A stretch of DNA of 64,000 nt, from NCBI GenBank assembly GCA_018401115.1, contig JAGYKX010000005.1, positions 744,001 to 808,000 of the forward strand, written 5' to 3'. Positions 1-64,000 of the stretch are shown here, one piece after another. The translations under genes were made by a program, and so were the position numbers. Source of the stretch: Flavobacteriaceae bacterium (GTDB taxonomy: Bacteria; Bacteroidota; Bacteroidia; Flavobacteriales; Flavobacteriaceae). Below the pieces are notes generated by a model. It did not search any database. It had not been told where the DNA came from and saw nothing but the letters and a program-made list of their open reading frames with translations. The first letter of the stretch is position 1. Each line of letters starts with the position of its first letter.

Positions 1-59
1 CCGTATTTATCTTCTAATTCAATAGCTTGCTGTGCACTTAATTTAACCGTTTGAGACAT
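1..59 (-). CDS. rocD: Ornithine aminotransferase, N-terminal fragment (gene runs off the window)
   Basis: Only the first 19 codons are present. The peptide begins MSQTVKLSAQQAIELEDKYG, which matches the N-terminus I know for flavobacterial ornithine--oxo-acid transaminases, where the sequence continues with AHNYHPLPVV. The enzyme is PLP-dependent and converts ornithine to glutamate semialdehyde in arginine and proline metabolism. It is divergent from rlmD, a neighbour arrangement common in this family. A -7-type box (TAGCTTTG on the minus strand, 118-125) lies about 60 nt upstream. The assignment rests on a short N-terminus, so it is probable rather than certain. Confidence 0.65.
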   Translation of the reverse strand, partial: MSQTVKLSAQQAIELEDKY

Positions 60-117
60 AAATGTTTTTTAAAGATTGGTGTAATTTAGACTATAAAAAG
101 AAATAGTCTGTTTGCCA

Positions 118-155
118 CAAAGCTACAATTTTAAATAAAAAAGATAGTACTTTTG
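118..155. promoter_or_regulatory. Divergent -7 boxes for rocD (minus) and rlmD (plus)
   Basis: Two Bacteroidota -7 motifs (TAnnTTTG) face away from each other. TAGCTTTG lies on the minus strand at 118-125 and TACTTTTG on the plus strand at 148-155. The plus-strand box ends only 4 nt before the rlmD ATG, so the rlmD transcript probably starts at or next to the start codon. I see no convincing -33 TTTG at the usual spacing for either. Confidence 0.5.
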
Positions 156-159
156 CACC

Positions 160-1572
160 ATGCGAAAAAGAAGAAATCCCCTTGTATTCGAAAACATCTT
201 AGTAACAGACACTGCTGCTAAGGGAAAAACGGTTGGAAAAGCACCAGACGGTCGCGTAATTTTCATCAATAATGCTGTTCCTGGTGACATTGTAGACGTC
301 AAAACCACCAAAAAAAGGAAAGCATACTTCGAAGGAACCGCTGTAGCATTTCACCAAAAGTCAGAAAAAAGGGCTATACCAGCATGTGAACACTTTGGTG
401 TTTGTGGTGGTTGTAAATGGCAGCACATGGGTTATGAACACCAGATCGCGTATAAAGAACAAGAGGTTTTAAACAACTTAAAGAGAATTGGACATATAGA
501 TCTCCCAAAAGTGACTCCAATTGCTGGAGCTCCTGAAGCATACTTTTACAGAAACAAAATGGAATTTTCATTCTCTGACAGTAGGTGGTTAACCCCTGAA
601 GAGATTCAAAAAAAAGACACCATAGAAGATAGAAACGCTTTGGGTTTTCACATTCCAGGTATGTGGGATAAAATTCTTGATATTAAAAAATGTCACCTTC
701 AAGCAGACCCGTCGAATGAAATGAGATTATTTGTGAAACAGTTTGCAATAGCAGAGGGAATCACATTTTTTAATCCCAAAAATCATACTGGAGAATTGAG
801 AACGCTCATGATTAGGACAAGTTCTAATGGAGAATACATGGTCCTCATTCAGTTCTGTGAAAACATTGCTTCCAATAGAATTAAACTCTTAGAGGCTATA
901 AAAATACAATTTCCTAATATTACCTCTTTACAATACGTCATAAATCAAAAAGCAAACGACACTATTTATGATCAAGAGGTGATTTGTTTTAGTGGTAGGG
1001 ATCACATCATTGAAGAGATGGAAGGCTTACAGTTTAAAATAAATGCCAAATCTTTTTACCAAACCAACGCCACACAAGCGTATAACTTATATAAAATAAC
1101 CAGAGATTTTGCTGGACTTACTGGTAAAGAATTGGTATATGACCTTTACACAGGCACAGGAACTATTGCACAATTTGTTTCTAAAAAAGCACATAAAGTA
1201 ATAGGTATTGAATCAGTCCCGGAAGCTATTATAGACGCTAAAGCAAATGCAATTCACAATAATATAGACAATGTAGAATTTTATGTAGGAGACATGAAAA
1301 ATGTGTTTACTCCCTCTTTTATAGCCTTGCATGGCAAAGCCGATGTCTTAATAACAGACCCCCCTAGGGATGGAATGCATAAAGATGTGGTAGAAGAAAT
1401 TTTAAAAATGGCGCCTGAAAAAATTGTGTATGTAAGTTGCAATAGTGCTACACAGGCGAGAGATTTGGGACTTATGAAAGAAAAATACGATCTTACCAAA
1501 ACACAAGCTATTGACATGTTTCCCCAAACACATCATGTGGAAAATGTTGTACTTTTAAGCTTGAAGAAATAA
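160..1572 (+). CDS. rlmD: 23S rRNA (uracil-1939-C5)-methyltransferase RlmD
   Basis: This 470-residue protein is a TrmA/RlmD-family SAM-dependent RNA m5U methyltransferase. An N-terminal TRAM RNA-binding domain (about residues 8-65) is followed by the iron-sulfur cysteines C76, C82 and C85, with a fourth candidate in IKKC near residue 178. The Rossmann SAM site reads LYTGTGT. The catalytic region carries DPPRDGMH and the nucleophilic cysteine in VSCNSAT, and the C-terminus ends with the family signature FPQTHHVE. The ATG at 160 fits the family N-terminus and lies directly after a -7 box, suggesting a leaderless mRNA. The family also includes RlmC and TrmA, but the conserved cluster cysteines favour RlmD. 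Confidence 0.88.
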   Translation: MRKRRNPLVFENILVTDTAAKGKTVGKAPDGRVIFINNAVPGDIVDVKTTKKRKAYFEGTAVAFHQKSEKRAIPACEHFGVCGGCKWQHMGYEHQIAYKEQEVLNNLKRIGHIDLPKVTPIAGAPEAYFYRNKMEFSFSDSRWLTPEEIQKKDTIEDRNALGFHIPGMWDKILDIKKCHLQADPSNEMRLFVKQFAIAEGITFFNPKNHTGELRTLMIRTSSNGEYMVLIQFCENIASNRIKLLEAIKIQFPNITSLQYVINQKANDTIYDQEVICFSGRDHIIEEMEGLQFKINAKSFYQTNATQAYNLYKITRDFAGLTGKELVYDLYTGTGTIAQFVSKKAHKVIGIESVPEAIIDAKANAIHNNIDNVEFYVGDMKNVFTPSFIALHGKADVLITDPPRDGMHKDVVEEILKMAPEKIVYVSCNSATQARDLGLMKEKYDLTKTQAIDMFPQTHHVENVVLLSLKK

Positions 1573-1578
1573 AGGATT

Positions 1579-2082
1579 ATGAAAAGGAATATACTTTTCT
1601 CGTTGATTGTTTTAGGCTGTTATTGGTCCTGTGAAAAAGACGACATTTGTATCGCAGGAGATACCCCAATGATCCGTATTACTTTTCTCGATTCTACAGA
1701 TGAAACTTCAGAAAAAGCACCTGAAAGGCTTTTAATTGTAGGAAAAGACAAAACAACGCCAATTACAACAATATCACCGGGATCTAGCAGTGTAACAGAA
1801 GCCTTAATTCCTCTAATTCCCAATACAAATCAAACTGAGTATTATTTAGTGACAAATGCAAGCATAGATTCAGAAGGAAATGTGAGTGGCAATATAGACG
1901 CTCTAATATTCTCTTATACCCCAAACCCAAAATTCATTTCAAAAGCCTGTGGATATATTGTTTCTTATGAGAATCTAATTCCAATACTGACGCCAGACTC
2001 AGACAATTGGATCAAAAAAATAACTGTATTAAGTCCAAGCATTTCTAATGAAAATGAAGTACACATTGAAATTTATCACTAG
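1579..2082 (+). CDS. DUF6452-like lipoprotein of unknown function
   Basis: This 167-residue protein has a lipoprotein signal ending at C18 followed by EKDD. An acidic run after the lipid-modified Cys is the type associated with surface export of lipoproteins in Flavobacteriia. The rest looks like a small beta-rich domain with several further cysteines. I associate this protein with the DUF6452 family, which commonly sits directly downstream of rlmD in Flavobacteriaceae. It starts 6 nt after rlmD and its 3' end overlaps the next gene by 35 nt, so the three genes are probably one transcript. The function is not known. Confidence 0.7.
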   Translation: MKRNILFSLIVLGCYWSCEKDDICIAGDTPMIRITFLDSTDETSEKAPERLLIVGKDKTTPITTISPGSSSVTEALIPLIPNTNQTEYYLVTNASIDSEGNVSGNIDALIFSYTPNPKFISKACGYIVSYENLIPILTPDSDNWIKKITVLSPSISNENEVHIEIYH

Positions 2083-2905
2083 TTTATTAGGGTTATTTAT
2101 GGTGCTTCAGACTCAAGCACAGCAGAAAAAAATAGACCTAAACCCAAAAGATAGTATAATCCACATGGAATCCTATGGCATTCGCCTAGGAATTGATTTA
2201 AGCAAGAAAATATTAGGACAACTAAAGTCAGATTTTGAAGGACTAGAAGTAGTAGCAGACTTTAGGTTAAGTCAAACACTTTATTTAGCAGCTGAATGGG
2301 GAAATGAAAAAAAGTCAATCTTAGAAGACACATATACCTATACACCTGACGGATCCTATTTTAAAATTGGTATAGATCAAAATACCTACGATAATTGGTA
2401 TGGGATGAACAACATGATCCATTTAGGAGGGAGATTGGCCTATGCAAAATACAGTCAAACCGTAAATGAGTTTGCTATATTTGATACAAACAGGTATTGG
2501 AATCCAGAAGGATTTGGCGTGAGCGATCAAACGCTTCCAACTTATAGTGGTTTAAGTGCTTTGTGGCTAGAAGTGGTCTTTGGAGCCAAAGTAGAATTAT
2601 TTGCCAATATTTTTTTGAATGCTAGTGTCAGGGGTGGCTATTTACTAAACCATGACAACAAAACAAACTTTCCAAACAATTGGGTTCCAGGTTTTAATGC
2701 TGTCACAGAAGAAAGCAAATTTGGAGTGGGTTACAATTACAGCATCAGTTATTTAATCCCAATCTTCAAAAAACCAAAAGTTTATAGAGAATCTGAAGAG
2801 GCTAAAAAGAAAAGATTAAAAGAAGTGTCTGAAGAAAAAAGTATTAAAAAAGAACAAAGAGCTGCAGATAAAGAGGAAAAAAAATCGTCAAAACAGACCC
2901 TTTAA
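2048..2905 (+). CDS. DUF6048-like outer-membrane protein
   Basis: The 285-residue product has a cleavable signal peptide (cleavage probably after TQAQ near residue 25). A beta-rich body with alternating hydrophobic strands and aromatic ends suggests an outer-membrane beta-barrel. The C-terminal 45 residues form a highly charged Lys/Glu-rich tail rather than a barrel-closing aromatic end. I connect it with the DUF6048 family seen next to the DUF6452 lipoprotein. The start overlaps the upstream gene by 35 nt, and the ATG two codons further in (2054) is equally possible. The conserved pairing suggests the two proteins work together in the envelope, but no function is established. Confidence 0.7.
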   Translation: MKMKYTLKFITSLLGLFMVLQTQAQQKKIDLNPKDSIIHMESYGIRLGIDLSKKILGQLKSDFEGLEVVADFRLSQTLYLAAEWGNEKKSILEDTYTYTPDGSYFKIGIDQNTYDNWYGMNNMIHLGGRLAYAKYSQTVNEFAIFDTNRYWNPEGFGVSDQTLPTYSGLSALWLEVVFGAKVELFANIFLNASVRGGYLLNHDNKTNFPNNWVPGFNAVTEESKFGVGYNYSISYLIPIFKKPKVYRESEEAKKKRLKEVSEEKSIKKEQRAADKEEKKSSKQTL

Positions 2906-2952
2906 TCATTTGACTTAAGTTTTCCAAGGCCCACCAGCTAAATTAAAAACCT

Positions 2953-3072
2953 CTAATAAAAGATATAAAATAATGCAAAAGCTATTGCAATCGCCATGAC
3001 TATTAAGATAGCTATAAATGTAAAAAGACAGCCCTTAAACACGTCCTTTCCTCTAATCATCTCCTCTGCCAT
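2953..3072 (-). CDS. 39-residue putative membrane peptide
   Basis: A short frame read directly from the sequence encodes a peptide starting MAEEMIRGKDVFKGC, followed by about 22 hydrophobic residues and a TAG stop. It has a charged N-terminus followed by a single membrane helix, as expected for a small inner-membrane protein. It lies 50 nt downstream of another small membrane-protein gene and would be the last gene of the transcript that begins with the rlmL-type gene. I do not recognise a family. The coding call rests on composition and context only. Confidence 0.4.
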   Translation of the reverse strand: MAEEMIRGKDVFKGCLFTFIAILIVMAIAIAFALFYIFY

Positions 3073-3122
3073 AATTTAACCCATCTCTATTTTATTCTTA
3101 AGACCTTTAAAAAAATCAATTC

Positions 3123-3350
3123 CTATTTTATTTCTCTAAGGCCTTTGATGAAAATCCATTTCATCATCATTTTCATTCCTTTCTCAGTCTCTACTACACC
3201 AAATTTAGGACTCAAAAAATTAGCTAACACAGCAGCAATAACTATCATATAGATAGGCACTTCATTTACCACAAATACTGATAAATATCTTAGTAGTAAA
3301 AAGAAAAAAGTAAACCCAATAAAATTATAAAACAGTGCTTTTACTTTCAT
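3123..3350 (-). CDS. 75-residue hypothetical membrane protein
   Basis: The protein has two hydrophobic segments (about residues 8-28 and 32-46) and a basic, methionine-rich C-terminal tail (about residues 56-75), consistent with a small inner-membrane protein. It starts 3 nt after the stop codon of the upstream RNA methyltransferase gene, so translation is probably coupled. I do not recognise a named family. It is called real because of the tight spacing to the upstream gene and its membrane-protein composition. Confidence 0.6.
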   Translation of the reverse strand: MKVKALFYNFIGFTFFFLLLRYLSVFVVNEVPIYMIVIAAVLANFLSPKFGVVETEKGMKMMMKWIFIKGLREIK

Positions 3351-3353
3351 AGA

Positions 3354-4526
3354 CTAGGTAAAAGATGGATTAAATTTAGCCCGTTTACTGCCCGCATACA
3401 TCTCGTACTTCACCAATCTAGATTCCAACTGTGAATTAAATACTTTTATTTTTCGAGAAGGCTTTAATCCAACAAATTTAAGGGCTTCTAAATTAGAGGT
3501 TATAAACCAAGCATGAGTGCCTGGATAATTTTTTTTAAGAGTATTACCTATACTTTCATAGAAATCTTTCATTTCCACATCTAATCGTTCCCCATAAGGA
3601 GGATTAAATACCATGTGAAGGGATTGGTCTGGTACTTCTTTCTCAGAAGTGAAAAAAGATTTTCGCTCTACGGTAATAAACTCCTCCAATTGGGCCTCAC
3701 TTATATTATCCTGTGCTTTTCTAATAGCAGAAGGCGCCTTGTCATAACCTGTAATTTTATAGGGGAAATCCGTCACCTTTTTTAAAGAGTTTTCCATAAT
3801 TGTTTGGAATAAATCAGGATCAAAATCGGTCCATTTTTCAAAAGCAAACTCCTTTCTATTAATATTTGGCGGCATATTACACGCAATCATTGCTGCTTCA
3901 ATTAATAGTGTTCCACTACCGCACATAGGATCTAAAAAATCTGATTGGCCTTTCCAACCACTCAATAATAATATTCCAGCAGCCAACACCTCATTTATGG
4001 GCGCTATGTTTGTAGCCGTCTTATAGCCTCTAATATGGAGAGAACGACCAGAAGAATCCAATGAAATAGTACATTGATCCTTTTGAATATGAACATTCAA
4101 CTTTAGATCGGGATGTTTCACATCTACATTAGGCCTTTCTCCAGTAGCTTCTCTAAAAGTATCTACAATAGCGTCTTTCACTTTTTGTGAGACATATAAA
4201 GAGTGGGAGAAATATTCAGAATTAACAGTAGTATCAATAGCAAATGTGGTATCTAAATCCAAAAGAGAGGTCCAATCCATTTTAGCCACCTGCCGGTACA
4301 AACTGTCTTCGTTTGTAGCTTTAAAAGTTGCTATTGGCTTAATAATTTTTGTAGCTGTTCTTAAGCATAAATTGGCTTTATACATAAAACCCGTATCCCC
4401 TTCAAAATAAACGCTTCTTATGGCAGTTTCTACATTCAGTGCTCCTAGATCACGAAGTTCTTTAGCCAATATATCTTCAAACCCAAAAAGGGTTTTAGCA
4501 ACCATTTTAAAATTTTTGTCTTGCAT
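3354..4526 (-). CDS. THUMP-domain RNA N2-guanine methyltransferase (RlmL/YpsC type)
   Basis: This 390-residue protein combines an N-terminal THUMP RNA-binding domain (about residues 45-170) with a Rossmann methyltransferase domain. SAM-binding and catalytic motifs are DPMCGSGTLLIEAAMIA and the N6/N2-methylase motif NPPYGERL. This is the architecture of the N-terminal half of E. coli RlmL and of B. subtilis YpsC, which methylate guanine N2 in 23S rRNA; the RlmK half is absent. The ATG at 4526 is used; M8 (MVAKTLFGFE) is an alternative closer to many homologues. A -7 box TATTTTTG lies at 4544-4551 on the minus strand. Confidence 0.85.
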   Translation of the reverse strand: MQDKNFKMVAKTLFGFEDILAKELRDLGALNVETAIRSVYFEGDTGFMYKANLCLRTATKIIKPIATFKATNEDSLYRQVAKMDWTSLLDLDTTFAIDTTVNSEYFSHSLYVSQKVKDAIVDTFREATGERPNVDVKHPDLKLNVHIQKDQCTISLDSSGRSLHIRGYKTATNIAPINEVLAAGILLLSGWKGQSDFLDPMCGSGTLLIEAAMIACNMPPNINRKEFAFEKWTDFDPDLFQTIMENSLKKVTDFPYKITGYDKAPSAIRKAQDNISEAQLEEFITVERKSFFTSEKEVPDQSLHMVFNPPYGERLDVEMKDFYESIGNTLKKNYPGTHAWFITSNLEALKFVGLKPSRKIKVFNSQLESRLVKYEMYAGSKRAKFNPSFT

Positions 4527-4609
4527 TCCGTTGGATTAAGCCACAAAAATACATTAATTTTATACCAAACCTATCCAAAGACTATCTATATACATAGTCG
4601 GCAAACAAA

Positions 4610-5281
4610 ATGATTTACGCCCTTCCTATTTTCGCAGTAATTCTTAGCTTTTTAGGGGTATATTTATTTCAGCCAAAAAGCAAACAATTACTTAAATTAC
4701 TTTTAGCCTTTAGTGGTGCTTTCCTCTTATCTGTACTTATTTTTGAGTTATTTCCAGAATTGTACGAACACCAAGATCCTAAGCAAATGGGATTATTCAT
4801 TCTATTGGGGATATTATTACAGATAGTTCTTGAGTTTTTTTCTAAAGGAGCGGAACACGGACATGTCCATTTAGAAACAAAAAGCACTAAAATTCCTTTG
4901 ATGCTTTTTGTGAGTTTATCCATACATGCATTTTTAGAAGGCATACCTGTCGTTAACCACTACCACTTACTTTATGGTATTGTCATTCACAAAATTACAG
5001 TTGCCGTAATACTGAGTATTTTCATTCTAAAAACAAATATTAAGTTTTATCAAGCACTATTGGTAATGACCCTATTTTCAATAATGACTCCGCTGGGAAG
5101 TCTGTTTTATAGTTTATATCCATTGCCCCCTATATGGTCCAGCGCACTCAGCGCATTGGTAACAGGGGTGCTCTTGCATATTGCCACTGTAATACTGTTC
5201 GAAAGCTCAGAAGGACACTCTTTTAACCTCAGAAAAATATTGGTTATTGTACTAGGTATAACTACCGCTTATTTCCTTTAA
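4610..5281 (+). CDS. ZIP-family metal transporter
   Basis: The 223-residue protein is an integral membrane protein with about seven or eight hydrophobic helices. It has the ZIP-family features of a His-rich loop (residues 83-87, GHVHL) and polar residues inside helices (FELFPELYEH; SIHAFLEG, where the His and Glu match the ZIP metal-site helix; and VIHKITVAV). ZIP proteins import zinc, iron or manganese across the inner membrane, and the metal cannot be told from this sequence. It ends 2 nt before the DUF4268 gene, so the two are probably co-transcribed. Confidence 0.8.
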   Translation: MIYALPIFAVILSFLGVYLFQPKSKQLLKLLLAFSGAFLLSVLIFELFPELYEHQDPKQMGLFILLGILLQIVLEFFSKGAEHGHVHLETKSTKIPLMLFVSLSIHAFLEGIPVVNHYHLLYGIVIHKITVAVILSIFILKTNIKFYQALLVMTLFSIMTPLGSLFYSLYPLPPIWSSALSALVTGVLLHIATVILFESSEGHSFNLRKILVIVLGITTAYFL

Positions 5282-5283
5282 TC

Positions 5284-5709
5284 ATGTATAGTAAGGCAGC
5301 GTTAAAAGCACTAAAACAGGACTTTTGGACTTCCTTTGGAAAGTCGTTTCCAAGAAAGTGGACGCTATACAATACAAAAATAAAAGGCTTAGAGTTTAAA
5401 TTCCATTTTGACAAAAAGAATGCAATGGTATGTCTGGACATAGACGATAGTCTAGAAAGACGCATGGAATTATGGGGCAAAATACAATCATTGCAAACCG
5501 TATTTTTAGAAAGCTTCCTATCAAATGCAATATTTGAAGAGATATTCTATATAGGTCAAGAAAAGGACATTTCAAGGGTATATGTAATATTAGAAGGAGT
5601 CTCCATGCACAACAAAAATACTTGGCAAGAAGCCATGGTATTTCTCAATGAATCGATGTCTCAATTTGAAGATTTCTTTGAAGATTTTAAAACCGTTCTA
5701 GAGGACTAA
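5284..5709 (+). CDS. DUF4268 domain protein
   Basis: This 141-residue soluble protein starts 2 nt after the ZIP transporter gene. It opens with FWTSFGKSFPRKWTLYNTKIKG-type sequence (aromatic and basic) and contains an acidic C-terminus, features I associate with DUF4268. That domain also occurs at the C-terminus of some nuclease-related and DUF4268-only proteins in Bacteroidota. No catalytic motif is evident, and the function is unknown. Confidence 0.7.
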   Translation: MYSKAALKALKQDFWTSFGKSFPRKWTLYNTKIKGLEFKFHFDKKNAMVCLDIDDSLERRMELWGKIQSLQTVFLESFLSNAIFEEIFYIGQEKDISRVYVILEGVSMHNKNTWQEAMVFLNESMSQFEDFFEDFKTVLED

Positions 5710-5765
5710 AAAATCATATTTTTTATAGGTTCAGGTCATAATAGTTATGCTTGCTTGAGTAAAGG

Positions 5766-5803
5766 TCAAAAAAAATCCCGAACACATTGCTGTATTCGGG
5801 ATT
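5766..5803 (-). terminator. Terminator of the rRNA operon
   Basis: A perfect 8-bp stem (ATCCCGAA at 5775-5782 with TTCGGGAT at 5795-5802) is followed on the minus strand by a run of eight T residues. It lies just beyond the 5S gene and ends the rRNA transcript. Confidence 0.85.
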
Positions 5804-5811
5804 CAAAAAAA

Positions 5812-5919
5812 GGCAACGACCTACTCTCCCACTTGGTATAGCAGTACCATCGGCGCTGATGAGCTTAACTTCCTTGTTCGGAATGGAAAAGGGTGGGCCT
5901 CATCGCCATGATCACCTTA
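5812..5919 (-). rRNA. rrf: 5S ribosomal RNA
   Basis: On the minus strand the sequence contains the 5S hallmarks: GGTGATCATGGCGATGAGG near the 5' end, the conserved CCATTCCGAAC loop, GAAGTTAAGC, and GTGGGAGAGTAGGTCG near the 3' end. The terminal GGTGA/CGTTGCC region pairs as helix I. The length of about 108 nt is normal for Bacteroidota. It is the last gene of the rRNA operon. Confidence 0.93.
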
Positions 5920-6082
5920 AATCTTGGTAGCTTTCTGTGGCTCTCGCCTTAGATACACTACGCTATATCTTAACATACTAGGACAGTGTGAGGAACAAGT
6001 TCCACACTCAATTTATAAAAATACTTCAATAACATAAGAGTAAAAGTCTGTGCAGCTCCCTAGCCTAAACCAGGGAGCGTGC

Positions 6083-8912
<2,830 letters not shown>

Positions 8913-9141
8913 GCCAGATCTTTTGCCGCCGTAAGTGCATCGCACTTACAACTGAGCATGCTCTTAATTATTATTTATTACAATACATATCCGAAAATAT
9001 ATATCGCTCGTATTTCCATTTTTTATCGTGCTGCAATCCCTGAAGATTACAATCACAATGTCCCAATATGTCAATGAACGTTTTTAATCTACTCCATAGT
9101 TCATGCCGTGTAGCAATCCATATAGTATCTGCAATTAATCG

Positions 9142-9215
9142 TGGAGAATATCGGAGTCGAACCGATGACCTCCTGCGTGCAAGGCAGGCGCTCTAGCCAG
9201 CTGAGCTAATCCCCC
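9142..9215 (-). tRNA. tRNA-Ala (anticodon TGC)
   Basis: The minus strand folds as a 74-nt tRNA. The acceptor is GGGGGAT/ATTCTCC, followed by TA at positions 8-9, the D-arm GCTC...GAGC, an anticodon loop with TGC, and the T-arm with GGTTCGACTCC. The CCA end is not encoded. It lies in the 16S-23S spacer, the usual place in Flavobacteriaceae. Confidence 0.95.
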
Positions 9216-9427
9216 CATTAAAAACTCTAAAGTCTTTCAAGGTTCTAAGCATGTTACATAAGGTAACACCCAGTAACCCAACTTCTAAAATTTCCTAATT
9301 CTTAATGAACGTAATTTAATACTCCTCTAACAATAACGTTTTTAGTAGTAAGCCCTAAAGGCTTTCTACAAAATTAATTACTTTGAAAATAGAAAATATA
9401 TTTTCTATTTATTTAAGTAATAACTTG

Positions 9428-9501
9428 TAGTCTCAGGCAGACTCGAACTGCCGACCTCTACATTATCAGTGTAGCGCTCTAACCAGCTGAGCTATGAGAC
9501 T
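9428..9501 (-). tRNA. tRNA-Ile (anticodon GAT)
   Basis: This is a 74-nt cloverleaf on the minus strand. It has the acceptor AGTCTCA/TGAGACT, the D-arm GCTC...GAGC, the anticodon stem CTACA/TGTAG around a loop carrying GAT, and the T-arm GGCAGTTCGAGTCTGCC. It is the first of the two spacer tRNAs after 16S. CCA is not encoded. Confidence 0.95.
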
Positions 9502-9647
9502 GCGCATTGTTAAATTTCTATCTCTAATATTATGTAAGTATCTCCTCCTACACAACACTAGTAATATATCTTAATTAAAAAGAACAGCAAGATGGAATAA
9601 ACTATCCAAAAGAGTTAGGTACTTAAATCTTTTGGTTGTTTTTCTCT

Positions 9648-11175
<1,528 letters not shown>

Positions 11176-11347
11176 TGTTTGTTAAATAATTTCTAACAAC
11201 CTCAATAAAAAACTCTTTCCCAAACTCTTTTTAAGGATAATTTAATTCAATCTTATTGTAAAACCATATCAATATGATTCTACGCGCTGTCTTTTCAATA
11301 TGTCTATGAACTTTTATTTATAACCGCTCTGTCTCCCAAAGCGGGTG

Positions 11348-11378
11348 CAAATATAGAACGAGTTTTCTGGTTTCACAA
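11348..11378 (-). promoter_or_regulatory. rRNA operon promoter
   Basis: On the minus strand TTGT (11375-11378) is followed by a 19-nt spacer and TATATTTG (11348-11355). This matches the Bacteroidota sigma-A promoter TTTG-N19-TAnnTTTG. It lies about 170 nt upstream of 16S. Confidence 0.75.
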
Positions 11379-11564
11379 CATCTATTTGTAAAAATATTTA
11401 ATCTTTTTTTTGACCCCTGTCCACTACCCTATTTTACAAGGAGTTAGAGCAAATAAAAAAATGAAAAAAGCTAGGGCATCGGGCGTGAGGCCATAATTTA
11501 AAGTGAATTTAAAAGGAGAATAATAATAATTGACTCTTTATATAAGGAAAAGAGGTCAGGATTA

Positions 11565-11594
11565 TTGCCAAGTAAATCAATGGTGTTATATTTG
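11565..11594 (+). promoter_or_regulatory. Promoter of the thrS-infC-rpmI-rplT operon
   Basis: TTGC (11565-11568), an 18-nt spacer and TATATTTG (11587-11594) fit the Bacteroidota promoter. Transcription should start near 11599, giving a leader of about 20 nt before the ATG at 11619. This decides the thrS start codon against the longer open frame. Confidence 0.65.
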
Positions 11595-11618
11595 CGCCTC
11601 TTATACTTATATATAAAG

Positions 11619-13562
11619 ATGATAAAAGTTAGCTTACCAGACGGATCCGTAAAGGAATTTAATAAAGGCGCTACGCCTATGGACGTAGCCATGAGTATTA
11701 GTGAGGGATTGGCGAGAAATGTAATATCGGCGAGTTTTAACAATACCGTTGTAGAAACCAAGACGGCTTTAGAGGAAGACGGTAGCCTGGTACTCTTTAC
11801 TTGGAATGACGACGCTGGTAAGAAAGCATTCTGGCATTCTTCTTCTCATATTGTTGCCCAGGCTTTAGAACAATTGTATCCTGGAATAAATTTAACAATT
11901 GGCCCTGCCATTGACAATGGTTTCTATTATGATGTGGAACTTCCTGAAGGTAAAGTGATTTCTGATAAGGATTTTAGCCAGATTGAAAAAACCGCTTTAG
12001 AGATTGCAAGAGGCAAGCACGAATTTAACATGCGCAGTGTGTCTAAAGCAGACGCACTTAAAAAATACCGTGATGAAAAAAACCCTTATAAGGTTGAACT
12101 GATAGAAAACCTGGAAGATGGTAGTATTACTTTTTGCGACCATGATTCTTTTACAGATTTGTGTAGGGGTGGTCATATTCCCAACACGGGCATTGTAAAG
12201 GCTATTAAAATTTTAAGTGTTGCGGGTGCTTATTGGAGGGGAGATGAGAATAAACCCCAACTTACTAGACTGTACGGAATCTCATTCCCTAAGCAAAAGG
12301 AGCTTAGCGAGTATCTAGAACTCTTGGAAGAGGCTAAAAAAAGAGACCATAGAAAATTAGGTAAAGAAATGGAACTCTTTACTTTTTCTCAAAAAGTAGG
12401 TCAAGGTTTGCCTTTATGGTTACCTAAAGGAGCTGCGCTAAGAGAAAGGTTAGAGAACTTTTTGAAAAAAGCACAAAAGAAAGCGGGTTATGAAATGGTC
12501 GTTACACCACATATTGGACAAAAGGAACTCTATGTGACTTCTGGACACTACGCAAAATACGGAGAAGATAGCTTTCAGCCCATCAAGACACCTAAAATGG
12601 ATGAGGAGTTTCTTTTAAAACCCATGAACTGTCCGCACCACTGTGAAATTTACAACAGCAAACCTTTTAGTTACAAAGAACTTCCTAAGCGTTTTGCTGA
12701 ATTTGGAACGGTGTATAGATACGAACAGAGTGGCGAGTTACACGGGCTGACTAGGGTGAGAGGGTTTACACAAGACGACGCACATATTTTTTGCACCCCT
12801 GACCAATTAGACCAGGAATTTAAAGATGTGATTGACTTATCTTTATATGTATTAAATTCACTTGGCTTTGATAATTTCACCGCACAAGTTTCTGTAAGAG
12901 ATTTGAGCAAGCCAGAAAAATACATTGGGTCTGTTGAAAATTGGGAAAAAGCAGAAAATGCCATTATTAATGCTGCAGCTGAAAAAGGGTTGAATTATGT
13001 GGTAGAAGCTGGTGAAGCTGCTTTCTATGGTCCTAAATTGGATTTCATGGTGAAAGATGCCCTGGGAAGACAATGGCAATTGGGAACCATTCAAGTAGAT
13101 TACAACCTTCCTGAAAGATTTGAACTTAGCTACAAAGGCAGTGACAATCAATCACACAGGCCGGTAATGATCCATAGAGCGCCTTTCGGAAGTATGGAGC
13201 GTTTTATTGCCTTATTGCTGGAGCATACTGGAGGGAATTTCCCTTTATGGCTTACTCCAGAGCAGGCCATTATACTCCCTGTAAGTGAGAAGCATGAAAA
13301 ATATGCTGAAAAAGTTTTAAATTCACTAGAAAATGCCGAAATTCGCGGCCTCGTTGACAGTAGAAATGAAACTATTGGTAAGAAAATTAGAGAGGCAGAA
13401 ATGAGCAAAATCCCATTCATGCTGATCGTTGGAGACCAAGAGGCTGAAGACCAAACTATCTCTGTAAGGAAACACGGAGGAGAAGAAATAGGCACTATTT
13501 CGGTAGAAGACTTTGCTCAACTAGTAAAAAAAGAGATTGAAACGACTTTGAAACCGTTTTAA
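11619..13562 (+). CDS. thrS: Threonyl-tRNA synthetase
   Basis: The 647-residue class II synthetase charges tRNA-Thr. It starts [14 protein letters not shown], the normal beginning of the TGS domain. The editing domain ([12 protein letters not shown] region with the distal Cys/His of CRGGHIPN) follows, then the catalytic core with motif 2 ([27 protein letters not shown], containing the zinc ligands) and motif 3 ([18 protein letters not shown]), and a C-terminal anticodon-binding domain. A frame open from 11565 would add 18 residues, but those codons lie over the promoter. It heads the operon with infC, rpmI and rplT, a classical arrangement. Confidence 0.95.
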
Positions 13563-13592
13563 AATATAAATGTTTAACTAAAATTAGAAGCC

Positions 13593-14147
13593 ATAGCAAT
13601 ACGTAAAAGGTTCAGGCCACAACCAAGAAGGGAAAATAAAAATCCTCACAACATCAATAGGAGTATTTTAGCGCCTAGTGTCCGTTTGGTAGGAGACAAT
13701 GTAGAAGTAGGTGTCTATGACATTAAAGATGCACTTGTCAAAGCAGAGGAACTAGAATTAGACTTAGTAGAAATTTCTCCTAAGGCAGACCCTCCTGTTT
13801 GTAAAATTACCGATTACAAAAAATTCCTTTACGAACAAAAGAAGAGAGAAAAGGTACTTAAAGCTAAAGCGACTAAAGTGGTGGTTAAAGAGATCCGTTT
13901 TGGACCTCAAACAGACGACCATGATTATGAGTTTAAAAAGAAACACGCAGAGAAATTTCTTAAAGATGGAGCCAAATTAAAGGCTTATGTATTCTTTAAA
14001 GGACGTTCTATTGTGTATAAAGATCAAGGAGAAATTCTACTCTTAAAATTGGCTTCTGAATTAGAAGAACTAGGAAAAGTAGAACAAATGCCTCGATTGG
14101 AAGGAAAGAGAATGACGATGTTTTTAGCCCCAAAAACTAAAAAGTAG
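13593..14147 (+). CDS. infC: Translation initiation factor IF-3, probable AUA start codon
   Basis: IF-3 binds the 30S subunit and controls start-codon fidelity. No ATG, GTG or TTG lies at the conserved beginning. The in-frame sequence from 13593 is ATA GCA ATA CGT, giving (M)[11 protein letters not shown], which matches the usual flavobacterial start MAIRRRFRPQPR. The nearest conventional start (TTG at 13686) would remove about 31 conserved residues including the linker with NRSI. An in-frame stop at 13575 limits the upstream extension. With AUA the protein has 184 residues, normal for the family. A rare start codon is known to let IF-3 repress its own synthesis in E. coli (AUU), so autoregulation is likely here. 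Confidence 0.9.
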
Positions 14148-14207
14148 TCACAAGGGTGTTTAATGGCCCTGAATACATTAAGTGAGATAACTATAAATAG
14201 GAAGACA

Positions 14208-14405
14208 ATGCCTAAAATGAAAACTAAATCTAGTGCCAAGAAGCGTTTTAAGCTTACAGGTTCTGGAAAATTAAAAAGAAAGCACGCTTTTAAGAGTCAC
14301 ATCTTAACTAAAAAGTCTAAAAAGCGTAAGCTTAAACTAACTCATGATGGTTTGGTACACAAAGCAGACGAAAACAACATCAGAATTCAATTACGTTTAA
14401 AGTAA
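14208..14405 (+). CDS. rpmI: Ribosomal protein L35
   Basis: The 65-residue basic protein begins [20 protein letters not shown], the standard bL35 start, and has the usual length. A longer open frame beginning at 14163 adds 15 residues that no L35 has, so the ATG at 14208 is chosen. It is part of the 50S subunit and lies between infC and rplT, as in most bacteria. Confidence 0.95.
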
Positions 14406-14486
14406 ACGAATTAAGGTAACAATTATTAACCATGGAGCTAGGCCTTTAAGTGCTAACAGCCGCCTACTACAAAAAACAATTAAGAC

Positions 14487-14831
14487 ATGCCAAGATCAGT
14501 CAATTCAGTAGCTTCAAGAGCTAGAAGAAAAAAAGTAATGAAACAAGCCAAGGGTTACTTCGGAAGAAGAAAGAACGTTTGGACTGTTGCTAAAAACGCG
14601 GTTGAGAAAGCGATGCTTTATGCATACAGAGACCGTAGAAATAAGAAAAGAAATTTCCGTGCCCTATGGATTACACGTATTAATGCAGCGGCAAGATTAC
14701 ACGGAATGTCTTACTCAGAGTTTATGGGTAAAGTAAAAGCCAACAACATTGAACTAAACCGTAAGGTTTTAGCAGATTTGGGTATGAATCATCCAGAGGC
14801 GTTCAAAGCTGTAGTAGACAAAATAAAATAA
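14487..14831 (+). CDS. rplT: Ribosomal protein L20
   Basis: The 114-residue basic protein begins [20 protein letters not shown] and has the bL20 signatures KGYFGRRKN and [15 protein letters not shown]. It is an early 50S assembly protein. In other bacteria L20 represses its own operon by binding the mRNA leader. The 81-nt gap before it (14406-14486) contains GC-rich complementary stretches that could serve this role, but I could not fold it reliably. A strong terminator follows. Confidence 0.95.
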
Positions 14832-14853
14832 TACGAATCTATCTCACTTATAA

Positions 14854-14886
14854 AAATCCCACGCCTTCAGCGTGGGATTTTTTTTT
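14854..14886 (+). terminator. Terminator after rplT
   Basis: A perfect 11-bp stem (AAATCCCACGC at 14854-14864, GCGTGGGATTT at 14870-14880) with a 5-nt loop is followed by further T residues. It ends the thrS-infC-rpmI-rplT transcript. The next gene starts at 14899, just beyond it. Confidence 0.92.
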
Positions 14887-14898
14887 ACCTTTCAACCT

Positions 14899-15702
14899 AT
14901 GAAAACACCACTACTTAAAGACGTAAAGCTCGTTGTAACTGATATGGATGGCACTTTATTAAACCCCAATCATGAGGTGAGCACTCAGTTCATAAATCAA
15001 TTCTGGGCACTTAAGGAAAAAGGGATTACTGTGGTTGCTGCTAGTGGGAGGCAACACAATAGTATTGTTGAAAAATTAGCCGCTATAAAAAACGAGCTCA
15101 CCGTAATTGCTGAAAATGGGGCTATGACCACTTTTCATGGTAAAGAAACGGTATTTACCCCCTACCCTAAGGTACATTTAAACAAAACACTAGCGCTTTT
15201 AAAAAAGCAAGAAAATATGCATCCGGTACTTTGCACCAACGGATCTGCATTTATAAGTAAGGGACAGGAAAAGTTTGAACCTATCCTCAGAGAATTTTAC
15301 AGCGCTTTTAACGTGATAGACCAATTAGAAGATTGCACCCAAGAGGTACTTAAAATAGCTATTTATCATTTTGAAAGCTCAGAAAAGTATATTTATCCTG
15401 TAGTACAAGACTTGGGCAATGCGGTGAAAATTAAAATATCTGGCCCGAACTGGGTAGATCTTTCTCATCCAAACGCAAATAAGGGATTCGCTTTAAATGC
15501 ACTGCAAAAACACTTAGGAGTGAGCCGGCAGCAAACCATGGTCTTTGGCGATTACTTCAATGATCTAGAGATGATGGAACAAGCGCATTTTAGCTATGCT
15601 ATGGCCAACGCACATCCTGAAATTATCAAAAAAGCCAATTTCAAGACAGGATCTAATAGCGAATTTGGCGTAGAAACGGTTTTAGAAAAGTTACTAAAAT
15701 AG
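14899..15702 (+). CDS. Cof-type HAD-IIB phosphatase
   Basis: The 267-residue protein belongs to the HAD superfamily, Cof/IIB branch. Motif I is DMDGTLLNPNH (nucleophile Asp and acid/base Asp), motif II is the Ser in AASGR, and motif IV is GDYFNDLEMM near the C-terminus. Between them is the IIB cap. Members dephosphorylate sugar phosphates, flavin or other small metabolites, and the substrate cannot be inferred here. The open frame extends to 14872, inside the preceding terminator hairpin, so the ATG at 14899 is the likely start. Confidence 0.85.
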   Translation: MKTPLLKDVKLVVTDMDGTLLNPNHEVSTQFINQFWALKEKGITVVAASGRQHNSIVEKLAAIKNELTVIAENGAMTTFHGKETVFTPYPKVHLNKTLALLKKQENMHPVLCTNGSAFISKGQEKFEPILREFYSAFNVIDQLEDCTQEVLKIAIYHFESSEKYIYPVVQDLGNAVKIKISGPNWVDLSHPNANKGFALNALQKHLGVSRQQTMVFGDYFNDLEMMEQAHFSYAMANAHPEIIKKANFKTGSNSEFGVETVLEKLLK

Positions 15703-15765
15703 TATAGGCGTCTTTGGAATAAAATTCTCAAATCTCAGTAAACTTGCCAAATATTTTTTCGGACA

Positions 15766-17298
15766 CTAGAATGGAACGTCGTCTGAATCTGACATACCAA
15801 AAGCGTCATTTGGTGTAGGAAGGTCTTTGGTAATAAATGGATTAGATTCCTGGTTGCTATTGAGTTTAGACTGAAACTCAAAAGGAGTGTCAAAGGTATC
15901 TAAGTTTTCAAACTTACCTAAGTTACCCACGAATTTAAGCCTAATATTATCCAAACCACCATTTCTGTGTTTGGCGACAATAAATTCCGCCTGGCCGTCA
16001 GTTGGGGATCTTTCATCGTCGTCCCATTCTTCAATTTTATAATATTCAGGCCTGTAGATAAAGGAAACAATATCTGCATCTTGCTCTATGGCTCCCGACT
16101 CCCTTAAATCGGAAAGTATTGGACGCTTAGAACCTCCCCTGGTTTCTACTGCCCTGGATAATTGAGACAGTGCTATTACTGGGACATTTAATTCCTTGGC
16201 TAAGGCTTTTAAGTTTCTGGAAATTGTGGAAATTTCCTGTTCCCTGTTTCCGCCACCCTTTTGACTGGTTCCTGCAGTCATTAGTTGAAGGTAATCTATA
16301 ATAATAAGCTTAATTCCATGTTGTGAAGCCAATCTTCTCGCTTTGGCCCTTAGGTCAAAAATGGATAAAGAAGGGGTGTCATCTATAAATAAAGGAGCAG
16401 TTTCTAAGGCTTTCACCTTAACATTTAATTGCTCCCATTCGTGCTTTTCAAGCTTACCAGTTCTTAGTTTTTCAGAAGACAACCCAGTTTCTGAAGAAAT
16501 AAGCCTAGTAATTAATTGCACAGAAGACATCTCTAATGAAAAGAAGGCTACACCATAGTTGTTATTCACTGCCATGTTGCGCGCCATAGAAAGTGTCAGT
16601 GCAGTTTTACCCATACCTGGTCTGGCTGCTACAATAATTAAATCACTGGGTTGCCATCCTGAAGTAAGCTTATCTAACTTATCAAAACCAGATGGAATCC
16701 CGCTGAGCCCTTCTTTATTGGCAATTTCTTCAATTCGTTTTTTAGCTTGTATTACAAGATTTTGCGCTGTTTCTGCCGAACGCTTTAAATTCCCTTGGGT
16801 AACGTCATAAAGCTTAGATTCTGCCGCGTCTAATAAGTCAAAAACATCCGTACTGTCTTCGTAAGCTTCTTGTATAATCTCGTTAGAAATTTTAATGAGA
16901 CTTCGCTGGATGAATTTTTGTAAAATGATTCTAGCATGAAACTCAATATGAGCAGAAGAAGCCACCTTTTGAGTGAGGTTAATCAAGTAAAAATCCCCTC
17001 CAACTTTTTCTAGCTTACCTTCTTTTTTTAATTGCGCGGAAACGGTTAATAAATCAATGGGTTCAGAGGTTTCAAAGAGTGTAAATATCGCTTCATAAAT
17101 AAATCTATGGGCGTCTTTATAAAATACATCTGGATGTAAAATATCTATAACCTCATCTACACCTTTTTTATCAATAAGCATTGCTCCTAACACAACCTCC
17201 TCTAAATCAGTTGCTTGAGGCGGTATTTTGCCACGCTCTAAAGTAACAAGTGAGGCGTTATTAGGGATATTTCTTGTAAATGCTTTTGGGTTTTCCAT
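15766..17298 (-). CDS. dnaB: Replicative DNA helicase DnaB
   Basis: This 510-residue protein has the DnaB N-terminal helical domain (residues about 25-130), a linker and a RecA-like motor. Walker A is AARPGMGKT (225-232), Walker B is LIIIDYLQLM, and the sequence LSQLSRAVETRGGSKRPILSDLRESGAIEQDAD is the DnaB motif H3/H4 region with the arginine finger. The ring hexamer unwinds DNA at the replication fork. The length is normal for Bacteroidota, with no intein. Confidence 0.95.
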   Translation of the reverse strand: MENPKAFTRNIPNNASLVTLERGKIPPQATDLEEVVLGAMLIDKKGVDEVIDILHPDVFYKDAHRFIYEAIFTLFETSEPIDLLTVSAQLKKEGKLEKVGGDFYLINLTQKVASSAHIEFHARIILQKFIQRSLIKISNEIIQEAYEDSTDVFDLLDAAESKLYDVTQGNLKRSAETAQNLVIQAKKRIEEIANKEGLSGIPSGFDKLDKLTSGWQPSDLIIVAARPGMGKTALTLSMARNMAVNNNYGVAFFSLEMSSVQLITRLISSETGLSSEKLRTGKLEKHEWEQLNVKVKALETAPLFIDDTPSLSIFDLRAKARRLASQHGIKLIIIDYLQLMTAGTSQKGGGNREQEISTISRNLKALAKELNVPVIALSQLSRAVETRGGSKRPILSDLRESGAIEQDADIVSFIYRPEYYKIEEWDDDERSPTDGQAEFIVAKHRNGGLDNIRLKFVGNLGKFENLDTFDTPFEFQSKLNSNQESNPFITKDLPTPNDAFGMSDSDDVPF

Positions 17299-17411
17299 AT
17301 GTGCTAATGTACGTAATAAGATGCGGCCAGACCTAAAAAAGTGCGTCCCGACTATTCACCGTTCATTCACAATCTAACTGTTAATAAGTTACAAAAATTG
17401 TTGATAAGCAT

Positions 17412-17446
17412 AGAAAAGCTGCTGTTAAAAAACAGCAGCTTTGTAA
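17412..17446 (-). terminator. Hairpin after accA
   Basis: A 12-bp perfect stem (AAAGCTGCTGTT at 17415-17426 and AACAGCAGCTTT at 17431-17442) with a 4-nt loop lies 20 nt past the accA stop. The T-run on the minus strand is short, so termination may be partial before dnaB. Confidence 0.65.
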
Positions 17447-17466
17447 AGACTTTAAAAATTAAGAAC

Positions 17467-18420
17467 TTAGTCGTTAAAGACACCCATCTGAGCGTACTTT
17501 TCCATTCTGCTAGCCACCAATTCTTTTGGGGATAAGTTTTTGAGCTCATTAAAATGAGCACTAATCTTTTGCTTGGTAATTTCAAACATTTTTTCCCTGT
17601 CACTGTGAGCGCCACCTGAAGGCTCTCTCACAATCTCATCAATAAGCTTGAGCTTCTTCATATCAGTAGCCGTTAACTTAAGGGCGCTAGCTGCCAATTC
17701 TTTATATTCCCAACTCCTCCATAGAATAGAAGAACAAGATTCAGGAGAGATTACAGAGTACCAGGTATTCTCTAACATCAGTACCTTATCTCCAACCCCT
17801 ATTCCCAGGGCACCCCCTGAGGCGCCTTCGCCTATGATCATCACGATAATGGGGACTTTAAGCCTAGTCATTTCAAGTATGTTCCTTGCAATAGCTTCTC
17901 CTTGGCCCCTTTCTTCTGCTTCAATTCCTGGGTATGCCCCTGGAGTATCTATTAGGCACACTACTGGAATGTTAAATTTCTCTGCAGATTTCATTAGTCT
18001 AAGGGCTTTTCTATAGCCTTCAGGATTGGCCATACCAAAATTCCTGTATTGTCTGGTCTTAGTATTATAGCCTTTCTGCTGCCCAATAAACATATAGGAC
18101 TGATCACCAATTTTACCTAAACCACCAATCATGGCTTTGTCGTCCTTAACCGTTCTGTCTCCGTGGAGCTCTAGGAAAGTCTCTCCACAAATGGCTTTAA
18201 TGTAATCTAAAGTGTAAGGTCTATTAGGATGCCTAGACAACTGAACCCTTTGCCAGGCAGTTAAATTCTTGTATATGTCTTTTTTAGTCTCTTGTAATTT
18301 TTTTTCAATTTGCTTACAGGTCTCACTAACGTCTACGTCGCTCTCTTCTCCTATAATCACACACTTGTCTAGCTGGTCTTCTAGTTCCTTAATAGGAAGC
18401 TCAAAATCTAAATACTCCAT
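17467..18420 (-). CDS. accA: Acetyl-CoA carboxylase carboxyltransferase subunit alpha
   Basis: The 317-residue protein has the E. coli AccA length. It contains the crotonase-fold core with [19 protein letters not shown] and the [15 protein letters not shown] oxyanion motif, and the DTPGAYPG motif. With AccD it transfers the carboxyl group from carboxybiotin to acetyl-CoA, the first step of fatty acid synthesis. A -7 box TATATTTG lies on the minus strand at 18447-18454, giving a leader of about 25 nt. Confidence 0.95.
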
Positions 18421-18446
18421 GAGGTGTTTTAATTGGTAACAACTGA

Positions 18447-18454
18447 CAAATATA
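18447..18454 (-). promoter_or_regulatory. -7 box of accA
   Basis: TATATTTG on the minus strand matches TAnnTTTG and lies 26 nt before the accA ATG. No clear -33 box is visible. Confidence 0.5.
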
Positions 18455-18472
18455 AAATTTATATACTACAAT

Positions 18473-19369
18473 CTATACCTTAGTGTTAGTTTTTAGCTTC
18501 AGTCTGTTTTTTAAAATACCATTGGCAATTACTGTCAACAATATAACACTGGCGCCTGTGTAAAACATCGGGGTCATTTGTTCACTAGATCCAAAAACAA
18601 AAAAAGCTAGCACAATACCATACACAGGTTCTAGATTGGTAGTTAACATCACAGAGTATGGACTAATAAATGCCATTAGCTTTACAGAGGCAATAAAAGC
18701 GTAAGCTGTACATAGGGAGGCCAGCAAAAACAAATAGCCTATATCTGATGAAGAAACAGCCCAAAAATCTTTTGTGAAAGCACCGGTAAAAGCCATGTAA
18801 AGAGACAGCAGTAACACCCCACCAGCCATTTCATAAAAAACGATCAAAGAAGGTTTTAATCTAGCGATATACAAGCCGTTGATCATTGAAAAAACAGCCA
18901 CTAAAAAAGCAGAACTAACCGCTAAGAGAATACCCTGCCAATACTGGGTTTCTACTTTAAAAATAACGCCTAAACCAAAAACAACCATCAAGCCAAATAA
19001 CACCTCATAGCCCACTAATTTTCTCTTGTACCACAAAGGCTCCAGAAATGCAGCAAATAATGCGCCTACAGACATACAAGCCAAGGCTATAGATACATTA
19101 GAAATTTTTATAGCCTTAAAAAAAGTGACCCAATGCAAAGCAATTATAGCCCCTGTTCCCAGTAGACCTAGCGCTGTTCTAATGGGTAAACGCCAAGGAA
19201 AACGCATGGCTTTAATATAGATCATCACTATAAACATTGCCATAGCCATTCTATACCAAACCAATGGAAGAGCGTCTATAGAAATAAGCTTCCCTATGAC
19301 TGCAGTAAAACCCCAGATAAATACAATTAAGTGAAGGTGAGCGAAGTGCTTGAGATTACCGTTTGGCAT
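18473..19369 (-). CDS. EamA-family (DMT) transporter
   Basis: The 298-residue protein has about ten hydrophobic helices in two EamA repeats (residues about 10-140 and 150-285). The conserved FxxWG near the start (HLIVFIWGFTAVIGKLI) and the PxLTTNLEPVYGIVLAFF-type segment near the end are typical. DMT-family proteins exchange metabolites across the inner membrane, with the substrate not predictable. The gene overlaps the end of the lptF-like gene by 14 nt, so it belongs to the tgt-lptF transcript. Confidence 0.85.
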   Translation of the reverse strand: MPNGNLKHFAHLHLIVFIWGFTAVIGKLISIDALPLVWYRMAMAMFIVMIYIKAMRFPWRLPIRTALGLLGTGAIIALHWVTFFKAIKISNVSIALACMSVGALFAAFLEPLWYKRKLVGYEVLFGLMVVFGLGVIFKVETQYWQGILLAVSSAFLVAVFSMINGLYIARLKPSLIVFYEMAGGVLLLSLYMAFTGAFTKDFWAVSSSDIGYLFLLASLCTAYAFIASVKLMAFISPYSVMLTTNLEPVYGIVLAFFVFGSSEQMTPMFYTGASVILLTVIANGILKNRLKLKTNTKV

Positions 19370-20435
19370 TATTTAATAGATAAACAGCTATAAAACTAAA
19401 TAGAATATTAGGGATTAAAATAGCCAATAGTGGAGACAAGCCAGATTGCTGTGCCAAAGTACCAAAAACCCTGTCAAAAAAGATGTAAATAAAAGCCACA
19501 CAAATACCAAAAGCTAAGTTAACACCCATGCCTCCTCTTCTCTTAGCTGCAGAAACTCCAACAGCAATAAAGGTAAGAATGAAGGCTGTAAAAGGAAGGG
19601 CCCATCTCTTGTATTTAACCATAATATAAGTATTGATATTACTAGCGCCTTTTCGCTTTTGATCTGCTATAAATTCATTGAGCTCTATGAGATTCTTGGT
19701 TTCGGCAATGTAGGATACAGGCGTTAAGTCTGAAATCTTAAAATCAAATACAGTGTCTAAGGTCGCTTTAGATTCTATCCTGGCTAGACTATCTGTAAAG
19801 TATCTCTTCTCAAAAGAAGTGAGCTGGTACATGGAATCTTTTTCTCTCCATCTAATCGTAGCTGCACTAATTTTATAATCCAATTCATTGGCATCGTTAA
19901 AATGTTCAAGGGTGAAATTATACCCCCTAGATCTATTTGGATCATAACTACTCACATACAAGAAATCATTTTCGTTTACCTGATTAAAAATATTATTGGT
20001 AATGCGGTCTTCTTTTCCCTTTTTGAGGTACTTAAAAATGAACTCATTATAGCCTTTACTCGCATGAGGAACAATAAACATCACCATAAAAAACATGAGT
20101 GCAGCAATAATACTTGCCCCAATAAAATAGGGCCTTAAAAACCTATTAAATGACACACCGGAACTTAAAATAGCTACTATTTCTGTGTTGTTAGCCAGTT
20201 TAGAGGTGAAGAAAATAACTGATAAAAAAAGAAATATAGGAAACAATAAACTCCCAATATAAATGGTGAAGTTACCATAGTACACAAGCACTTCTTCAAG
20301 GGGCGCGTTATTGTCTATAATTTTACCTACTTGCTCAGCCAGATTAGCCATAATTCCAATAGGCACAAAAAGCATTAGCATCACCGAGAAGGTGAGTAAA
20401 TATCGTTTGAGTATGTACCAATCAAGAATTTTCAC
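19356..20435 (-). CDS. LptF/LptG-family permease (LPS export)
   Basis: The product is an LptF/LptG (YjgP/YjgQ) permease of the LPS-export ABC transporter, with three N-terminal and three C-terminal membrane helices flanking a periplasmic beta-jellyroll (residues about 120-260). I take the GTG at 20435, which gives MKILDWYILKRYLLTF, the standard family start, and 359 residues. A longer frame to an ATG at 20480 overlaps the 3' end of tgt by 43 nt. The GTG lies 2 nt after the tgt stop, pointing to translational coupling. Which of LptF or LptG it is cannot be decided here. Confidence 0.85.
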   Translation of the reverse strand: MKILDWYILKRYLLTFSVMLMLFVPIGIMANLAEQVGKIIDNNAPLEEVLVYYGNFTIYIGSLLFPIFLFLSVIFFTSKLANNTEIVAILSSGVSFNRFLRPYFIGASIIAALMFFMVMFIVPHASKGYNEFIFKYLKKGKEDRITNNIFNQVNENDFLYVSSYDPNRSRGYNFTLEHFNDANELDYKISAATIRWREKDSMYQLTSFEKRYFTDSLARIESKATLDTVFDFKISDLTPVSYIAETKNLIELNEFIADQKRKGASNINTYIMVKYKRWALPFTAFILTFIAVGVSAAKRRGGMGVNLAFGICVAFIYIFFDRVFGTLAQQSGLSPLLAILIPNILFSFIAVYLLNNAKR

Positions 20436-20437
20436 TC

Positions 20438-21568
20438 TTAGAGTCTTTTGTCCATTTGAACCACCATCATTGCTTTCCAAGCCGCAAATTCTCCTGTAAT
20501 AATTTTTTCTCTAGCAGTGCGCACCAACCACATATAAAAACCTAAATTGTGAATAGTCGCAATTTGTTTTCCTAAATACTCATTGGCCGCAAACAAATGA
20601 CGCAAATATGCTTTCGAATACTCAGTATCTACAAAAGTGTGTCCCATTTCATCCAAAGCAGAGAAATCTGCTTCCCACTTTTTGTTTTTTATGTTAATAG
20701 TCCCATGAGCTGTAAATAGCATCCCATTTCTAGCGTTTCTAGTAGGCATAACACAGTCAAACATATCAATTCCCAATGCAATGTTTTCCAAAATATTAAT
20801 AGGAGTTCCCACACCCATTAAATACCTAGGTTTGTCTTCCGGAAGCACCTCACAAACTACTTCAGTCATAGCGTACATCTCATCTGCAGGCTCCCCAACT
20901 GAAAGACCTCCAATAGCATTACCCTGGGCACCTACAGAGGCAATAAACTCTGCCGACTGTCTCCTGAGGTCTTTATAGGTAGATCCTTGAACAATAGGAA
21001 AAAAAGTTTGTTTATAATCGTAAGTGTAGGGTGTTTTGTCCAGATGTGTCATACAGCGATCTAACCATCTGTGGGTCATATGCATAGATCTTTTAGCGTA
21101 TGAATAATCACAAGGGTAAGGGGTACATTCATCAAAGGCCATGATAATGTCTGCGCCAATTTTTCGCTGAATCTCCATCACATTTTCAGGAGTAAAAACA
21201 TGATATGAACCGTCAATATGAGACTTAAACTTAACCCCTTCCTCCTTAATTTTTCTATTAGAGGAAAGTGAGTAAACCTGATAACCACCGCTATCTGTTA
21301 AAATATTTTTATCCCATCCCATAAACTTGTGAAGACCACCAGCCTTCTCCAGAATATCTGTCTTTGGCCTCAGATACAAATGATAGGTATTTCCCAAAAT
21401 TATATCTGGTTTAATCTCTTCTTTTAGCTCGCGCTGATGCACCCCTTTTACGGAAGCCACCGTACCCACAGGCATAAAAATAGGGGTTTCAATAATACCG
21501 TGGTCTGTTTGTAAGGTAGCTGCCCTGGCTTTAGATTGTGGGTCTTTATGGGATAAGTTAAATTTCAA
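20438..21568 (-). CDS. tgt: tRNA-guanine transglycosylase
   Basis: Tgt exchanges guanine-34 for preQ1 in tRNAs with GUN anticodons. The protein has the catalytic aspartates in LTDSGGYQVYSL and DMFDCVMPTRNARNG, and the GGLSVGEP substrate loop. The frame is open to 21799, but homology begins only at LKFNLSHKDPQSKARAA. The TTG at 21568 gives 376 residues, the normal length, and lies about 19 nt downstream of a TATATTTG -7 box. The classical zinc ligands CxCxxC are not present: the expected site reads TNIKNKKWEADFS, with no cysteines. Bacterial Tgt proteins lacking the Zn motif have been described in Bacteroidota, so I take this as a family feature and not as decay. Confidence 0.9.
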   Translation of the reverse strand: MKFNLSHKDPQSKARAATLQTDHGIIETPIFMPVGTVASVKGVHQRELKEEIKPDIILGNTYHLYLRPKTDILEKAGGLHKFMGWDKNILTDSGGYQVYSLSSNRKIKEEGVKFKSHIDGSYHVFTPENVMEIQRKIGADIIMAFDECTPYPCDYSYAKRSMHMTHRWLDRCMTHLDKTPYTYDYKQTFFPIVQGSTYKDLRRQSAEFIASVGAQGNAIGGLSVGEPADEMYAMTEVVCEVLPEDKPRYLMGVGTPINILENIALGIDMFDCVMPTRNARNGMLFTAHGTINIKNKKWEADFSALDEMGHTFVDTEYSKAYLRHLFAANEYLGKQIATIHNLGFYMWLVRTAREKIITGEFAAWKAMMVVQMDKRL

Positions 21569-21586
21569 AGTATATAAATCTAGCCG

Positions 21587-21594
21587 CAAATATA
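21587..21594 (-). promoter_or_regulatory. -7 box of tgt
   Basis: TATATTTG on the minus strand lies 18 nt upstream of the proposed TTG start of tgt and falls inside the longer open frame. It supports the shorter protein. Confidence 0.55.
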
Positions 21595-21728
21595 CTAAAC
21601 CCCTATGTAGTATCCACTTTAGAAGGTGTAAAATAAAATGTGAATTCGTTGATAAATAGTAACAACTCAAGTTGTGTAGCCCACATAAGGGCCTTATTTT
21701 TACCACTGTTAAACTACCCAATAAAAAC

Positions 21729-22574
21729 ATGGCAAATATTACAGAATTAAACCAATTGACTACGCAGGTCAGAAGAGACATTTTGCGTATGGTACACAAA
21801 GTTAACTCTGGTCACCCAGGAGGATCATTAGGTTGTGCTGAATTTTTTGTAGCCCTTTACAATGAGGTAATGGAGCTAAAAGAAGGTTTTGATATGGACG
21901 GTAAAGAAGAAGATTTATTCTTTTTATCCAATGGCCATATCTCTCCGGTTTTCTATAGCGTTTTAGCTAGAAGAGGCTACTTCCCAGTAGAAGAATTAAA
22001 CACCTTTAGATTAATCAACTCCAGACTTCAAGGACACCCAACAACACACGAAGGTCTGCCAGGTATAAGAATGGCATCTGGTTCTTTGGGGCAAGGAATG
22101 TCTGTGGCTATTGGCGCAGCACAAGCCAAAAAACTCAATAAAGATGCTCATTTAGTGTACAGTCTTCACGGAGATGGAGAACTACAAGAAGGTCAAAACT
22201 GGGAAGCCATTATGTATGCTTCTGCAAAAAAAGTAGACAACTTAATCGCCACCATAGACTTAAATGGACAGCAAATTGATGGATCAACAGACCACGTATT
22301 ACACATGGGAGACGTTGCAGCGAAATTTAAAGCTTTTGATTGGGAAGTACTCTCTATTGAAAAAGGGAACGATATGGAGGCTGTTATTGAAGGCCTACAT
22401 AAAGCCAAAGCACTTAGCGGAAAAGGAAAGCCTGTTTGTGTACTCATGCACACTGTAATGGGTAATGGGGTAGATTTCATGATGCATACCCATGCATGGC
22501 ATGGTAAAGCACCAAACGACGAACAATTGGCCAATGGACTGGCCCAAAATGCAGAAACTTTAGGGGACTACTAA
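21729..22574 (+). CDS. Transketolase, N-terminal (ThDP-binding) subunit
   Basis: The 281-residue protein is the N-terminal half of a split transketolase. It has the ThDP/Mg motif GDGELQEGQNWEAIMYASAKKVDN-LIATIDLN (about residues 149-180) and HPGGSLG near residue 31. The frame extends upstream to 21672, but homology starts at MANITELNQL, so the ATG at 21729 is used. Together with the C-terminal half encoded 11 nt downstream it would move two-carbon units between sugar phosphates in the pentose phosphate pathway. Split transketolases of this kind are common in Bacteroidota and archaea. Confidence 0.92.
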   Translation: MANITELNQLTTQVRRDILRMVHKVNSGHPGGSLGCAEFFVALYNEVMELKEGFDMDGKEEDLFFLSNGHISPVFYSVLARRGYFPVEELNTFRLINSRLQGHPTTHEGLPGIRMASGSLGQGMSVAIGAAQAKKLNKDAHLVYSLHGDGELQEGQNWEAIMYASAKKVDNLIATIDLNGQQIDGSTDHVLHMGDVAAKFKAFDWEVLSIEKGNDMEAVIEGLHKAKALSGKGKPVCVLMHTVMGNGVDFMMHTHAWHGKAPNDEQLANGLAQNAETLGDY

Positions 22575-22585
22575 ACCACAAGACA

Positions 22586-23539
22586 ATGAAAAAATATACA
22601 GATACAGGAAAAAAAGATACTAGAAGTGGTTTTGGTGCAGGATTAGCCTATTTAGGTAGAACTAATAAGAATGTTGTTGCATTGTGCGCAGATCTTATAG
22701 GCTCTTTAAAGATGGATGAATTTATTGCAGAGAACCCAGAGCGTTTTTATCAAATAGGTATTGCAGAAGCTAATATGATTGGAATTGCAGCTGGTTTGAC
22801 TATTGGGGGGAAAATTCCATTTACTGGGACATTTGCCAACTTTTCAACTGGTAGGGTTTACGATCAAATCAGACAATCTGTTGCTTACTCAGATAAGAAT
22901 GTTAAAATATGCGCCTCCCATGCGGGCTTGACATTAGGAGAAGATGGTGCTACACACCAAATTCTTGAAGATATAGGTTTAATGAAAATGCTACCAGGAA
23001 TGGTGGTCATAAACACCTGTGATTATAACCAAACTAAAGCAGCTACCATTGCAATAGCAGATTACCATGGTCCTGTTTACTTGCGTTTCGGTAGGCCTGC
23101 AGTAGCTAATTTTACTCCACCAGATGCACCTTTTGAAATTGGAAAAGCCCTTTTGTTGCAAGAAGGGACAGACGTCACTATTGTAGCCACCGGACACCTA
23201 GTTTGGGAGGCTTTAATTGCAGCAGAGGAGTTAGCAGAAAAAGGGATCAGTGCAGAGGTTATTAATATACACACGATTAAACCATTAGACGAAGCTGCTA
23301 TTTTAGCTTCTGTAGTAAAAACATCTTGTATTGTTACTGCAGAAGAACACAATATCTTAGGTGGTTTAGGAGAAAGTGTTGCAAGAACTTTGGCTTCAAA
23401 ACATCCTGTACCACAAGAATTCATTGGAACAAATGACACTTTCGGAGAGAGTGGTACACCAGCACAACTCATGGAGAAATATGGATTGAACGCAGCGGCC
23501 ATTACAAAGGCTTGTGGAAAAGTAATAAAACGCAAATAA
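22586..23539 (+). CDS. Transketolase, C-terminal (Pyr/swivel) subunit
   Basis: The 317-residue protein carries the pyrimidine-binding domain with the conserved Glu in QIGIAEANMIGIAAGLTIGG (about residues 55-75) and the C-terminal swivel domain (EGTDVTIVATGHLV onward). It is encoded just after the N-terminal subunit and completes the enzyme. DXS-like and pyruvate dehydrogenase beta subunits share this fold, but the pairing with the transketolase N-terminal half makes the call safe. Confidence 0.92.
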   Translation: MKKYTDTGKKDTRSGFGAGLAYLGRTNKNVVALCADLIGSLKMDEFIAENPERFYQIGIAEANMIGIAAGLTIGGKIPFTGTFANFSTGRVYDQIRQSVAYSDKNVKICASHAGLTLGEDGATHQILEDIGLMKMLPGMVVINTCDYNQTKAATIAIADYHGPVYLRFGRPAVANFTPPDAPFEIGKALLLQEGTDVTIVATGHLVWEALIAAEELAEKGISAEVINIHTIKPLDEAAILASVVKTSCIVTAEEHNILGGLGESVARTLASKHPVPQEFIGTNDTFGESGTPAQLMEKYGLNAAAITKACGKVIKRK

Positions 23540-23562
23540 AATCGTTTTACCATACAAATGTC

Positions 23563-23609
23563 TAAAGGCGTATTTTAATTCTTACAAAAGATCTTAAAAT
23601 GCGCCTTTT
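23563..23609 (+). terminator. Long inverted repeat after the transketolase genes
   Basis: A 16-bp stem (23563-23578 with 23594-23609, one G-T pair) encloses a 15-nt loop. It lies between the transketolase operon and the next gene and is probably a terminator, although the following T-run is poor. Confidence 0.55.
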
Positions 23610-23629
23610 ACTTTAAAATATAATTTACG

Positions 23630-24247
23630 ATGAAAAAAATATTATTTATTGGAGTGGCCTTAATCACTTTTCAAGGCTTTGCACAGAAAGAAACAGGGAT
23701 AGGAATTAAAGTTGGCGTAAATTACAATCAGAATGGCAATTTAAAAACTGCTGTAAGTAGCGCTGCAAGCGATATTATTTCTGGCTCGGATCAAAAAATG
23801 GGCTATCATCTTGGTCTTTATGCTAAAATGGATTTACCAATTTTTTACCTCAGACCTGAATTGATTTTCACTCATACCAAAAGTGCTTATGACTTTTCAG
23901 GAGAAAATGGAGTGTATAGTCAATCAAAAATAGACCTTCCTATTCTATTAGGCTATGAGATTATAAGTCCTCTACATGTTTTTGCAGGCCCATCTATTCA
24001 ATTGGTATTAGGTAATGATTTTGACTTGAATAATGTTGCTCTAACAAATCTAGAAAAAAATACCACCATTGGTTTTCAATTTGGCGCTGGTATAAACCTA
24101 GGACGTTTAGGATTAGATGTAAGGTTTGAGAGGGGATTAAGTCCAAATCAAATCTCATTGATCAACAACAATATCACCACTATTTCAGAAAGTTTTATTG
24201 ACACTAGGCCCACCCAAGTGATCTTTGCGCTTTCATATGCCTTATAA
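23630..24247 (+). CDS. PorT-like outer-membrane beta-barrel protein
   Basis: The 205-residue protein has a signal peptide cleaved after GFAQ (about residue 19) and alternating beta-strands (IGIKVGVNYNQNG, HLGLYAKMDLPIFYLRPELIFTH) characteristic of the outer-membrane beta-barrel (OMP_b-brl/PorT) family. It ends in VIFALSYAL. It stands alone between two terminators. Members are usually annotated as porin-family proteins without a proven function. It is not the type IX secretion PorT itself as far as I can judge. Confidence 0.75.
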   Translation: MKKILFIGVALITFQGFAQKETGIGIKVGVNYNQNGNLKTAVSSAASDIISGSDQKMGYHLGLYAKMDLPIFYLRPELIFTHTKSAYDFSGENGVYSQSKIDLPILLGYEIISPLHVFAGPSIQLVLGNDFDLNNVALTNLEKNTTIGFQFGAGINLGRLGLDVRFERGLSPNQISLINNNITTISESFIDTRPTQVIFALSYAL

Positions 24248-24263
24248 ACATAAAGAAATATTT

Positions 24264-24298
24264 AAAAAAAAAGCCCTGCAATATGCAGGGCTTTTTTT
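24264..24298. terminator. Bidirectional terminator
   Basis: The 8-bp perfect stem GCCCTGCA/TGCAGGGC (24273-24280 and 24284-24291) with a 3-nt loop is flanked by A9 and T7. It can end transcripts from both sides. Its distal edge forms part of the stop codon of the minus-strand FKBP gene. Confidence 0.9.
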
Positions 24299-25241
24299 AA
24301 TCTTTATCTAAATAGTCCGGAATACCGTCCCCATCTGAATCTGTAAATGTGATGGAACCGTCTGCATTAATAACAATTTCTTCCCTGGTGGGAATACCAT
24401 CTCCGTCGTCATCTGAATCTACATGATTGGCTAGTGCAGGTTGAAAACTACTGGCTTCCTCGTCTGCATCTGTGTTGTCATTACCCAAAATTCCATCCCC
24501 ATTGAGGTCTTCTAATATAGAGGGAATACCGTCATTATCATAATCTGTATCTAGTACAAACTTACCTAATTCAATAGAAAACATTAATGGTGTATATGCT
24601 GGAATAACTCCTGAGCTAGAATTGTAATAACCCAGCGCAGAAGGAAAAACGAACAAGCCAATACCACTGTCCGAGAAAGTTGTTGTGCCATCGGGATGGT
24701 TCTCAACATTAAGACCAGATTTAAGCTTGTTTACACCCAATTGATACCCCCTTATGGTAAAAGGAAGGTATTGCCAGAGAAAACTGGCAGATGCGTCAAA
24801 TGATTTACCATTTAAAAAACTTCCCTCGTACTTAATAAGCGTAGAGTCTGCAATAGTAGGAGAGATTCCACTAGCGCCCTCTCTTACAACCAAATAATAG
24901 TAGGTATGGTTCACGACCTCTTTTGTATCTAAACCATAGTAATCAGAATCAATTGCAATGGTTTCAGATTGCATCATTTGAGAAAGAGGGGTTTTATTGG
25001 CATTATCTCCAGCAAGTGTGTCTACCCTCACTTTAAAGTCAAAACCAACAGGTGGATTTTGAAAAGATTCGTAATTATAAAAGTGTGTCTCCAAAAAAGC
25101 AGAAATATCTTCGGCATTGGTTGGTTCTACCTCACTTAAATTTAACGGAGGTACTAATTCTACGCCTACTATTTCATTTTTCTTACAGGAAATAGCAGTG
25201 AGTAATACAAAAGCAAAAAGGAATAAAGTATTCTTAGACAT
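24297..25241 (-). CDS. FKBP-type peptidyl-prolyl isomerase lipoprotein with calcium-binding-type C-terminal repeats
   Basis: The 314-residue protein begins with a lipoprotein signal (C19, followed by KKNE). The central part (about residues 95-230) contains an FKBP domain (DSTLIKYEGSFLNGKSFDAS, LPFTIRGYQLGVNKLKSG, with SIELGKF at its end). The C-terminal 80 residues hold Asp-rich repeats (DTDYDNDGIPS, DLNGDGILG, DSDDDGDGIPT, DSDGDGIPD) of the thrombospondin-type-3 calcium-binding kind. It is expected at the cell surface or outer-membrane leaflet as a calcium-dependent folding factor. Flavobacterial FKBP lipoproteins include gliding protein GldI, but I would not equate this one with GldI. Confidence 0.85.
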   Translation of the reverse strand: MSKNTLFLFAFVLLTAISCKKNEIVGVELVPPLNLSEVEPTNAEDISAFLETHFYNYESFQNPPVGFDFKVRVDTLAGDNANKTPLSQMMQSETIAIDSDYYGLDTKEVVNHTYYYLVVREGASGISPTIADSTLIKYEGSFLNGKSFDASASFLWQYLPFTIRGYQLGVNKLKSGLNVENHPDGTTTFSDSGIGLFVFPSALGYYNSSSGVIPAYTPLMFSIELGKFVLDTDYDNDGIPSILEDLNGDGILGNDNTDADEEASSFQPALANHVDSDDDGDGIPTREEIVINADGSITFTDSDGDGIPDYLDKD

Positions 25242-25280
25242 TTAGAATCATTTTAAGGGCCACAAGATACAATTTTCCCT

Positions 25281-25288
25281 TATTTTTG
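25281..25288 (+). promoter_or_regulatory. -7 box upstream of the S4-domain gene
   Basis: TATTTTTG matches TAnnTTTG and lies 32 nt before the ATG at 25321. It probably drives the run of S4, methyltransferase and phosphoribosyltransferase genes. Confidence 0.45.
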
Positions 25289-25320
25289 TCAGAGACATTA
25301 ACAAAAATTTTGTATTGTTT

Positions 25321-25710
25321 ATGCGTTTAGACAAATACCTGTGGGCCCTGAGATATTTTAAGACCAGAAACATTGCTTCAGAAGCGTGTAAGAAGGGACA
25401 GATCAGGGTTAATGATCAAATTGCCAAGCCTTCTAGGGAAGTTTATCCTATGGATAAACTACTCATTCGAAAAAATCAGATAAATTTTCAATGTACTGTA
25501 CTAGATATTCCCAGTAGTCGATTAGGGGCTAAACTCGTGGACATGTACCGTAAGGACACCACCCCATTAGAGGCATTAGAACAACACAAAGTAGCTGCAC
25601 TGGCTCAAGAACATTACAGGAAAAGTGGGACTGGAAGACCCACAAAGAAAGAAAGAAGAGACCTATCTGACTACGCCCAAGAGAATGAAGAAAACACCGA
25701 TTGGGAATAA
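25321..25710 (+). CDS. S4-domain RNA-binding protein (Hsp15-like)
   Basis: The 129-residue basic protein starts MRLDKYLWALRYFKTRNIA, the S4-domain start of Hsp15/YrfH-type proteins, and ends in a charged tail. Hsp15 in E. coli recycles free 50S subunits carrying nascent chains. A TTG start two codons upstream is possible, but the ATG at 25321 matches the family. It is followed 14 nt later by the methyltransferase gene. Confidence 0.88.
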   Translation: MRLDKYLWALRYFKTRNIASEACKKGQIRVNDQIAKPSREVYPMDKLLIRKNQINFQCTVLDIPSSRLGAKLVDMYRKDTTPLEALEQHKVAALAQEHYRKSGTGRPTKKERRDLSDYAQENEENTDWE

Positions 25711-25724
25711 GAATACAGCATACT

Positions 25725-26351
25725 ATGAATACAAATCAAGACTTAAGCAAAGCCTATTGGGAAAAGAGATACAACAAGCAGGAAACTGGTTGGGATATTG
25801 GAGGTATTTCTCCTCCTATGAAATTTGCCATAGACCAATTGGCCTTTCAATATCCAGAACAAAAAGATTTAAGCATCTTAATTCCTGGTGCTGGCTTAGG
25901 ACATGAAGCCATTTATTTGCACCAAAAAGGGTATACTAATGTTCATGTTTTGGATATTGCTAAAAAACCATTAGCAGAAATTGCCCTTAATTACCCAGAT
26001 TTCCCGAGCCATCACTTGCACTGTGAAGACTTTTTTAATTTTAAAAAAGATACATTTGATATTATTTTTGAACAAACGTTTTTTTGCGCCATACCACCTA
26101 GCTCCAGAGAAATGTACGTCCTAAAAATACATGAATTATTAAAGCCAAAAGGTATTTTAACTGGCCTGTTTTTTAATTTTCCCTTAACTGATCAAGGACC
26201 TCCATTTGGAGGAAGCATAGAAGAATATTTGGATTTATTTGACCCTTATTTTTTAATAAATTTTATGGAAACTGCTCAAAATTCAATAAAACCTAGAGCA
26301 GAGAAAGAACTCTTCTTTATATTTGAAAATAGATCGCAAAAACAAGCTTAA
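25725..26351 (+). CDS. TPMT-family SAM-dependent methyltransferase
   Basis: The 208-residue protein has the thiopurine-methyltransferase-like start (SKAYWEKRYNKQETGWDIGGISPP), the SAM motif LIPGAGLGHEAIYL, and the downstream EQTFFCAIPPSSRE segment, all typical of the TPMT family. Homology begins at the ATG at 25725. The substrate is unknown; family members methylate thiols, selenium or halide ions. It lies between the S4 gene and the phosphoribosyltransferase gene with short gaps, so the three genes are likely co-transcribed. Confidence 0.85.
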   Translation: MNTNQDLSKAYWEKRYNKQETGWDIGGISPPMKFAIDQLAFQYPEQKDLSILIPGAGLGHEAIYLHQKGYTNVHVLDIAKKPLAEIALNYPDFPSHHLHCEDFFNFKKDTFDIIFEQTFFCAIPPSSREMYVLKIHELLKPKGILTGLFFNFPLTDQGPPFGGSIEEYLDLFDPYFLINFMETAQNSIKPRAEKELFFIFENRSQKQA

Positions 26352-26362
26352 ACATCTACAAC

Positions 26363-26857
26363 ATGTCACATCAAATATTAACACACCGAGAGATTGCCCA
26401 TAAAATTCAGAGAATTGCATATCAAATCTATGAATCTAATGTAAATGAAAAGGAAATTATAGTGGCAGGTATAATAGGCACTGGACTTGAATTTGCAAAA
26501 AAAATTAGTCATGTTCTTCAAGAAATCACCGATGCTACTATTTTACTTTGTGAATTAAAAATGGACAAAAAAAACCCGCTTAAGGGTGTAAGCACCTCTA
26601 TTGATAAAAGGAATTATGAAAATAAATCAGTGGTATTAGTGGACGATGTTTTAAATTCAGGAAGCACTTTGATTTATGGGGTACATCATTTTCTTCAAGT
26701 GCCTCTGAAACAAATTAAAACAGCCGTTTTAGTCAATAGAAATCACAAGAAATACCCAGTGAAAGCAGATTTTAAAGGAATTTCACTTTCCACTTCATTA
26801 CACGAACACATTGAGGTAAGATTCGAAAAGGACAATGACGCAGTGTATTTAAAGTAA
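26363..26857 (+). CDS. Type I phosphoribosyltransferase (PyrR-like)
   Basis: The 164-residue protein has the type I PRTase PRPP-binding motif VVLVDDVLNSGST (about residues 90-102) and a short N-terminal hood. Overall it resembles PyrR/uracil-phosphoribosyltransferase-like proteins that flavobacteria encode near aroK. Its base specificity cannot be read from the sequence, so I do not give a symbol. It is convergent with aroK across a set of degenerate repeats. Confidence 0.8.
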   Translation: MSHQILTHREIAHKIQRIAYQIYESNVNEKEIIVAGIIGTGLEFAKKISHVLQEITDATILLCELKMDKKNPLKGVSTSIDKRNYENKSVVLVDDVLNSGSTLIYGVHHFLQVPLKQIKTAVLVNRNHKKYPVKADFKGISLSTSLHEHIEVRFEKDNDAVYLK

Positions 26858-26866
26858 TCTTTTTAA

Positions 26867-26979
26867 CTAATCTATAACTACTTTATCTTGCTAAGGCTTA
26901 CTTTGCTACTTTTTTTATTAAGTATCCTTATAGCTACTTTATTTCACTAAGGTTTCCTATGGCTGCTCTATTTTACTAA
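26867..26979. repeat. Four degenerate 27-29 nt tandem repeats derived from the 3' end of aroK
   Basis: Reading the minus strand, four units begin TTAGTAAAATA, TTAGTGAAATAA, TTAATAAAAAAA and TTAGCAAGATAA and lie at 26951-26979, 26922-26950, 26895-26921 and 26867-26894. The first contains the last six codons and the stop of aroK. The others lie in the non-coding gap and diverge progressively. They look like slipped-strand duplications that have since decayed. Confidence 0.75.
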
Positions 26980-27481
26980 TAATTTTTTGAGAGATTTCAT
27001 AGGGTGCTTGTCCAAGTACAGGGAAAACTAAATGCGCTTGTTCATAAAAGGGTGCCCTTTCAAAAAGATGTTTTCCTAAAAACTCCGGCAATTGCGCTTT
27101 ATCTAAACCTGCAATTAGTGGCCTTTGATCCATTTCATCTTCTAGACGAGTTACTAATTCCGGTATAGAAAGCTTTAAATACAATACAATGCAATTGGAA
27201 AAAGCTTTCATCTTTTCCATATTATCACCAAAACAAGGGGTTCCCCCTCCTGTAGACAAAACAAATGAGTCCTCAGAATTTCCCAAATGAATAAGGGCTT
27301 CTCGCTCTGCCTTTCTAAAAAAAACCGCCCCCTTAGTTTTAAACAGATCTGTAACGGACATCTCGTACTTTTCAGAGATATAGTGATCTAAATCTATAAA
27401 AGGAATGGCTAAACTTTCAGCTAAAAGTTTCCCAGTGGTTGTTTTACCACTTCCCATATACCCTACCAATACAACTTTCAT
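26957..27481 (-). CDS. aroK: Shikimate kinase
   Basis: The 174-residue protein has the P-loop GYMGSGKTTTGKLLA at its start, the shikimate-binding DLDHYI and FRKAERE motifs, LSTGGGTPC, and a lid region with RPL. It phosphorylates shikimate on the way to chorismate. Its 3' end is part of a set of tandem repeats that continue beyond the stop codon. A -7 box TAACTTTG lies on the minus strand at 27504-27511 with a TTTG at 27534-27537 (spacing 22). Confidence 0.93.
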   Translation of the reverse strand: MKVVLVGYMGSGKTTTGKLLAESLAIPFIDLDHYISEKYEMSVTDLFKTKGAVFFRKAEREALIHLGNSEDSFVLSTGGGTPCFGDNMEKMKAFSNCIVLYLKLSIPELVTRLEDEMDQRPLIAGLDKAQLPEFLGKHLFERAPFYEQAHLVFPVLGQAPYEISQKIISKIEQP

Positions 27482-27503
27482 TTTTTATTTACTTCTACAG
27501 ACA

Positions 27504-27537
27504 CAAAGTTACATTTCTTCAGAGGTTTTATAGCAAA
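27504..27537 (-). promoter_or_regulatory. Promoter of aroK
   Basis: TTTG (27534-27537), 22 nt, and TAACTTTG (27504-27511) on the minus strand give a plausible though slightly long Bacteroidota promoter, with an expected leader of about 18 nt. Confidence 0.45.
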
Positions 27538-27646
27538 AAGTCACACACAAAAGCATTACATAAAAAAAACACATTCTATTTCAAAGCCTAATTGACTGTA
27601 TAGCAGTACCCTTTTAAAAAAAACAAAAAATTATATGTAATTAGCC

Positions 27647-27676
27647 TTGGAAAATTAATTATTGATAGTATATTTG
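27647..27676 (+). promoter_or_regulatory. Promoter of tRNA-Lys
   Basis: TTGG (27647-27650), an 18-nt spacer and TATATTTG (27669-27676) match the Bacteroidota promoter. The following GCACCCGC resembles the start region of the rRNA promoter. The tRNA begins 31 nt downstream. Confidence 0.6.
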
Positions 27677-27706
27677 CACCCGCTAACAGCAATAAAGTTA
27701 GTTAAT

Positions 27707-27779
27707 GACCTGGTAGCTCAGTTGGTAGAGCATCTCCCTTTTAAGGAGAGGGTCCTGGGTTCGAGCCCCAGCCCGGTCA
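27707..27779 (+). tRNA. tRNA-Lys (anticodon TTT)
   Basis: A 73-nt cloverleaf has the acceptor GACCTGG/CCCGGTC, the D-arm GCTC...GAGC, an anticodon loop CTTTTAA with anticodon TTT, and the T-arm CTGGGTTCGAGCCCCAG. CCA is not encoded. Confidence 0.95.
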
Positions 27780-27780
27780 C

Positions 27781-27812
27781 AAAAAAGTTAAGTCTTGCAC
27801 TTAACTTTTTTT
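27781..27812 (+). terminator. Terminator after tRNA-Lys
   Basis: AAGTTAAGT pairs with ACTTAACTT over a 5-nt loop (27785-27807) and is followed by T7. It separates tRNA-Lys from tRNA-Leu, although partial read-through may supply tRNA-Leu, for which I see no clear separate promoter. Confidence 0.8.
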
Positions 27813-27858
27813 GTTTGCAGTCTTTTTGAACAATTTTTTGTTTCTTTAGTATGCAGAT

Positions 27859-27941
27859 GCTCACGTGGTGAAATTGGTAGACATGCCATCTTGAGGGGGT
27901 GGTGTCCTATGGACGTGCTGGTTCGAATCCAGTCGTGAGCA
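27859..27941 (+). tRNA. tRNA-Leu (anticodon GAG)
   Basis: This 83-nt class II tRNA has the acceptor GCTCACG/CGTGAGC, the anticodon stem CCATC/GGTGG with loop TTGAGGG (anticodon GAG), a long variable arm, and the T-arm CTGGTTCGAATCCAG. CCA is not encoded. Confidence 0.94.
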
Positions 27942-27946
27942 CATCG

Positions 27947-27977
27947 AACCTTCAACCTTTATTGGTTGGAGGTTTTT
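27947..27977 (+). terminator. Terminator after tRNA-Leu
   Basis: AACCTTCAACC (27947-27957) pairs with GGTTGGAGGTT (27964-27974) across a 6-nt loop, and T residues follow. Confidence 0.8.
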
Positions 27978-28034
27978 TATTTGTTTTCACATTAAAAGCG
28001 TGATTGCTTAATATACGGAACCTTATGGAGATGA

Positions 28035-28208
28035 ATTAAAAAGGTGACTTATGTAGAGTCGGTTTTCAGTACCCCAATTCAGTTCATCGGGCTGAGAAAG
28101 ATCAATACCATCGGAATACACCAAGCTATCAAGGTGATGCATCTCTCAGCGATTGCCTACAAACCTAAAAAACACCTGAAATTCATTGGAAAACACACAG
28201 AGAAGTAG
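28035..28208 (+). pseudogene. Transposase C-terminal remnant (IS1182/IS4-like)
   Basis: The frame ending at the TAG at 28206-28208 encodes VESVFSTPIQFIGLRK followed by INTIGIHQAIKVMHLSAIAY and a basic tail. This is the C-terminal end of DDE transposases I associate with the IS1182/IS4-type group, in which a VQSVFGT...GLR...VNTIGI...A.KVM..SAIAYNLKK pattern is common. No start codon, catalytic domain or terminal repeats remain. The fragment marks past insertion next to the tRNA genes. Confidence 0.65.
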
Positions 28209-28558
28209 GGTAGAATGTATTTGTATATCAATTTTACAATTAACGATGTTTACTTAAATTACCGCAAACGTTTGTGCATAAGAATAGTTGCGTGGGTTGG
28301 CACGAAACATTACAAATATGATATTATTTATAAATTCTGCGATTATTTTCCAAATAGGCGAAATCAATAAGAAATTTAAACCAAGGAAAGTTTATTTAAA
28401 CTGGAGATAAGAAACACTACCAGAAAGATTAATTAACAAAATCTTTTATTGGTTCAATTTTAAAATTACAACAGAAAAATCAACATTATAAATAGCATTA
28501 GGATTGCATTCTAATTATTTTTATTTAAATTGTGCAGTAAAGCTTTAAATAGGTATTT
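28209..28558. other. AT-rich intergenic stretch, possible family-specific intergenic repeat
   Basis: This 350-nt stretch holds no credible open frame. The part from about 28260 to 28450 (ACCGCAAACGTTTGTGCATA, GCGTGGGTTGGCACGAAAC, GCGATTATTTTCCAAATA) resembles intergenic repeated sequences I recall from Flavobacteriaceae genomes near mobile genes. I cannot verify copy number from one window. Confidence 0.35.
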
Positions 28559-29247
28559 ATGAAAAAAATTCTAATGCTTATAAATTTAGTGTTTTTCACC
28601 TTTAGTAGTTGTGTTGCTGATAGTGACAAAATAATACAGAAAGAATTTTTTTTTCTAAAGAAATTAATGATATAAACACTAAAAACATTGGTATAAATCA
28701 TGAAAATTCTATTTTTTTAGAAGGAAAGTTTAAAATAATTAAGCCTTCAAAAAATCAGTTAGCAATCTACACAGAAACAAAGGAAACAAGACATATATTC
28801 TTATTTAATCAAGTTGATGAATTGTTTGATATTGAAAAAAATATATCAAAATTATCATACTTAAAGGATGGAATATTATTAAATGACGATTTATTTCTAG
28901 GAATTGAAGGAAATGTAAATAAAATTATGCATCAGCATATAATGAAACTATCAAAAAATAATACTTTAGAAAAAATTGAAAATTTTAAAATGTTATCTCA
29001 CTATAGCTTTCTTAAGGATAATATGAAATTTAAAGATTTATCAATAGAAAATTTAGTCTTTGAAATTTCAGCAAGCATAGAACTATCTCATGAAGGAGAC
29101 TGTAAGGCTGGAGGAGAAGGTGCAACTTCCTGTAGCCTTGGTAGTGGGGCTACTGGTTGCTCAGTTTCTTGTGGTTCAGGATACTATGCCTGTTGTGTTT
29201 ATACTCCTATGGGTCCAAATGATTGTCATTGTGATAAAAAATCTTAG
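28559..29247 (+). pseudogene. Cys-rich lipoprotein gene, out of frame at a T9 tract (pseudogene or phase-variable)
   Basis: The ATG at 28559 opens a lipoprotein signal, MKKILMLINLVFFTFSSC, with a lipobox Cys at residue 18. The frame stops early, after a run of nine T (28646-28654). With one extra T (or two fewer) the frame joins an uninterrupted downstream frame that ends at 29247, giving about 229 residues. The C-terminal 45 residues carry eight cysteines (GEGATSCSLGSGATGCSVSC and YYACC are parts), suggesting a disulfide-rich, secreted or surface domain. The gene is richer in A and T than its neighbours and sits beside a transposase remnant, so it may be acquired. I do not recognise the family. 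Confidence 0.6.
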
Positions 29248-29613
29248 TCTATAATCACATTTGAGATTTCTGATTCTAGGAGTCTCAAAAATTTAAGAAA
29301 GCAAGTCAAAATAAAATAACACTATAGAAATTAACTTCTATGTTTTAAATAAGATTGTGTTGGGAAAAATGATAAGGGTAAGTGGTTGCCAATTATTAAT
29401 TCAATAAATACTTTAAGGTCCTTTAAGTTTTCAAACAACTTAAATATCTCTTAAAAACTCCATCATTTTTTTCGAAAATAGGTCTTTAGGGTGCACTGAA
29501 AAATATTATACTTCACCTAAGCGACTTCCATAAGAAGTCGCTTTTTTTTGTCTGCTGAACTACAAAAGATTTACTACATTTAATCATGTATTAAATCATG
29601 AAATTGATCATTT
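29248..29613. other. Intergenic region, no gene seen
   Basis: This 366-nt AT-rich gap holds a weak inverted repeat just after the Cys-rich gene (TTTGAGA at 29260-29266, TCTCAAA at 29283-29289) and one strong terminator hairpin near its end. I find no open frame with coding character and no recognised RNA. Confidence 0.5.
29519..29549 (+). terminator. Strong hairpin terminator
   Basis: AAGCGACTTC (29519-29528) and GAAGTCGCTT (29534-29543) form a perfect 10-bp stem with a 5-nt loop and a T-run. No gene ends directly before it. It may end read-through from the accessory island or a small transcript I could not identify. Confidence 0.8.
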
Positions 29614-30867
29614 GTGGCTACACCAAAAAAAGTTTCAATCATAGGTGGCGGAATTCAAGGACTATGTACCGCTTATTACCTCAACAAACAAGGCCTTGAA
29701 GTAAGCATTTTTGAACCAAAAACAGCAGAGACAGGTGCCTCATATGTAAATGCTGGCTACCTTACCCCCAGCCATATTATTCCATTAGCAGCTCCAGGAA
29801 TGATTGGCAAAGGATTAAAGTGGATGCTAAATTCAAGTAGTCCTTTTTATGTTAAACCAAGAATAGAGCGTAATTTCTTAAAGTGGTCATGGCGGTTTTA
29901 CAAATCGAGTACACTACAAAAAGTAACTGCCGCCATACCTGTAATAAAAGAGATAAACCTGCTCAGTGAACAGTGTTTCAAAGAAATTAAATTAGATGGT
30001 GATTTAGGAGACTTTCAATTGGACCATCATGGGCTACTCATGCTCTATAAAACAAAATCTGCAGCAAAGTCAGAAAATGAAGTGGCCAAAAAAGCGGCTA
30101 GCCTTGGCCTAAAGGTGAGCTATCTGGATCAGAAAAAATTAAATAACCTACAACCTCAACTAAGCGAAGACATTATAGGGGGTATATTGTATGACTGTGA
30201 CAGCCACACTACACCCACAGAAATAATGCCTAAGCTAAAAAAGAGACTCCAAGATTCTGGGGTCAAGTTCATCACAGAAAAAGTGTGCCGTTTTGAACAA
30301 AATAAAAATGAACTTACCGCTATTGTCACAAACAAAAACAAATACCCTACAGAAGAGGTCGTTATAGCTGCAGGAGCGTGGAGTGGCCAACTAGCCAAAC
30401 AGCTACACATAGATTTATCATTAGAGGCAGGAAAAGGTTACAGAATAGATGTTCACAGAGAGACCGGTATAAAAATACCCGCCATACTCATGGAAGCAAA
30501 AGTAGCCGTGACCCCAATGAAAGGATTTACACGTTTTGCAGGAACCATGGAATTATCCGGCATCAATACAACTATTAGGAAAGAGCGGGTCAATGCCATT
30601 GTTAAAGCAGCAGAGGCCTATTACCCTGGGCTTAAAATCACAGCTGCTGAAAAAGAGGCAGCCGCTTCAGGAATGCGTCCCGTTTCTCCAGACGGGCTTC
30701 CATACATTGGAAGGCCCAAAGCCATAAAAAATCTATGTTTCGCAACAGGTCATGCCATGATGGGATGGAGTCTTGGACCAGCCACAGGTAAATTAATTTC
30801 GGAAATTATTTTAAATAAAAAACCCAGTATGGATCTAACACCCTTTGATCCTAACCGAAAATTCTAA
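29614..30867 (+). CDS. DadA-like FAD-dependent D-amino acid dehydrogenase
   Basis: The 417-residue protein has an N-terminal FAD dinucleotide motif (IIGGGIQGLCTAYYL) and the DAO-family C-terminal segment (GMRPVSPDGLPYIGRP, ATGHAMMGWSLGPATGKL). It resembles DadA-type D-amino acid dehydrogenases, which pass electrons to the respiratory chain. In Bacteroidota such enzymes also occur in hydroxyproline breakdown. The start is GTG at 29614, because an in-frame TGA at 29605 excludes anything further upstream. It is monocistronic and convergent with the DUF1080 gene. Confidence 0.82.
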   Translation: MATPKKVSIIGGGIQGLCTAYYLNKQGLEVSIFEPKTAETGASYVNAGYLTPSHIIPLAAPGMIGKGLKWMLNSSSPFYVKPRIERNFLKWSWRFYKSSTLQKVTAAIPVIKEINLLSEQCFKEIKLDGDLGDFQLDHHGLLMLYKTKSAAKSENEVAKKAASLGLKVSYLDQKKLNNLQPQLSEDIIGGILYDCDSHTTPTEIMPKLKKRLQDSGVKFITEKVCRFEQNKNELTAIVTNKNKYPTEEVVIAAGAWSGQLAKQLHIDLSLEAGKGYRIDVHRETGIKIPAILMEAKVAVTPMKGFTRFAGTMELSGINTTIRKERVNAIVKAAEAYYPGLKITAAEKEAAASGMRPVSPDGLPYIGRPKAIKNLCFATGHAMMGWSLGPATGKLISEIILNKKPSMDLTPFDPNRKF

Positions 30868-30882
30868 TCCCTAGATCTAATT

Positions 30883-31629
30883 CTAATCTAGCGACCTAAT
30901 TTTAACTGCTTTAAACCATACCCCAGAACCGTGATCTTGTAGGGCTAAATATCCTTTATTGGCCTTACCATAGTCCGGGTAATCTGTCCATTTTCCGCTG
31001 TTTCTAAGCAGCTCCCATTCTGGTGTAAATTTATCAAAAGACACTATTAAAGCACCGTTTAGGTAATGAGACACCCTACCATGATCGAAAATAATACGAC
31101 TGCTATTCCATTCCCCTATGGCATTCAGGCGTTTGGCGTCGTTAGCAATATGCATGGCGTAATTTGCGCCTGTTTTTTGCCAATCTTCAATCGGTGAAGG
31201 AAATCCAACGTCATCCAAAAGCTGATACTCCGGTGCAGTCTGGTAGGGAGAATGATAAATGGTGTCTTCTATTACATGATAAAAAACACCGCTATTGCCT
31301 TCTGGACTTATTTTCCAAGACCAGGAAAGCTCAAAATTCTCATACATTTTAGAAGAAATAATATCACCTCCCACATCTCCAGCCAACCCTAAGCAACTGA
31401 TGATGCTATCAGAAATTTGCCAATTAGAAGGCAGTGAGGCTTGGTTATAGCCACGCCATTTTTCTGCAAACATTAAAGATTCCCAAGAATCATTTTCATT
31501 TAAATCTTCTACATCTGTTAAACCAACTTTGGGTTCAATATTAGAAAGAACAACTTTATTTTGATTGTTTTTACAACTGATTTGGCCTGCTAAAAGCAGC
31601 CCGATACCCCATAAATAAATCTTTTTCAT
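30883..31629 (-). CDS. DUF1080 (3-keto-disaccharide hydrolase family) lipoprotein
   Basis: The 248-residue protein has a lipoprotein signal (C19 followed by KNN). The body is a concanavalin-like jellyroll of the DUF1080 family: SWSWKISPEGNSGVFYHV, APEYQLLDD and NGALIVSFDK are family segments. Members act on 3-keto-glucosides in the periplasm or on the surface. The upstream gene encodes a Gfo/Idh/MocA oxidoreductase 3 nt away, a frequent partner, which suggests a shared role in oxidising and cleaving glycosides. Confidence 0.85.
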   Translation of the reverse strand: MKKIYLWGIGLLLAGQISCKNNQNKVVLSNIEPKVGLTDVEDLNENDSWESLMFAEKWRGYNQASLPSNWQISDSIISCLGLAGDVGGDIISSKMYENFELSWSWKISPEGNSGVFYHVIEDTIYHSPYQTAPEYQLLDDVGFPSPIEDWQKTGANYAMHIANDAKRLNAIGEWNSSRIIFDHGRVSHYLNGALIVSFDKFTPEWELLRNSGKWTDYPDYGKANKGYLALQDHGSGVWFKAVKIRSLD

Positions 31630-31632
31630 TAC

Positions 31633-33027
31633 TTATTTTTTTAATTTCATGTTTTTAGGATCCCATAAAATGGCCTTGTCCTGATAGTAACTGTCATTAC
31701 ATGCTAAGGCTGGTGCAGCTGCCCTGTAACCGAAAACAGCGTCTTCTACCACCGATTGTCCGCCTCTAATTGCAGTAAGCCAATTACCAAAATGATCGTG
31801 ATGTGCCCCTAGGTAACCTTTTTCTGCTTCATACACAATCTCCTCTTGAGGCTTCATTTTTTTTCTAGCAACTGTGTTAGAAAAACTACTATCTTTTGCT
31901 TGAGTAGCCAAATAGGGGTCTGTCTCAAAACTTTCTGCATTTCTCCTCACAATTACTTTATCCCATTGCACATCCATAGCGCCTTCACTACCAACAATGC
32001 GCAAATAAGTAGTTCCAGAGGTGCCATCTACAAAATTACATCTTAACGAGAGATTAAAAGCAGGGTGCTGCGGGGTTTCAGGATAGTCAAATACCCCTAA
32101 CATTACATCTGGCACCTCTCTCCCATCATTCCAGTATCTAAGGCCTCCGGAAGCGTAAATCTGATCAGGTCCATAAGAATTAGTGATAAAGTGTAAGCTA
32201 GAAAATAAGTGCACAAATAAATCTCCTGACATTCCTGTGCCGTAATCTCTGTAATTTCTCCATCTAAAAAAACGCATTGGATCAAAATCCCTCTTGTGGG
32301 TGTTACTCAAAAAAGTATCCCAATCTACAGTTTCAGTAGAAGCGTCTTCTGGGATATTGTATTGCCAAGCTCCTGTAGGGCTTCTTCTGGCCCAAAACCC
32401 TTCTGCATAATTAATATCTCCTATGGCACCTTGCGCCAATAGCTCTCTAGCTTTTTCATTTCCAAGAGAGGAAAGTCCCTGACTACCCACCATAAAAACT
32501 TTTCCAGTTTTTCTTTGTGCATTTATAACATCGTATCCTTCCTCCAAACTGTGAACCATAGGTTTTTCACAATACACATGTTTTCCAGCATACATAGCAT
32601 CTATAGAAATTTGCTTGTGCCAATGATCAGGTGTTCCAATAATAACTGCGTCTACCTCGGGAAGAGCGAGTATTTCCTTATAATCTCTTGTAGTGAAAAT
32701 GTCATTCCCCCATCTAGAGGTAGCCGTGTCCAAGTGACCTTGATATAGGTCACAAACAGCGACTAATTTCACACCAGCATGCGCTAAAACAGCATAGGTG
32801 TCTTGTGTTCCCATTCCCCCAGCCCCTATGAGAGCGATCTGGATTGTTGAATTTTTTGATAAAAGACCTGAGTTATAACTTCTTTTGAGCGTATGTATAG
32901 AACTTACAGATAGAAGTGAGGGGGTAGTAGCTAGCGCCATACTCCCTATGGAGAATTTTTGAACAAACTGCTTTCTACTCCACCCAAAACTAGAGGGAGC
33001 GTTTGATGATAGATTTGGTTTTTTCAT
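31633..33027 (-). CDS. Gfo/Idh/MocA-family oxidoreductase, exported
   Basis: The 464-residue protein begins with an export signal containing SRKQFVQKF, a twin-arginine-like motif in which Arg-Lys (R18, K19) replaces Arg-Arg. The NAD(P)-binding motif is GAGGMG (68-73), the catalytic Lys lies in EKPMVH, and a C-terminal beta-sheet domain follows. Such enzymes oxidise sugars, often at C3, and here the DUF1080 partner downstream supports periplasmic 3-keto-sugar chemistry. It is divergent from the carH-like gene, with a shared regulatory region of about 155 nt. Confidence 0.85.
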   Translation of the reverse strand: MKKPNLSSNAPSSFGWSRKQFVQKFSIGSMALATTPSLLSVSSIHTLKRSYNSGLLSKNSTIQIALIGAGGMGTQDTYAVLAHAGVKLVAVCDLYQGHLDTATSRWGNDIFTTRDYKEILALPEVDAVIIGTPDHWHKQISIDAMYAGKHVYCEKPMVHSLEEGYDVINAQRKTGKVFMVGSQGLSSLGNEKARELLAQGAIGDINYAEGFWARRSPTGAWQYNIPEDASTETVDWDTFLSNTHKRDFDPMRFFRWRNYRDYGTGMSGDLFVHLFSSLHFITNSYGPDQIYASGGLRYWNDGREVPDVMLGVFDYPETPQHPAFNLSLRCNFVDGTSGTTYLRIVGSEGAMDVQWDKVIVRRNAESFETDPYLATQAKDSSFSNTVARKKMKPQEEIVYEAEKGYLGAHHDHFGNWLTAIRGGQSVVEDAVFGYRAAAPALACNDSYYQDKAILWDPKNMKLKK

Positions 33028-33095
33028 AATACAAACTTGGTTGGTTGGTCGGTATTAAGTTATAAAAAATACGGCATAAAAAACTCCTGCACTTC

Positions 33096-33163
33096 CAAAA
33101 CATAATTATTGTTTAATATTAATTAAAAATAGATAAACAAATTAGATTAAAATTGTAACTTTG
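33096..33163. promoter_or_regulatory. Operator-like inverted repeat and promoter between the Gfo/Idh gene and carH-like gene
   Basis: TGTTTA (33110-33115) and TAAACA (33134-33139) form an inverted repeat with an 18-nt spacer. On the plus strand the right arm falls where the -33 box of the carH-like promoter should be, 16 nt before the -7 box TAACTTTG (33156-33163). On the minus strand a weaker -7-like TATGTTTT lies to the left (33097-33104). The same element, with the flank AATAGATAAACAAA, recurs at 59950-59979. Confidence 0.6.
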
Positions 33164-33183
33164 TTTAAGTTCAAAAAAATCAA

Positions 33184-34086
33184 ATGAGTTTAGTAAAAAA
33201 GACCTTTAGCATAAAAGATCTGGAAAATCTATCTGGGATAAAAGCCCATACCATAAGGATTTGGGAGAAAAGATACAACCTCCTTAGTCCTGAGCGCACC
33301 CAGACAAATATAAGAATGTATAGCCTTTTGAGTCTACAGAAACTCTTAAACATAACGCTATTGTATGAGAATGGACTGAAAATTTCAAAAATTGCTCAAC
33401 TAAAAAACGAAGAAATTCCTCTAAAAGTCAGGGAAATTATAGACGAGAAGTCCGTCAAAAACAATATGATGAATGCATTTAAGCTATCCATGATTAATTT
33501 TGACCAAAACTTGTTTTACAGCACTTACAACCAATTGGTGGTAGATTTAAGTTTTAGAGAAATTTTCAAAGAATATTTTATTCCACTACTTCAAGAATTG
33601 GGTTATTTGTGGCAATCTAATACCATTAGTACGACCCATGAGCATTTCATAACAAATTTAGTCAAGCAAAAGGTTTACACAAACACAGAAAAAGTACATA
33701 GGTCTGAATATGTGAACAACAAATCATTTGTACTGTTTTTACCTGAAAATGAGATTCACGAACTAGGCATTTTATATCTCAATTATGAATTGAATCTCAG
33801 GGGGTATAAAAGTATATTTTTAGGACAGAGTGTTCCTATAGAAAACTTAGAGCCTTTGATTGCCAGTAATGAGTTTGTTGAATTTATTGCTTATGTGACC
33901 GTAGAACCTTCAAAAGAGAAAATTGATAAATACTTACAAAAATTCAAAAAGAAAATATTAGATAAAAAAGACTGTAGGCTGTCTCTTTTGGGTTTTCAAA
34001 CGCAGTTTGTAGATCTAAATACTAAACCAGAAAACGTAGGTGTATACAGAGGTTTCGAAGATTTAATCGAAACCTTAAATTTATAA
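33184..34086 (+). CDS. CarH/LitR-like MerR-family regulator with a B12-binding photoreceptor domain
   Basis: The 300-residue protein has an N-terminal MerR helix-turn-helix (residues 7-75, SIKDLENLSGIKAHTIRIWE). A four-helix bundle follows, with the CarH signature Wx9EH (W143, E153, H154), and a Rossmann B12-binding domain with ExHxxG (E190, H192, G195). H192 would be the lower cobalt ligand. In CarH proteins adenosylcobalamin keeps the repressor tetrameric in the dark, and light releases it from DNA. Its position 3 nt upstream of crtI, in the same direction, implies control of carotenoid synthesis and of itself through the inverted repeat upstream. Confidence 0.88.
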   Translation: MSLVKKTFSIKDLENLSGIKAHTIRIWEKRYNLLSPERTQTNIRMYSLLSLQKLLNITLLYENGLKISKIAQLKNEEIPLKVREIIDEKSVKNNMMNAFKLSMINFDQNLFYSTYNQLVVDLSFREIFKEYFIPLLQELGYLWQSNTISTTHEHFITNLVKQKVYTNTEKVHRSEYVNNKSFVLFLPENEIHELGILYLNYELNLRGYKSIFLGQSVPIENLEPLIASNEFVEFIAYVTVEPSKEKIDKYLQKFKKKILDKKDCRLSLLGFQTQFVDLNTKPENVGVYRGFEDLIETLNL

Positions 34087-34089
34087 TAA

Positions 34090-35541
34090 ATGAAACATAT
34101 TAGCATAATAGGATCTGGTTTCTCTGCATTATCTGCCGCTTGTTATTTAGCAAAAGCAGGACACAGTGTAGATGTATACGAAAAAAATAATACGGTTGGC
34201 GGAAGAGCCAGACAATTAAAGAGGGAGGGCTTTACATTTGATATGGGACCAAGTTGGTACTGGATGCCTGATATTTTTGATAAGTTTTTTGTAGATTTTG
34301 ATCAAAAAACATCTGATTATTATCAGTTAGATAAGCTTAGTCCTGCTTATAAGGTGTATTTTAACCAAGGGGATTTAACCATTGGAGATAGTTTAGAGAA
34401 AATCATTCAAGCCTTTGAAGAAATTGAAGTGGGAAGTGGTGCTAAACTGGAGAAATTCATAGCGGAAGCACAAGACCATTACAGGATTGCAATAGATAAA
34501 ATAGTTTTAAGACCCGGTTTATCTCCACTCGAATTGGTTACGCCCGAAACCATTACTAGGGTAGATAGATTCTTCACAACAATCAGTCAAAGAGTAAGAA
34601 AAGATTTTAAGAATCCCAAATTAATAGCAACACTTGAGTTTCCAGTATTGTTTTTAGGAGCAAAACCTAATCAAACACCCTCTTTCTATAGTTTTATGAA
34701 TTTTGCGGATTTTGGTTTGGGCACTTGGCACCCTAAAGGTGGTATGTATGAGATTGTTTTGGCTATGGAAAAATTAGCGATTTCATTAGGAGTCAATATA
34801 AACACCAATAGTCCAGTAGATAAAATAATTGTAAAAAATAAGAAAGCTGTAGGAATTTCCGTGAAAGGAAAAGATATTATGTCTGATGTTGTATTGAGTG
34901 GTGCAGATTATCACCATTCAGAAACCTTATTAGACCCATCTTTCAGGCAGTATTCAGAGGCCTATTGGGATAAGAAAACCTTTGCCCCCTCCTCTCTACT
35001 ATTTTATGTAGGATTCAATGAGAGGGTGCCAAATGTGGAACACCATAACCTATTCTTTGATAGTGATTTCACAAAACATGCAGAAGAAATATACGACAAT
35101 GCTGTTTGGCCTTCTGATCCATTGTTTTACGCCAATTTCCCCTCCATTTCTGACCCTTCTATGGCCCCGGAAAATTGTGAAACAGGTTTTTTCTTAATTC
35201 CAATTGCTCCAGATTTAGAAGACAATGAATCGTTAAGAGCACAATATTTTGATAAAATAATGGACAGGTTTGAACTTAAAATTGGCAAAAACATTCGCAA
35301 AAATATTATCTTTAAAGATTCTTTTTGCGTGAAAGACTTTAAAGAAAGTTATAACTCATACAAAGGAAATGCCTATGGTATGGCCAACACTTTAATGCAG
35401 ACTGCTTTTTTAAGGCCAAAACTAAAAAGTAGTAAAGTGCGAAATTTATATTTCACAGGCCAACTTACGGTTCCAGGACCAGGTGTTCCACCAGCACTTA
35501 TTTCTGGAAAAATTGTGGCAGACCTTATTTCAAAAAAATAA
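34090..35541 (+). CDS. crtI: Phytoene desaturase CrtI
   Basis: The 483-residue FAD enzyme has the N-terminal dinucleotide motif GSGFSALSAACYL, VGGRARQLKREGFTFDMGPS, and the C-terminal CrtI signature FTGQLTVPGPGVPPALISGK. It introduces the double bonds that turn phytoene into lycopene at the membrane. It is the first biosynthetic gene of the operon, 3 nt after the carH-like gene and 5 nt before crtB. Confidence 0.93.
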   Translation: MKHISIIGSGFSALSAACYLAKAGHSVDVYEKNNTVGGRARQLKREGFTFDMGPSWYWMPDIFDKFFVDFDQKTSDYYQLDKLSPAYKVYFNQGDLTIGDSLEKIIQAFEEIEVGSGAKLEKFIAEAQDHYRIAIDKIVLRPGLSPLELVTPETITRVDRFFTTISQRVRKDFKNPKLIATLEFPVLFLGAKPNQTPSFYSFMNFADFGLGTWHPKGGMYEIVLAMEKLAISLGVNINTNSPVDKIIVKNKKAVGISVKGKDIMSDVVLSGADYHHSETLLDPSFRQYSEAYWDKKTFAPSSLLFYVGFNERVPNVEHHNLFFDSDFTKHAEEIYDNAVWPSDPLFYANFPSISDPSMAPENCETGFFLIPIAPDLEDNESLRAQYFDKIMDRFELKIGKNIRKNIIFKDSFCVKDFKESYNSYKGNAYGMANTLMQTAFLRPKLKSSKVRNLYFTGQLTVPGPGVPPALISGKIVADLISKK

Positions 35542-35546
35542 TACGG

Positions 35547-36398
35547 ATGAAAAGCCTATTTGACCAAGTCTCATATAGATGCAGTAAGCAAGTTACTGAA
35601 TCATATAGCACCTCATTTTCACTTGCCACTAAAATGCTAGATATTAGTATAAGGCAAGACATTTATAACATCTATGGTTTTGTGAGATTTGCAGACGAAA
35701 TTGTAGATAGTTTTCATGATTATGACAAGGCTTCTCTGTTTAAAAGATTTGAAAATGATCTAGCCAATGCTTTTAAAGAGAAGATCAGTCTAAACCCTAT
35801 TCTAAATGCTTTTCAACATACATTTCATAAGTACGAAATTCCTATGGATCTGGTTTCTGCCTTTATGAAAAGTATGAAAATGGATTTAACTAAAGAGGCT
35901 TATATTACAGAAGAAGAATACAAAGAATACATCTATGGCTCTGCAGATGTTGTAGGACTTATGTGCTTAAAGGTTTTTGTTAAAGGAAACATGGAACAGT
36001 ACAACAATTTAAAAGATGCCGCAATGGCTTTAGGGTCTGCCTTTCAAAAGGTAAACTTTCTCAGAGATCTTAAGGCAGACTTTGAAGGACTCAATAGAAC
36101 CTACTTTCCTAACACAAATCTAAAGGCCTTAGATGAAGCGGCAAAGGCGAGGATCATAGAAGAAATTCAAGAAGATTTTTCAAATGGATTGGCAGGAATA
36201 GTTTTACTTCCTAAAGAAGTGAAATTTGGGGTATATACTGCCTACATATATTATTATAAATTACTTAAGAAACTAAAGAACACGCCTCCATTAGAAATAA
36301 AAAACACTAGAATTAGGGTAGCTAATCATCAAAAGATTGGACTGTTGTTAAAATCTTATTTGAGTTGTAAATTTAACCTAGTTATTAAACCTTCATAA
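35547..36398 (+). CDS. crtB: Phytoene synthase CrtB
   Basis: The 283-residue protein has both Asp-rich substrate motifs of the squalene/phytoene synthase family: DEIVD (50-54) and DLKAD (174-178) followed by NRTYFP. The AYIYYYKLL helix and length also fit. It condenses two geranylgeranyl diphosphate molecules into phytoene. No geranylgeranyl diphosphate synthase gene lies in the cluster. Confidence 0.93.
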   Translation: MKSLFDQVSYRCSKQVTESYSTSFSLATKMLDISIRQDIYNIYGFVRFADEIVDSFHDYDKASLFKRFENDLANAFKEKISLNPILNAFQHTFHKYEIPMDLVSAFMKSMKMDLTKEAYITEEEYKEYIYGSADVVGLMCLKVFVKGNMEQYNNLKDAAMALGSAFQKVNFLRDLKADFEGLNRTYFPNTNLKALDEAAKARIIEEIQEDFSNGLAGIVLLPKEVKFGVYTAYIYYYKLLKKLKNTPPLEIKNTRIRVANHQKIGLLLKSYLSCKFNLVIKPS

Positions 36399-36408
36399 AT
36401 AAAAAAAA

Positions 36409-36855
36409 ATGCATCTACTTTATTGGATTTTATGCTTTATTGCTACGTTTTGTATTATGGAATTCATGGCTTGGTTCTCGCATAAATATATCATGCATGG
36501 GTTTTTATGGCATTTACATGAAGACCACCATAAAAAAGACCACGACAACTGGTTTGAGAGAAATGACACTTTCTTTATTTTTTATGCGGTCGTTAGTATG
36601 GGCTTTATAATAACTGCAGAAAACACTTCTTTTTGGCAAGGATGGCCCATTGGATTGGGTATTATGGCTTATGGTTTTACTTATTTCATGGTACACGACA
36701 TTTTTATACACCAACGCTTTAAATGGTTTAGAAACGCAAATAACAAATACGCAAAAGGAATTAGAAGGGCTCATAAAATTCACCACAAACATTTAGGAAA
36801 AGAACATGGAGAGTGCTTTGGAATGTTGTTTGTCCCCTTTAAATATTTCAAATAA
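36409..36855 (+). CDS. crtZ: Beta-carotene 3-hydroxylase CrtZ
   Basis: This 148-residue membrane protein of the fatty-acid hydroxylase superfamily has the di-iron histidine clusters HKYIMH (25-30), HLHEDHH (35-41), H96 and H101 (VHDIFIHQR), and HKIHHKH (122-128). The start M-HLLYWILCFIATF is membrane-spanning. It hydroxylates the beta-ring at C3, giving zeaxanthin from beta-carotene. Its presence implies that a lycopene cyclase exists elsewhere in the genome. Its stop overlaps the start of crtD (TAATG). Confidence 0.92.
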   Translation: MHLLYWILCFIATFCIMEFMAWFSHKYIMHGFLWHLHEDHHKKDHDNWFERNDTFFIFYAVVSMGFIITAENTSFWQGWPIGLGIMAYGFTYFMVHDIFIHQRFKWFRNANNKYAKGIRRAHKIHHKHLGKEHGECFGMLFVPFKYFK

Positions 36856-38333
36856 TGCAAAAAAAGGCCATTGTTATTGGCGCAGGTATAGCTGGATTAG
36901 CTTGTAGCTTAAGATTGCAAAAAAAAGGCTATCAGGTAACTGTTATTGAAAGAAATAGTTATACGGGTGGTAAAATGAATGTGCTGAAAAAAGATGGATA
37001 TAGATTTGATCTTGGTCCCTCATTATTTACTATGCCAGAATTGGTGGAATCTCTTTTTGAATTATTTGAAAAGCCAGTTGATAATTACTTTACTTATAAA
37101 AAAGAGTCTGTAATTTGTCATTATTTCTGGCCTGATGGAAGCTTCTTTAAGGCATCGGCGGAGCCAGAAAAATGGATCAAAGAAGCTGCAGATTTTTTCG
37201 AAACACCCTCAGAAATTTTAAAAGACTATTTAGATAATAGTGCCAAAAAATACGCTTTAACCGCTCCAATTTTCTTAGAAAAATCACTGCATGATTGGAA
37301 CACATACTTTAGTACTCATACACTAAAAGCTATTTTTAATTTAGGCGCTTTAGATCTATTTAGTTCACTAGACAAACACCATAAAAATATATTTACAAAT
37401 AAAAAGCTCATACAATATTTTAACAGGTTTGCCACCTATAATGGCTCCTCTCCCTTCAAGACTTCTGCTATTATGAGTATGATTCCTCATTTAGAAATGC
37501 ACAAAGGGACTTATTTCCCAACAGAGGGTATGCATGCTATAGGACAATCGCTTTTTCGATTGGCCAAAGATGTGGGAGTCCGTTTTCTACTTGAAACCCC
37601 CGTACTTAAAATTAATGTCAAAAACAATAGCGCAAAGGGGGTGGAAATATCCGTAAATGGAGAAAACCAACACTTAGAAGCAGACGTGGTAGTTTCCAAT
37701 GCAGATGTGTTTCACACCTATGAAAAACTACTTCCAACCATTCGAACACCTAAGAGAATTGTCCAAGAGGAGAGATCGAGTTCTGGGCTCATATTTTATT
37801 GGGGTATTGCTACCACTTTCCCTTCCTTAAACCTTCATAATATTTTTTTCAGTGATGACTATGAAAGTGAATTCAAAGAAATATTTGAAAAACACACCCT
37901 GCCTTCTGATCCAACAATTTATGTAAATATAAGTTCAAAGGAAAAACCTTCGGACGCCCCTGAAAATTGTGAAAATTGGTTTGTCATGGTCAACGCCCCA
38001 GCCAATAAAGGTCAGGACTGGGAAGATTTAAAACAAAAAATCAAGCATACAATTATCCAGAAATTATCTAATATATTGGGGGTTAATATATCTGACTATA
38101 TTGTCTGTGAAGAAATTCTAGACCCAATTGGTATAGAAAAAAGCACTAGTGCATACCAAGGTGCCCTTTACGGCACTTCAAGTAACGATCCTAAAGCAGC
38201 ATTTTTAAGACAATCTAATAAAAGCCATATTGATAATTTATTTTTTTGCGGTGGATCTGCACATCCTGGTGGTGGAATTCCGCTATGTCTTCAGTCTGCA
38301 AAAATTACGGCTGATCTAGTTCCAGCAATTTAA
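36855..38333 (+). CDS. crtD: CrtI-like carotenoid 3,4-desaturase CrtD
   Basis: The 492-residue protein is a second CrtI-family enzyme, with FAD motif GAGIAGLACSLRL, YTGGKMNVLKKDGYRFDLGPS, and C-terminal FFCGGSAHPGGGIPLCLQSAK. The SAHPGGGIP form is typical of 1-hydroxycarotenoid 3,4-desaturases (CrtD) and not of phytoene desaturases. In flavobacteria CrtD acts with CruF to make saproxanthin- and myxol-type end groups. The context with cruF downstream supports this role over that of a second phytoene desaturase. Confidence 0.85.
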   Translation: MQKKAIVIGAGIAGLACSLRLQKKGYQVTVIERNSYTGGKMNVLKKDGYRFDLGPSLFTMPELVESLFELFEKPVDNYFTYKKESVICHYFWPDGSFFKASAEPEKWIKEAADFFETPSEILKDYLDNSAKKYALTAPIFLEKSLHDWNTYFSTHTLKAIFNLGALDLFSSLDKHHKNIFTNKKLIQYFNRFATYNGSSPFKTSAIMSMIPHLEMHKGTYFPTEGMHAIGQSLFRLAKDVGVRFLLETPVLKINVKNNSAKGVEISVNGENQHLEADVVVSNADVFHTYEKLLPTIRTPKRIVQEERSSSGLIFYWGIATTFPSLNLHNIFFSDDYESEFKEIFEKHTLPSDPTIYVNISSKEKPSDAPENCENWFVMVNAPANKGQDWEDLKQKIKHTIIQKLSNILGVNISDYIVCEEILDPIGIEKSTSAYQGALYGTSSNDPKAAFLRQSNKSHIDNLFFCGGSAHPGGGIPLCLQSAKITADLVPAI

Positions 38334-38349
38334 TCCAAGACAATTAAAT

Positions 38350-38378
38350 TTTGTAGAAAATTTCATGATTTAAATTTG
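38350..38378 (+). promoter_or_regulatory. Possible internal promoter upstream of cruF
   Basis: TTTG (38350-38353), a 17-nt spacer and TAAATTTG (38371-38378) lie in the 123-nt gap between crtD and cruF. The spacer is slightly short. It would allow cruF to be expressed apart from the rest of the operon. Confidence 0.4.
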
Positions 38379-38456
38379 ATCCAATACCATAGAATGTTGC
38401 TAGAGTAAAAATTATTTAAAAATCACTAACTAAAATTAAGACAAAAAAAAACATAG

Positions 38457-39107
38457 ATGACAAAGACTATTGAAAGACAAATTGAACCTAAAACAAGTTT
38501 GGCTATTGGTTTGGTTTGGCTATTCAACATTACGGCAATCATTGGTATTGGATTAGGACACCAAGAATGGTTTATTGAGAAAACATATGTGAATATGCTG
38601 CTTTACACTGTTTTTTTATTCGCACTATTCCCTATAAACACCTCTCGAAATATATTCCTTTTCACCTTGGCGTTTCTAATTGGCATGTCTAGTGAATGGA
38701 TTGGTGTACATACCTCTTGGCTTTTTGGCAGTTACTTCTACGGTGAAAATTTAGGGGTTAAGTTAGGTGGCGTACCGCTACTTATTGGTGTAAACTGGGC
38801 TGTGCTTAGTCTAATATCGGCAGATCTCGTACATAAATTAAATACCTCTAAATACACTAAAGCACTATTTGCTGCAAGTCTCATGGTGGGCTTAGACCTA
38901 TTTATGGAATACTCAGCAGCTTCACTAGACTTTTGGTACTTTGAGGGTGGGCTAGCGCCTTTAAAAAACTACTTGAGCTGGTTTGCAGTGGCATTTGTGA
39001 TTCAGCTGATTATAAACGACAGCTATTCTCATGGAAATAGAAAGTATTCGCTACATCTAATCCTAAGTCAATACGCTTTTTTCGCGGCTTATTTATTGCT
39101 TCAGTAA
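38457..39107 (+). CDS. cruF: Carotenoid 1,2-hydratase CruF
   Basis: The 216-residue integral membrane protein has about six or seven helices and the hallmark of the carotenoid-synthesis (DUF422) family, FGSYFYGENLGVKLGGVPLLIGVNW-like sequence near residues 90-114, followed by FMEYSAASLDFW. CruF hydrates the psi-end of gamma-carotene-type intermediates at C1,2. With CrtD and CrtZ it would yield 3-hydroxylated monocyclic carotenoids such as saproxanthin or myxol. Its last codons overlap the convergent thioredoxin-like gene by 15 nt. Confidence 0.87.
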   Translation: MTKTIERQIEPKTSLAIGLVWLFNITAIIGIGLGHQEWFIEKTYVNMLLYTVFLFALFPINTSRNIFLFTLAFLIGMSSEWIGVHTSWLFGSYFYGENLGVKLGGVPLLIGVNWAVLSLISADLVHKLNTSKYTKALFAASLMVGLDLFMEYSAASLDFWYFEGGLAPLKNYLSWFAVAFVIQLIINDSYSHGNRKYSLHLILSQYAFFAAYLLLQ

Positions 39108-39647
39108 CGAGGACAATTCTGCTATAAAATCTGGTTTGTCCCAATCGCTAATTCGTGAGGTTTCTAACACTATTTTACCTTTTGAACTAATGACATAAGT
39201 TGTGCCTAAATCCATACTTTTAAAAGGGCTTTTATCTTCCACTACCCTATAAGTAATAGGAAATGTAAAGTCTTGTTTTTTAATGAACTGCCTTACGGGA
39301 TCGCGTTCCTCATCTGTAACAATAAGAAAGACAATATCATTGCCAAAACGCTTGTAAAGCCTTTCAATACTTTCTAGCGAGGCCTTTGAAGGCAAATGCC
39401 AAGAGGCCCAAAATGATACAAAAACAAGCTTTCCTTTAGACTGCTCTAAAGAAAAAAAGTTCCATTCCTTATCTTTCAACCTCCATTGATAGGTGGGGAG
39501 TTCGTATTGATCGTCAATGCTTAAAAAGCTTGGTGTTGGCGCGAGTAATTTAGTCAAGAGTAATTTACCTTGACTCCCCAGTGGTGAATACATGAGTAAC
39601 AACACTAGTCCAATAGCAATAAGTATTAGGACAGATTTTAACTTCAT
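39093..39647 (-). CDS. TlpA-like thioredoxin-fold protein lacking the catalytic cysteines
   Basis: The 184-residue protein has one N-terminal membrane anchor (residues 4-20) and a periplasmic thioredoxin fold of the TlpA/ResA type: GKLVFVSFWASW, then EERDPVRQFI, ITYRVVEDK and GTTYVISSKGKIV. At the active site the usual WCxPC reads WHLPS (H84, S87 replace the cysteines), and no other Cys occurs in the protein. It cannot act as a disulfide reductase. It may be a binding or scaffold protein. Confidence 0.82.
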   Translation of the reverse strand: MKLKSVLILIAIGLVLLLMYSPLGSQGKLLLTKLLAPTPSFLSIDDQYELPTYQWRLKDKEWNFFSLEQSKGKLVFVSFWASWHLPSKASLESIERLYKRFGNDIVFLIVTDEERDPVRQFIKKQDFTFPITYRVVEDKSPFKSMDLGTTYVISSKGKIVLETSRISDWDKPDFIAELSSLLKQ

Positions 39648-39658
39648 TGTATAAAATT

Positions 39659-39693
39659 AAAAAAACACTCCATACTAGATGGAGTGTTTTTTT
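39659..39693. terminator. Terminator between the thioredoxin-like gene and aconitase gene
   Basis: CACTCCAT (39666-39673) and ATGGAGTG (39679-39686) form an 8-bp stem extended by A/T pairs, with T-runs in both directions. It mainly ends the aconitase transcript on the minus strand. Confidence 0.85.
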
Positions 39694-39713
39694 ATTGATT
39701 GGACTACTTATAC

Positions 39714-41981
39714 CTAGGCAGCGTTCTCCTTTTTAATTACATTTAAAGCAGACCCTGATCTAAACCAAGCTATCTGTGAATCATTGTAAGTATGATTTAC
39801 TTGAATAGTGTGAGCATTTCCATCTGAATGTTTAATTTCAATAGTCAATGGTTGCCCAGCTTGAAATGAAGCAATATCTACAAAGTTAAAGGTGTCGTCT
39901 TCTTTGATTAAATCGTAATCAGACTCATTTGCAAAAGTTAAGGCTAACATCCCTTGCTTTTTAAGGTTTGTTTCGTGAATACGTGCAAACGATTTAACGA
40001 GCACTGCTGCAACACCAAGATGTCTTGGTTGCATTGCTGCATGTTCTCTTGAAGAACCTTCTCCATAATTATGGTCCCCTACTACAATGGTTTTAATACC
40101 AGCAGCTTTATAAGCCCTTTGTGCGTCTGGAACACCCATATATTCACCAGAAAGCTGATTTTTTACAAAATTAGTTTTCTGATTGAAGGCATTAACTGCT
40201 CCAATTAATGTATTGTTCGCAATATTATCTAAATGCCCCCTAAAGCGCAACCAAGGACCTGCCATAGAAATATGATCAGTAGTACATTTTCCCTGGGCTT
40301 TAATCAAAAGCTTCACCTCTGCTAAACTTTCGTTTTCAATGGGCTCAAATGATTCTAACAATTGTAACCTTTCTGAAGTAGGGCTTACTTTAACTGAAAC
40401 TCCAGAACTATCTTCATCGGGAGCGATAAACCCAGCATCTTCTACTGCAAAACCATTTACAGGCAATTCAATACCCAGTGGCATGTCTAATTTAACGGCT
40501 TCCCCATCTTCATTAATCAAGGTGTCATTCATTGGATCGAAATCTAACCTTCCTGAGATTGCTATAGCGGCAACCATTTCTGGAGAACCTACAAAGGCAT
40601 GGGTATTTGGATTACCGTCTGCACGCTTAGAAAAGTTTCTATTAAAAGAATGTACAATGGTATTTTTCTCATCGCCTTTAAGGTCACTTCTGTCCCATTG
40701 CCCAATACATGGACCACAAGCATTGGTAAAAATAGTAGCACCTACCTCTTCAAAAATCTGAAGTAGTCCATCTCTTTCTGCTGTGAATCTAATTTGTTCA
40801 GAACCTGGATTAATACCGAAATCTGACTTAGGTTTAATCTTCTTGTCAATAGCCTGTTTTGCTATAGAAGCCGCTCTTGTCAAATCTTCGTAGGAAGAGT
40901 TTGTACATGATCCTATTAATCCCCAATCTACTTTTAAAGGCCAGTCATTTGCCTTGGCCTTCTCTCCTAATTCTCCAACTGGAGTGGCAAGATCTGGTGT
41001 AAAAGGCCCATTTAAATGGGGTCTTAAAGTATTTAAGTCTATTTCAATGATCTGATCAAAGTATTTTTCTGGTTGTGCATACACTTCAGGATCTGCTGTA
41101 AGGTAATCCTTAACCTCGTTTGCAGCGTCTGCAACGTCATTTCTATCTGTAGCCCTTAAATAACGTTCCATTGAAGCGTCATATCCAAAGGTGGAGGTAG
41201 TAGCGCCAATTTCAGCACCCATATTACATATGGTGCCTTTACCGGTACAAGACAAGTTTGTTGCGCCTTCCCCAAAATATTCAACTATTGCGCCTGTTCC
41301 TCCTTTAACAGTGAGAATTCCAGCAACTTTAAGAATAACATCTTTAGCGGAAGTCCAACCAGAAATATTACCTGTTAACTTCACACCTATCAATTTAGGG
41401 AATTTTAGTTCCCATGCCATACCTGCCATTACATCTACTGCGTCTGCACCTCCTACTCCTATAGCTAACATTCCAAGACCACCTGCGTTTACAGTATGTG
41501 AGTCCGTACCAATCATCATTCCTCCTGGGAAAGCATAATTTTCTAAAACTACTTGGTGAATAATTCCCGCTCCTGGTTTCCAAAAACCTATACCATATTT
41601 GTTTGAAACAGATTCCAAGAAATTAAACACCTCTTCACTGGTACTATTAGCTACTTTTAAATCTGCCACTGCACCACTTTTAGCTTGAATGAGGTGGTCG
41701 CAATGAACTGTTGTGGGCACTGAAACTTTGGCCTTTCCGGCTTGCATAAATTGCAGCAAAGCCATTTGAGCGGTAGCATCTTGACATGCAATTCTATCTG
41801 GAGCAAAATCTACATAATCCTTACCTCTAGTAAATGCTTTATTTGGTGTGCCATCCCACAAATGGCTATATAATATCTTTTCAGACAAAGTTAAGGGTCT
41901 CCCCACTAATTCACGTGCTTGGTCTACACGCTCCGCCATTTGGGAATATACCCCTTTAATCATATCTATGTCAAATGCCAT
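39714..41981 (-). CDS. acn: Aconitate hydratase, mitochondrial type
   Basis: The 755-residue enzyme interconverts citrate and isocitrate in the TCA cycle. The three [4Fe-4S] cysteines are in [11 protein letters not shown] and [10 protein letters not shown], the substrate-binding arginines appear in [13 protein letters not shown], and the swivel domain has [15 protein letters not shown]. The length and the start ([16 protein letters not shown]) match the mitochondrial-like aconitases of Bacteroidota and not bacterial AcnB. Confidence 0.94.
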
Positions 41982-42128
41982 TTGATTTTGGTATTTAAGT
42001 TAATGCTGGTAAAAATAGTAAAAAGTGAGGAGTTCAAGAGCAAGAAATCGTTTTCGAAAGGAGTTTATTCAACTTTTATTAAGAAACAGTCATGTTTTTA
42101 ATAAATTGACAACAAACACCCATGAAAA

Positions 42129-43607
42129 TTATTCTTTCACCCAGTTGTTTGCGAAATCACAGTCTCTATTAGACTTACTCACACTAATGTAAGTATCCTC
42201 AATATGGGTTGCACGCCAAGCATTAATTGCTTTTAATTGCTTTTCGGTCTTAGCGAGCTCTTGAATTTTCATATAATCTCTAGCAAAATCTGCCGTATGC
42301 TCATCATACTTATTAGAGATTTTTAATATTTTGTATTTGGTCTGTCCACCTCTTGGATCTGGTTCTTCTATGGGAGATGAAATTTCATTGTCATTTAAAT
42401 TACTCACTTGCTTGTAGAGACTAGGATCCATTTTAGTCAATTCAAATCTAGAGTCATAATTAGTTGGATTTCTGAGTACTCCACCGTCAAATTTAGTTTC
42501 TTTTTCGTCAGAAAAATTAAGTGCAGCTTCTGCAAAAGTAAAGGCTCCTTCCTCAATTTTCTTTTTGATATCATTTAATTCATCAATAGCCTCTTTTACA
42601 GCACTACTTGGCACTTCAGGGACCATTAAAATATGTCTTAAATCCAATTCCTGACCTCTGATTTTTTCAATGTAAATAATATGATAACCAAAGGGAGTTT
42701 CAAATGGTTCTGAAATCTCACCTTCCTGTAAAGAAAAAGCCACATCCTTAAATTCTTTAACAAAAGGAGTTTCTCTTGTCATGGCGTAAAAACCACCTTT
42801 AGATTTTGATCCAGGATCCTGTGAATATAAAATAGCCTTAACAGAAAAACTGGCATTATTGTCTTCCACATCTGCTTTTAATTCCTTGAGCTTGTCTATC
42901 ACTTTTTGCTTCTCTTCATCAGGCGCTTTAGGGATTTTTACAATTTGAGAAATCTCTAACTCAGCACCAAACACAGGGCGCTCTTCTTTAGGGATGTCGT
43001 TAAAAAACTGCCTTACTTCCTCTGGAGTAATTTCTATCTCCTCTACTACCTTAGTTTGCATTCTTTCAGAAAGCATTCTGAGTTTATTAATTTTATATAA
43101 TTCTTGTCTAAAACTCTCTTCATCTTCTTTTTTATACACTTTAAGCACGCGATCCAAAGAACCTGCCTGTGAAATCAACTGTTGCAACTGGCGTTCCCCA
43201 ATAGCGGCAATTTCGTCGTCTGAAATAAGCACACTATCTTGAACTGCTTGGTGTGCAAAAAGACGGTCTTCCATGAGTTTACCTAGGAGTTGGCAACGAT
43301 TTACATCTTGATCAGATACTCCTTGACTTTTTAAGTCTATCAGTGTTTTTTCAATATCAGACTCTAATATAACATAATCCCCTACTACAGCTGCAATACC
43401 GTCCAGCTTTATTCGTTTGAATGCCTGTTTAACTTCAGATTGAGTCAATGAATCCATTGACTGAGGCGGTTCTACCTGACTGTCTTGCACCGCTAAATTG
43501 TCCTGAGCCATTAAGGTCAATGAACACATAAATAATAGCGCTGCACTTATAAAACGAGTGTGTTTAATGGTAAATTTCAAGTTCTTTATTTTTAATAGCT
43601 TCATCAA
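42129..43607 (-). CDS. SurA-like periplasmic peptidyl-prolyl isomerase
   Basis: The 492-residue exported protein has a signal peptide (cleavage after LMAQ), a SurA-type N-terminal chaperone domain starting IAAVVGDYVILESDIEKTL, and two parvulin domains (about residues 205-310 and 315-430; the second contains LDLRHILM). SurA helps outer-membrane proteins fold. It overlaps the upstream lipoprotein gene by 44 nt. A TTG at 43580, giving MKFTIKHTRFISAALLF, is an alternative start with less overlap and a tidier signal peptide. Confidence 0.88.
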   Translation of the reverse strand: MMKLLKIKNLKFTIKHTRFISAALLFMCSLTLMAQDNLAVQDSQVEPPQSMDSLTQSEVKQAFKRIKLDGIAAVVGDYVILESDIEKTLIDLKSQGVSDQDVNRCQLLGKLMEDRLFAHQAVQDSVLISDDEIAAIGERQLQQLISQAGSLDRVLKVYKKEDEESFRQELYKINKLRMLSERMQTKVVEEIEITPEEVRQFFNDIPKEERPVFGAELEISQIVKIPKAPDEEKQKVIDKLKELKADVEDNNASFSVKAILYSQDPGSKSKGGFYAMTRETPFVKEFKDVAFSLQEGEISEPFETPFGYHIIYIEKIRGQELDLRHILMVPEVPSSAVKEAIDELNDIKKKIEEGAFTFAEAALNFSDEKETKFDGGVLRNPTNYDSRFELTKMDPSLYKQVSNLNDNEISSPIEEPDPRGGQTKYKILKISNKYDEHTADFARDYMKIQELAKTEKQLKAINAWRATHIEDTYISVSKSNRDCDFANNWVKE

Positions 43608-44436
43608 TTATATCTCTTTCTATTTGTCTCAGAAACTCCTGTTTCTTTCTGATTTTCAAAATTTGCTCCAAGGTGGGTTTCACATAACTTAAAGGGGCTA
43701 TGTCATTCACTTCTAAAACTTCTTGGACTTGTCCCAAATATACCCCTAATGAATCCCGTAATTCAAAAAATTGTGATTTTTTTAAATATATTTCTTCATT
43801 ATCTAGCGCCAATGGACCTATTTCCTTGACTATTCTTGTCAAAGGAACCCATATGGAGTCATTTAGATTCAATTTATTAAATTGAATGCTAATGGAATCT
43901 AAATACCGTATGTCAGATTCTTCAAAAGTTTTTAACTTTCTTGCAATCAAAGCAACATCACTGTAATTTCTTGGAAGGCTTACAAATCTCAGCCGAACTA
44001 ATTTTTCTTTGACTAAAAAATTTTGCTGCTCATTGGCATAAAAAGCAGCCAGCTCTTCAGAGCCAATCACTGTATCTGATCTAGAATTGACTAGTGCCTC
44101 TTTATAAGCCATTGTGTATAGGTCACTTTTGTAATTAGACACCAAGCGGTCAAAAGCTTCCATCTTTGCAACAGGCAAGTTAATTAGTGATTTCTGTATG
44201 AGCAACTCTTTAGCAGCCCATTGGTTAATATAATCATTGACTATTGCTACGGAATCTTGGGGACTAGCATTCTGATATAAATAGGATGGAATGTCTTCTA
44301 AAAGCAAGTATTGGTCAACAAGCTTTGCCACTGCGTTCTGATCAACATTTGGACGTAAAAATGACTCACAGGACTGTAAATAAAAAAGTAGGACTATTAG
44401 CCCAAAAGTTATATATGAATTTTTCCTGTTACCCAT
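43564..44436 (-). CDS. SurA-associated lipoprotein, chaperone-like
   Basis: The 290-residue lipoprotein has its lipobox Cys at residue 23 (LQSC). Its sequence is largely helical, with VDQYLLLEDIPSYL near the start, and lacks recognisable parvulin motifs. It precedes the SurA-like gene and overlaps it, an arrangement I recall from several Bacteroidota, where it is annotated as a hypothetical protein or peptidyl-prolyl isomerase-like. I infer a partner role in outer-membrane protein biogenesis. Confidence 0.7.
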   Translation of the reverse strand: MGNRKNSYITFGLIVLLFYLQSCESFLRPNVDQNAVAKLVDQYLLLEDIPSYLYQNASPQDSVAIVNDYINQWAAKELLIQKSLINLPVAKMEAFDRLVSNYKSDLYTMAYKEALVNSRSDTVIGSEELAAFYANEQQNFLVKEKLVRLRFVSLPRNYSDVALIARKLKTFEESDIRYLDSISIQFNKLNLNDSIWVPLTRIVKEIGPLALDNEEIYLKKSQFFELRDSLGVYLGQVQEVLEVNDIAPLSYVKPTLEQILKIRKKQEFLRQIERDIIDEAIKNKELEIYH

Positions 44437-44520
44437 CTTACAAAAATAAAAAATTAGCTGGTCTATGGCTTGTTTATAAGCCTAAAATTAGGTTAATTTA
44501 TGACTTAGACTGACACTAAA

Positions 44521-44757
44521 ATGGAAGAAAAAATAAAATTAATCTGGGACTTCAGAGGTCCTAACGCAGCGCCCACAGCCACACATCATACCATTCATTT
44601 AAAGGAATTTTGTGAAAAAGAAAATTATCTAGAAATAGACATTGGCACTTCCCTCATTTCTGAAATGCACAGCACAGCATTTGTGGTGGTTCCAAAAGAC
44701 CTCATGATTGTGTTCAGAGACGCACTAAGGCCTCACAGAGGATTAAAGATAGCCTAA
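44521..44757 (+). CDS. 78-residue conserved-looking hypothetical protein
   Basis: This small soluble protein begins MEEKIKLIWDFRGPNAAPTA and contains several His residues (ATHHTIHLKEFC) and one Cys. It has no signal peptide or membrane segment. It lies 9 nt upstream of a serine hydrolase gene in the same direction, so the two are probably co-transcribed. I do not recognise a named family and give no function. Confidence 0.7.
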   Translation: MEEKIKLIWDFRGPNAAPTATHHTIHLKEFCEKENYLEIDIGTSLISEMHSTAFVVVPKDLMIVFRDALRPHRGLKIA

Positions 44758-44766
44758 TAAAGACTT

Positions 44767-45966
44767 ATGAAACCAGTTTTAAAAACAACATATCAATCCT
44801 TAAAAGGGATTGTTTTAACTGCCACTGCAACGGTTCTTTTTAGCTGCGGCAGCCATCCTAAAAACTTTGAAAACGCGCTGGATTATGCGCTGTCCAGCCC
44901 CTCTAAAAAAATTAAGAGGGTCATGGATAATCTAGAGTCTCACGAGCTTCAAATTTTATTGACAACTGTAGAAAGAGATCCTATAGAAGGTCTGGTATTT
45001 CAGGAGCATTCATTCCAATTAGACTCCTTACATTATTTTTATCCTGCAAGCACTGTGAAATTTCCTGCAGCAGTACTATCACTAGAAAAACTCACTGAAT
45101 TAAATAGGTCTCACCTAGACCATTATCTGGTAGAAGGAGATACCACCATTTATAATTTTGCGGGTACGATAAATGAGATCTTCGCTGTTAGTGATAATGA
45201 AGCCAACAATAGGCTTTTTGAATTTATTGGAAGTGATTATATCAATAACAATCTAAAAAGCAAAGGTGTTCACTCACTTAGAATATTGCACAGACTCTCT
45301 ACGTCAGATGCTGCTAATCCTACTACCAAGTCAATAAACCTACTCTCCAATGGGATCAAAACTATCACCATTCATTCTAACACCAATAACATCCCAACAC
45401 CCTTAAAACTAAACCATCTCAAAAAAGGGATTGGCTTTATTCAGGATGGATTACCCATAGACATGCCTTTTGATTTTTCTAATAAAAATTATTTTTCACT
45501 CAGCGCCCAACACGAAATAATCAAAAGAGTCATTTTCCCTGGGGCCTTTAAAGAAACAGAACGCTTTAATATATCAGAAGAAAAACGGGATTTTTTACTG
45601 GAGTCTATGCACAAACTACCAAGAGAACAAGGCTATGATCCAAAAATCTATTATGATAGTTACGGTAAGTTTCTTTGGTATGGAGACACTAAGAAACAAT
45701 TACCCAAGCATATAAAAATCTACAATAAAGTAGGGTATGCCTACGGCACCCTCACAGATTGCGCTTATATAGAAGATAGTAGAAATAACTTGTCTTATTT
45801 TGTGAGCGCCACCATTTTAGTCAATCAGAACGGCATATTCAATGACAACAACTACGAGTATGACAGCGTAGGAATTCCATTTCTAGCGGAACTAGGAAGA
45901 CAAATTCATACATACGAAAAATACAGAAAAAAACATCCAAGCATCTCTATGACCAAAGGGCAGTAG
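44767..45966 (+). CDS. Beta-lactamase-fold serine hydrolase lipoprotein (class A-like)
   Basis: The 399-residue protein has a lipoprotein signal (FSC, C27). It keeps the class A-like motifs: SxxK as STVK (95-98), SDN (142-144), and KVG in the position of KTG near residue 320. The loop between is longer than in true class A beta-lactamases. Such proteins are grouped as beta-lactamase2/serine hydrolase family and may act on peptidoglycan-like or ester substrates. Beta-lactam resistance cannot be concluded. Confidence 0.82.
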   Translation: MKPVLKTTYQSLKGIVLTATATVLFSCGSHPKNFENALDYALSSPSKKIKRVMDNLESHELQILLTTVERDPIEGLVFQEHSFQLDSLHYFYPASTVKFPAAVLSLEKLTELNRSHLDHYLVEGDTTIYNFAGTINEIFAVSDNEANNRLFEFIGSDYINNNLKSKGVHSLRILHRLSTSDAANPTTKSINLLSNGIKTITIHSNTNNIPTPLKLNHLKKGIGFIQDGLPIDMPFDFSNKNYFSLSAQHEIIKRVIFPGAFKETERFNISEEKRDFLLESMHKLPREQGYDPKIYYDSYGKFLWYGDTKKQLPKHIKIYNKVGYAYGTLTDCAYIEDSRNNLSYFVSATILVNQNGIFNDNNYEYDSVGIPFLAELGRQIHTYEKYRKKHPSISMTKGQ

Positions 45967-45983
45967 ATCTTTTAAAAAGAGCT

Positions 45984-47315
45984 CTAAAAGCCTATTTTTT
46001 CCTGTGGCGCTACGTTCTCAGGAACGCCGTACAAGTCAAAATCTCCTGCTTCAGTAATTTCTACAGTAACAAACTCGCCTACTTTAAGGTAATACGCACT
46101 GGCGTCTATGAGTACTTCATTGTCTACATCCGGAGAATCTGCCTCTGTCCTACCCACAAAATAGTTTCCTTCTTTTCGATCAATAATACACTTAAAAGAA
46201 CGACCTACTTTTTCTTGATTTAGTTCCCATGAAATTTGGGATTGAATATCCATAATCTCCGAAGCCCTAGCTTCTTTAACTTCTTGGGGAACATTATCTT
46301 CCAAAGCATAGGCATGAGTGTCCTCTTCGTGGCTGTAGGTAAAACAACCCAAACGATCAAAACGACGCTCTATTACCCACTGCTTAAGGGTCTGAAAATC
46401 TTCTTCTGTTTCTCCAGGATATCCCACAATCAAGGTTGTTCTAATGGCCATTTCAGGAACTCTAGATCTAAACTCAGCAATGAGTGCATCTGTTTTAGCC
46501 TTAGTGGTTCCCCTTCTCATACTCTTGAGAATTGGATCTGAAATATGTTGTAATGGAATGTCTATATAATTACAAATCTTGGGCTCTTGTTTCATGAGGT
46601 CTAAGACCTCCAAAGGAAAACCTGTTGGAAAGGCGTAATGCAATCTAATCCAAGAAATGCCTTCTACCTTAACGAGTGCCTCTAATAACGCTGCCAAGGC
46701 GCGTTTCTTGTACAAATCCAATCCGTAATAGGTGAGGTCTTGTGCAATTAAAATAAGCTCTTTCACCCCTTTTGCGGCTAGTGATTCCGCTTGAGTGACT
46801 AGCTCCTCTATGGGGGTGCTCTTGTGCTTTCCTCGCATGAGTGGAATGGCACAAAAAGAACAAGGCCTATCACATCCCTCAGCTATTTTCACATAGGCAT
46901 AATTCTTTGGCGTCGTAGTAAGGCGCTCTCCAATAAGCTCATGTTTATAATCTGCCTCTAGAGCTTTTAATAAATTAGGCAGTTCTGTAGTCCCAAAATA
47001 AGCGTCTACATTTGGAATTTCTTTCTGTAAATCTGGCTTATACCGTTCACTCAAACAACCTGTAACAAAAACTTTATCTACTTCTCCAGCCTCTTTTTGG
47101 GCTACGTAAGACAATATGGTGTTCACACTCTCTTCTTTAGCATTAGCAATAAAACCACAGGTATTAATCACTACAATATTCCCTTCCTCTTCATGAGCAA
47201 CTTCCTTATTGTTGGCTTTTAACTGGCCCATTAATACTTCTGAGTCATATATGTTCTTGGAACAACCTAGAGTGACTACATTTATTTTATTGGTCTTAAG
47301 AGACTTTGTACGCAT
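45984..47315 (-). CDS. rimO: Ribosomal protein S12 methylthiotransferase RimO
   Basis: The 443-residue radical-SAM enzyme has the first-cluster cysteines C18, C53 and C87, the radical-SAM CxxxCxxC at C148, C152 and C155 (CDRPCSFCAIP), and a C-terminal TRAM domain. It adds a methylthio group to Asp-89 of S12. RimO is distinguished from MiaB by its N-terminal pattern (NVVTLGCSKNIYDSE) and by LMRGKHKS. It follows ftsY by 17 nt on the same strand. Confidence 0.94.
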   Translation of the reverse strand: MRTKSLKTNKINVVTLGCSKNIYDSEVLMGQLKANNKEVAHEEEGNIVVINTCGFIANAKEESVNTILSYVAQKEAGEVDKVFVTGCLSERYKPDLQKEIPNVDAYFGTTELPNLLKALEADYKHELIGERLTTTPKNYAYVKIAEGCDRPCSFCAIPLMRGKHKSTPIEELVTQAESLAAKGVKELILIAQDLTYYGLDLYKKRALAALLEALVKVEGISWIRLHYAFPTGFPLEVLDLMKQEPKICNYIDIPLQHISDPILKSMRRGTTKAKTDALIAEFRSRVPEMAIRTTLIVGYPGETEEDFQTLKQWVIERRFDRLGCFTYSHEEDTHAYALEDNVPQEVKEARASEIMDIQSQISWELNQEKVGRSFKCIIDRKEGNYFVGRTEADSPDVDNEVLIDASAYYLKVGEFVTVEITEAGDFDLYGVPENVAPQEKIGF

Positions 47316-47332
47316 AGGGCGGTTTAAAAAAT

Positions 47333-48292
47333 TTAGCTTCTGTTAAAAAAGGAATCTACAAATTCGTATTTGTTAAATACTTGTAGGTCTTGAATGGCTT
47401 CCCCCACGCCAATATATTTCACTGGAATTTGAAGCTGATCTGAAATACCAATCACTACGCCGCCTTTCGCGGTTCCATCTAATTTTGTAATGGCCAAAGA
47501 AGTCACCTCTGTAGCTTTAGTGAACTGCTGCGCTTGCTGAAAAGCATTTTGACCAGTAGATCCGTCTAAAACCAATAAAACTTCATGTGGGGCGCCAGGG
47601 ATAACTTTATCCATGACCCTTTTAACCTTAGCCAACTCATTCATTAGGTTTATCTTATTGTGCAGGCGTCCTGCTGTGTCAATAATTACAACATCGGCGT
47701 TTTGCGCCAACCCTGCACTTAAAGCGTCAAAAGCAACAGAGGCAGGGTCACTCCCCATCTGTTGTTTTACGATAGGCACCCCTACTCGATCTGCCCAAAC
47801 TACCAATTGATCAATAGCTGCTGCCCTAAAGGTATCTGCAGCGCCCAATACCACTTTTAATCCTTTTCCTTTAAATTGATGCGCCAACTTGCCAATAGTA
47901 GTTGTCTTTCCGGCGCCATTCACGCCCACCACCATAATAACATGAGGATGATCGCTTTTAGGAATACTAAAATCTGCAGCTTCTCCATGATCTGTTTCAG
48001 ATAACAAGCCGGCAATCTCTTCCTTTAGAATTTGATTGAGTTCGTCTAAACCCACATACTTGTCAGATTTTACCCTAGTCTCAATTCTATCTATAATTTT
48101 GAGTGTGGTGTCTACGCCTACGTCTGAACTGACCAAAACCTCTTCTAAATGATCGAGTGTTTCTACATCTACAGTGGTTTTTCCGACCACTACCTTTTCT
48201 AATTTATAGAGAAAAGAAGATTTGGTTTTTTCTAAACCTTTGTCTAAGGACTCTTTCTTATCTGAAGAGAAAATTTTTTTAAAAAAACTCAT
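47333..48292 (-). CDS. ftsY: Signal recognition particle receptor FtsY
   Basis: The 319-residue GTPase has a short NG-type architecture: an N domain (residues 20-100) and a G domain with the P-loop GVNGAGKT (123-130), the DTAGRLHN motif, and TKLDGTAKGG. It docks SRP-ribosome complexes to the Sec translocon. The acidic A domain of enterobacterial FtsY is missing, as usual in Bacteroidota. Confidence 0.95.
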   Translation of the reverse strand: MSFFKKIFSSDKKESLDKGLEKTKSSFLYKLEKVVVGKTTVDVETLDHLEEVLVSSDVGVDTTLKIIDRIETRVKSDKYVGLDELNQILKEEIAGLLSETDHGEAADFSIPKSDHPHVIMVVGVNGAGKTTTIGKLAHQFKGKGLKVVLGAADTFRAAAIDQLVVWADRVGVPIVKQQMGSDPASVAFDALSAGLAQNADVVIIDTAGRLHNKINLMNELAKVKRVMDKVIPGAPHEVLLVLDGSTGQNAFQQAQQFTKATEVTSLAITKLDGTAKGGVVIGISDQLQIPVKYIGVGEAIQDLQVFNKYEFVDSFFNRS

Positions 48293-48324
48293 TTGGTTTA
48301 TTCTAGTGGGTAAAGATATAAAAC

Positions 48325-48359
48325 AAAAAAGCTACTCTCTAATAGAAAGTAGCTTTTAG
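48325..48359 (-). terminator. Terminator after the rpmB-rpmG-DUF4295 genes
   Basis: AAAAGCTACT (48327-48336) pairs with AGTAGCTTTT (48348-48357), and on the minus strand a T-run follows. It lies between the DUF4295 gene and ftsY and separates the ribosomal protein genes from ftsY-rimO. Confidence 0.8.
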
Positions 48360-48376
48360 TATACGCTAAAGTGCGA

Positions 48377-48529
48377 TTATTTTTTAGACAACCATTCGTC
48401 TACTAATTCAGGAGCCATTACAGACTCTGCAAAAGTATAGGCACCGGTCTTTGGAGAACGAACCATTTTAATAGCTTTGGTTAATCTTTTCGAACTTGTC
48501 TGTAGGGATGCTACTGTCTTCTTTGCCAT
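48377..48529 (-). CDS. DUF4295 family protein (50 residues)
   Basis: A short frame read directly from the minus strand encodes a basic 50-residue protein starting MAKKTVASLQTSSKRLTKAI and ending in LVDEWLSKK. Length, sequence and its place after rpmG fit DUF4295, a small protein found throughout Bacteroidota next to L28 and L33. It is probably ribosome-associated, and no function is proved. The gene lies 6 nt after rpmG. Confidence 0.88.
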   Translation of the reverse strand: MAKKTVASLQTSSKRLTKAIKMVRSPKTGAYTFAESVMAPELVDEWLSKK

Positions 48530-48535
48530 GGCTTA

Positions 48536-48718
48536 TTATTTTATTTCTTTATGAACAGTCATGCGCTTTAGGATTGGATTAAATTTCTTAATTTCCATTC
48601 TGTCTGGCGTGTTCTTTTTATTTTTTGTTGTAATGTATCTAGAGGTTCCAGCAACACCAGATTCTTTGTGCTCTGTACATTCTAAAATAACCTGAATTCT
48701 ATTGCCTTTCTTAGCCAT
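48536..48718 (-). CDS. rpmG: Ribosomal protein L33
   Basis: The 60-residue basic protein starts [18 protein letters not shown] and ends [18 protein letters not shown], a bL33 of the zinc-free form, since the paired CxxC motifs are absent. It lies between rpmB and the DUF4295 gene in the same transcript. Confidence 0.95.
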
Positions 48719-48739
48719 CTTAATTATTCTTTATTAGGA

Positions 48740-48979
48740 TTACTTTACCAATCCGTTTTTTTTACCCGCTTCTTTTAAAACAGCAGATATTCCTTTTTTA
48801 TTAATGCTCTTAAGAGCTCTTGTAGAAACCTTTAGAGTGATCCAACGATCCTCTTCAGGAATGTAGAAACGCTTTTTAGAAAGATTTACTTCAAACTTTC
48901 TTTTGGTCTTATTGATAGAGAAGGAAACATTGTTCCCAACCATAGCCTTCTTTCCAGTAATTTCACAAACTTTAGACAT
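48740..48979 (-). CDS. rpmB: Ribosomal protein L28
   Basis: The 79-residue protein begins MSKVCEITGKKAMVGNNVS and has the bL28 core RFYIPEEDRWITLKVSTRALK. It is the first gene of the rpmB-rpmG-DUF4295 transcript and has a good promoter 34-65 nt upstream. Confidence 0.95.
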   Translation of the reverse strand: MSKVCEITGKKAMVGNNVSFSINKTKRKFEVNLSKKRFYIPEEDRWITLKVSTRALKSINKKGISAVLKEAGKKNGLVK

Positions 48980-49012
48980 TTCGCTTCTTTATGAGTTATT
49001 TTAAACAGGCTG

Positions 49013-49044
49013 CAAATTTATATCTTTTTTATCTCTCTTACAAA
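49013..49044 (-). promoter_or_regulatory. Promoter of rpmB-rpmG-DUF4295
   Basis: On the minus strand TTTG (49041-49044), a 20-nt spacer and TAAATTTG (49013-49020) match the Bacteroidota consensus closely. The transcript should begin about 28 nt before the rpmB ATG. Confidence 0.7.
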
Positions 49045-49052
49045 AATCTTTT

Positions 49053-50300
49053 TTAGAATTTTATAATTTCTTTTTGTAAAAGCTCTAAAGCCTTGTTAAC
49101 AGCCTTCTGAACAATGCGTTCCCGATGGTTTCCCATGGAGAAAATTTCGGAATGCACCCCCTTGGGATGTGCAATCGCAATACAAACAGTGCCAACAGCA
49201 GCGTCTGAGTCTCCTTTTAAGGGCCCTGCATTCCCAGTAGTAGCTATGGCAAAATCAGTAGCCATCAGTTTTTGGACCCCCAGAGCCATAGCTGAAGCCA
49301 CCTCTTTACTCACTACTGAATACTGATTTATGAGCGACTCACTAACCCCTAAGAGATTCGTTTTCTGTAGGGTTTCATAAGCGACAATGCCACCCTTAAA
49401 ATAAGCAGACGCACCCGGCAAAGCCGTAAAAGCAGCTGATACTTTTCCTCCCGTACAACTCTCCGCCACAGCAAGTGTTTGCTTTTTTAAAGTGAGTGTT
49501 TTAGCCACCACCTCTTCTAAAAGATCTGCGGTCTCCATCCCATAAACAATATCTCCCAGCATGGGTAGTACTTCACTCACTAAGTCTGAAACCTCTTTCT
49601 CTAAAAGGTCTTTATCTGGGCCTACGGCCGACAACCTCAAGCGCACCTTTCCCAAGCTTGGCAAATAAGCCAACTTAATATGAGGTGGAAGGGCGTCTTC
49701 CCAGTCTGCAATAGTCTCTGCAATAGCAGACTCCCCTAAGCCATAAGTTTGAATAGTTTGATGTATAATATGAGGTCTTTTAAAGTCTGATACAATTTTA
49801 GGAATCACTGACTCGGTCATTAGAGATTTCATCTCAAAGGGAACTCCAGGCATAGAAACAAAAACAGTTCTTTCCTTTTTAAGCCACATTCCTGGGGCAG
49901 TACCATAATTATTTTTTAATGGAATAGCTTTAGACGGGAGCAAAGCTTGGGTAAGATTACTGGCGTTCATTTTAGTAGAAATATACTTTTCAAAAAGCAT
50001 TTTAATATGTTCAAGCACCTCCGTATTTTCTACCAAGTGATCGTCAAAATAGGTGCAAAGTGCAACCTTAGTAATGTCGTCTTTTGTGGGGCCCAATCCA
50101 CCAGTAATAAGAACCAAATCTACCTGATTTTGCGCCATTTCTAGGGCAGTTAAAATAGCCGATGTTTGGTCCTTAATACTGAGTATTTCAGTCACACTAA
50201 CCCCTATCTTATTAAGCTCTTGAGCCATATAGGTAGCATTGGTATCTACAATTTGACCAATGAGAATTTCATCTCCAATGGTGATTATTTTTGCATTCAT
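49053..50300 (-). CDS. cinA: CinA-family protein (nicotinamide-nucleotide amidase)
   Basis: The 415-residue protein has the N-terminal MoCF-like domain (IGDEILIGQIVDTNATY, ITGGLGPTKDD) and the C-terminal CinA/PncC amidase domain (AVAESCTGGKVSAAFT, ATTGNAGPLKGDSDAAVGTV). It hydrolyses NMN, recycling pyridine nucleotides, and may process ADP-ribose. It starts inside the stop codon of the upstream Hpt gene (ATGA overlap). Confidence 0.93.
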   Translation of the reverse strand: MNAKIITIGDEILIGQIVDTNATYMAQELNKIGVSVTEILSIKDQTSAILTALEMAQNQVDLVLITGGLGPTKDDITKVALCTYFDDHLVENTEVLEHIKMLFEKYISTKMNASNLTQALLPSKAIPLKNNYGTAPGMWLKKERTVFVSMPGVPFEMKSLMTESVIPKIVSDFKRPHIIHQTIQTYGLGESAIAETIADWEDALPPHIKLAYLPSLGKVRLRLSAVGPDKDLLEKEVSDLVSEVLPMLGDIVYGMETADLLEEVVAKTLTLKKQTLAVAESCTGGKVSAAFTALPGASAYFKGGIVAYETLQKTNLLGVSESLINQYSVVSKEVASAMALGVQKLMATDFAIATTGNAGPLKGDSDAAVGTVCIAIAHPKGVHSEIFSMGNHRERIVQKAVNKALELLQKEIIKF

Positions 50301-50638
50301 ACTAATAAAAAATCTTTTTTTAATAAAACCACCACTTCAGCTACCGAAGTTTGAAGTTCATCCAATTGACTTTTTAAAATAGACAAGGACAAAGGCCTAA
50401 ATCTATTTTTTTCCAATCTTATAGATATTGCCGTTGCTTGATCCAAACCAAATAAAATTAAATTAGGTTTTATTTTATGGGCTAGTGCTGAAATATCCAA
50501 TATGTCCTCTGATTCAAATGCATCTTGCATTTTCTGAATATCTGCAGTAACCTCAGTTATGAAAACATTTAGCACTCTCACTATGAAGTCCTTATCCCCC
50601 TCTGCCAAAGTCTCTAATCTAGCTAAGTTATACTTCAT
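50297..50638 (-). CDS. Stand-alone Hpt (histidine phosphotransfer) protein
   Basis: The 113-residue helical protein has the Hpt phosphorylation site as AHKIKPNL with H54 as acceptor; the usual form is AHxLKG. Hpt proteins shuttle phosphate between hybrid kinases and response regulators. No kinase or regulator gene lies near, and it is embedded in the dnaQ-FAH-hpt-cinA transcript with an ATGA overlap to cinA. Confidence 0.8.
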   Translation of the reverse strand: MKYNLARLETLAEGDKDFIVRVLNVFITEVTADIQKMQDAFESEDILDISALAHKIKPNLILFGLDQATAISIRLEKNRFRPLSLSILKSQLDELQTSVAEVVVLLKKDFLLV

Positions 50639-50661
50639 GTCTCTTTTTAAATTGTTTGTGA

Positions 50662-51273
50662 TTACTTAACACCAATTTTAAACATAGATTGTCCTTCCAG
50701 AAAACCTTCTAAACAATCTCCCGCTGAAATAGTTCCAACTCCTGCAGGGGTTCCTGTAAATATAATATCACCCTTTTTTAGAGTGAAAAAAGTAGAGACA
50801 TAAGACAACAGTTCCTCAACAGGCCATAACATTTCTTTAGTGTTGGCCTGTTGCACCATTTTACCATTTTTCACAAGTGAAAAATTAAGGCTATTGAGCT
50901 TAGGTAAGTCTTTAACAAACTTCCACTCGCCAATCACAGCAGATCCGTCAAAGCCCTTACACTTCTCCCAAGGCAAACCTTTAGACTTAAGTTCCTCCTG
51001 AAGGTCTCTAGCTGTAAAATCAATACCTAGACCCACCTCATCGAAATACAAATGCGCAAATTCTGGGCTAATGTGTTTTCCTACTTTTTTAATTTTCAAT
51101 AAAACCTCTACCTCATAATGAATCTCTGAGGAAAATTCAGGGATATAAAAATCTTGCTCTTTGGGTAATACAGCAGAGTCTGGCTTTATAAACACTACTG
51201 GGTCTTTTGGTCTTTGATTGGAAAGTTCAGAGATATGGTCTTGATAATTACGACCAATACATATAATCTTCAT
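50662..51273 (-). CDS. Fumarylacetoacetate hydrolase family protein
   Basis: The 203-residue protein begins MKIICIGRNYQDHISEL and has the metal ligands in EIHYEVEVLLKI and the downstream Asp in GLGIDFTARDLQ. It belongs to the short FAH family (YcgM-like acylpyruvase/oxaloacetate decarboxylase group). The exact substrate is not determined by sequence. It lies 10 nt after the dnaQ-like gene. Confidence 0.87.
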   Translation of the reverse strand: MKIICIGRNYQDHISELSNQRPKDPVVFIKPDSAVLPKEQDFYIPEFSSEIHYEVEVLLKIKKVGKHISPEFAHLYFDEVGLGIDFTARDLQEELKSKGLPWEKCKGFDGSAVIGEWKFVKDLPKLNSLNFSLVKNGKMVQQANTKEMLWPVEELLSYVSTFFTLKKGDIIFTGTPAGVGTISAGDCLEGFLEGQSMFKIGVK

Positions 51274-51283
51274 ACGGTGATAT

Positions 51284-52066
51284 TTACAAAGCGTTATTTA
51301 AACTCGAAACCCTTATTTGGGTCAGTACTTTTTTAGTATATAAAGGAAAATCTGCCTGCATAATCCAACCGTAATAACCAGGTTCAGCTTCTAAAACATC
51401 AACCACTTTTTTAAATTTATGCTTTCCAAAAGAAAAAACTGCTGCGCCATTCTTGTCTTCAATAATAAAACCTGCAAAATCTAACGATTTTTTTCTACTA
51501 GAAAATTCAGAAAGCCATTTTACTTCATTCTCCAAATCATCGTAACGATTTAATTGCGCCAACAACACTTCATAAGTAGCCTGAGTATCTGCAGCGGCAG
51601 CGTGAGCATTTTCTAATACTTTTTGACAATAAAACTGATAAGCCGCTCCTAAAGTTCTCTTCTCCATCTTATGAAAAATAGTTTGCACATCTACAGAAAC
51701 CCTATTTTTCATATCAAAGTCTATTCCAGCCCTCAGCATTTCCTCTGCCAACAAAGGAATGTCAAACCTATCGGAATTAAACCCAGCTAAATCAGCATCT
51801 TTAATTAGTGCGTGTACTTGAGGTGCAAGGGTCTTAAAATTGGGTTCATTCGCTACTTTTTCATCTGTAATACCGTGTACTGCAATCACTTCTTTTGGGA
51901 TAGGCATTTCAGGATTGACCAGCCAAGTTTTGCTCTCTTTGTTTCCATTGGGAAAGACCTTAAGTACTGCAATTTCTACAATTCTATCCTTGGCAACATT
52001 TATCCCAGTAGTCTCTAAATCAAAAAAACAAATAGGTCTGTGAAGTTTAAGTTGTGTCTTTTCCAT
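51284..52066 (-). CDS. DnaQ-like 3'-5' exonuclease
   Basis: The 260-residue protein starts MEKTQLKLHRPICFFDLETTG, with exonuclease motif I (DLETTG), motif II (LAGFNSDRFD) and motif III (HAAAADTQATYEVL). It is a DEDDh exonuclease related to DNA polymerase III epsilon, with an extra C-terminal region of about 70 residues. The frame is open to 52216 but that extension lies in a promoter: a -7 box TATCTTTG sits 3 nt upstream of the ATG at 52066. The mRNA would therefore be leaderless. Confidence 0.88.
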   Translation of the reverse strand: MEKTQLKLHRPICFFDLETTGINVAKDRIVEIAVLKVFPNGNKESKTWLVNPEMPIPKEVIAVHGITDEKVANEPNFKTLAPQVHALIKDADLAGFNSDRFDIPLLAEEMLRAGIDFDMKNRVSVDVQTIFHKMEKRTLGAAYQFYCQKVLENAHAAAADTQATYEVLLAQLNRYDDLENEVKWLSEFSSRKKSLDFAGFIIEDKNGAAVFSFGKHKFKKVVDVLEAEPGYYGWIMQADFPLYTKKVLTQIRVSSLNNAL

Positions 52067-52069
52067 ACA

Positions 52070-52077
52070 CAAAGATA
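52070..52077 (-). promoter_or_regulatory. -7 box of the dnaQ-FAH-hpt-cinA transcript
   Basis: TATCTTTG on the minus strand lies 3 nt upstream of the ATG of the dnaQ-like gene, so transcription should begin at or within 1-2 nt of the start codon. Confidence 0.5.
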
Positions 52078-52115
52078 AGATATACAAGCCCTTCCTCCTA
52101 ACGCTCTCTGTGGCT

Positions 52116-52904
52116 TTATTTGGTATTTGAAAACAACCATGGAAACAATCCAGGCTCTTTAAATGCTTCATCCCAACTGTTGTGTCCAACCCCCTCATAA
52201 AGGGTATAGCGCACATCTAAACCACGCTTTTTGAATCTCTTCACCATTTGAGTAGAAAAATCTGCAGGAACTACTGGGTCTTCATTTCCATGAAAAACCC
52301 ACCACGAAAGTCTTTTATATTTTCTGATTGCTTTGGGTAATGCCCCACCACATATAGGAAATGCAGCTGCAAACAACTTAGGATTGCGTTTGACCAATTC
52401 AAAAGTCCCCATACCTCCCATAGAAAGACCTCCTACATACAAGCGGTTTTTATCTAATGAATAACTTTGAATCACCTCATCTAAAAGACCTTCCAATAAA
52501 AGCATTGCCTTAGTTGGAGCCCCTTTTTTATAAAAACTAAAATCAGGCAAACCATCTTGAGCAACATCTTTTTTTACATTGCTCCAATAATCACCAGATC
52601 CGCATTGAGGTATAAGAATAACGGCTGGATATTTTTCCCTAAATGATTGGGCTGTAAAAAGAGATGCTCCATGAATTAATTGACGCTCGTTGTCTGAGCC
52701 TCTTTCTCCGGCTCCGTGCAAGAACAGTAATAATGGATAAGATTTAGAAACATCATAATTTTCTGGGAGTAAAATAGCATAGGGCATTTCATCCTCTTCC
52801 ATATAAAAGACCTTCTTTTCATATGAAGGTATTATAGGACTGCTTTGTGCTGCCATAAATCCCAATGATAAAACAACCAGTAAAACAGTTAATACAGTTT
52901 TCAT
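52116..52904 (-). CDS. Exported alpha/beta hydrolase (esterase, PHB depolymerase-like)
   Basis: The 262-residue protein has a signal peptide (cleaved near MAAQ) and an alpha/beta hydrolase fold. The oxyanion region is LLLFLHGAGERG, the nucleophile Ser lies in GLSMGG, the acid Asp in FHGNEDPVVP, and the His in GVGHNSWD. It resembles the dienelactone hydrolase/phospholipase-carboxylesterase group of exported Bacteroidota esterases. Its start overlaps the stop of the E2 gene by one base. Confidence 0.85.
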   Translation of the reverse strand: MKTVLTVLLVVLSLGFMAAQSSPIIPSYEKKVFYMEEDEMPYAILLPENYDVSKSYPLLLFLHGAGERGSDNERQLIHGASLFTAQSFREKYPAVILIPQCGSGDYWSNVKKDVAQDGLPDFSFYKKGAPTKAMLLLEGLLDEVIQSYSLDKNRLYVGGLSMGGMGTFELVKRNPKLFAAAFPICGGALPKAIRKYKRLSWWVFHGNEDPVVPADFSTQMVKRFKKRGLDVRYTLYEGVGHNSWDEAFKEPGLFPWLFSNTK

Positions 52905-54322
52905 TATACCGCTCTATTAGGATCCCAAGCTTCTAAATACTCTGCAATAGTCTTAATGAACATTCCGCCGAGCGCCCCATTAACAACCCTGTGGTCATAT
53001 GAATGTGACAAAAACATCTTTGAGCGAATTCCAATAAAATCTCCCTCATTGGTTTCTATTACAGAAGGCACTTTTCTAATTGCCCCCATAGCAAGAATAC
53101 CTACTTGTGGCTGATTGATGATAGGGGTACCAAAAATACTACCAAAAGACCCCACATTAGTGACTGTATAAGTCCCTCCTTTTATCTCATCTGGCTTCAA
53201 ATTATTGTCTCTAGCCCTAGCCGCTAAATCGTTCACCACCTTAGCCATACCTGTCATATTCAATTGGTCTGCATGCTTAATTACGGGTACAATAAGATTT
53301 CCGTCTGAAAGCGCAGCAGCCATTCCGATATGAATGTTTTTATGCTTTATAATACGGTCTCCTTCAAGGGAAATATTCATCATAGGGTACTTTTTCAAAG
53401 CCATTGCAACCGCCTCCATGAAAATTGGGGTGAACGTAAATTTCTCCCCTTCCCTTTGAGCAAATACATCTTTTACTTTATTTCTCCAGGCGACAATTTT
53501 AGTTACATCTACTTCAATAAAACTTTGCACATGGGCAGAGGTCTGAACGCTACTCACCATATGTTGAGCGATAAGTTTCCCCATTCTACTCATTTCTACC
53601 ACTTCAGAGGCTACATTGCCCACTCCAGAGGGAATAGACGGCTGATCAGAAGCTACTTTTGGTCCGCTAAAAGCTGTTTCAGGTTCAACCGAGGCTATTT
53701 TAGGCACCCTCGAGACCGTATTAGCCTCATACTTAATTGCATTAGGAACAGCCGCCATATGAGCTGTTGCTTTTCTTGACGCAACAAACAATAAAATATC
53801 ATTTTTAGTGACTCTACCTTCACTTCCAGAACCAGTAATTTGCGCTAAATCTAAAAGGGATAATCCCTCTTGTTTGGCAATATTCTTCACCAATGGCGAA
53901 TAAAAACGTTTGTCATCAGACCCATGAGTAACCGCCACAGAGGATGATGGAATGTAAGGGACCTCTGCTGCAATTTCAACGTTTGTTTCTTTATTCTCCT
54001 GTTCAGAGTGGTTTACATTATTAGGGTTAGAATTTTCTGCTACAACCGCTTCCGTGCTTGTAGTAATTGAAGGTATTTCTCCGGTTGTTTCTATCACTGC
54101 AATTACGGCACCTACTTGAACCACCTGATCTACCTCAAAAAGTTTTTCAACAAGTATTCCAGAAACCTCACTTGGAACCTCTGTGTCTACTTTATCAGTA
54201 GCAATCTCCAGAACACCTTCCTCTTGCTCAATAGTATCGCCAACCTCTTTTAACCATGCAGTCAATGTTGCCTCCGCAACACTTTCCCCCATCTGAGGCA
54301 GTTTTAATTCAAATCTTGCCAT
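52904..54322 (-). CDS. Dihydrolipoamide acyltransferase (E2 of a 2-oxo acid dehydrogenase)
   Basis: The 472-residue E2 has an N-terminal lipoyl domain (lipoyl Lys in EIATDKVDTEVPSE), a long linker, an E3/E1-binding domain (FYSPLVKNIAKQEGLSL, residues 139-175) and a C-terminal catalytic domain with SHSYDHRVVNGALGG. It is the branched-chain type as far as I can tell from one copy of the lipoyl domain and the overall length. The E1 and E3 genes are not adjacent. A -7 box TATTTTTG lies on the minus strand at 54360-54367. Confidence 0.88.
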   Translation of the reverse strand: MARFELKLPQMGESVAEATLTAWLKEVGDTIEQEEGVLEIATDKVDTEVPSEVSGILVEKLFEVDQVVQVGAVIAVIETTGEIPSITTSTEAVVAENSNPNNVNHSEQENKETNVEIAAEVPYIPSSSVAVTHGSDDKRFYSPLVKNIAKQEGLSLLDLAQITGSGSEGRVTKNDILLFVASRKATAHMAAVPNAIKYEANTVSRVPKIASVEPETAFSGPKVASDQPSIPSGVGNVASEVVEMSRMGKLIAQHMVSSVQTSAHVQSFIEVDVTKIVAWRNKVKDVFAQREGEKFTFTPIFMEAVAMALKKYPMMNISLEGDRIIKHKNIHIGMAAALSDGNLIVPVIKHADQLNMTGMAKVVNDLAARARDNNLKPDEIKGGTYTVTNVGSFGSIFGTPIINQPQVGILAMGAIRKVPSVIETNEGDFIGIRSKMFLSHSYDHRVVNGALGGMFIKTIAEYLEAWDPNRAV

Positions 54323-54359
54323 ATGTATAATTATATTGCTTTATTTGTATATTTTTTTG

Positions 54360-54367
54360 CAAAAATA
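54360..54367 (-). promoter_or_regulatory. -7 box of the E2 acyltransferase gene
   Basis: TATTTTTG on the minus strand lies 37 nt upstream of the ATG at 54322 and matches TAnnTTTG. No clear -33 box is seen. Confidence 0.45.
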
Positions 54368-54403
54368 GCACAAAAAAGTCTTCATTACTGACTTTAATTT
54401 AAT

Positions 54404-55024
54404 TTACTCTGCTTTTAATGCGTTTTCAAACGGAATTCGCTGAAGTATGCTCCTACCAAGGGTAACCTCATCTGTATATTCCAATTCATCTCCAACAGAA
54501 ATTCCTCTAGCTATGGTAGATGTTTTAATGGCTAAACCTTCTATTTGTTTAAAAATATAAAAGTTGGTGGTATCTCCTTCCATAGAGGCACTCATAGCAA
54601 AAATAACTTCTTTAACCACACCTTCCCTCAACTTCTCTACCAATGGTGCAATGTTTAAATCTCCCGGACCAATGCCTTCCATGGGAGAAATCTTACCTCC
54701 TAGAACAAAATACAAACCGTTGTATTGAGAGGTATTTTCAATGGCCATAATATCTCTAATGTCTTCTACCACACAAAGCAAACTCTGATCTCTTTTACTA
54801 TTGGTACATATATGACATTGGGCGGTATCTGATATACCAAAACAGTTAGAACAATATTTAATCTCTGTTTTCAAATGTACTAAAGCAGCTGCTAAGTCAG
54901 TGGTTTGCGAAGACTCCTGCCTGAGCAAATGCAAGACCAATCTCAAAGCTGTTCTCTTACCAATACCCGGTAATTTAGACATCTCATTCACTGCATTTTC
55001 CAATAATTTAGAAGAAAATTCCAT
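54404..55024 (-). CDS. recR: Recombination protein RecR
   Basis: The 206-residue protein has the HhH motif [12 protein letters not shown], a C4 zinc finger ([16 protein letters not shown]), and a TOPRIM domain starting [10 protein letters not shown]. RecR with RecO and RecF loads RecA at gaps. The frame opens at 55039, but the family start is [11 protein letters not shown], so the ATG at 55024 is used. Confidence 0.93.
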
Positions 55025-55160
55025 AGGGTAAAAATACAATATTTAACAGATATCAACACGGCAATTTTAACTTTCTAACCCAATGTATTATTACAGAATT
55101 AAAAGTCATGATCTATTTAAAAGAAACTGATGTATCTTGTAGCCACAAAACCCATCCAAA

Positions 55161-56618
55161 ATGAGTCCGATTGCTATTGTCGTTTTAATTAGCCTTTATT
55201 TTCTAGTGCTCATGAGCATATCTTTTGTCACCTCAAAAAACGACTCAAATGATGATTTTTTTAAAGCCGGAGGTAAATCTCCATGGTATGTAGTTGCCTT
55301 TGGTATGATAGGAGCTTCTTTATCTGGAGTGACTTTTATTTCAGTTCCTGGCTGGGTTGCCAGCACAGGATTTAGTTATATGCAAGTGGTTTTTGGTTAC
55401 CTAGCTGGTTACTTTATTATTGCATTTGTCTTATTGCCAATTTACTACAAAGCCAACCTCACCTCTATTTATGAGTACTTAAATAACAGATTTGGGGTAG
55501 TTAGTTATAAGACAGGGGCATTTTTCTTTTTCATATCTAGGGTGCTTGGGGCCTCATTTAGACTTTTCTTGGTGGCCATAGTATTACAACAATTTGTATT
55601 TGACAGTTGGGGTGTTCCCTTTGAAGCTACCGTGATACTTTCCATATTATTAATTTGGGCGTATACCTTTAGAGGAGGCATAAAGACAATCGTATGGACA
55701 GATACCCTGCAAACCTTATTTATGCTATTAGCGGTAGGGTTTTCGATCTATTTCATCAATCAAAAATTAGGGTGGACTATGGGGGAGTTTCTTTCAAGTG
55801 AAGCACTAATTCCTTTGAGCGATCTTTGGGTAACAGATTCCTTTTTTGAAAAAAATCACTTGATTAAATCATTTTTTGGAGGGCTTTTCATTGCAGTTTG
55901 TATGACAGGTTTGGATCAAGATATGATGCAAAAAAACTTAAGCTGTAGAGATATAGGAGCTGCGCAAAAAAACATGATTAGTTTTAGTCTGGTTCTCGTC
56001 GTGGTCAATTTAATTTTTTTACTCCTGGGTGCCTTGTTATTTATTTATTCAGAGCGTTTCAATATTACCATGCCACTTTTAGATGGTAGCCCTAAAACAG
56101 ACCTTTTATTTCCTGAAATAGCACTCAATAGTGGTCTACCGATATGGGTTGGAATTACTTTTATGCTAGGGCTCATTGCTGCAGCTTACAGTAGTGCAGA
56201 TTCTGCTTTAACTTCTTTAACCACCTCTTTTTGCATAGACTTCTTGGGCATTGAAAAGCAGGAAGAAAAAATACAGAAAAGTACCAGAAAAAAAGTGCAC
56301 ATAGGAATGAGCGCTTTGCTGGTTTTGGTGATAATTAGTTTCAAATACGTATTGGATAAAAATATCATTGATGGTCTTCTCACAGTAGCCACTTATACCT
56401 ATGGTCCCCTCTTAGGGCTTTTTGCTTTTGGCGTATTGACAAAACATCAAATTAAAGACTCATACGCTTGGGTAGTAGCACTAGTTGTTTTGGGACTCAT
56501 TATTGCCATTGCCAACCTCCCTGTGGCATGGTTAAATGGTTACATTATTGGGTATGAATTATTGCCTTTAAATGGGCTACTTACCTTTGTAGGTTTATAC
56601 CTTATTCGTGAAAAATAA
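55161..56618 (+). CDS. Sodium/solute symporter (SSS family)
   Basis: The 485-residue protein has 13 or so hydrophobic helices and SSS-family motifs: [33 protein letters not shown] at the start, [16 protein letters not shown], and the [17 protein letters not shown] segment with sodium-site Ser/Thr. It imports an organic substrate (sugar, amino acid or similar) with sodium. The substrate is not predictable. It is divergent from recR. Confidence 0.87.
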
Positions 56619-56694
56619 CAAAAAATAGGCCACAGCCTCTTGCTTTTTTATAGAAAATTTGACTGTAACATAATTTTAATGAGAAGGGTATCTG

Positions 56695-57708
56695 CTACCA
56701 GCGAATAATGGCTGAGCCCCAGGTAAATCCACTACCAAATGCAGCCAATACCACTAGATCTCCTTTTTTAACCTTACCTTGCTCCCAAGCTTCCGTAAGC
56801 GCAATTGGAATAGATGCAGCAGTTGTATTTCCGTATTTCATTATATTGTTAAAGACCTGGTCGTTGGACAAGCCAAATTTCTTTTGAATAAATTGTGCAA
56901 TTCTGAGGTTTGCTTGGTGTGGCACCAATAGTGAAATATCTTCTTTAGTTAATTCATTTGCCTTGAGTCCTTCATTAATGACTTCAGAAAAACGCACTAC
57001 CGCATTTTTAAATACAAATTGCCCATCCATATAAGGGTAGTAAGAAATGTCCTCAGGGTCATTGTCTTCTAAAATATCTGTCACCCACCTACTTCCCATT
57101 CCAGGAGCTAATAAAGAAAGTGCTTCTGCATGTTCTCCTTCAGAATGTAAGTGTGTAGACAAAATACCTTTGGTTAAATCTTCTTCTCGAGAGACAATTG
57201 CAGCTCCAGCGCCATCGCCAAAAATTACAGATATATTTCTCCCCCTTGTGGTCATGTCCATTCCATGGGACTGGAGCTCAGACCCAATAACAAGTACATT
57301 TTTATACATCCCCGACTTCACGTATTGGTCTGCTACAGAGAGTGCATAGACAAATCCAGAGCATTGGTTTCTAACATCCAAAGCACCTACTGTATCTATG
57401 CCCAAGTCTCTTTGAACCAGTACCCCAGGGCCTGGGAAATAATAATCTGGACTTAAGGTAGCGAAAACAATAAAATCAATTTCTTGTTTATCTATACCTG
57501 CTCTCTCTATAGCTACTTGAGCAGCTTTAACTCCCATTGTTGTGGTGGTCTCTCCAGACCCTTTAACCACATGCCTTCGCTGTTCTATACCAGTGCGCTC
57601 TTTAATCCATGCGTCATTGGTATCTATTAATTTAGACAAATCATCATTTGTCACTATATTTTGGGGTACGTAATGGCCTAAACCAATAATTTTTGAATGG
57701 TACGTCAT
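56695..57708 (-). CDS. fabH: 3-oxoacyl-ACP synthase III (FabH)
   Basis: The 337-residue thiolase-fold enzyme has the catalytic triad Cys116 (RNQCSGF), His (LVPHQANLR) and Asn (YGNTTAAS), and the C-terminal AAFGSGFTWGSAIIRW. It condenses acetyl- or branched acyl-CoA with malonyl-ACP to start fatty acid synthesis. Flavobacterial FabH usually prefers branched primers. It is monocistronic in this window. Confidence 0.93.
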   Translation of the reverse strand: MTYHSKIIGLGHYVPQNIVTNDDLSKLIDTNDAWIKERTGIEQRRHVVKGSGETTTTMGVKAAQVAIERAGIDKQEIDFIVFATLSPDYYFPGPGVLVQRDLGIDTVGALDVRNQCSGFVYALSVADQYVKSGMYKNVLVIGSELQSHGMDMTTRGRNISVIFGDGAGAAIVSREEDLTKGILSTHLHSEGEHAEALSLLAPGMGSRWVTDILEDNDPEDISYYPYMDGQFVFKNAVVRFSEVINEGLKANELTKEDISLLVPHQANLRIAQFIQKKFGLSNDQVFNNIMKYGNTTAASIPIALTEAWEQGKVKKGDLVVLAAFGSGFTWGSAIIRW

Positions 57709-57749
57709 TTTAAAATATTTCTTGAGACTGCAATATAGTGAGAATTCTA

Positions 57750-59081
57750 TTATACTAGCGGCAAGTCTTTGTAGGTGTTCACTGTTACTTTAGCCTTGAG
57801 ATCAAACAATAAATTAAATAACCCAAAGAAGGTTCTGTTAATATACAAGAAATGTTTAGAACCTCTATTCCCATTCATTTTACGAATGGTAGGATCATTG
57901 GCGTAGCGTTCACTTAGAGAAGCAATATTACCCCAAAATACAGGGTCTCCAAAATCAAATACCTCCTTGTGAAAAGGCGCCGTAAACAAACTGAGCATTT
58001 CATGAAACAATTCTTTAAAATAATCTATTTCTGTTGCAGTGTCTGAAGGAGTTATGATCTCTAGCGCTTTTAACTTTTGCATAAAAAAGTCAGGATCTTT
58101 TAGACTTGTTTCATTGGCCAATTCAAAATAGGGCACATAAAAATCATCAGGAATGGATTTAATACAACCAAAATCTATAGCGACTAATTCTGGATTTCCC
58201 GCTTGGGTTTCAGAAGGTCTAATGAGGAAATTACCTGGATGAGGGTCTGCGTGAACCTTTCTAAGTAAGTGAATTTGATACATATAAAAATCCCACAAAG
58301 CTTGACCAAGTAGGTTCCCATGTACTTCAGAAAATGGTTTAGCCACATATTCACTCAAATGTTCTCCCTGAATCCAATCCATTGTAATAATTCTCGTATT
58401 GGACATAGAGGGGTAATAGGTAGGAAAAGAAATATTTTCAATAACACTACAAGCTTTAGAAATTTCCTGACTTTGCTCCACCTCTAATACATAATCAGTT
58501 TCTTCTATAAGTTTGTCTTCTACCTCTTTGAAATATTTGTCAGTATCTTGACCCTTTAGGTTAAACATTCTCAAAGCAACTGGCCTTACAAGTGCCAAAT
58601 CGGATTTTACACTTTCTGCAACACCAGGATATTGAATCTTGACTGCAAGTGTTTTTCCATCTTTGGTCGCTTTGTGTACTTGACCTATACTAGCTGCATT
58701 GACAGAATCTTTAGAGAAAGTATCATATACCTCTTCAGGGTAAGCGCCTTGGTATCTCTTAAATACTTTTCTCACTAGAGGAGCCGAAAGCGGAGGAACA
58801 GAGAATTGCGCCAAAGAAAATTGTTCTACAAATGCCCTAGGTAGTAGATTTTTTTCCATACTCAGCATTTGAGCCACCTTAAGTGCACTGCCTTTAAGGT
58901 CTTTTAATCCATCATAAATATCTTCTGCGTTATCTTTATTAAGTTGCTCCTTGTCTAAATTTGGACTAATTATTTTTTTGGAATAGTACTTTGCGTAATT
59001 ACCTCCAATTTTAATACCTGTTTTAACTAAAGTAGTGGCTCTTTCAATCTTGCCCGTGGGAATATGGTCTAGTGTTTTCAT
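57750..59081 (-). CDS. ABC1/AarF/UbiB-family atypical kinase
   Basis: The 443-residue protein has the ABC1 family core: the KxGQ-like motif appears as DLKGSALKVAQMLSM near the start, followed by the VAIKIQYPGV-like AVKIQYPGVAESV, and the catalytic region VHADPHPGNFLI and VAIDFGCIK. These atypical kinases or ATPases act in quinone and isoprenoid-lipid metabolism. It follows the TetR gene by 8 nt. The pair is one I remember near photolyase/cryptochrome genes in Flavobacteriaceae, but none is present here. Confidence 0.85.
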   Translation of the reverse strand: MKTLDHIPTGKIERATTLVKTGIKIGGNYAKYYSKKIISPNLDKEQLNKDNAEDIYDGLKDLKGSALKVAQMLSMEKNLLPRAFVEQFSLAQFSVPPLSAPLVRKVFKRYQGAYPEEVYDTFSKDSVNAASIGQVHKATKDGKTLAVKIQYPGVAESVKSDLALVRPVALRMFNLKGQDTDKYFKEVEDKLIEETDYVLEVEQSQEISKACSVIENISFPTYYPSMSNTRIITMDWIQGEHLSEYVAKPFSEVHGNLLGQALWDFYMYQIHLLRKVHADPHPGNFLIRPSETQAGNPELVAIDFGCIKSIPDDFYVPYFELANETSLKDPDFFMQKLKALEIITPSDTATEIDYFKELFHEMLSLFTAPFHKEVFDFGDPVFWGNIASLSERYANDPTIRKMNGNRGSKHFLYINRTFFGLFNLLFDLKAKVTVNTYKDLPLV

Positions 59082-59089
59082 TAATTGGA

Positions 59090-59761
59090 CTAAGCCATAC
59101 GTTCTTTAAATAAAAATTTTCCCAAATCAAATACCTGCTCTAAAGGCGTATTGTTAAATACTTCAAAAACAGTATTGATAGACTTTTCAATGAAAATATC
59201 TGTTTTTTCAAAACCTGGAGAATTGTCGTCCATCCAGAATTTAATGGTAAAGAGCAGTTGTACCCAAGCAGCTTCTGAAAATACAGTGGGTTGAAATTGT
59301 GTTAATTTTGATTGCGCACTTGAATTGTCAAGATCGATCAGGTCCTTTGTAAAAGATTTAAAATGATTACGTAAACCGCTTAAAGCCATTAAGCTGTGTA
59401 ACATATTTTTATTTGACTTTAGCGTGAATAAGACATAAGATCTATTTAAAGTGAGTAATTCAAAAAAACTAAAGAAGAAGCCAAGCATTTTTTCTCTGCT
59501 AGAAGTACTTGCAAAATCTGGATTTTTTTGGAGCAAACGCATGGTTTGAGAAAAAAATGCTTCCCAAACACCTTTTTCCAATGCTTCAATATTTCCAAAA
59601 AATTGATAAAAAGAGACTTCTTCAAAATCATGTGCCTTACAAAAGCCGTATACAGTCACTGGCTTTTTTTCGTTATTTAACACATCTTCCATGTAGGCAG
59701 AAATAATCTGATCTGCATCTAAAACACTTGCTTTTTTTGAGGATATTTTTTTTGTGGCCAT
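59090..59761 (-). CDS. TetR-family transcriptional regulator
   Basis: The 223-residue protein has an N-terminal TetR-type helix-turn-helix (residues 15-60, VYGFCKAHDFEEVSFYQFFGNIEALEKGVW) and a helical ligand-binding domain. The first 14 residues are lysine- and serine-rich. It lies 8 nt before the ABC1 kinase gene, so the two form one operon. Upstream, at 59826-59980, lie a hairpin, a promoter and an inverted repeat like that of the carH-like gene, which suggest a complex regulatory leader. Confidence 0.85.
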   Translation of the reverse strand: MATKKISSKKASVLDADQIISAYMEDVLNNEKKPVTVYGFCKAHDFEEVSFYQFFGNIEALEKGVWEAFFSQTMRLLQKNPDFASTSSREKMLGFFFSFFELLTLNRSYVLFTLKSNKNMLHSLMALSGLRNHFKSFTKDLIDLDNSSAQSKLTQFQPTVFSEAAWVQLLFTIKFWMDDNSPGFEKTDIFIEKSINTVFEVFNNTPLEQVFDLGKFLFKERMA

Positions 59762-59819
59762 TGACGATTTTTTGTTTAAGTAAAATTACAAAAAAATAAA
59801 ACTAAATAAAGTAGATTTA

Positions 59820-59931
59820 AAATAAGAAACGCACTTTGTAAAAAAGTGCGTTTCAAACCTAACCAATAAATAAACATAAGGAGTTGCGAATATTGATTTT
59901 GTCTTTTTCATAGCAAAGTATTTCCCATCTC
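59820..59931 (-). ncRNA. Candidate short transcript (sRNA or attenuated leader) upstream of TetR gene
   Basis: A promoter on the minus strand predicts a start near 59931. About 80-105 nt later a perfect 12-bp hairpin (GAAACGCACTTT at 59826-59837, AAAGTGCGTTTC at 59843-59854) is followed by TTATTTT, a weak T-run. The product would be a small RNA of about 110 nt, or the leader of the TetR-ABC1 transcript with an attenuator. An internal frame from 59911 encodes up to 41 residues (MKKTKSIFATPYVYLLV...) but runs through the hairpin. I do not recognise either product. Confidence 0.4.
59826..59854 (-). terminator. Hairpin between operator and TetR gene
   Basis: A perfect 12-bp stem with a 5-nt loop is followed on the minus strand by TTATTTT. 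It may act as a terminator or attenuator before the TetR gene. On the plus strand no T-run follows. Confidence 0.5.
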
Positions 59932-59936
59932 CAATA

Positions 59937-59980
59937 CAAATATAATGAATGTTTAATCATTTATACAAATAGATAAACAA
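59937..59980 (-). promoter_or_regulatory. Promoter overlapped by an operator-like inverted repeat
   Basis: On the minus strand TTTG (59966-59969), a 21-nt spacer and TATATTTG (59937-59944) form a good promoter. The inverted repeat TGTTTA (59950-59955) and TAAACA (59974-59979), again with an 18-nt spacer, covers its -33 box. The arms, the spacer length and the flank AATAGATAAACAAA match the element upstream of the carH-like gene. Confidence 0.6.
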
Positions 59981-60073
59981 AATTAACATGATTATAACAT
60001 ATTGCGATATGAAATTCTGTCGGATGCTGTGTCAGTTTGTCATATTGTTAAGGCTTGGTATTTTAATTGCTAA

Positions 60074-60081
60074 TAAGTTTG
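60074..60081 (+). promoter_or_regulatory. -7 box of htpG
   Basis: TAAGTTTG matches TAnnTTTG and lies 23 nt before the htpG ATG. I see no -33 box at consensus spacing. Confidence 0.45.
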
Positions 60082-60104
60082 TATAATTTTAAAATATATA
60101 AGTT

Positions 60105-61988
60105 ATGGCCAAAGGCAAGATTAATGTATCAGTGGAAAATATTTTTCCCCTGATTAAAAAGTTTTTATACAGTGATCATGAAATATTTCTAAGAGAATTA
60201 ATTTCTAATGCTACTGACGCTACACTTAAATTAAAACACCTCACTGCTATAGGTGAAGCTAAAGTAGACTATGGAAACCCTCAGATAGAAATTAGAATTG
60301 ATAAAGAAGGAAAGAAAATTCATATTACAGATCAAGGACTTGGAATGACTTCTGATGAAGTTGAAAAATACATAAACCAAGTAGCATTTTCTGGAGCAGA
60401 AGAATTTTTAGACAAATATAAAGACGGGAAAGATGCTGGAATTATTGGTCATTTTGGCTTAGGCTTTTATTCTGCTTTCATGGTTGCTCATACTGTAGAA
60501 ATAATAACAAAAAGCTTCAAAGATGAGCCAGCAGCCCATTGGACCTGTGATGGATCTCCAAATTTCACCTTAGAAGCAGCCGACAAAAAAGATAGAGGTA
60601 CTGAAATCATTTTACATATAGCTGAGGATTCATTGGAGTTTTTAGATGAAAATAAAATTAGCGGGTTACTTAATAAATACAACAAATTCATGCCTGTTCC
60701 TATTGTTTTTGGAACTAAAACAGAAACCCTTCCAAAACCAGAAGGTGCCAAAGAAGAGGACCCAGCGCCAACACAGGAAGTACCAAACATCATAAACAAT
60801 CCAAATCCTGCATGGACCAAAGCCCCTGCAGATTTAAAAGATGAAGATTACAAAGGATTCTACAGAGAATTGTATCCCATGCAATTTGAGGAGCCATTAT
60901 TTCATATTCATTTGAATGTAGACTATCCTTTTAACCTCACAGGAATTTTATATTTTCCAAAACTAACCAACGACTTAAATATCCAAAAGGATAAAATACA
61001 ACTCTATCAAAATCAAGTATTTGTCACAGATAATGTAGAAGGGATAGTGCCTGAATTCTTAACCATGCTCAGAGGGGTAATTGACTCTCCAGATATTCCA
61101 TTAAATGTATCTAGGTCTTACCTTCAAGCAGACGGAGCAGTTAAAAAAATAGCTACCTATATCACAAAGAAAGTTGGAGACAAACTAAGTAGTTTATTCA
61201 AAAATGATAGGGAAGCTTTTGAAGAAAAGTGGAATGATATTAAAATTGTCATTGAATACGGTATGCTATCCGAAGATAAGTTCTTTGACAAGGCAGATAA
61301 ATTTGCGCTATACCCAACTGTAGACGGCTCTTACTATACTTTTGAAGAGTTGCAAGAAAAGTTAAAAGATAACCAGACAGATAAGGATGGCAAACTAATT
61401 CTGCTATATGCCTCAGACAAAGAAGCTCAACACGCCTATATTGCAGCGGCAAAAGCTAAACGGTACGAAGTGCTTCTTTTAGATTCTCCTATTGTGTCTC
61501 ATTTAATGCAAAAGCTTGAAACGTCAAAAGAAAAAATTTCCTTTGCAAGAGTAGACGCAGATCCAATAGATAAACTGATTCAAAAGGAAGAAAATGCTAT
61601 TTCTAAACTTTCAGATGAAGAGAAAGAAACCCTTAAAGCAAAAATTGAAAAAGTTACAGGAGAGGGAGGTTTAACTGTTCAATTAGAAGCCATGGATAGT
61701 GATAGTGCTCCTTTTGTAATTACAGAGCCAGAGTTTATGAGAAGAATGAAAGAGATGCAGCAAACCGGAGGGGGTGGAATGTTTGGTATGGGAAATATGC
61801 CTGACATGCACAACCTAATTGTCAATATTAACCACCCATTAGTAGGTGAAATTCTTCAAACCAAAACACAGAAAAAACAAGAGCGATTAATCAGTCAATC
61901 TATAGATCTAGCAAAACTCTCTAAAGGCTTACTTAAAGGAGCTGCCCTAAGTGATTTTATTTCTAGAAGCTATGAGATGATTAAATAA
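60105..61988 (+). CDS. htpG: Molecular chaperone HtpG (Hsp90)
   Basis: The 627-residue Hsp90 has the N-terminal GHKL ATPase (FLRELISNATDATLKLKHL, DQGLGMT, GHFGLGFYSAFMVA), the middle domain with the conserved Arg in PLNVSRSYLQ, and a C-terminal dimerisation domain. The segment near residues 205-235, rich in Pro and Glu, and the GGGGMFGMGN insertion near 560 look like the usual Bacteroidota forms. It folds and maintains client proteins and is usually stress-induced. A strong terminator follows. Confidence 0.95.
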   Translation: MAKGKINVSVENIFPLIKKFLYSDHEIFLRELISNATDATLKLKHLTAIGEAKVDYGNPQIEIRIDKEGKKIHITDQGLGMTSDEVEKYINQVAFSGAEEFLDKYKDGKDAGIIGHFGLGFYSAFMVAHTVEIITKSFKDEPAAHWTCDGSPNFTLEAADKKDRGTEIILHIAEDSLEFLDENKISGLLNKYNKFMPVPIVFGTKTETLPKPEGAKEEDPAPTQEVPNIINNPNPAWTKAPADLKDEDYKGFYRELYPMQFEEPLFHIHLNVDYPFNLTGILYFPKLTNDLNIQKDKIQLYQNQVFVTDNVEGIVPEFLTMLRGVIDSPDIPLNVSRSYLQADGAVKKIATYITKKVGDKLSSLFKNDREAFEEKWNDIKIVIEYGMLSEDKFFDKADKFALYPTVDGSYYTFEELQEKLKDNQTDKDGKLILLYASDKEAQHAYIAAAKAKRYEVLLLDSPIVSHLMQKLETSKEKISFARVDADPIDKLIQKEENAISKLSDEEKETLKAKIEKVTGEGGLTVQLEAMDSDSAPFVITEPEFMRRMKEMQQTGGGGMFGMGNMPDMHNLIVNINHPLVGEILQTKTQKKQERLISQSIDLAKLSKGLLKGAALSDFISRSYEMIK

Positions 61989-62015
61989 TAAATACATTGA
62001 TATTGATCAGAAGTA

Positions 62016-62050
62016 ATAAAAAAAACCACCCTTTGGGTGGCTTTTTTTTA
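62016..62050 (+). terminator. Terminator after htpG
   Basis: CCACCC (62026-62031) and GGGTGG (62035-62040) form a short GC-rich stem, extended by A/T pairs and followed by T9. Confidence 0.88.
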
Positions 62051-62069
62051 TTATGTTCAGCCAGAATGG

Positions 62070-62342
62070 TTAGTCTTCATTTTTATCTGCCACTTTCTTT
62101 TCAGCTACATCGCTAAATTTATACCTTAAAATAAGTTCATGGGTATTAGCTCTTAAAGCAGGAGATGAAGTTATCTGACCACGCAGCCCTGTACCCTATA
62201 CTAGCAAATGCTCCTGGAGCACCTGTAGTCGCTGGGTTATACAAGCTCATATTTTGTTCAAAAAATAAAAAACTAGACTGCTGCTGGGCATAAGAGCTAC
62301 CTAAACTCCTTGAGCTAAATAGTAGTAAAACTATATTTTCAT
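62070..62342 (-). pseudogene. PorP/SprF-family (type IX secretion-linked) pseudogene with internal deletion
   Basis: The minus strand encodes, after an ATG at 62342 that is put out of frame by one missing A, a signal peptide and the mature start AQQQSSFLFFEQNMSLYNPA, the characteristic N-terminus of PorP/SprF proteins. After about 55 codons the frame breaks at AWS. A different frame then gives the family's C-terminus, SSPALRANTHELILRYKF, and ends at 62070. The central 200-250 residues are missing. A -7 box TATTTTTG at 62362-62369 is still present. The gene is dead. Confidence 0.8.
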
Positions 62343-62361
62343 CTTTAATAAATTTTTATGG

Positions 62362-62369
62362 CAAAAATA
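62362..62369 (-). promoter_or_regulatory. -7 box of the PorP/SprF pseudogene
   Basis: TATTTTTG on the minus strand lies 19 nt upstream of the pseudogene ATG and matches TAnnTTTG. Confidence 0.4.
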
Positions 62370-62425
62370 CATGAATTCACTTATTTGAGATTTACTACAA
62401 AATGCTTTTGACGTACCTTTAGAAT

Positions 62426-62782
62426 ATGCAAACAACTTTGTCACTTTACTTTATGTCTAGCCTATATATTTTTGGAGGTTTTGTGCACTTTGTAAAACCA
62501 AAAATATATTTAAGAATTATGCCAAGTGCTATTCCGAAACCGCTAATTATGGTCCATTTAAGTGGTGCAGCAGAGATAATACTAGGGGTTGGTGCATTGT
62601 TTAAAGAAACTAGAAATATTGCTTTGATTGGTATTATACTTATGTTAATACTATTTCTATGGGTACACTTTTATATGCTAAGCGGAGAAAAGGCAGCTGC
62701 CGGAATACCAAAAATCATATTGTATTTAAGAATTCCACTTCAATTTTTACTCATGTACTGGGCATATAGTTATTGGATCTAA
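62426..62782 (+). CDS. DoxX-family membrane protein
   Basis: The 118-residue protein has four hydrophobic helices with the DoxX-type layout (FMSSLYIFGGFVHFVKPKIYLRIMP, HLSGAAEIILGVGALF, IGIILMLILFLWVHFYML, YLRIPLQFLLMYWAYSY). Its function is unknown. DoxX proteins of this short type often lie near photolyase and light-response genes in Flavobacteriaceae. It precedes the TIGR03643 gene by 24 nt. Confidence 0.8.
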   Translation: MQTTLSLYFMSSLYIFGGFVHFVKPKIYLRIMPSAIPKPLIMVHLSGAAEIILGVGALFKETRNIALIGIILMLILFLWVHFYMLSGEKAAAGIPKIILYLRIPLQFLLMYWAYSYWI

Positions 62783-62791
62783 TTTCTTTCA

Positions 62792-62799
62792 TACCTTTG
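62792..62799 (+). promoter_or_regulatory. -7 box of the TIGR03643 gene
   Basis: TACCTTTG lies 7 nt before the ATG at 62807 and matches TAnnTTTG. The transcript would have a leader of only about 3 nt. Confidence 0.45.
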
Positions 62800-62806
62800 T
62801 AAGGCT

Positions 62807-63085
62807 ATGAAAAAAGAATTTACAGAAATACAATTAGACCGAATTATAGAAATGGCTTGGGAAGACAGAACTCCTTTTGAGGCCATAACTTTTCAGTTTG
62901 GCATCTCTGAACAAGAAATTATTGAAATAATGCGTACTGAGATGAAACCGAGTAGTTTTAGAATGTGGCGAGCCAGAGTTCAAGGAAGGGCCACCAAACA
63001 CGCCAAACTAAGGTCAGAGGCCGTAGGCCGATTCAAATGTAATATGCAGCGTCAAATTAGTGGTAATAAAATTTCCAAACGATAA
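62807..63085 (+). CDS. TIGR03643 family protein
   Basis: The 92-residue basic protein begins MKKEFTEIQLDRIIEMAWED and contains SFRMWRARVQGRATKHAKLR, matching what I know of TIGR03643. That family is defined as small proteins encoded near cryptochrome/photolyase genes, and its function is unknown. A helix-turn-helix-like stretch (PFEAITFQFGISEQEIIEIMR) suggests nucleic-acid binding. No photolyase gene is in this window. Confidence 0.82.
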   Translation: MKKEFTEIQLDRIIEMAWEDRTPFEAITFQFGISEQEIIEIMRTEMKPSSFRMWRARVQGRATKHAKLRSEAVGRFKCNMQRQISGNKISKR

Positions 63086-63191
63086 ATTACCCAAAAAACG
63101 CCTAGTACAATTTTTTGAGTTTTTACTCACTTGAAAAGCTTCTTGACATAGCGAATCTATATGTCGCTAAGTATTAAAAGCCTTTAGTGAT

Positions 63192-63962
63192 TTAGCCAAA
63201 TAAGGCCTCTAATAGTTTTGCAAGCCTAAGCCCGCCCTTTTGAAGCTGGTCTCTCATAACTCCAGTATATTTATAAGCGTATTCATACCCTAATTTGCCG
63301 TTTTGAGGCAAGTCTTCATATAATTTTTTTGTGATGAGTTGTCCCTCTTTCATCCAATCTAAAGGGGTCCCTTTCATCATTTCTTTGCGCGCTCTTTTAG
63401 ACAGCCTAGGAGATTCTTTGGCTAATTCAGAGTAACTCATACCGTAATCATCAATCATATTACTGTCCCAAACCCTATGTAAATTAGTGCTTTTCCCAAA
63501 CCAAGTGAGCTTTACGTCATTACCTCCTTTGTCTTCTGGACGGCCCATATGCATAGGCTGGTGAAGATCTCCAATGAAATGAACCAATAACTTTAGATGA
63601 AAAGCTTTTTCTTCTTTACTTGAATTCACATCTTTTATGGTATTTATACAAACCTGAATGCCTTGAATTATGTCTCCTTTAGGGTTGGCTGTTTCTAACC
63701 TATAATTTCCGTTTAAAGGTAAATTCACATAATGCCATGGACCGTATTTTCTGTAATTGACATCTGATTTTATGTCATCGCCATAATTGGAAACAAGTGC
63801 TAAAGATTCACCGTCTAATAATGCTTCAATCTTTTTGAGTGCCTTTTTACTAAGCACTGTAGTGGCTATTTCTCCTACTGTTCTATGACCTGTTTTACCC
63901 CAATCTTCACTGGTAGCAAAAATAGATTGTGACGCTAATAAAAAAATAATTAAAAATCTCAT
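63192..63962 (-). CDS. S1/P1-type zinc nuclease
   Basis: The 256-residue exported nuclease has a signal peptide ending near FATSED and the zinc ligands of the S1/P1 family: the mature-end WGKTGH, WHYVNLP, HFIGDLHQPMH, GGND and NLHRVWD. These trinuclear zinc enzymes cut single-stranded DNA and RNA outside the cytoplasm, typically to scavenge phosphate or nucleosides. The length is normal, and the gene is complete in the window. Confidence 0.92.
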   Translation of the reverse strand: MRFLIIFLLASQSIFATSEDWGKTGHRTVGEIATTVLSKKALKKIEALLDGESLALVSNYGDDIKSDVNYRKYGPWHYVNLPLNGNYRLETANPKGDIIQGIQVCINTIKDVNSSKEEKAFHLKLLVHFIGDLHQPMHMGRPEDKGGNDVKLTWFGKSTNLHRVWDSNMIDDYGMSYSELAKESPRLSKRARKEMMKGTPLDWMKEGQLITKKLYEDLPQNGKLGYEYAYKYTGVMRDQLQKGGLRLAKLLEALFG

Positions 63963-64000
63963 GTGAACATATTTTATGTAAAAATAACTGAACCCAAGCT

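Follow-up and report, generated by a model that had tools for sequence, protein, structure and literature searches.

The window analysed here, a stretch of 64,000 nucleotides from a Flavobacteriaceae bacterium, contains the palindrome TGTTTA-N18-TAAACA exactly twice (33110-33139 and 59950-59979), with no third copy. Site 1 lies upstream of a carH-crt operon, which begins with a gene for a CarH-like protein with MerR DNA-binding and B12-binding domains (33184-34086, plus strand; Pfam, NCBIfam and alignment with Thermus thermophilus CarH). This gene is followed on the same strand by carotenoid genes assigned by Pfam, namely two crtI-like desaturases of the Amino_oxidase family, a crtB-like gene (SQS_PSY) and a gene whose 148-aa product has no Pfam match (34090-38333), and by a gene for a carotenoid biosynthesis protein (PF04240, 38457-39107). 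As the first-pass annotation of this DNA had proposed, the right arm of site 1 lies on the -33 position of the carH-like promoter, whose -7 box, TAACTTTG, is found at 33156-33163 (plus strand). The flavobacterial -7 consensus is TAnnTTTG. A third half-site, TGTTTA (33162-33167, plus strand), which had escaped that annotation, overlaps this -7 box. The Gfo/Idh/MocA gene divergent from carH (31633-33027) could share site 1 across the interval 33027-33110.

Site 2 likewise contains, as had been noted before, the -33 TTTG of a promoter within its spacer (59966-59969, minus strand), 21 bp before the -7 box TATATTTG (59937-59944, minus strand). This promoter precedes a conserved unit of about 115 nt on the minus strand, predicted to be a small RNA (59817-59932, contig positions 803817-803932, ends approximate), with a terminator-like hairpin of 12 pairs and a T-rich tail (59826-59854, minus strand) that lies between site 2 and the next gene and was missing from the earlier annotation. 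Further along the same strand are a tetR-like gene (PF17931, 59090-59761) and an ABC1 kinase-like gene (PF03109, 57750-59081), while htpG (Pfam; 60105-61988, plus strand) diverges from the small RNA.

The two sites share their arms and the N18 spacer exactly, and an exact pair is not expected by chance: 2 were observed, whereas 100 dinucleotide shuffles of the window averaged 0.02 and none contained as many as 2. The form with at most one mismatch is only weakly separated from the shuffles (3 observed, 0.89 expected, 2 of 100 shuffles reaching 3), so the signal sits in the exact pair. The common right flank, AATAGATAAACAAA, is also exact at both sites (33128-33141 and 59968-59981, plus strand) and occurs exactly nowhere else in the genome; with at most one mismatch it was found 13 times, against 5 for the reversed control. 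As for the likeness of the outer sequences claimed for the minus strand, ATTATGTTTT is indeed present at site 1, whereas a box at that spacing was not seen by eye in G008 and G011. Similarly, a -7-like TATGTTTT occurs on the minus strand of site 1, spaced as at site 2, and was not seen in these two genomes. The palindrome itself is retained in relatives, at the position of site 1 with N18 in G001, G008 and G010 and with N19 in G011, and at that of site 2 with an exact N18 core in G008, G010, G011 and G012 and one mismatch in G001.

Five members of the window's genus, and G012, share the conserved small-RNA stretch. A covariance model built from these six sequences (R1, run with filters that lose weak matches) matched in 25 of 199 genomes, and in all 20 of the 25 loci that were examined the exact N18 core was present, its left end 43-49 bp upstream of the RNA, together with a TAnnTTT(G/A) box and a divergent htpG. 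A second model (R2), built from the 20 R1 loci, matched in 38 of 48 named genomes with CarH; among the 30 loci examined (16 further match rows were left out) the exact palindrome core was found in 28 and htpG in 30. Pooled, htpG lies beside the RNA in 50/50 loci and the exact core upstream of it in 48/50, counts that are not independent because the named and G-numbered genome sets overlap (G241/G160, G272/G224, G232/G198, G240/G184). Since the RNA models contain no operator sequence, the operator upstream constitutes independent evidence.

Across the 20 loci, aligned with MAFFT independently of the structure, both partners vary in 16 of 21 pairs, whereas 500 shuffles averaged 9.6 and none reached 16; helix 1, which pairs in 68% of cells, was named after viewing that alignment, which favours it. 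A fold of four leader sequences had given no covarying pair, unlike this 20-locus set. The best-kept part of the RNA is the unpaired UUUAUUUAUUGGUUAGGUUG between two helices. An Rfam scan of window positions 59600-60200 returned a single snoRNA match, whose 26 bits fall short of that family's cut-off of 100, and a scan of 10 of the 50 RNA loci gave no match. The unit thus combines a predicted promoter, a conserved structure, an intrinsic terminator and no conserved reading frame, and on these grounds we class it as a putative independent small RNA. It resembles Rfp18, a small RNA of the genus Flavobacterium (PMC9723704), in being a conserved flavobacterial small RNA; the comparison is by description, not sequence, and the available parts of that report describe no link of Rfp18 to light or CarH.

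The first-pass annotation had placed site 2 in front of the tetR-ABC1 genes, with these as its immediate target, a view that no longer holds, since the ~115-nt conserved unit intervenes and ends at the terminator-like hairpin. We also reject direct control of tetR-ABC1 by site 2 in this genome, given the hairpin between them and the occurrence of the RNA with its site where no tetR lies in the flank. It could still be argued that the region is a cis-acting leader of tetR-ABC1 (an attenuator or 5' UTR) and not a separate small-RNA promoter, as the 1.5-kb flank retrieved with the RNA contains tetR at 15/20 R1 and 25/30 R2 loci. However, the RNA, the site and the hairpin persist at the remaining 5/20 and 5/30 loci, the constant neighbour is the divergent htpG, and in G011 the tetR gene has an N19 palindrome of its own after the hairpin; we therefore regard a leader as unlikely. 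Slightly less likely still is that the short transcript acts by encoding a small peptide: a start-like CTATGA(A/G)AAA is kept in most copies, but among the six copies translated the reading frames differ (G000, G011 and G012) and are shifted by indels, which makes a peptide unlikely, and the terminator hairpin covaries; we reject this reading of the leader. Hence, we favour the small RNA as the unit that site 2 would control.

A genome-wide search for the element, as the first-pass annotation had suggested, was carried out in the window's genome (G000; 8 contigs totalling 2,365,501 bases, completeness 91%) and yielded seven copies of TGTTTA-N18-TAAACA against one for the reversed control. When all spacers of 8-30 were allowed, 16 arm pairs were counted and the reversed control gave 11, which shows that the arms by themselves are no rarity in this genome; 7 of these 16 have N18 and one has N19. 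Seven of 16 at one spacer corresponds to P ~2e-6 for one given spacer and to 5e-5 after multiplication by 23. Besides the two window sites, N18 copies lie 6 bp from the start of folE (GTP cyclohydrolase I; L001), ahead of a fasciclin-domain gene (L007), ahead of a Porph_ging gene (L006) and within the open reading frame that precedes an acyl-CoA dehydrogenase gene, 66 bp upstream of the latter (L005); no target gene was assigned to the seventh (L002). The N19 copy (L109) precedes a three-gene unit comprising a 164-aa protein that resembles SRPBCC by eye and matches neither Pfam nor NCBIfam, an SDR protein and a DNA photolyase. Palindromes near acyl-CoA dehydrogenase genes were seen in three genomes (L005, L117 and L137; Pfam assignment for L005 only).

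Sampled across the family, the sites do not show the random placement that would have spoken against an operator, being mostly outside open reading frames and ahead of genes: only 1 of 63 unique strict sites (fetched loci, a non-random sample) lies within an open reading frame of more than 100 aa, and this is L005 of the window's genome.

The CarH-like protein of the window contains a MerR-type DNA-binding domain (PF13411, 3.6e-13, residues 8-75) and a B12-binding region (PF02607, 4.1e-9). In an alignment with CarH of T. thermophilus it matches at W-x9-EH and H-x-x-G (lower-ligand His), which we take to be the CarH B12-binding motif. The Pfam search of this protein did not report the B12-binding fold domain PF02310, and the NCBIfam CarH equivalog NF052513 is its top match, yet with 69.6 bits against a cut-off of 400; we therefore call the protein CarH-type. 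Two CarH homologues each were observed in five congeneric genomes (G002-G006).

The carH promoters were compared in the best 80 of 545 named Flavobacteriaceae carH loci, which come from related species, so that the counts are not independent. The N18 palindrome with at most one mismatch lies within -120 to +12 of carH in 72 of these 80 loci, and N18 or N19 in 75, no other spacer exceeding 9. The core is exact in only 7 of the 80, the right arm being mostly TGAACA. In 59/80 the operator extends into the carH gene: its left arm falls on the -7 box, and ATGAACA, its right arm, supplies the start codon and the codon after it. In the window's genus, a full palindrome stands upstream and the left arm alone remains over the -7 box; the half-site at 33162-33167 probably represents the ancestral operator's left arm. 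A second copy was found between carH and the next gene, with N18 in 13 and N19 in 7 of the 80 best loci.

We further surveyed 199 Flavobacteriaceae genomes (198 genera) for the strict form of the element, TGTTTAAY-N14-RTTAAACA. The 150 genomes with a close CarH hold 381 strict sites, and 140 of them have at least one; 11 genomes with a divergent CarH homologue only (best E 1e-20 to ~1e-46) hold 2, and 38 genomes in which no CarH was found hold 8, confined to four genomes that are 73-81% complete. The reversed strict pattern occurs 13 times in total against 391 real sites, that is, 30 times less often. There are exceptions in both directions, as 10 of the 150 close-CarH genomes lack a strict site and G113, in which no CarH was found, has four. 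Together with its presence at 72 of the best 80 of 545 carH promoters, this co-occurrence with close CarH suggests that the element is very probably, as the first-pass annotation had guessed, a CarH operator marking a regulon.

TetR proteins bind palindromes, and the element could in principle belong to the adjoining TetR-like protein (TetR_C_23), which would then regulate its own gene together with the carotenoid and repair genes. Consistent with this, an N18 or N19 palindrome lies within 80 bp of the (partly extrapolated) start in 11 of 29 tetR homologues, and the three genomes with a divergent CarH and TetR (G018, G025, G036) hold 9 loose N18 sites against 1 in the control, 5 of the 9 being in G036. 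TetR presence was scored in 60 genomes, and there the loose sites follow CarH: genomes with both proteins (24) have 119 sites against 21 in the control and those with CarH and no TetR match (8) keep 22 against 6, 7 of the 8 having a site, whereas the two genomes with TetR alone have 1 against 1. Divergent CarH alone (6 genomes) gave 3 against 4, and the absence of both (17 genomes) 15 against 12. These presence and absence counts, along with the site at the best-80 carH promoters, lead us to reject TetR as the owner of the site, an assignment we judge improbable. Weaker still, to the point of being very improbable, is the notion that the pattern reflects only the -33/-7 spacing of AT-rich promoters and binds no protein: the sites do lie on promoters of AT-rich genomes, and in G000 the arms over all spacers scarcely exceed their control (16 against 11), but the palindrome is not tied to one register (it covers the -7 box and start codon at 59/80 of the best 80 of 545 carH loci, immediately precedes the gene and encloses a -7-like box, by eye, at crtI and proteorhodopsin, and stands upstream of the -7 box at tetR and the small RNA), and it tracks CarH, with unequal density in genomes with and without CarH and a reversed strict pattern 30 times rarer.

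With CarH as the preferred owner of the site, the genes behind the element outline a predicted regulon. Among the 63 unique strict sites (62 N18, 1 N19; a non-random sample drawn from chosen sites and best-per-genome loci), the site-gene pairs comprise 16 with FAS1 proteins (14 genes), 13 with crtI-like genes, 4 with tetR, 3 with SRPBCC-type genes, 2 each with proteorhodopsin and blh, and 1 each with TspO, MsrA, OsmC, photolyase and folE. A family of ~142 aa without a Pfam match accounts for 4 further pairs (L114, L125, L129, L249); in L114 and L125 a FolE-like gene, recognised by eye, follows the gene of this family. FAS1 (fasciclin) proteins form the largest group (L111, L120, L131, L132, L233, L234, L235, L238). 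In 8 pairs an mnmA-like gene (by eye) diverges from FAS1, and it is probably not a target of the site. The regulon predicted from these sites is wider than the first-pass annotation proposed, and the particular link it drew, between carotenoid synthesis and the TetR-ABC1 genes, stands in part: tetR has its own site in 11/29 homologues, and the window's tetR shows a two-mismatch copy near its start (by eye), whereas site 2 itself would here drive the small RNA.

Proteorhodopsin is a prominent member of this predicted regulon. PF01036 is present in 52 of the 199 genomes, and of 30 loci examined (24 further matches were left out) 27 were usable, L259 and L260 being excluded as sodium-pump type (by N-terminus, by eye) and L268 for want of a usable start. 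In genomes with CarH, N18 with at most one mismatch was found at 16 of 22 usable rhodopsin promoters, the next spacer reaching 3; in genomes without a CarH match it was found at 1 of 5, in a genome 73% complete. In the named genomes, 12 genes drawn from 48 of 50 loci were scored, after exclusion of a sub-cut-off fragment (L321) and two sodium-pump-type genes, and N18 or N19 lies at 11 of these 12 proton-pump-type genes. Most of the named proteorhodopsin promoters have a second palindrome (N18 or N19, at most one mismatch) 34-46 bp away (L312, L313, L315, L316, L317, L318, L319, L322, L323), possibly forming a tandem operator. Many proteorhodopsin promoters, like those of crtI, have a -7-like box within the palindrome, immediately followed by the right arm (by eye). 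Maribacter spongiicola and Croceivirga radicis each combine carH and the RNA with proteorhodopsin sites. The window's genome has a two-mismatch copy, TGTCTA-N18-TGAACA, between proteorhodopsin and the divergent blh, and the congeneric G009 and G008 have an exact palindrome at this gene pair (L094 and L101, among the matches listed).

Light raises rhodopsin gene expression in the marine flavobacterium Nonlabens, and the sodium-pump rhodopsin rises as well (PMC4831467, as far as the available text describes it). The palindrome is absent from the two sodium-pump-type genes identified by eye (L309, L310), though the proteorhodopsin genes of the same genomes have one; hence, light induction need not always use the site. 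Among the matches listed from the open-licence literature, mostly reviews together with a Vibrio and a Zobellia study, none named a regulator of light-raised rhodopsin expression.

In previously characterised systems, AdoCbl-bound CarH represses in the dark and light releases it, and the mapped operators, according to the available parts of these reports, consist of tandem 11-bp direct repeats, nnnnTnnACAn, with a TnnACA core and plastic in number, some comprising one full and two degenerate repeats (PMC8156234, PMC9304148). The flavobacterial system shares with CarH/LitR of T. thermophilus, Bacillus megaterium and Myxococcales the combination of MerR and B12-binding domains, a crt neighbour, a half-site core (the arm TAAACA fits TnnACA) and operators overlapping promoters (PMC8156234, PMC9304148), the last seen here at 72/80 carH loci (best 80 of 545) and with the 13 crtI-like genes behind strict sites. 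In contrast to CarH/LitR as those sources describe it, the flavobacterial element is an inverted repeat with a fixed 18-bp spacer, and its predicted regulon reaches proteorhodopsin, FAS1 proteins and a small RNA. The Myxococcus xanthus CarA operator was first described as inverted repeats overlapping or beside the -35 region and later re-read as direct repeats (PMC9304148, in its available text). The flavobacterial element departs from it: 216 unique exact sites repeat the inverted arrangement and its spacer, and at a distance of 11 bp TnnACA is all but absent. In the symmetrised set TnnACA occurs at +11 or -11 in 0.9% each, and we reject hidden exact 11-bp direct repeats on these figures, which concern exact repeats alone and not degenerate ones. 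Given the near absence of such repeats, a flavobacterial CarH would have to bind differently, either presenting two oppositely oriented DNA-binding domains or binding as another kind of oligomer. The core-to-core distance of 24 bp is wider than usual for MerR operators. With classical members of that family the element shares a palindrome within or overlapping the promoter (PMC8156234, in its available text), and it differs from them in this 24-bp distance and in its expected mode, repression. For MliR of Bizionia, another flavobacterial MerR-like protein, the available description gives no matching motif.

Collectively, we propose, with a probability of about 0.86, that TGTTTAAY-N14-RTTAAACA is the operator of a flavobacterial CarH-type protein governing a light-released regulon of photo-protection and phototrophy that would include the ~115-nt small RNA. 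By analogy with the known systems, AdoCbl-loaded CarH would in the dark occupy the inverted repeat across the promoters and repress them, and light, by breaking the cofactor, would make CarH release the DNA and so turn the regulon on. Its predicted members are carH-crt, the SRPBCC-SDR-photolyase unit, folE, FAS1 proteins, proteorhodopsin and blh, and the small RNA beside htpG, with tetR-ABC1 probably also included in many species; in the window, site 1 would control carH-crt and site 2 the small RNA.

We further consider it likely, though with less assurance than the operator assignment, that a B12 light sensor with a rigid inverted-repeat operator is the direct switch of proteorhodopsin phototrophy in Flavobacteriaceae and that it also governs light-induced small RNAs, conserved beside htpG, of a new family. 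Many marine bacteria need to import vitamin B12, on which phototrophy would depend were CarH the switch. A flavobacterial light transcriptome was reportedly described by Kimura et al. in 2011. Among the matches listed from the open-licence literature, none named this RNA, an operator for CarH in any of the Bacteroidetes, or a role of CarH in regulating proteorhodopsin. If true, our reading would mean that CarH operators come in a second design, which would help in understanding how different DNA sequences are read by the same photoreceptor fold; it would also bring a light-induced small RNA under CarH-type control. A second, weaker RNA-model match was observed in G232, G235, G243, G247, G259, G266, G273 and G279, possibly representing a paralogous small RNA.
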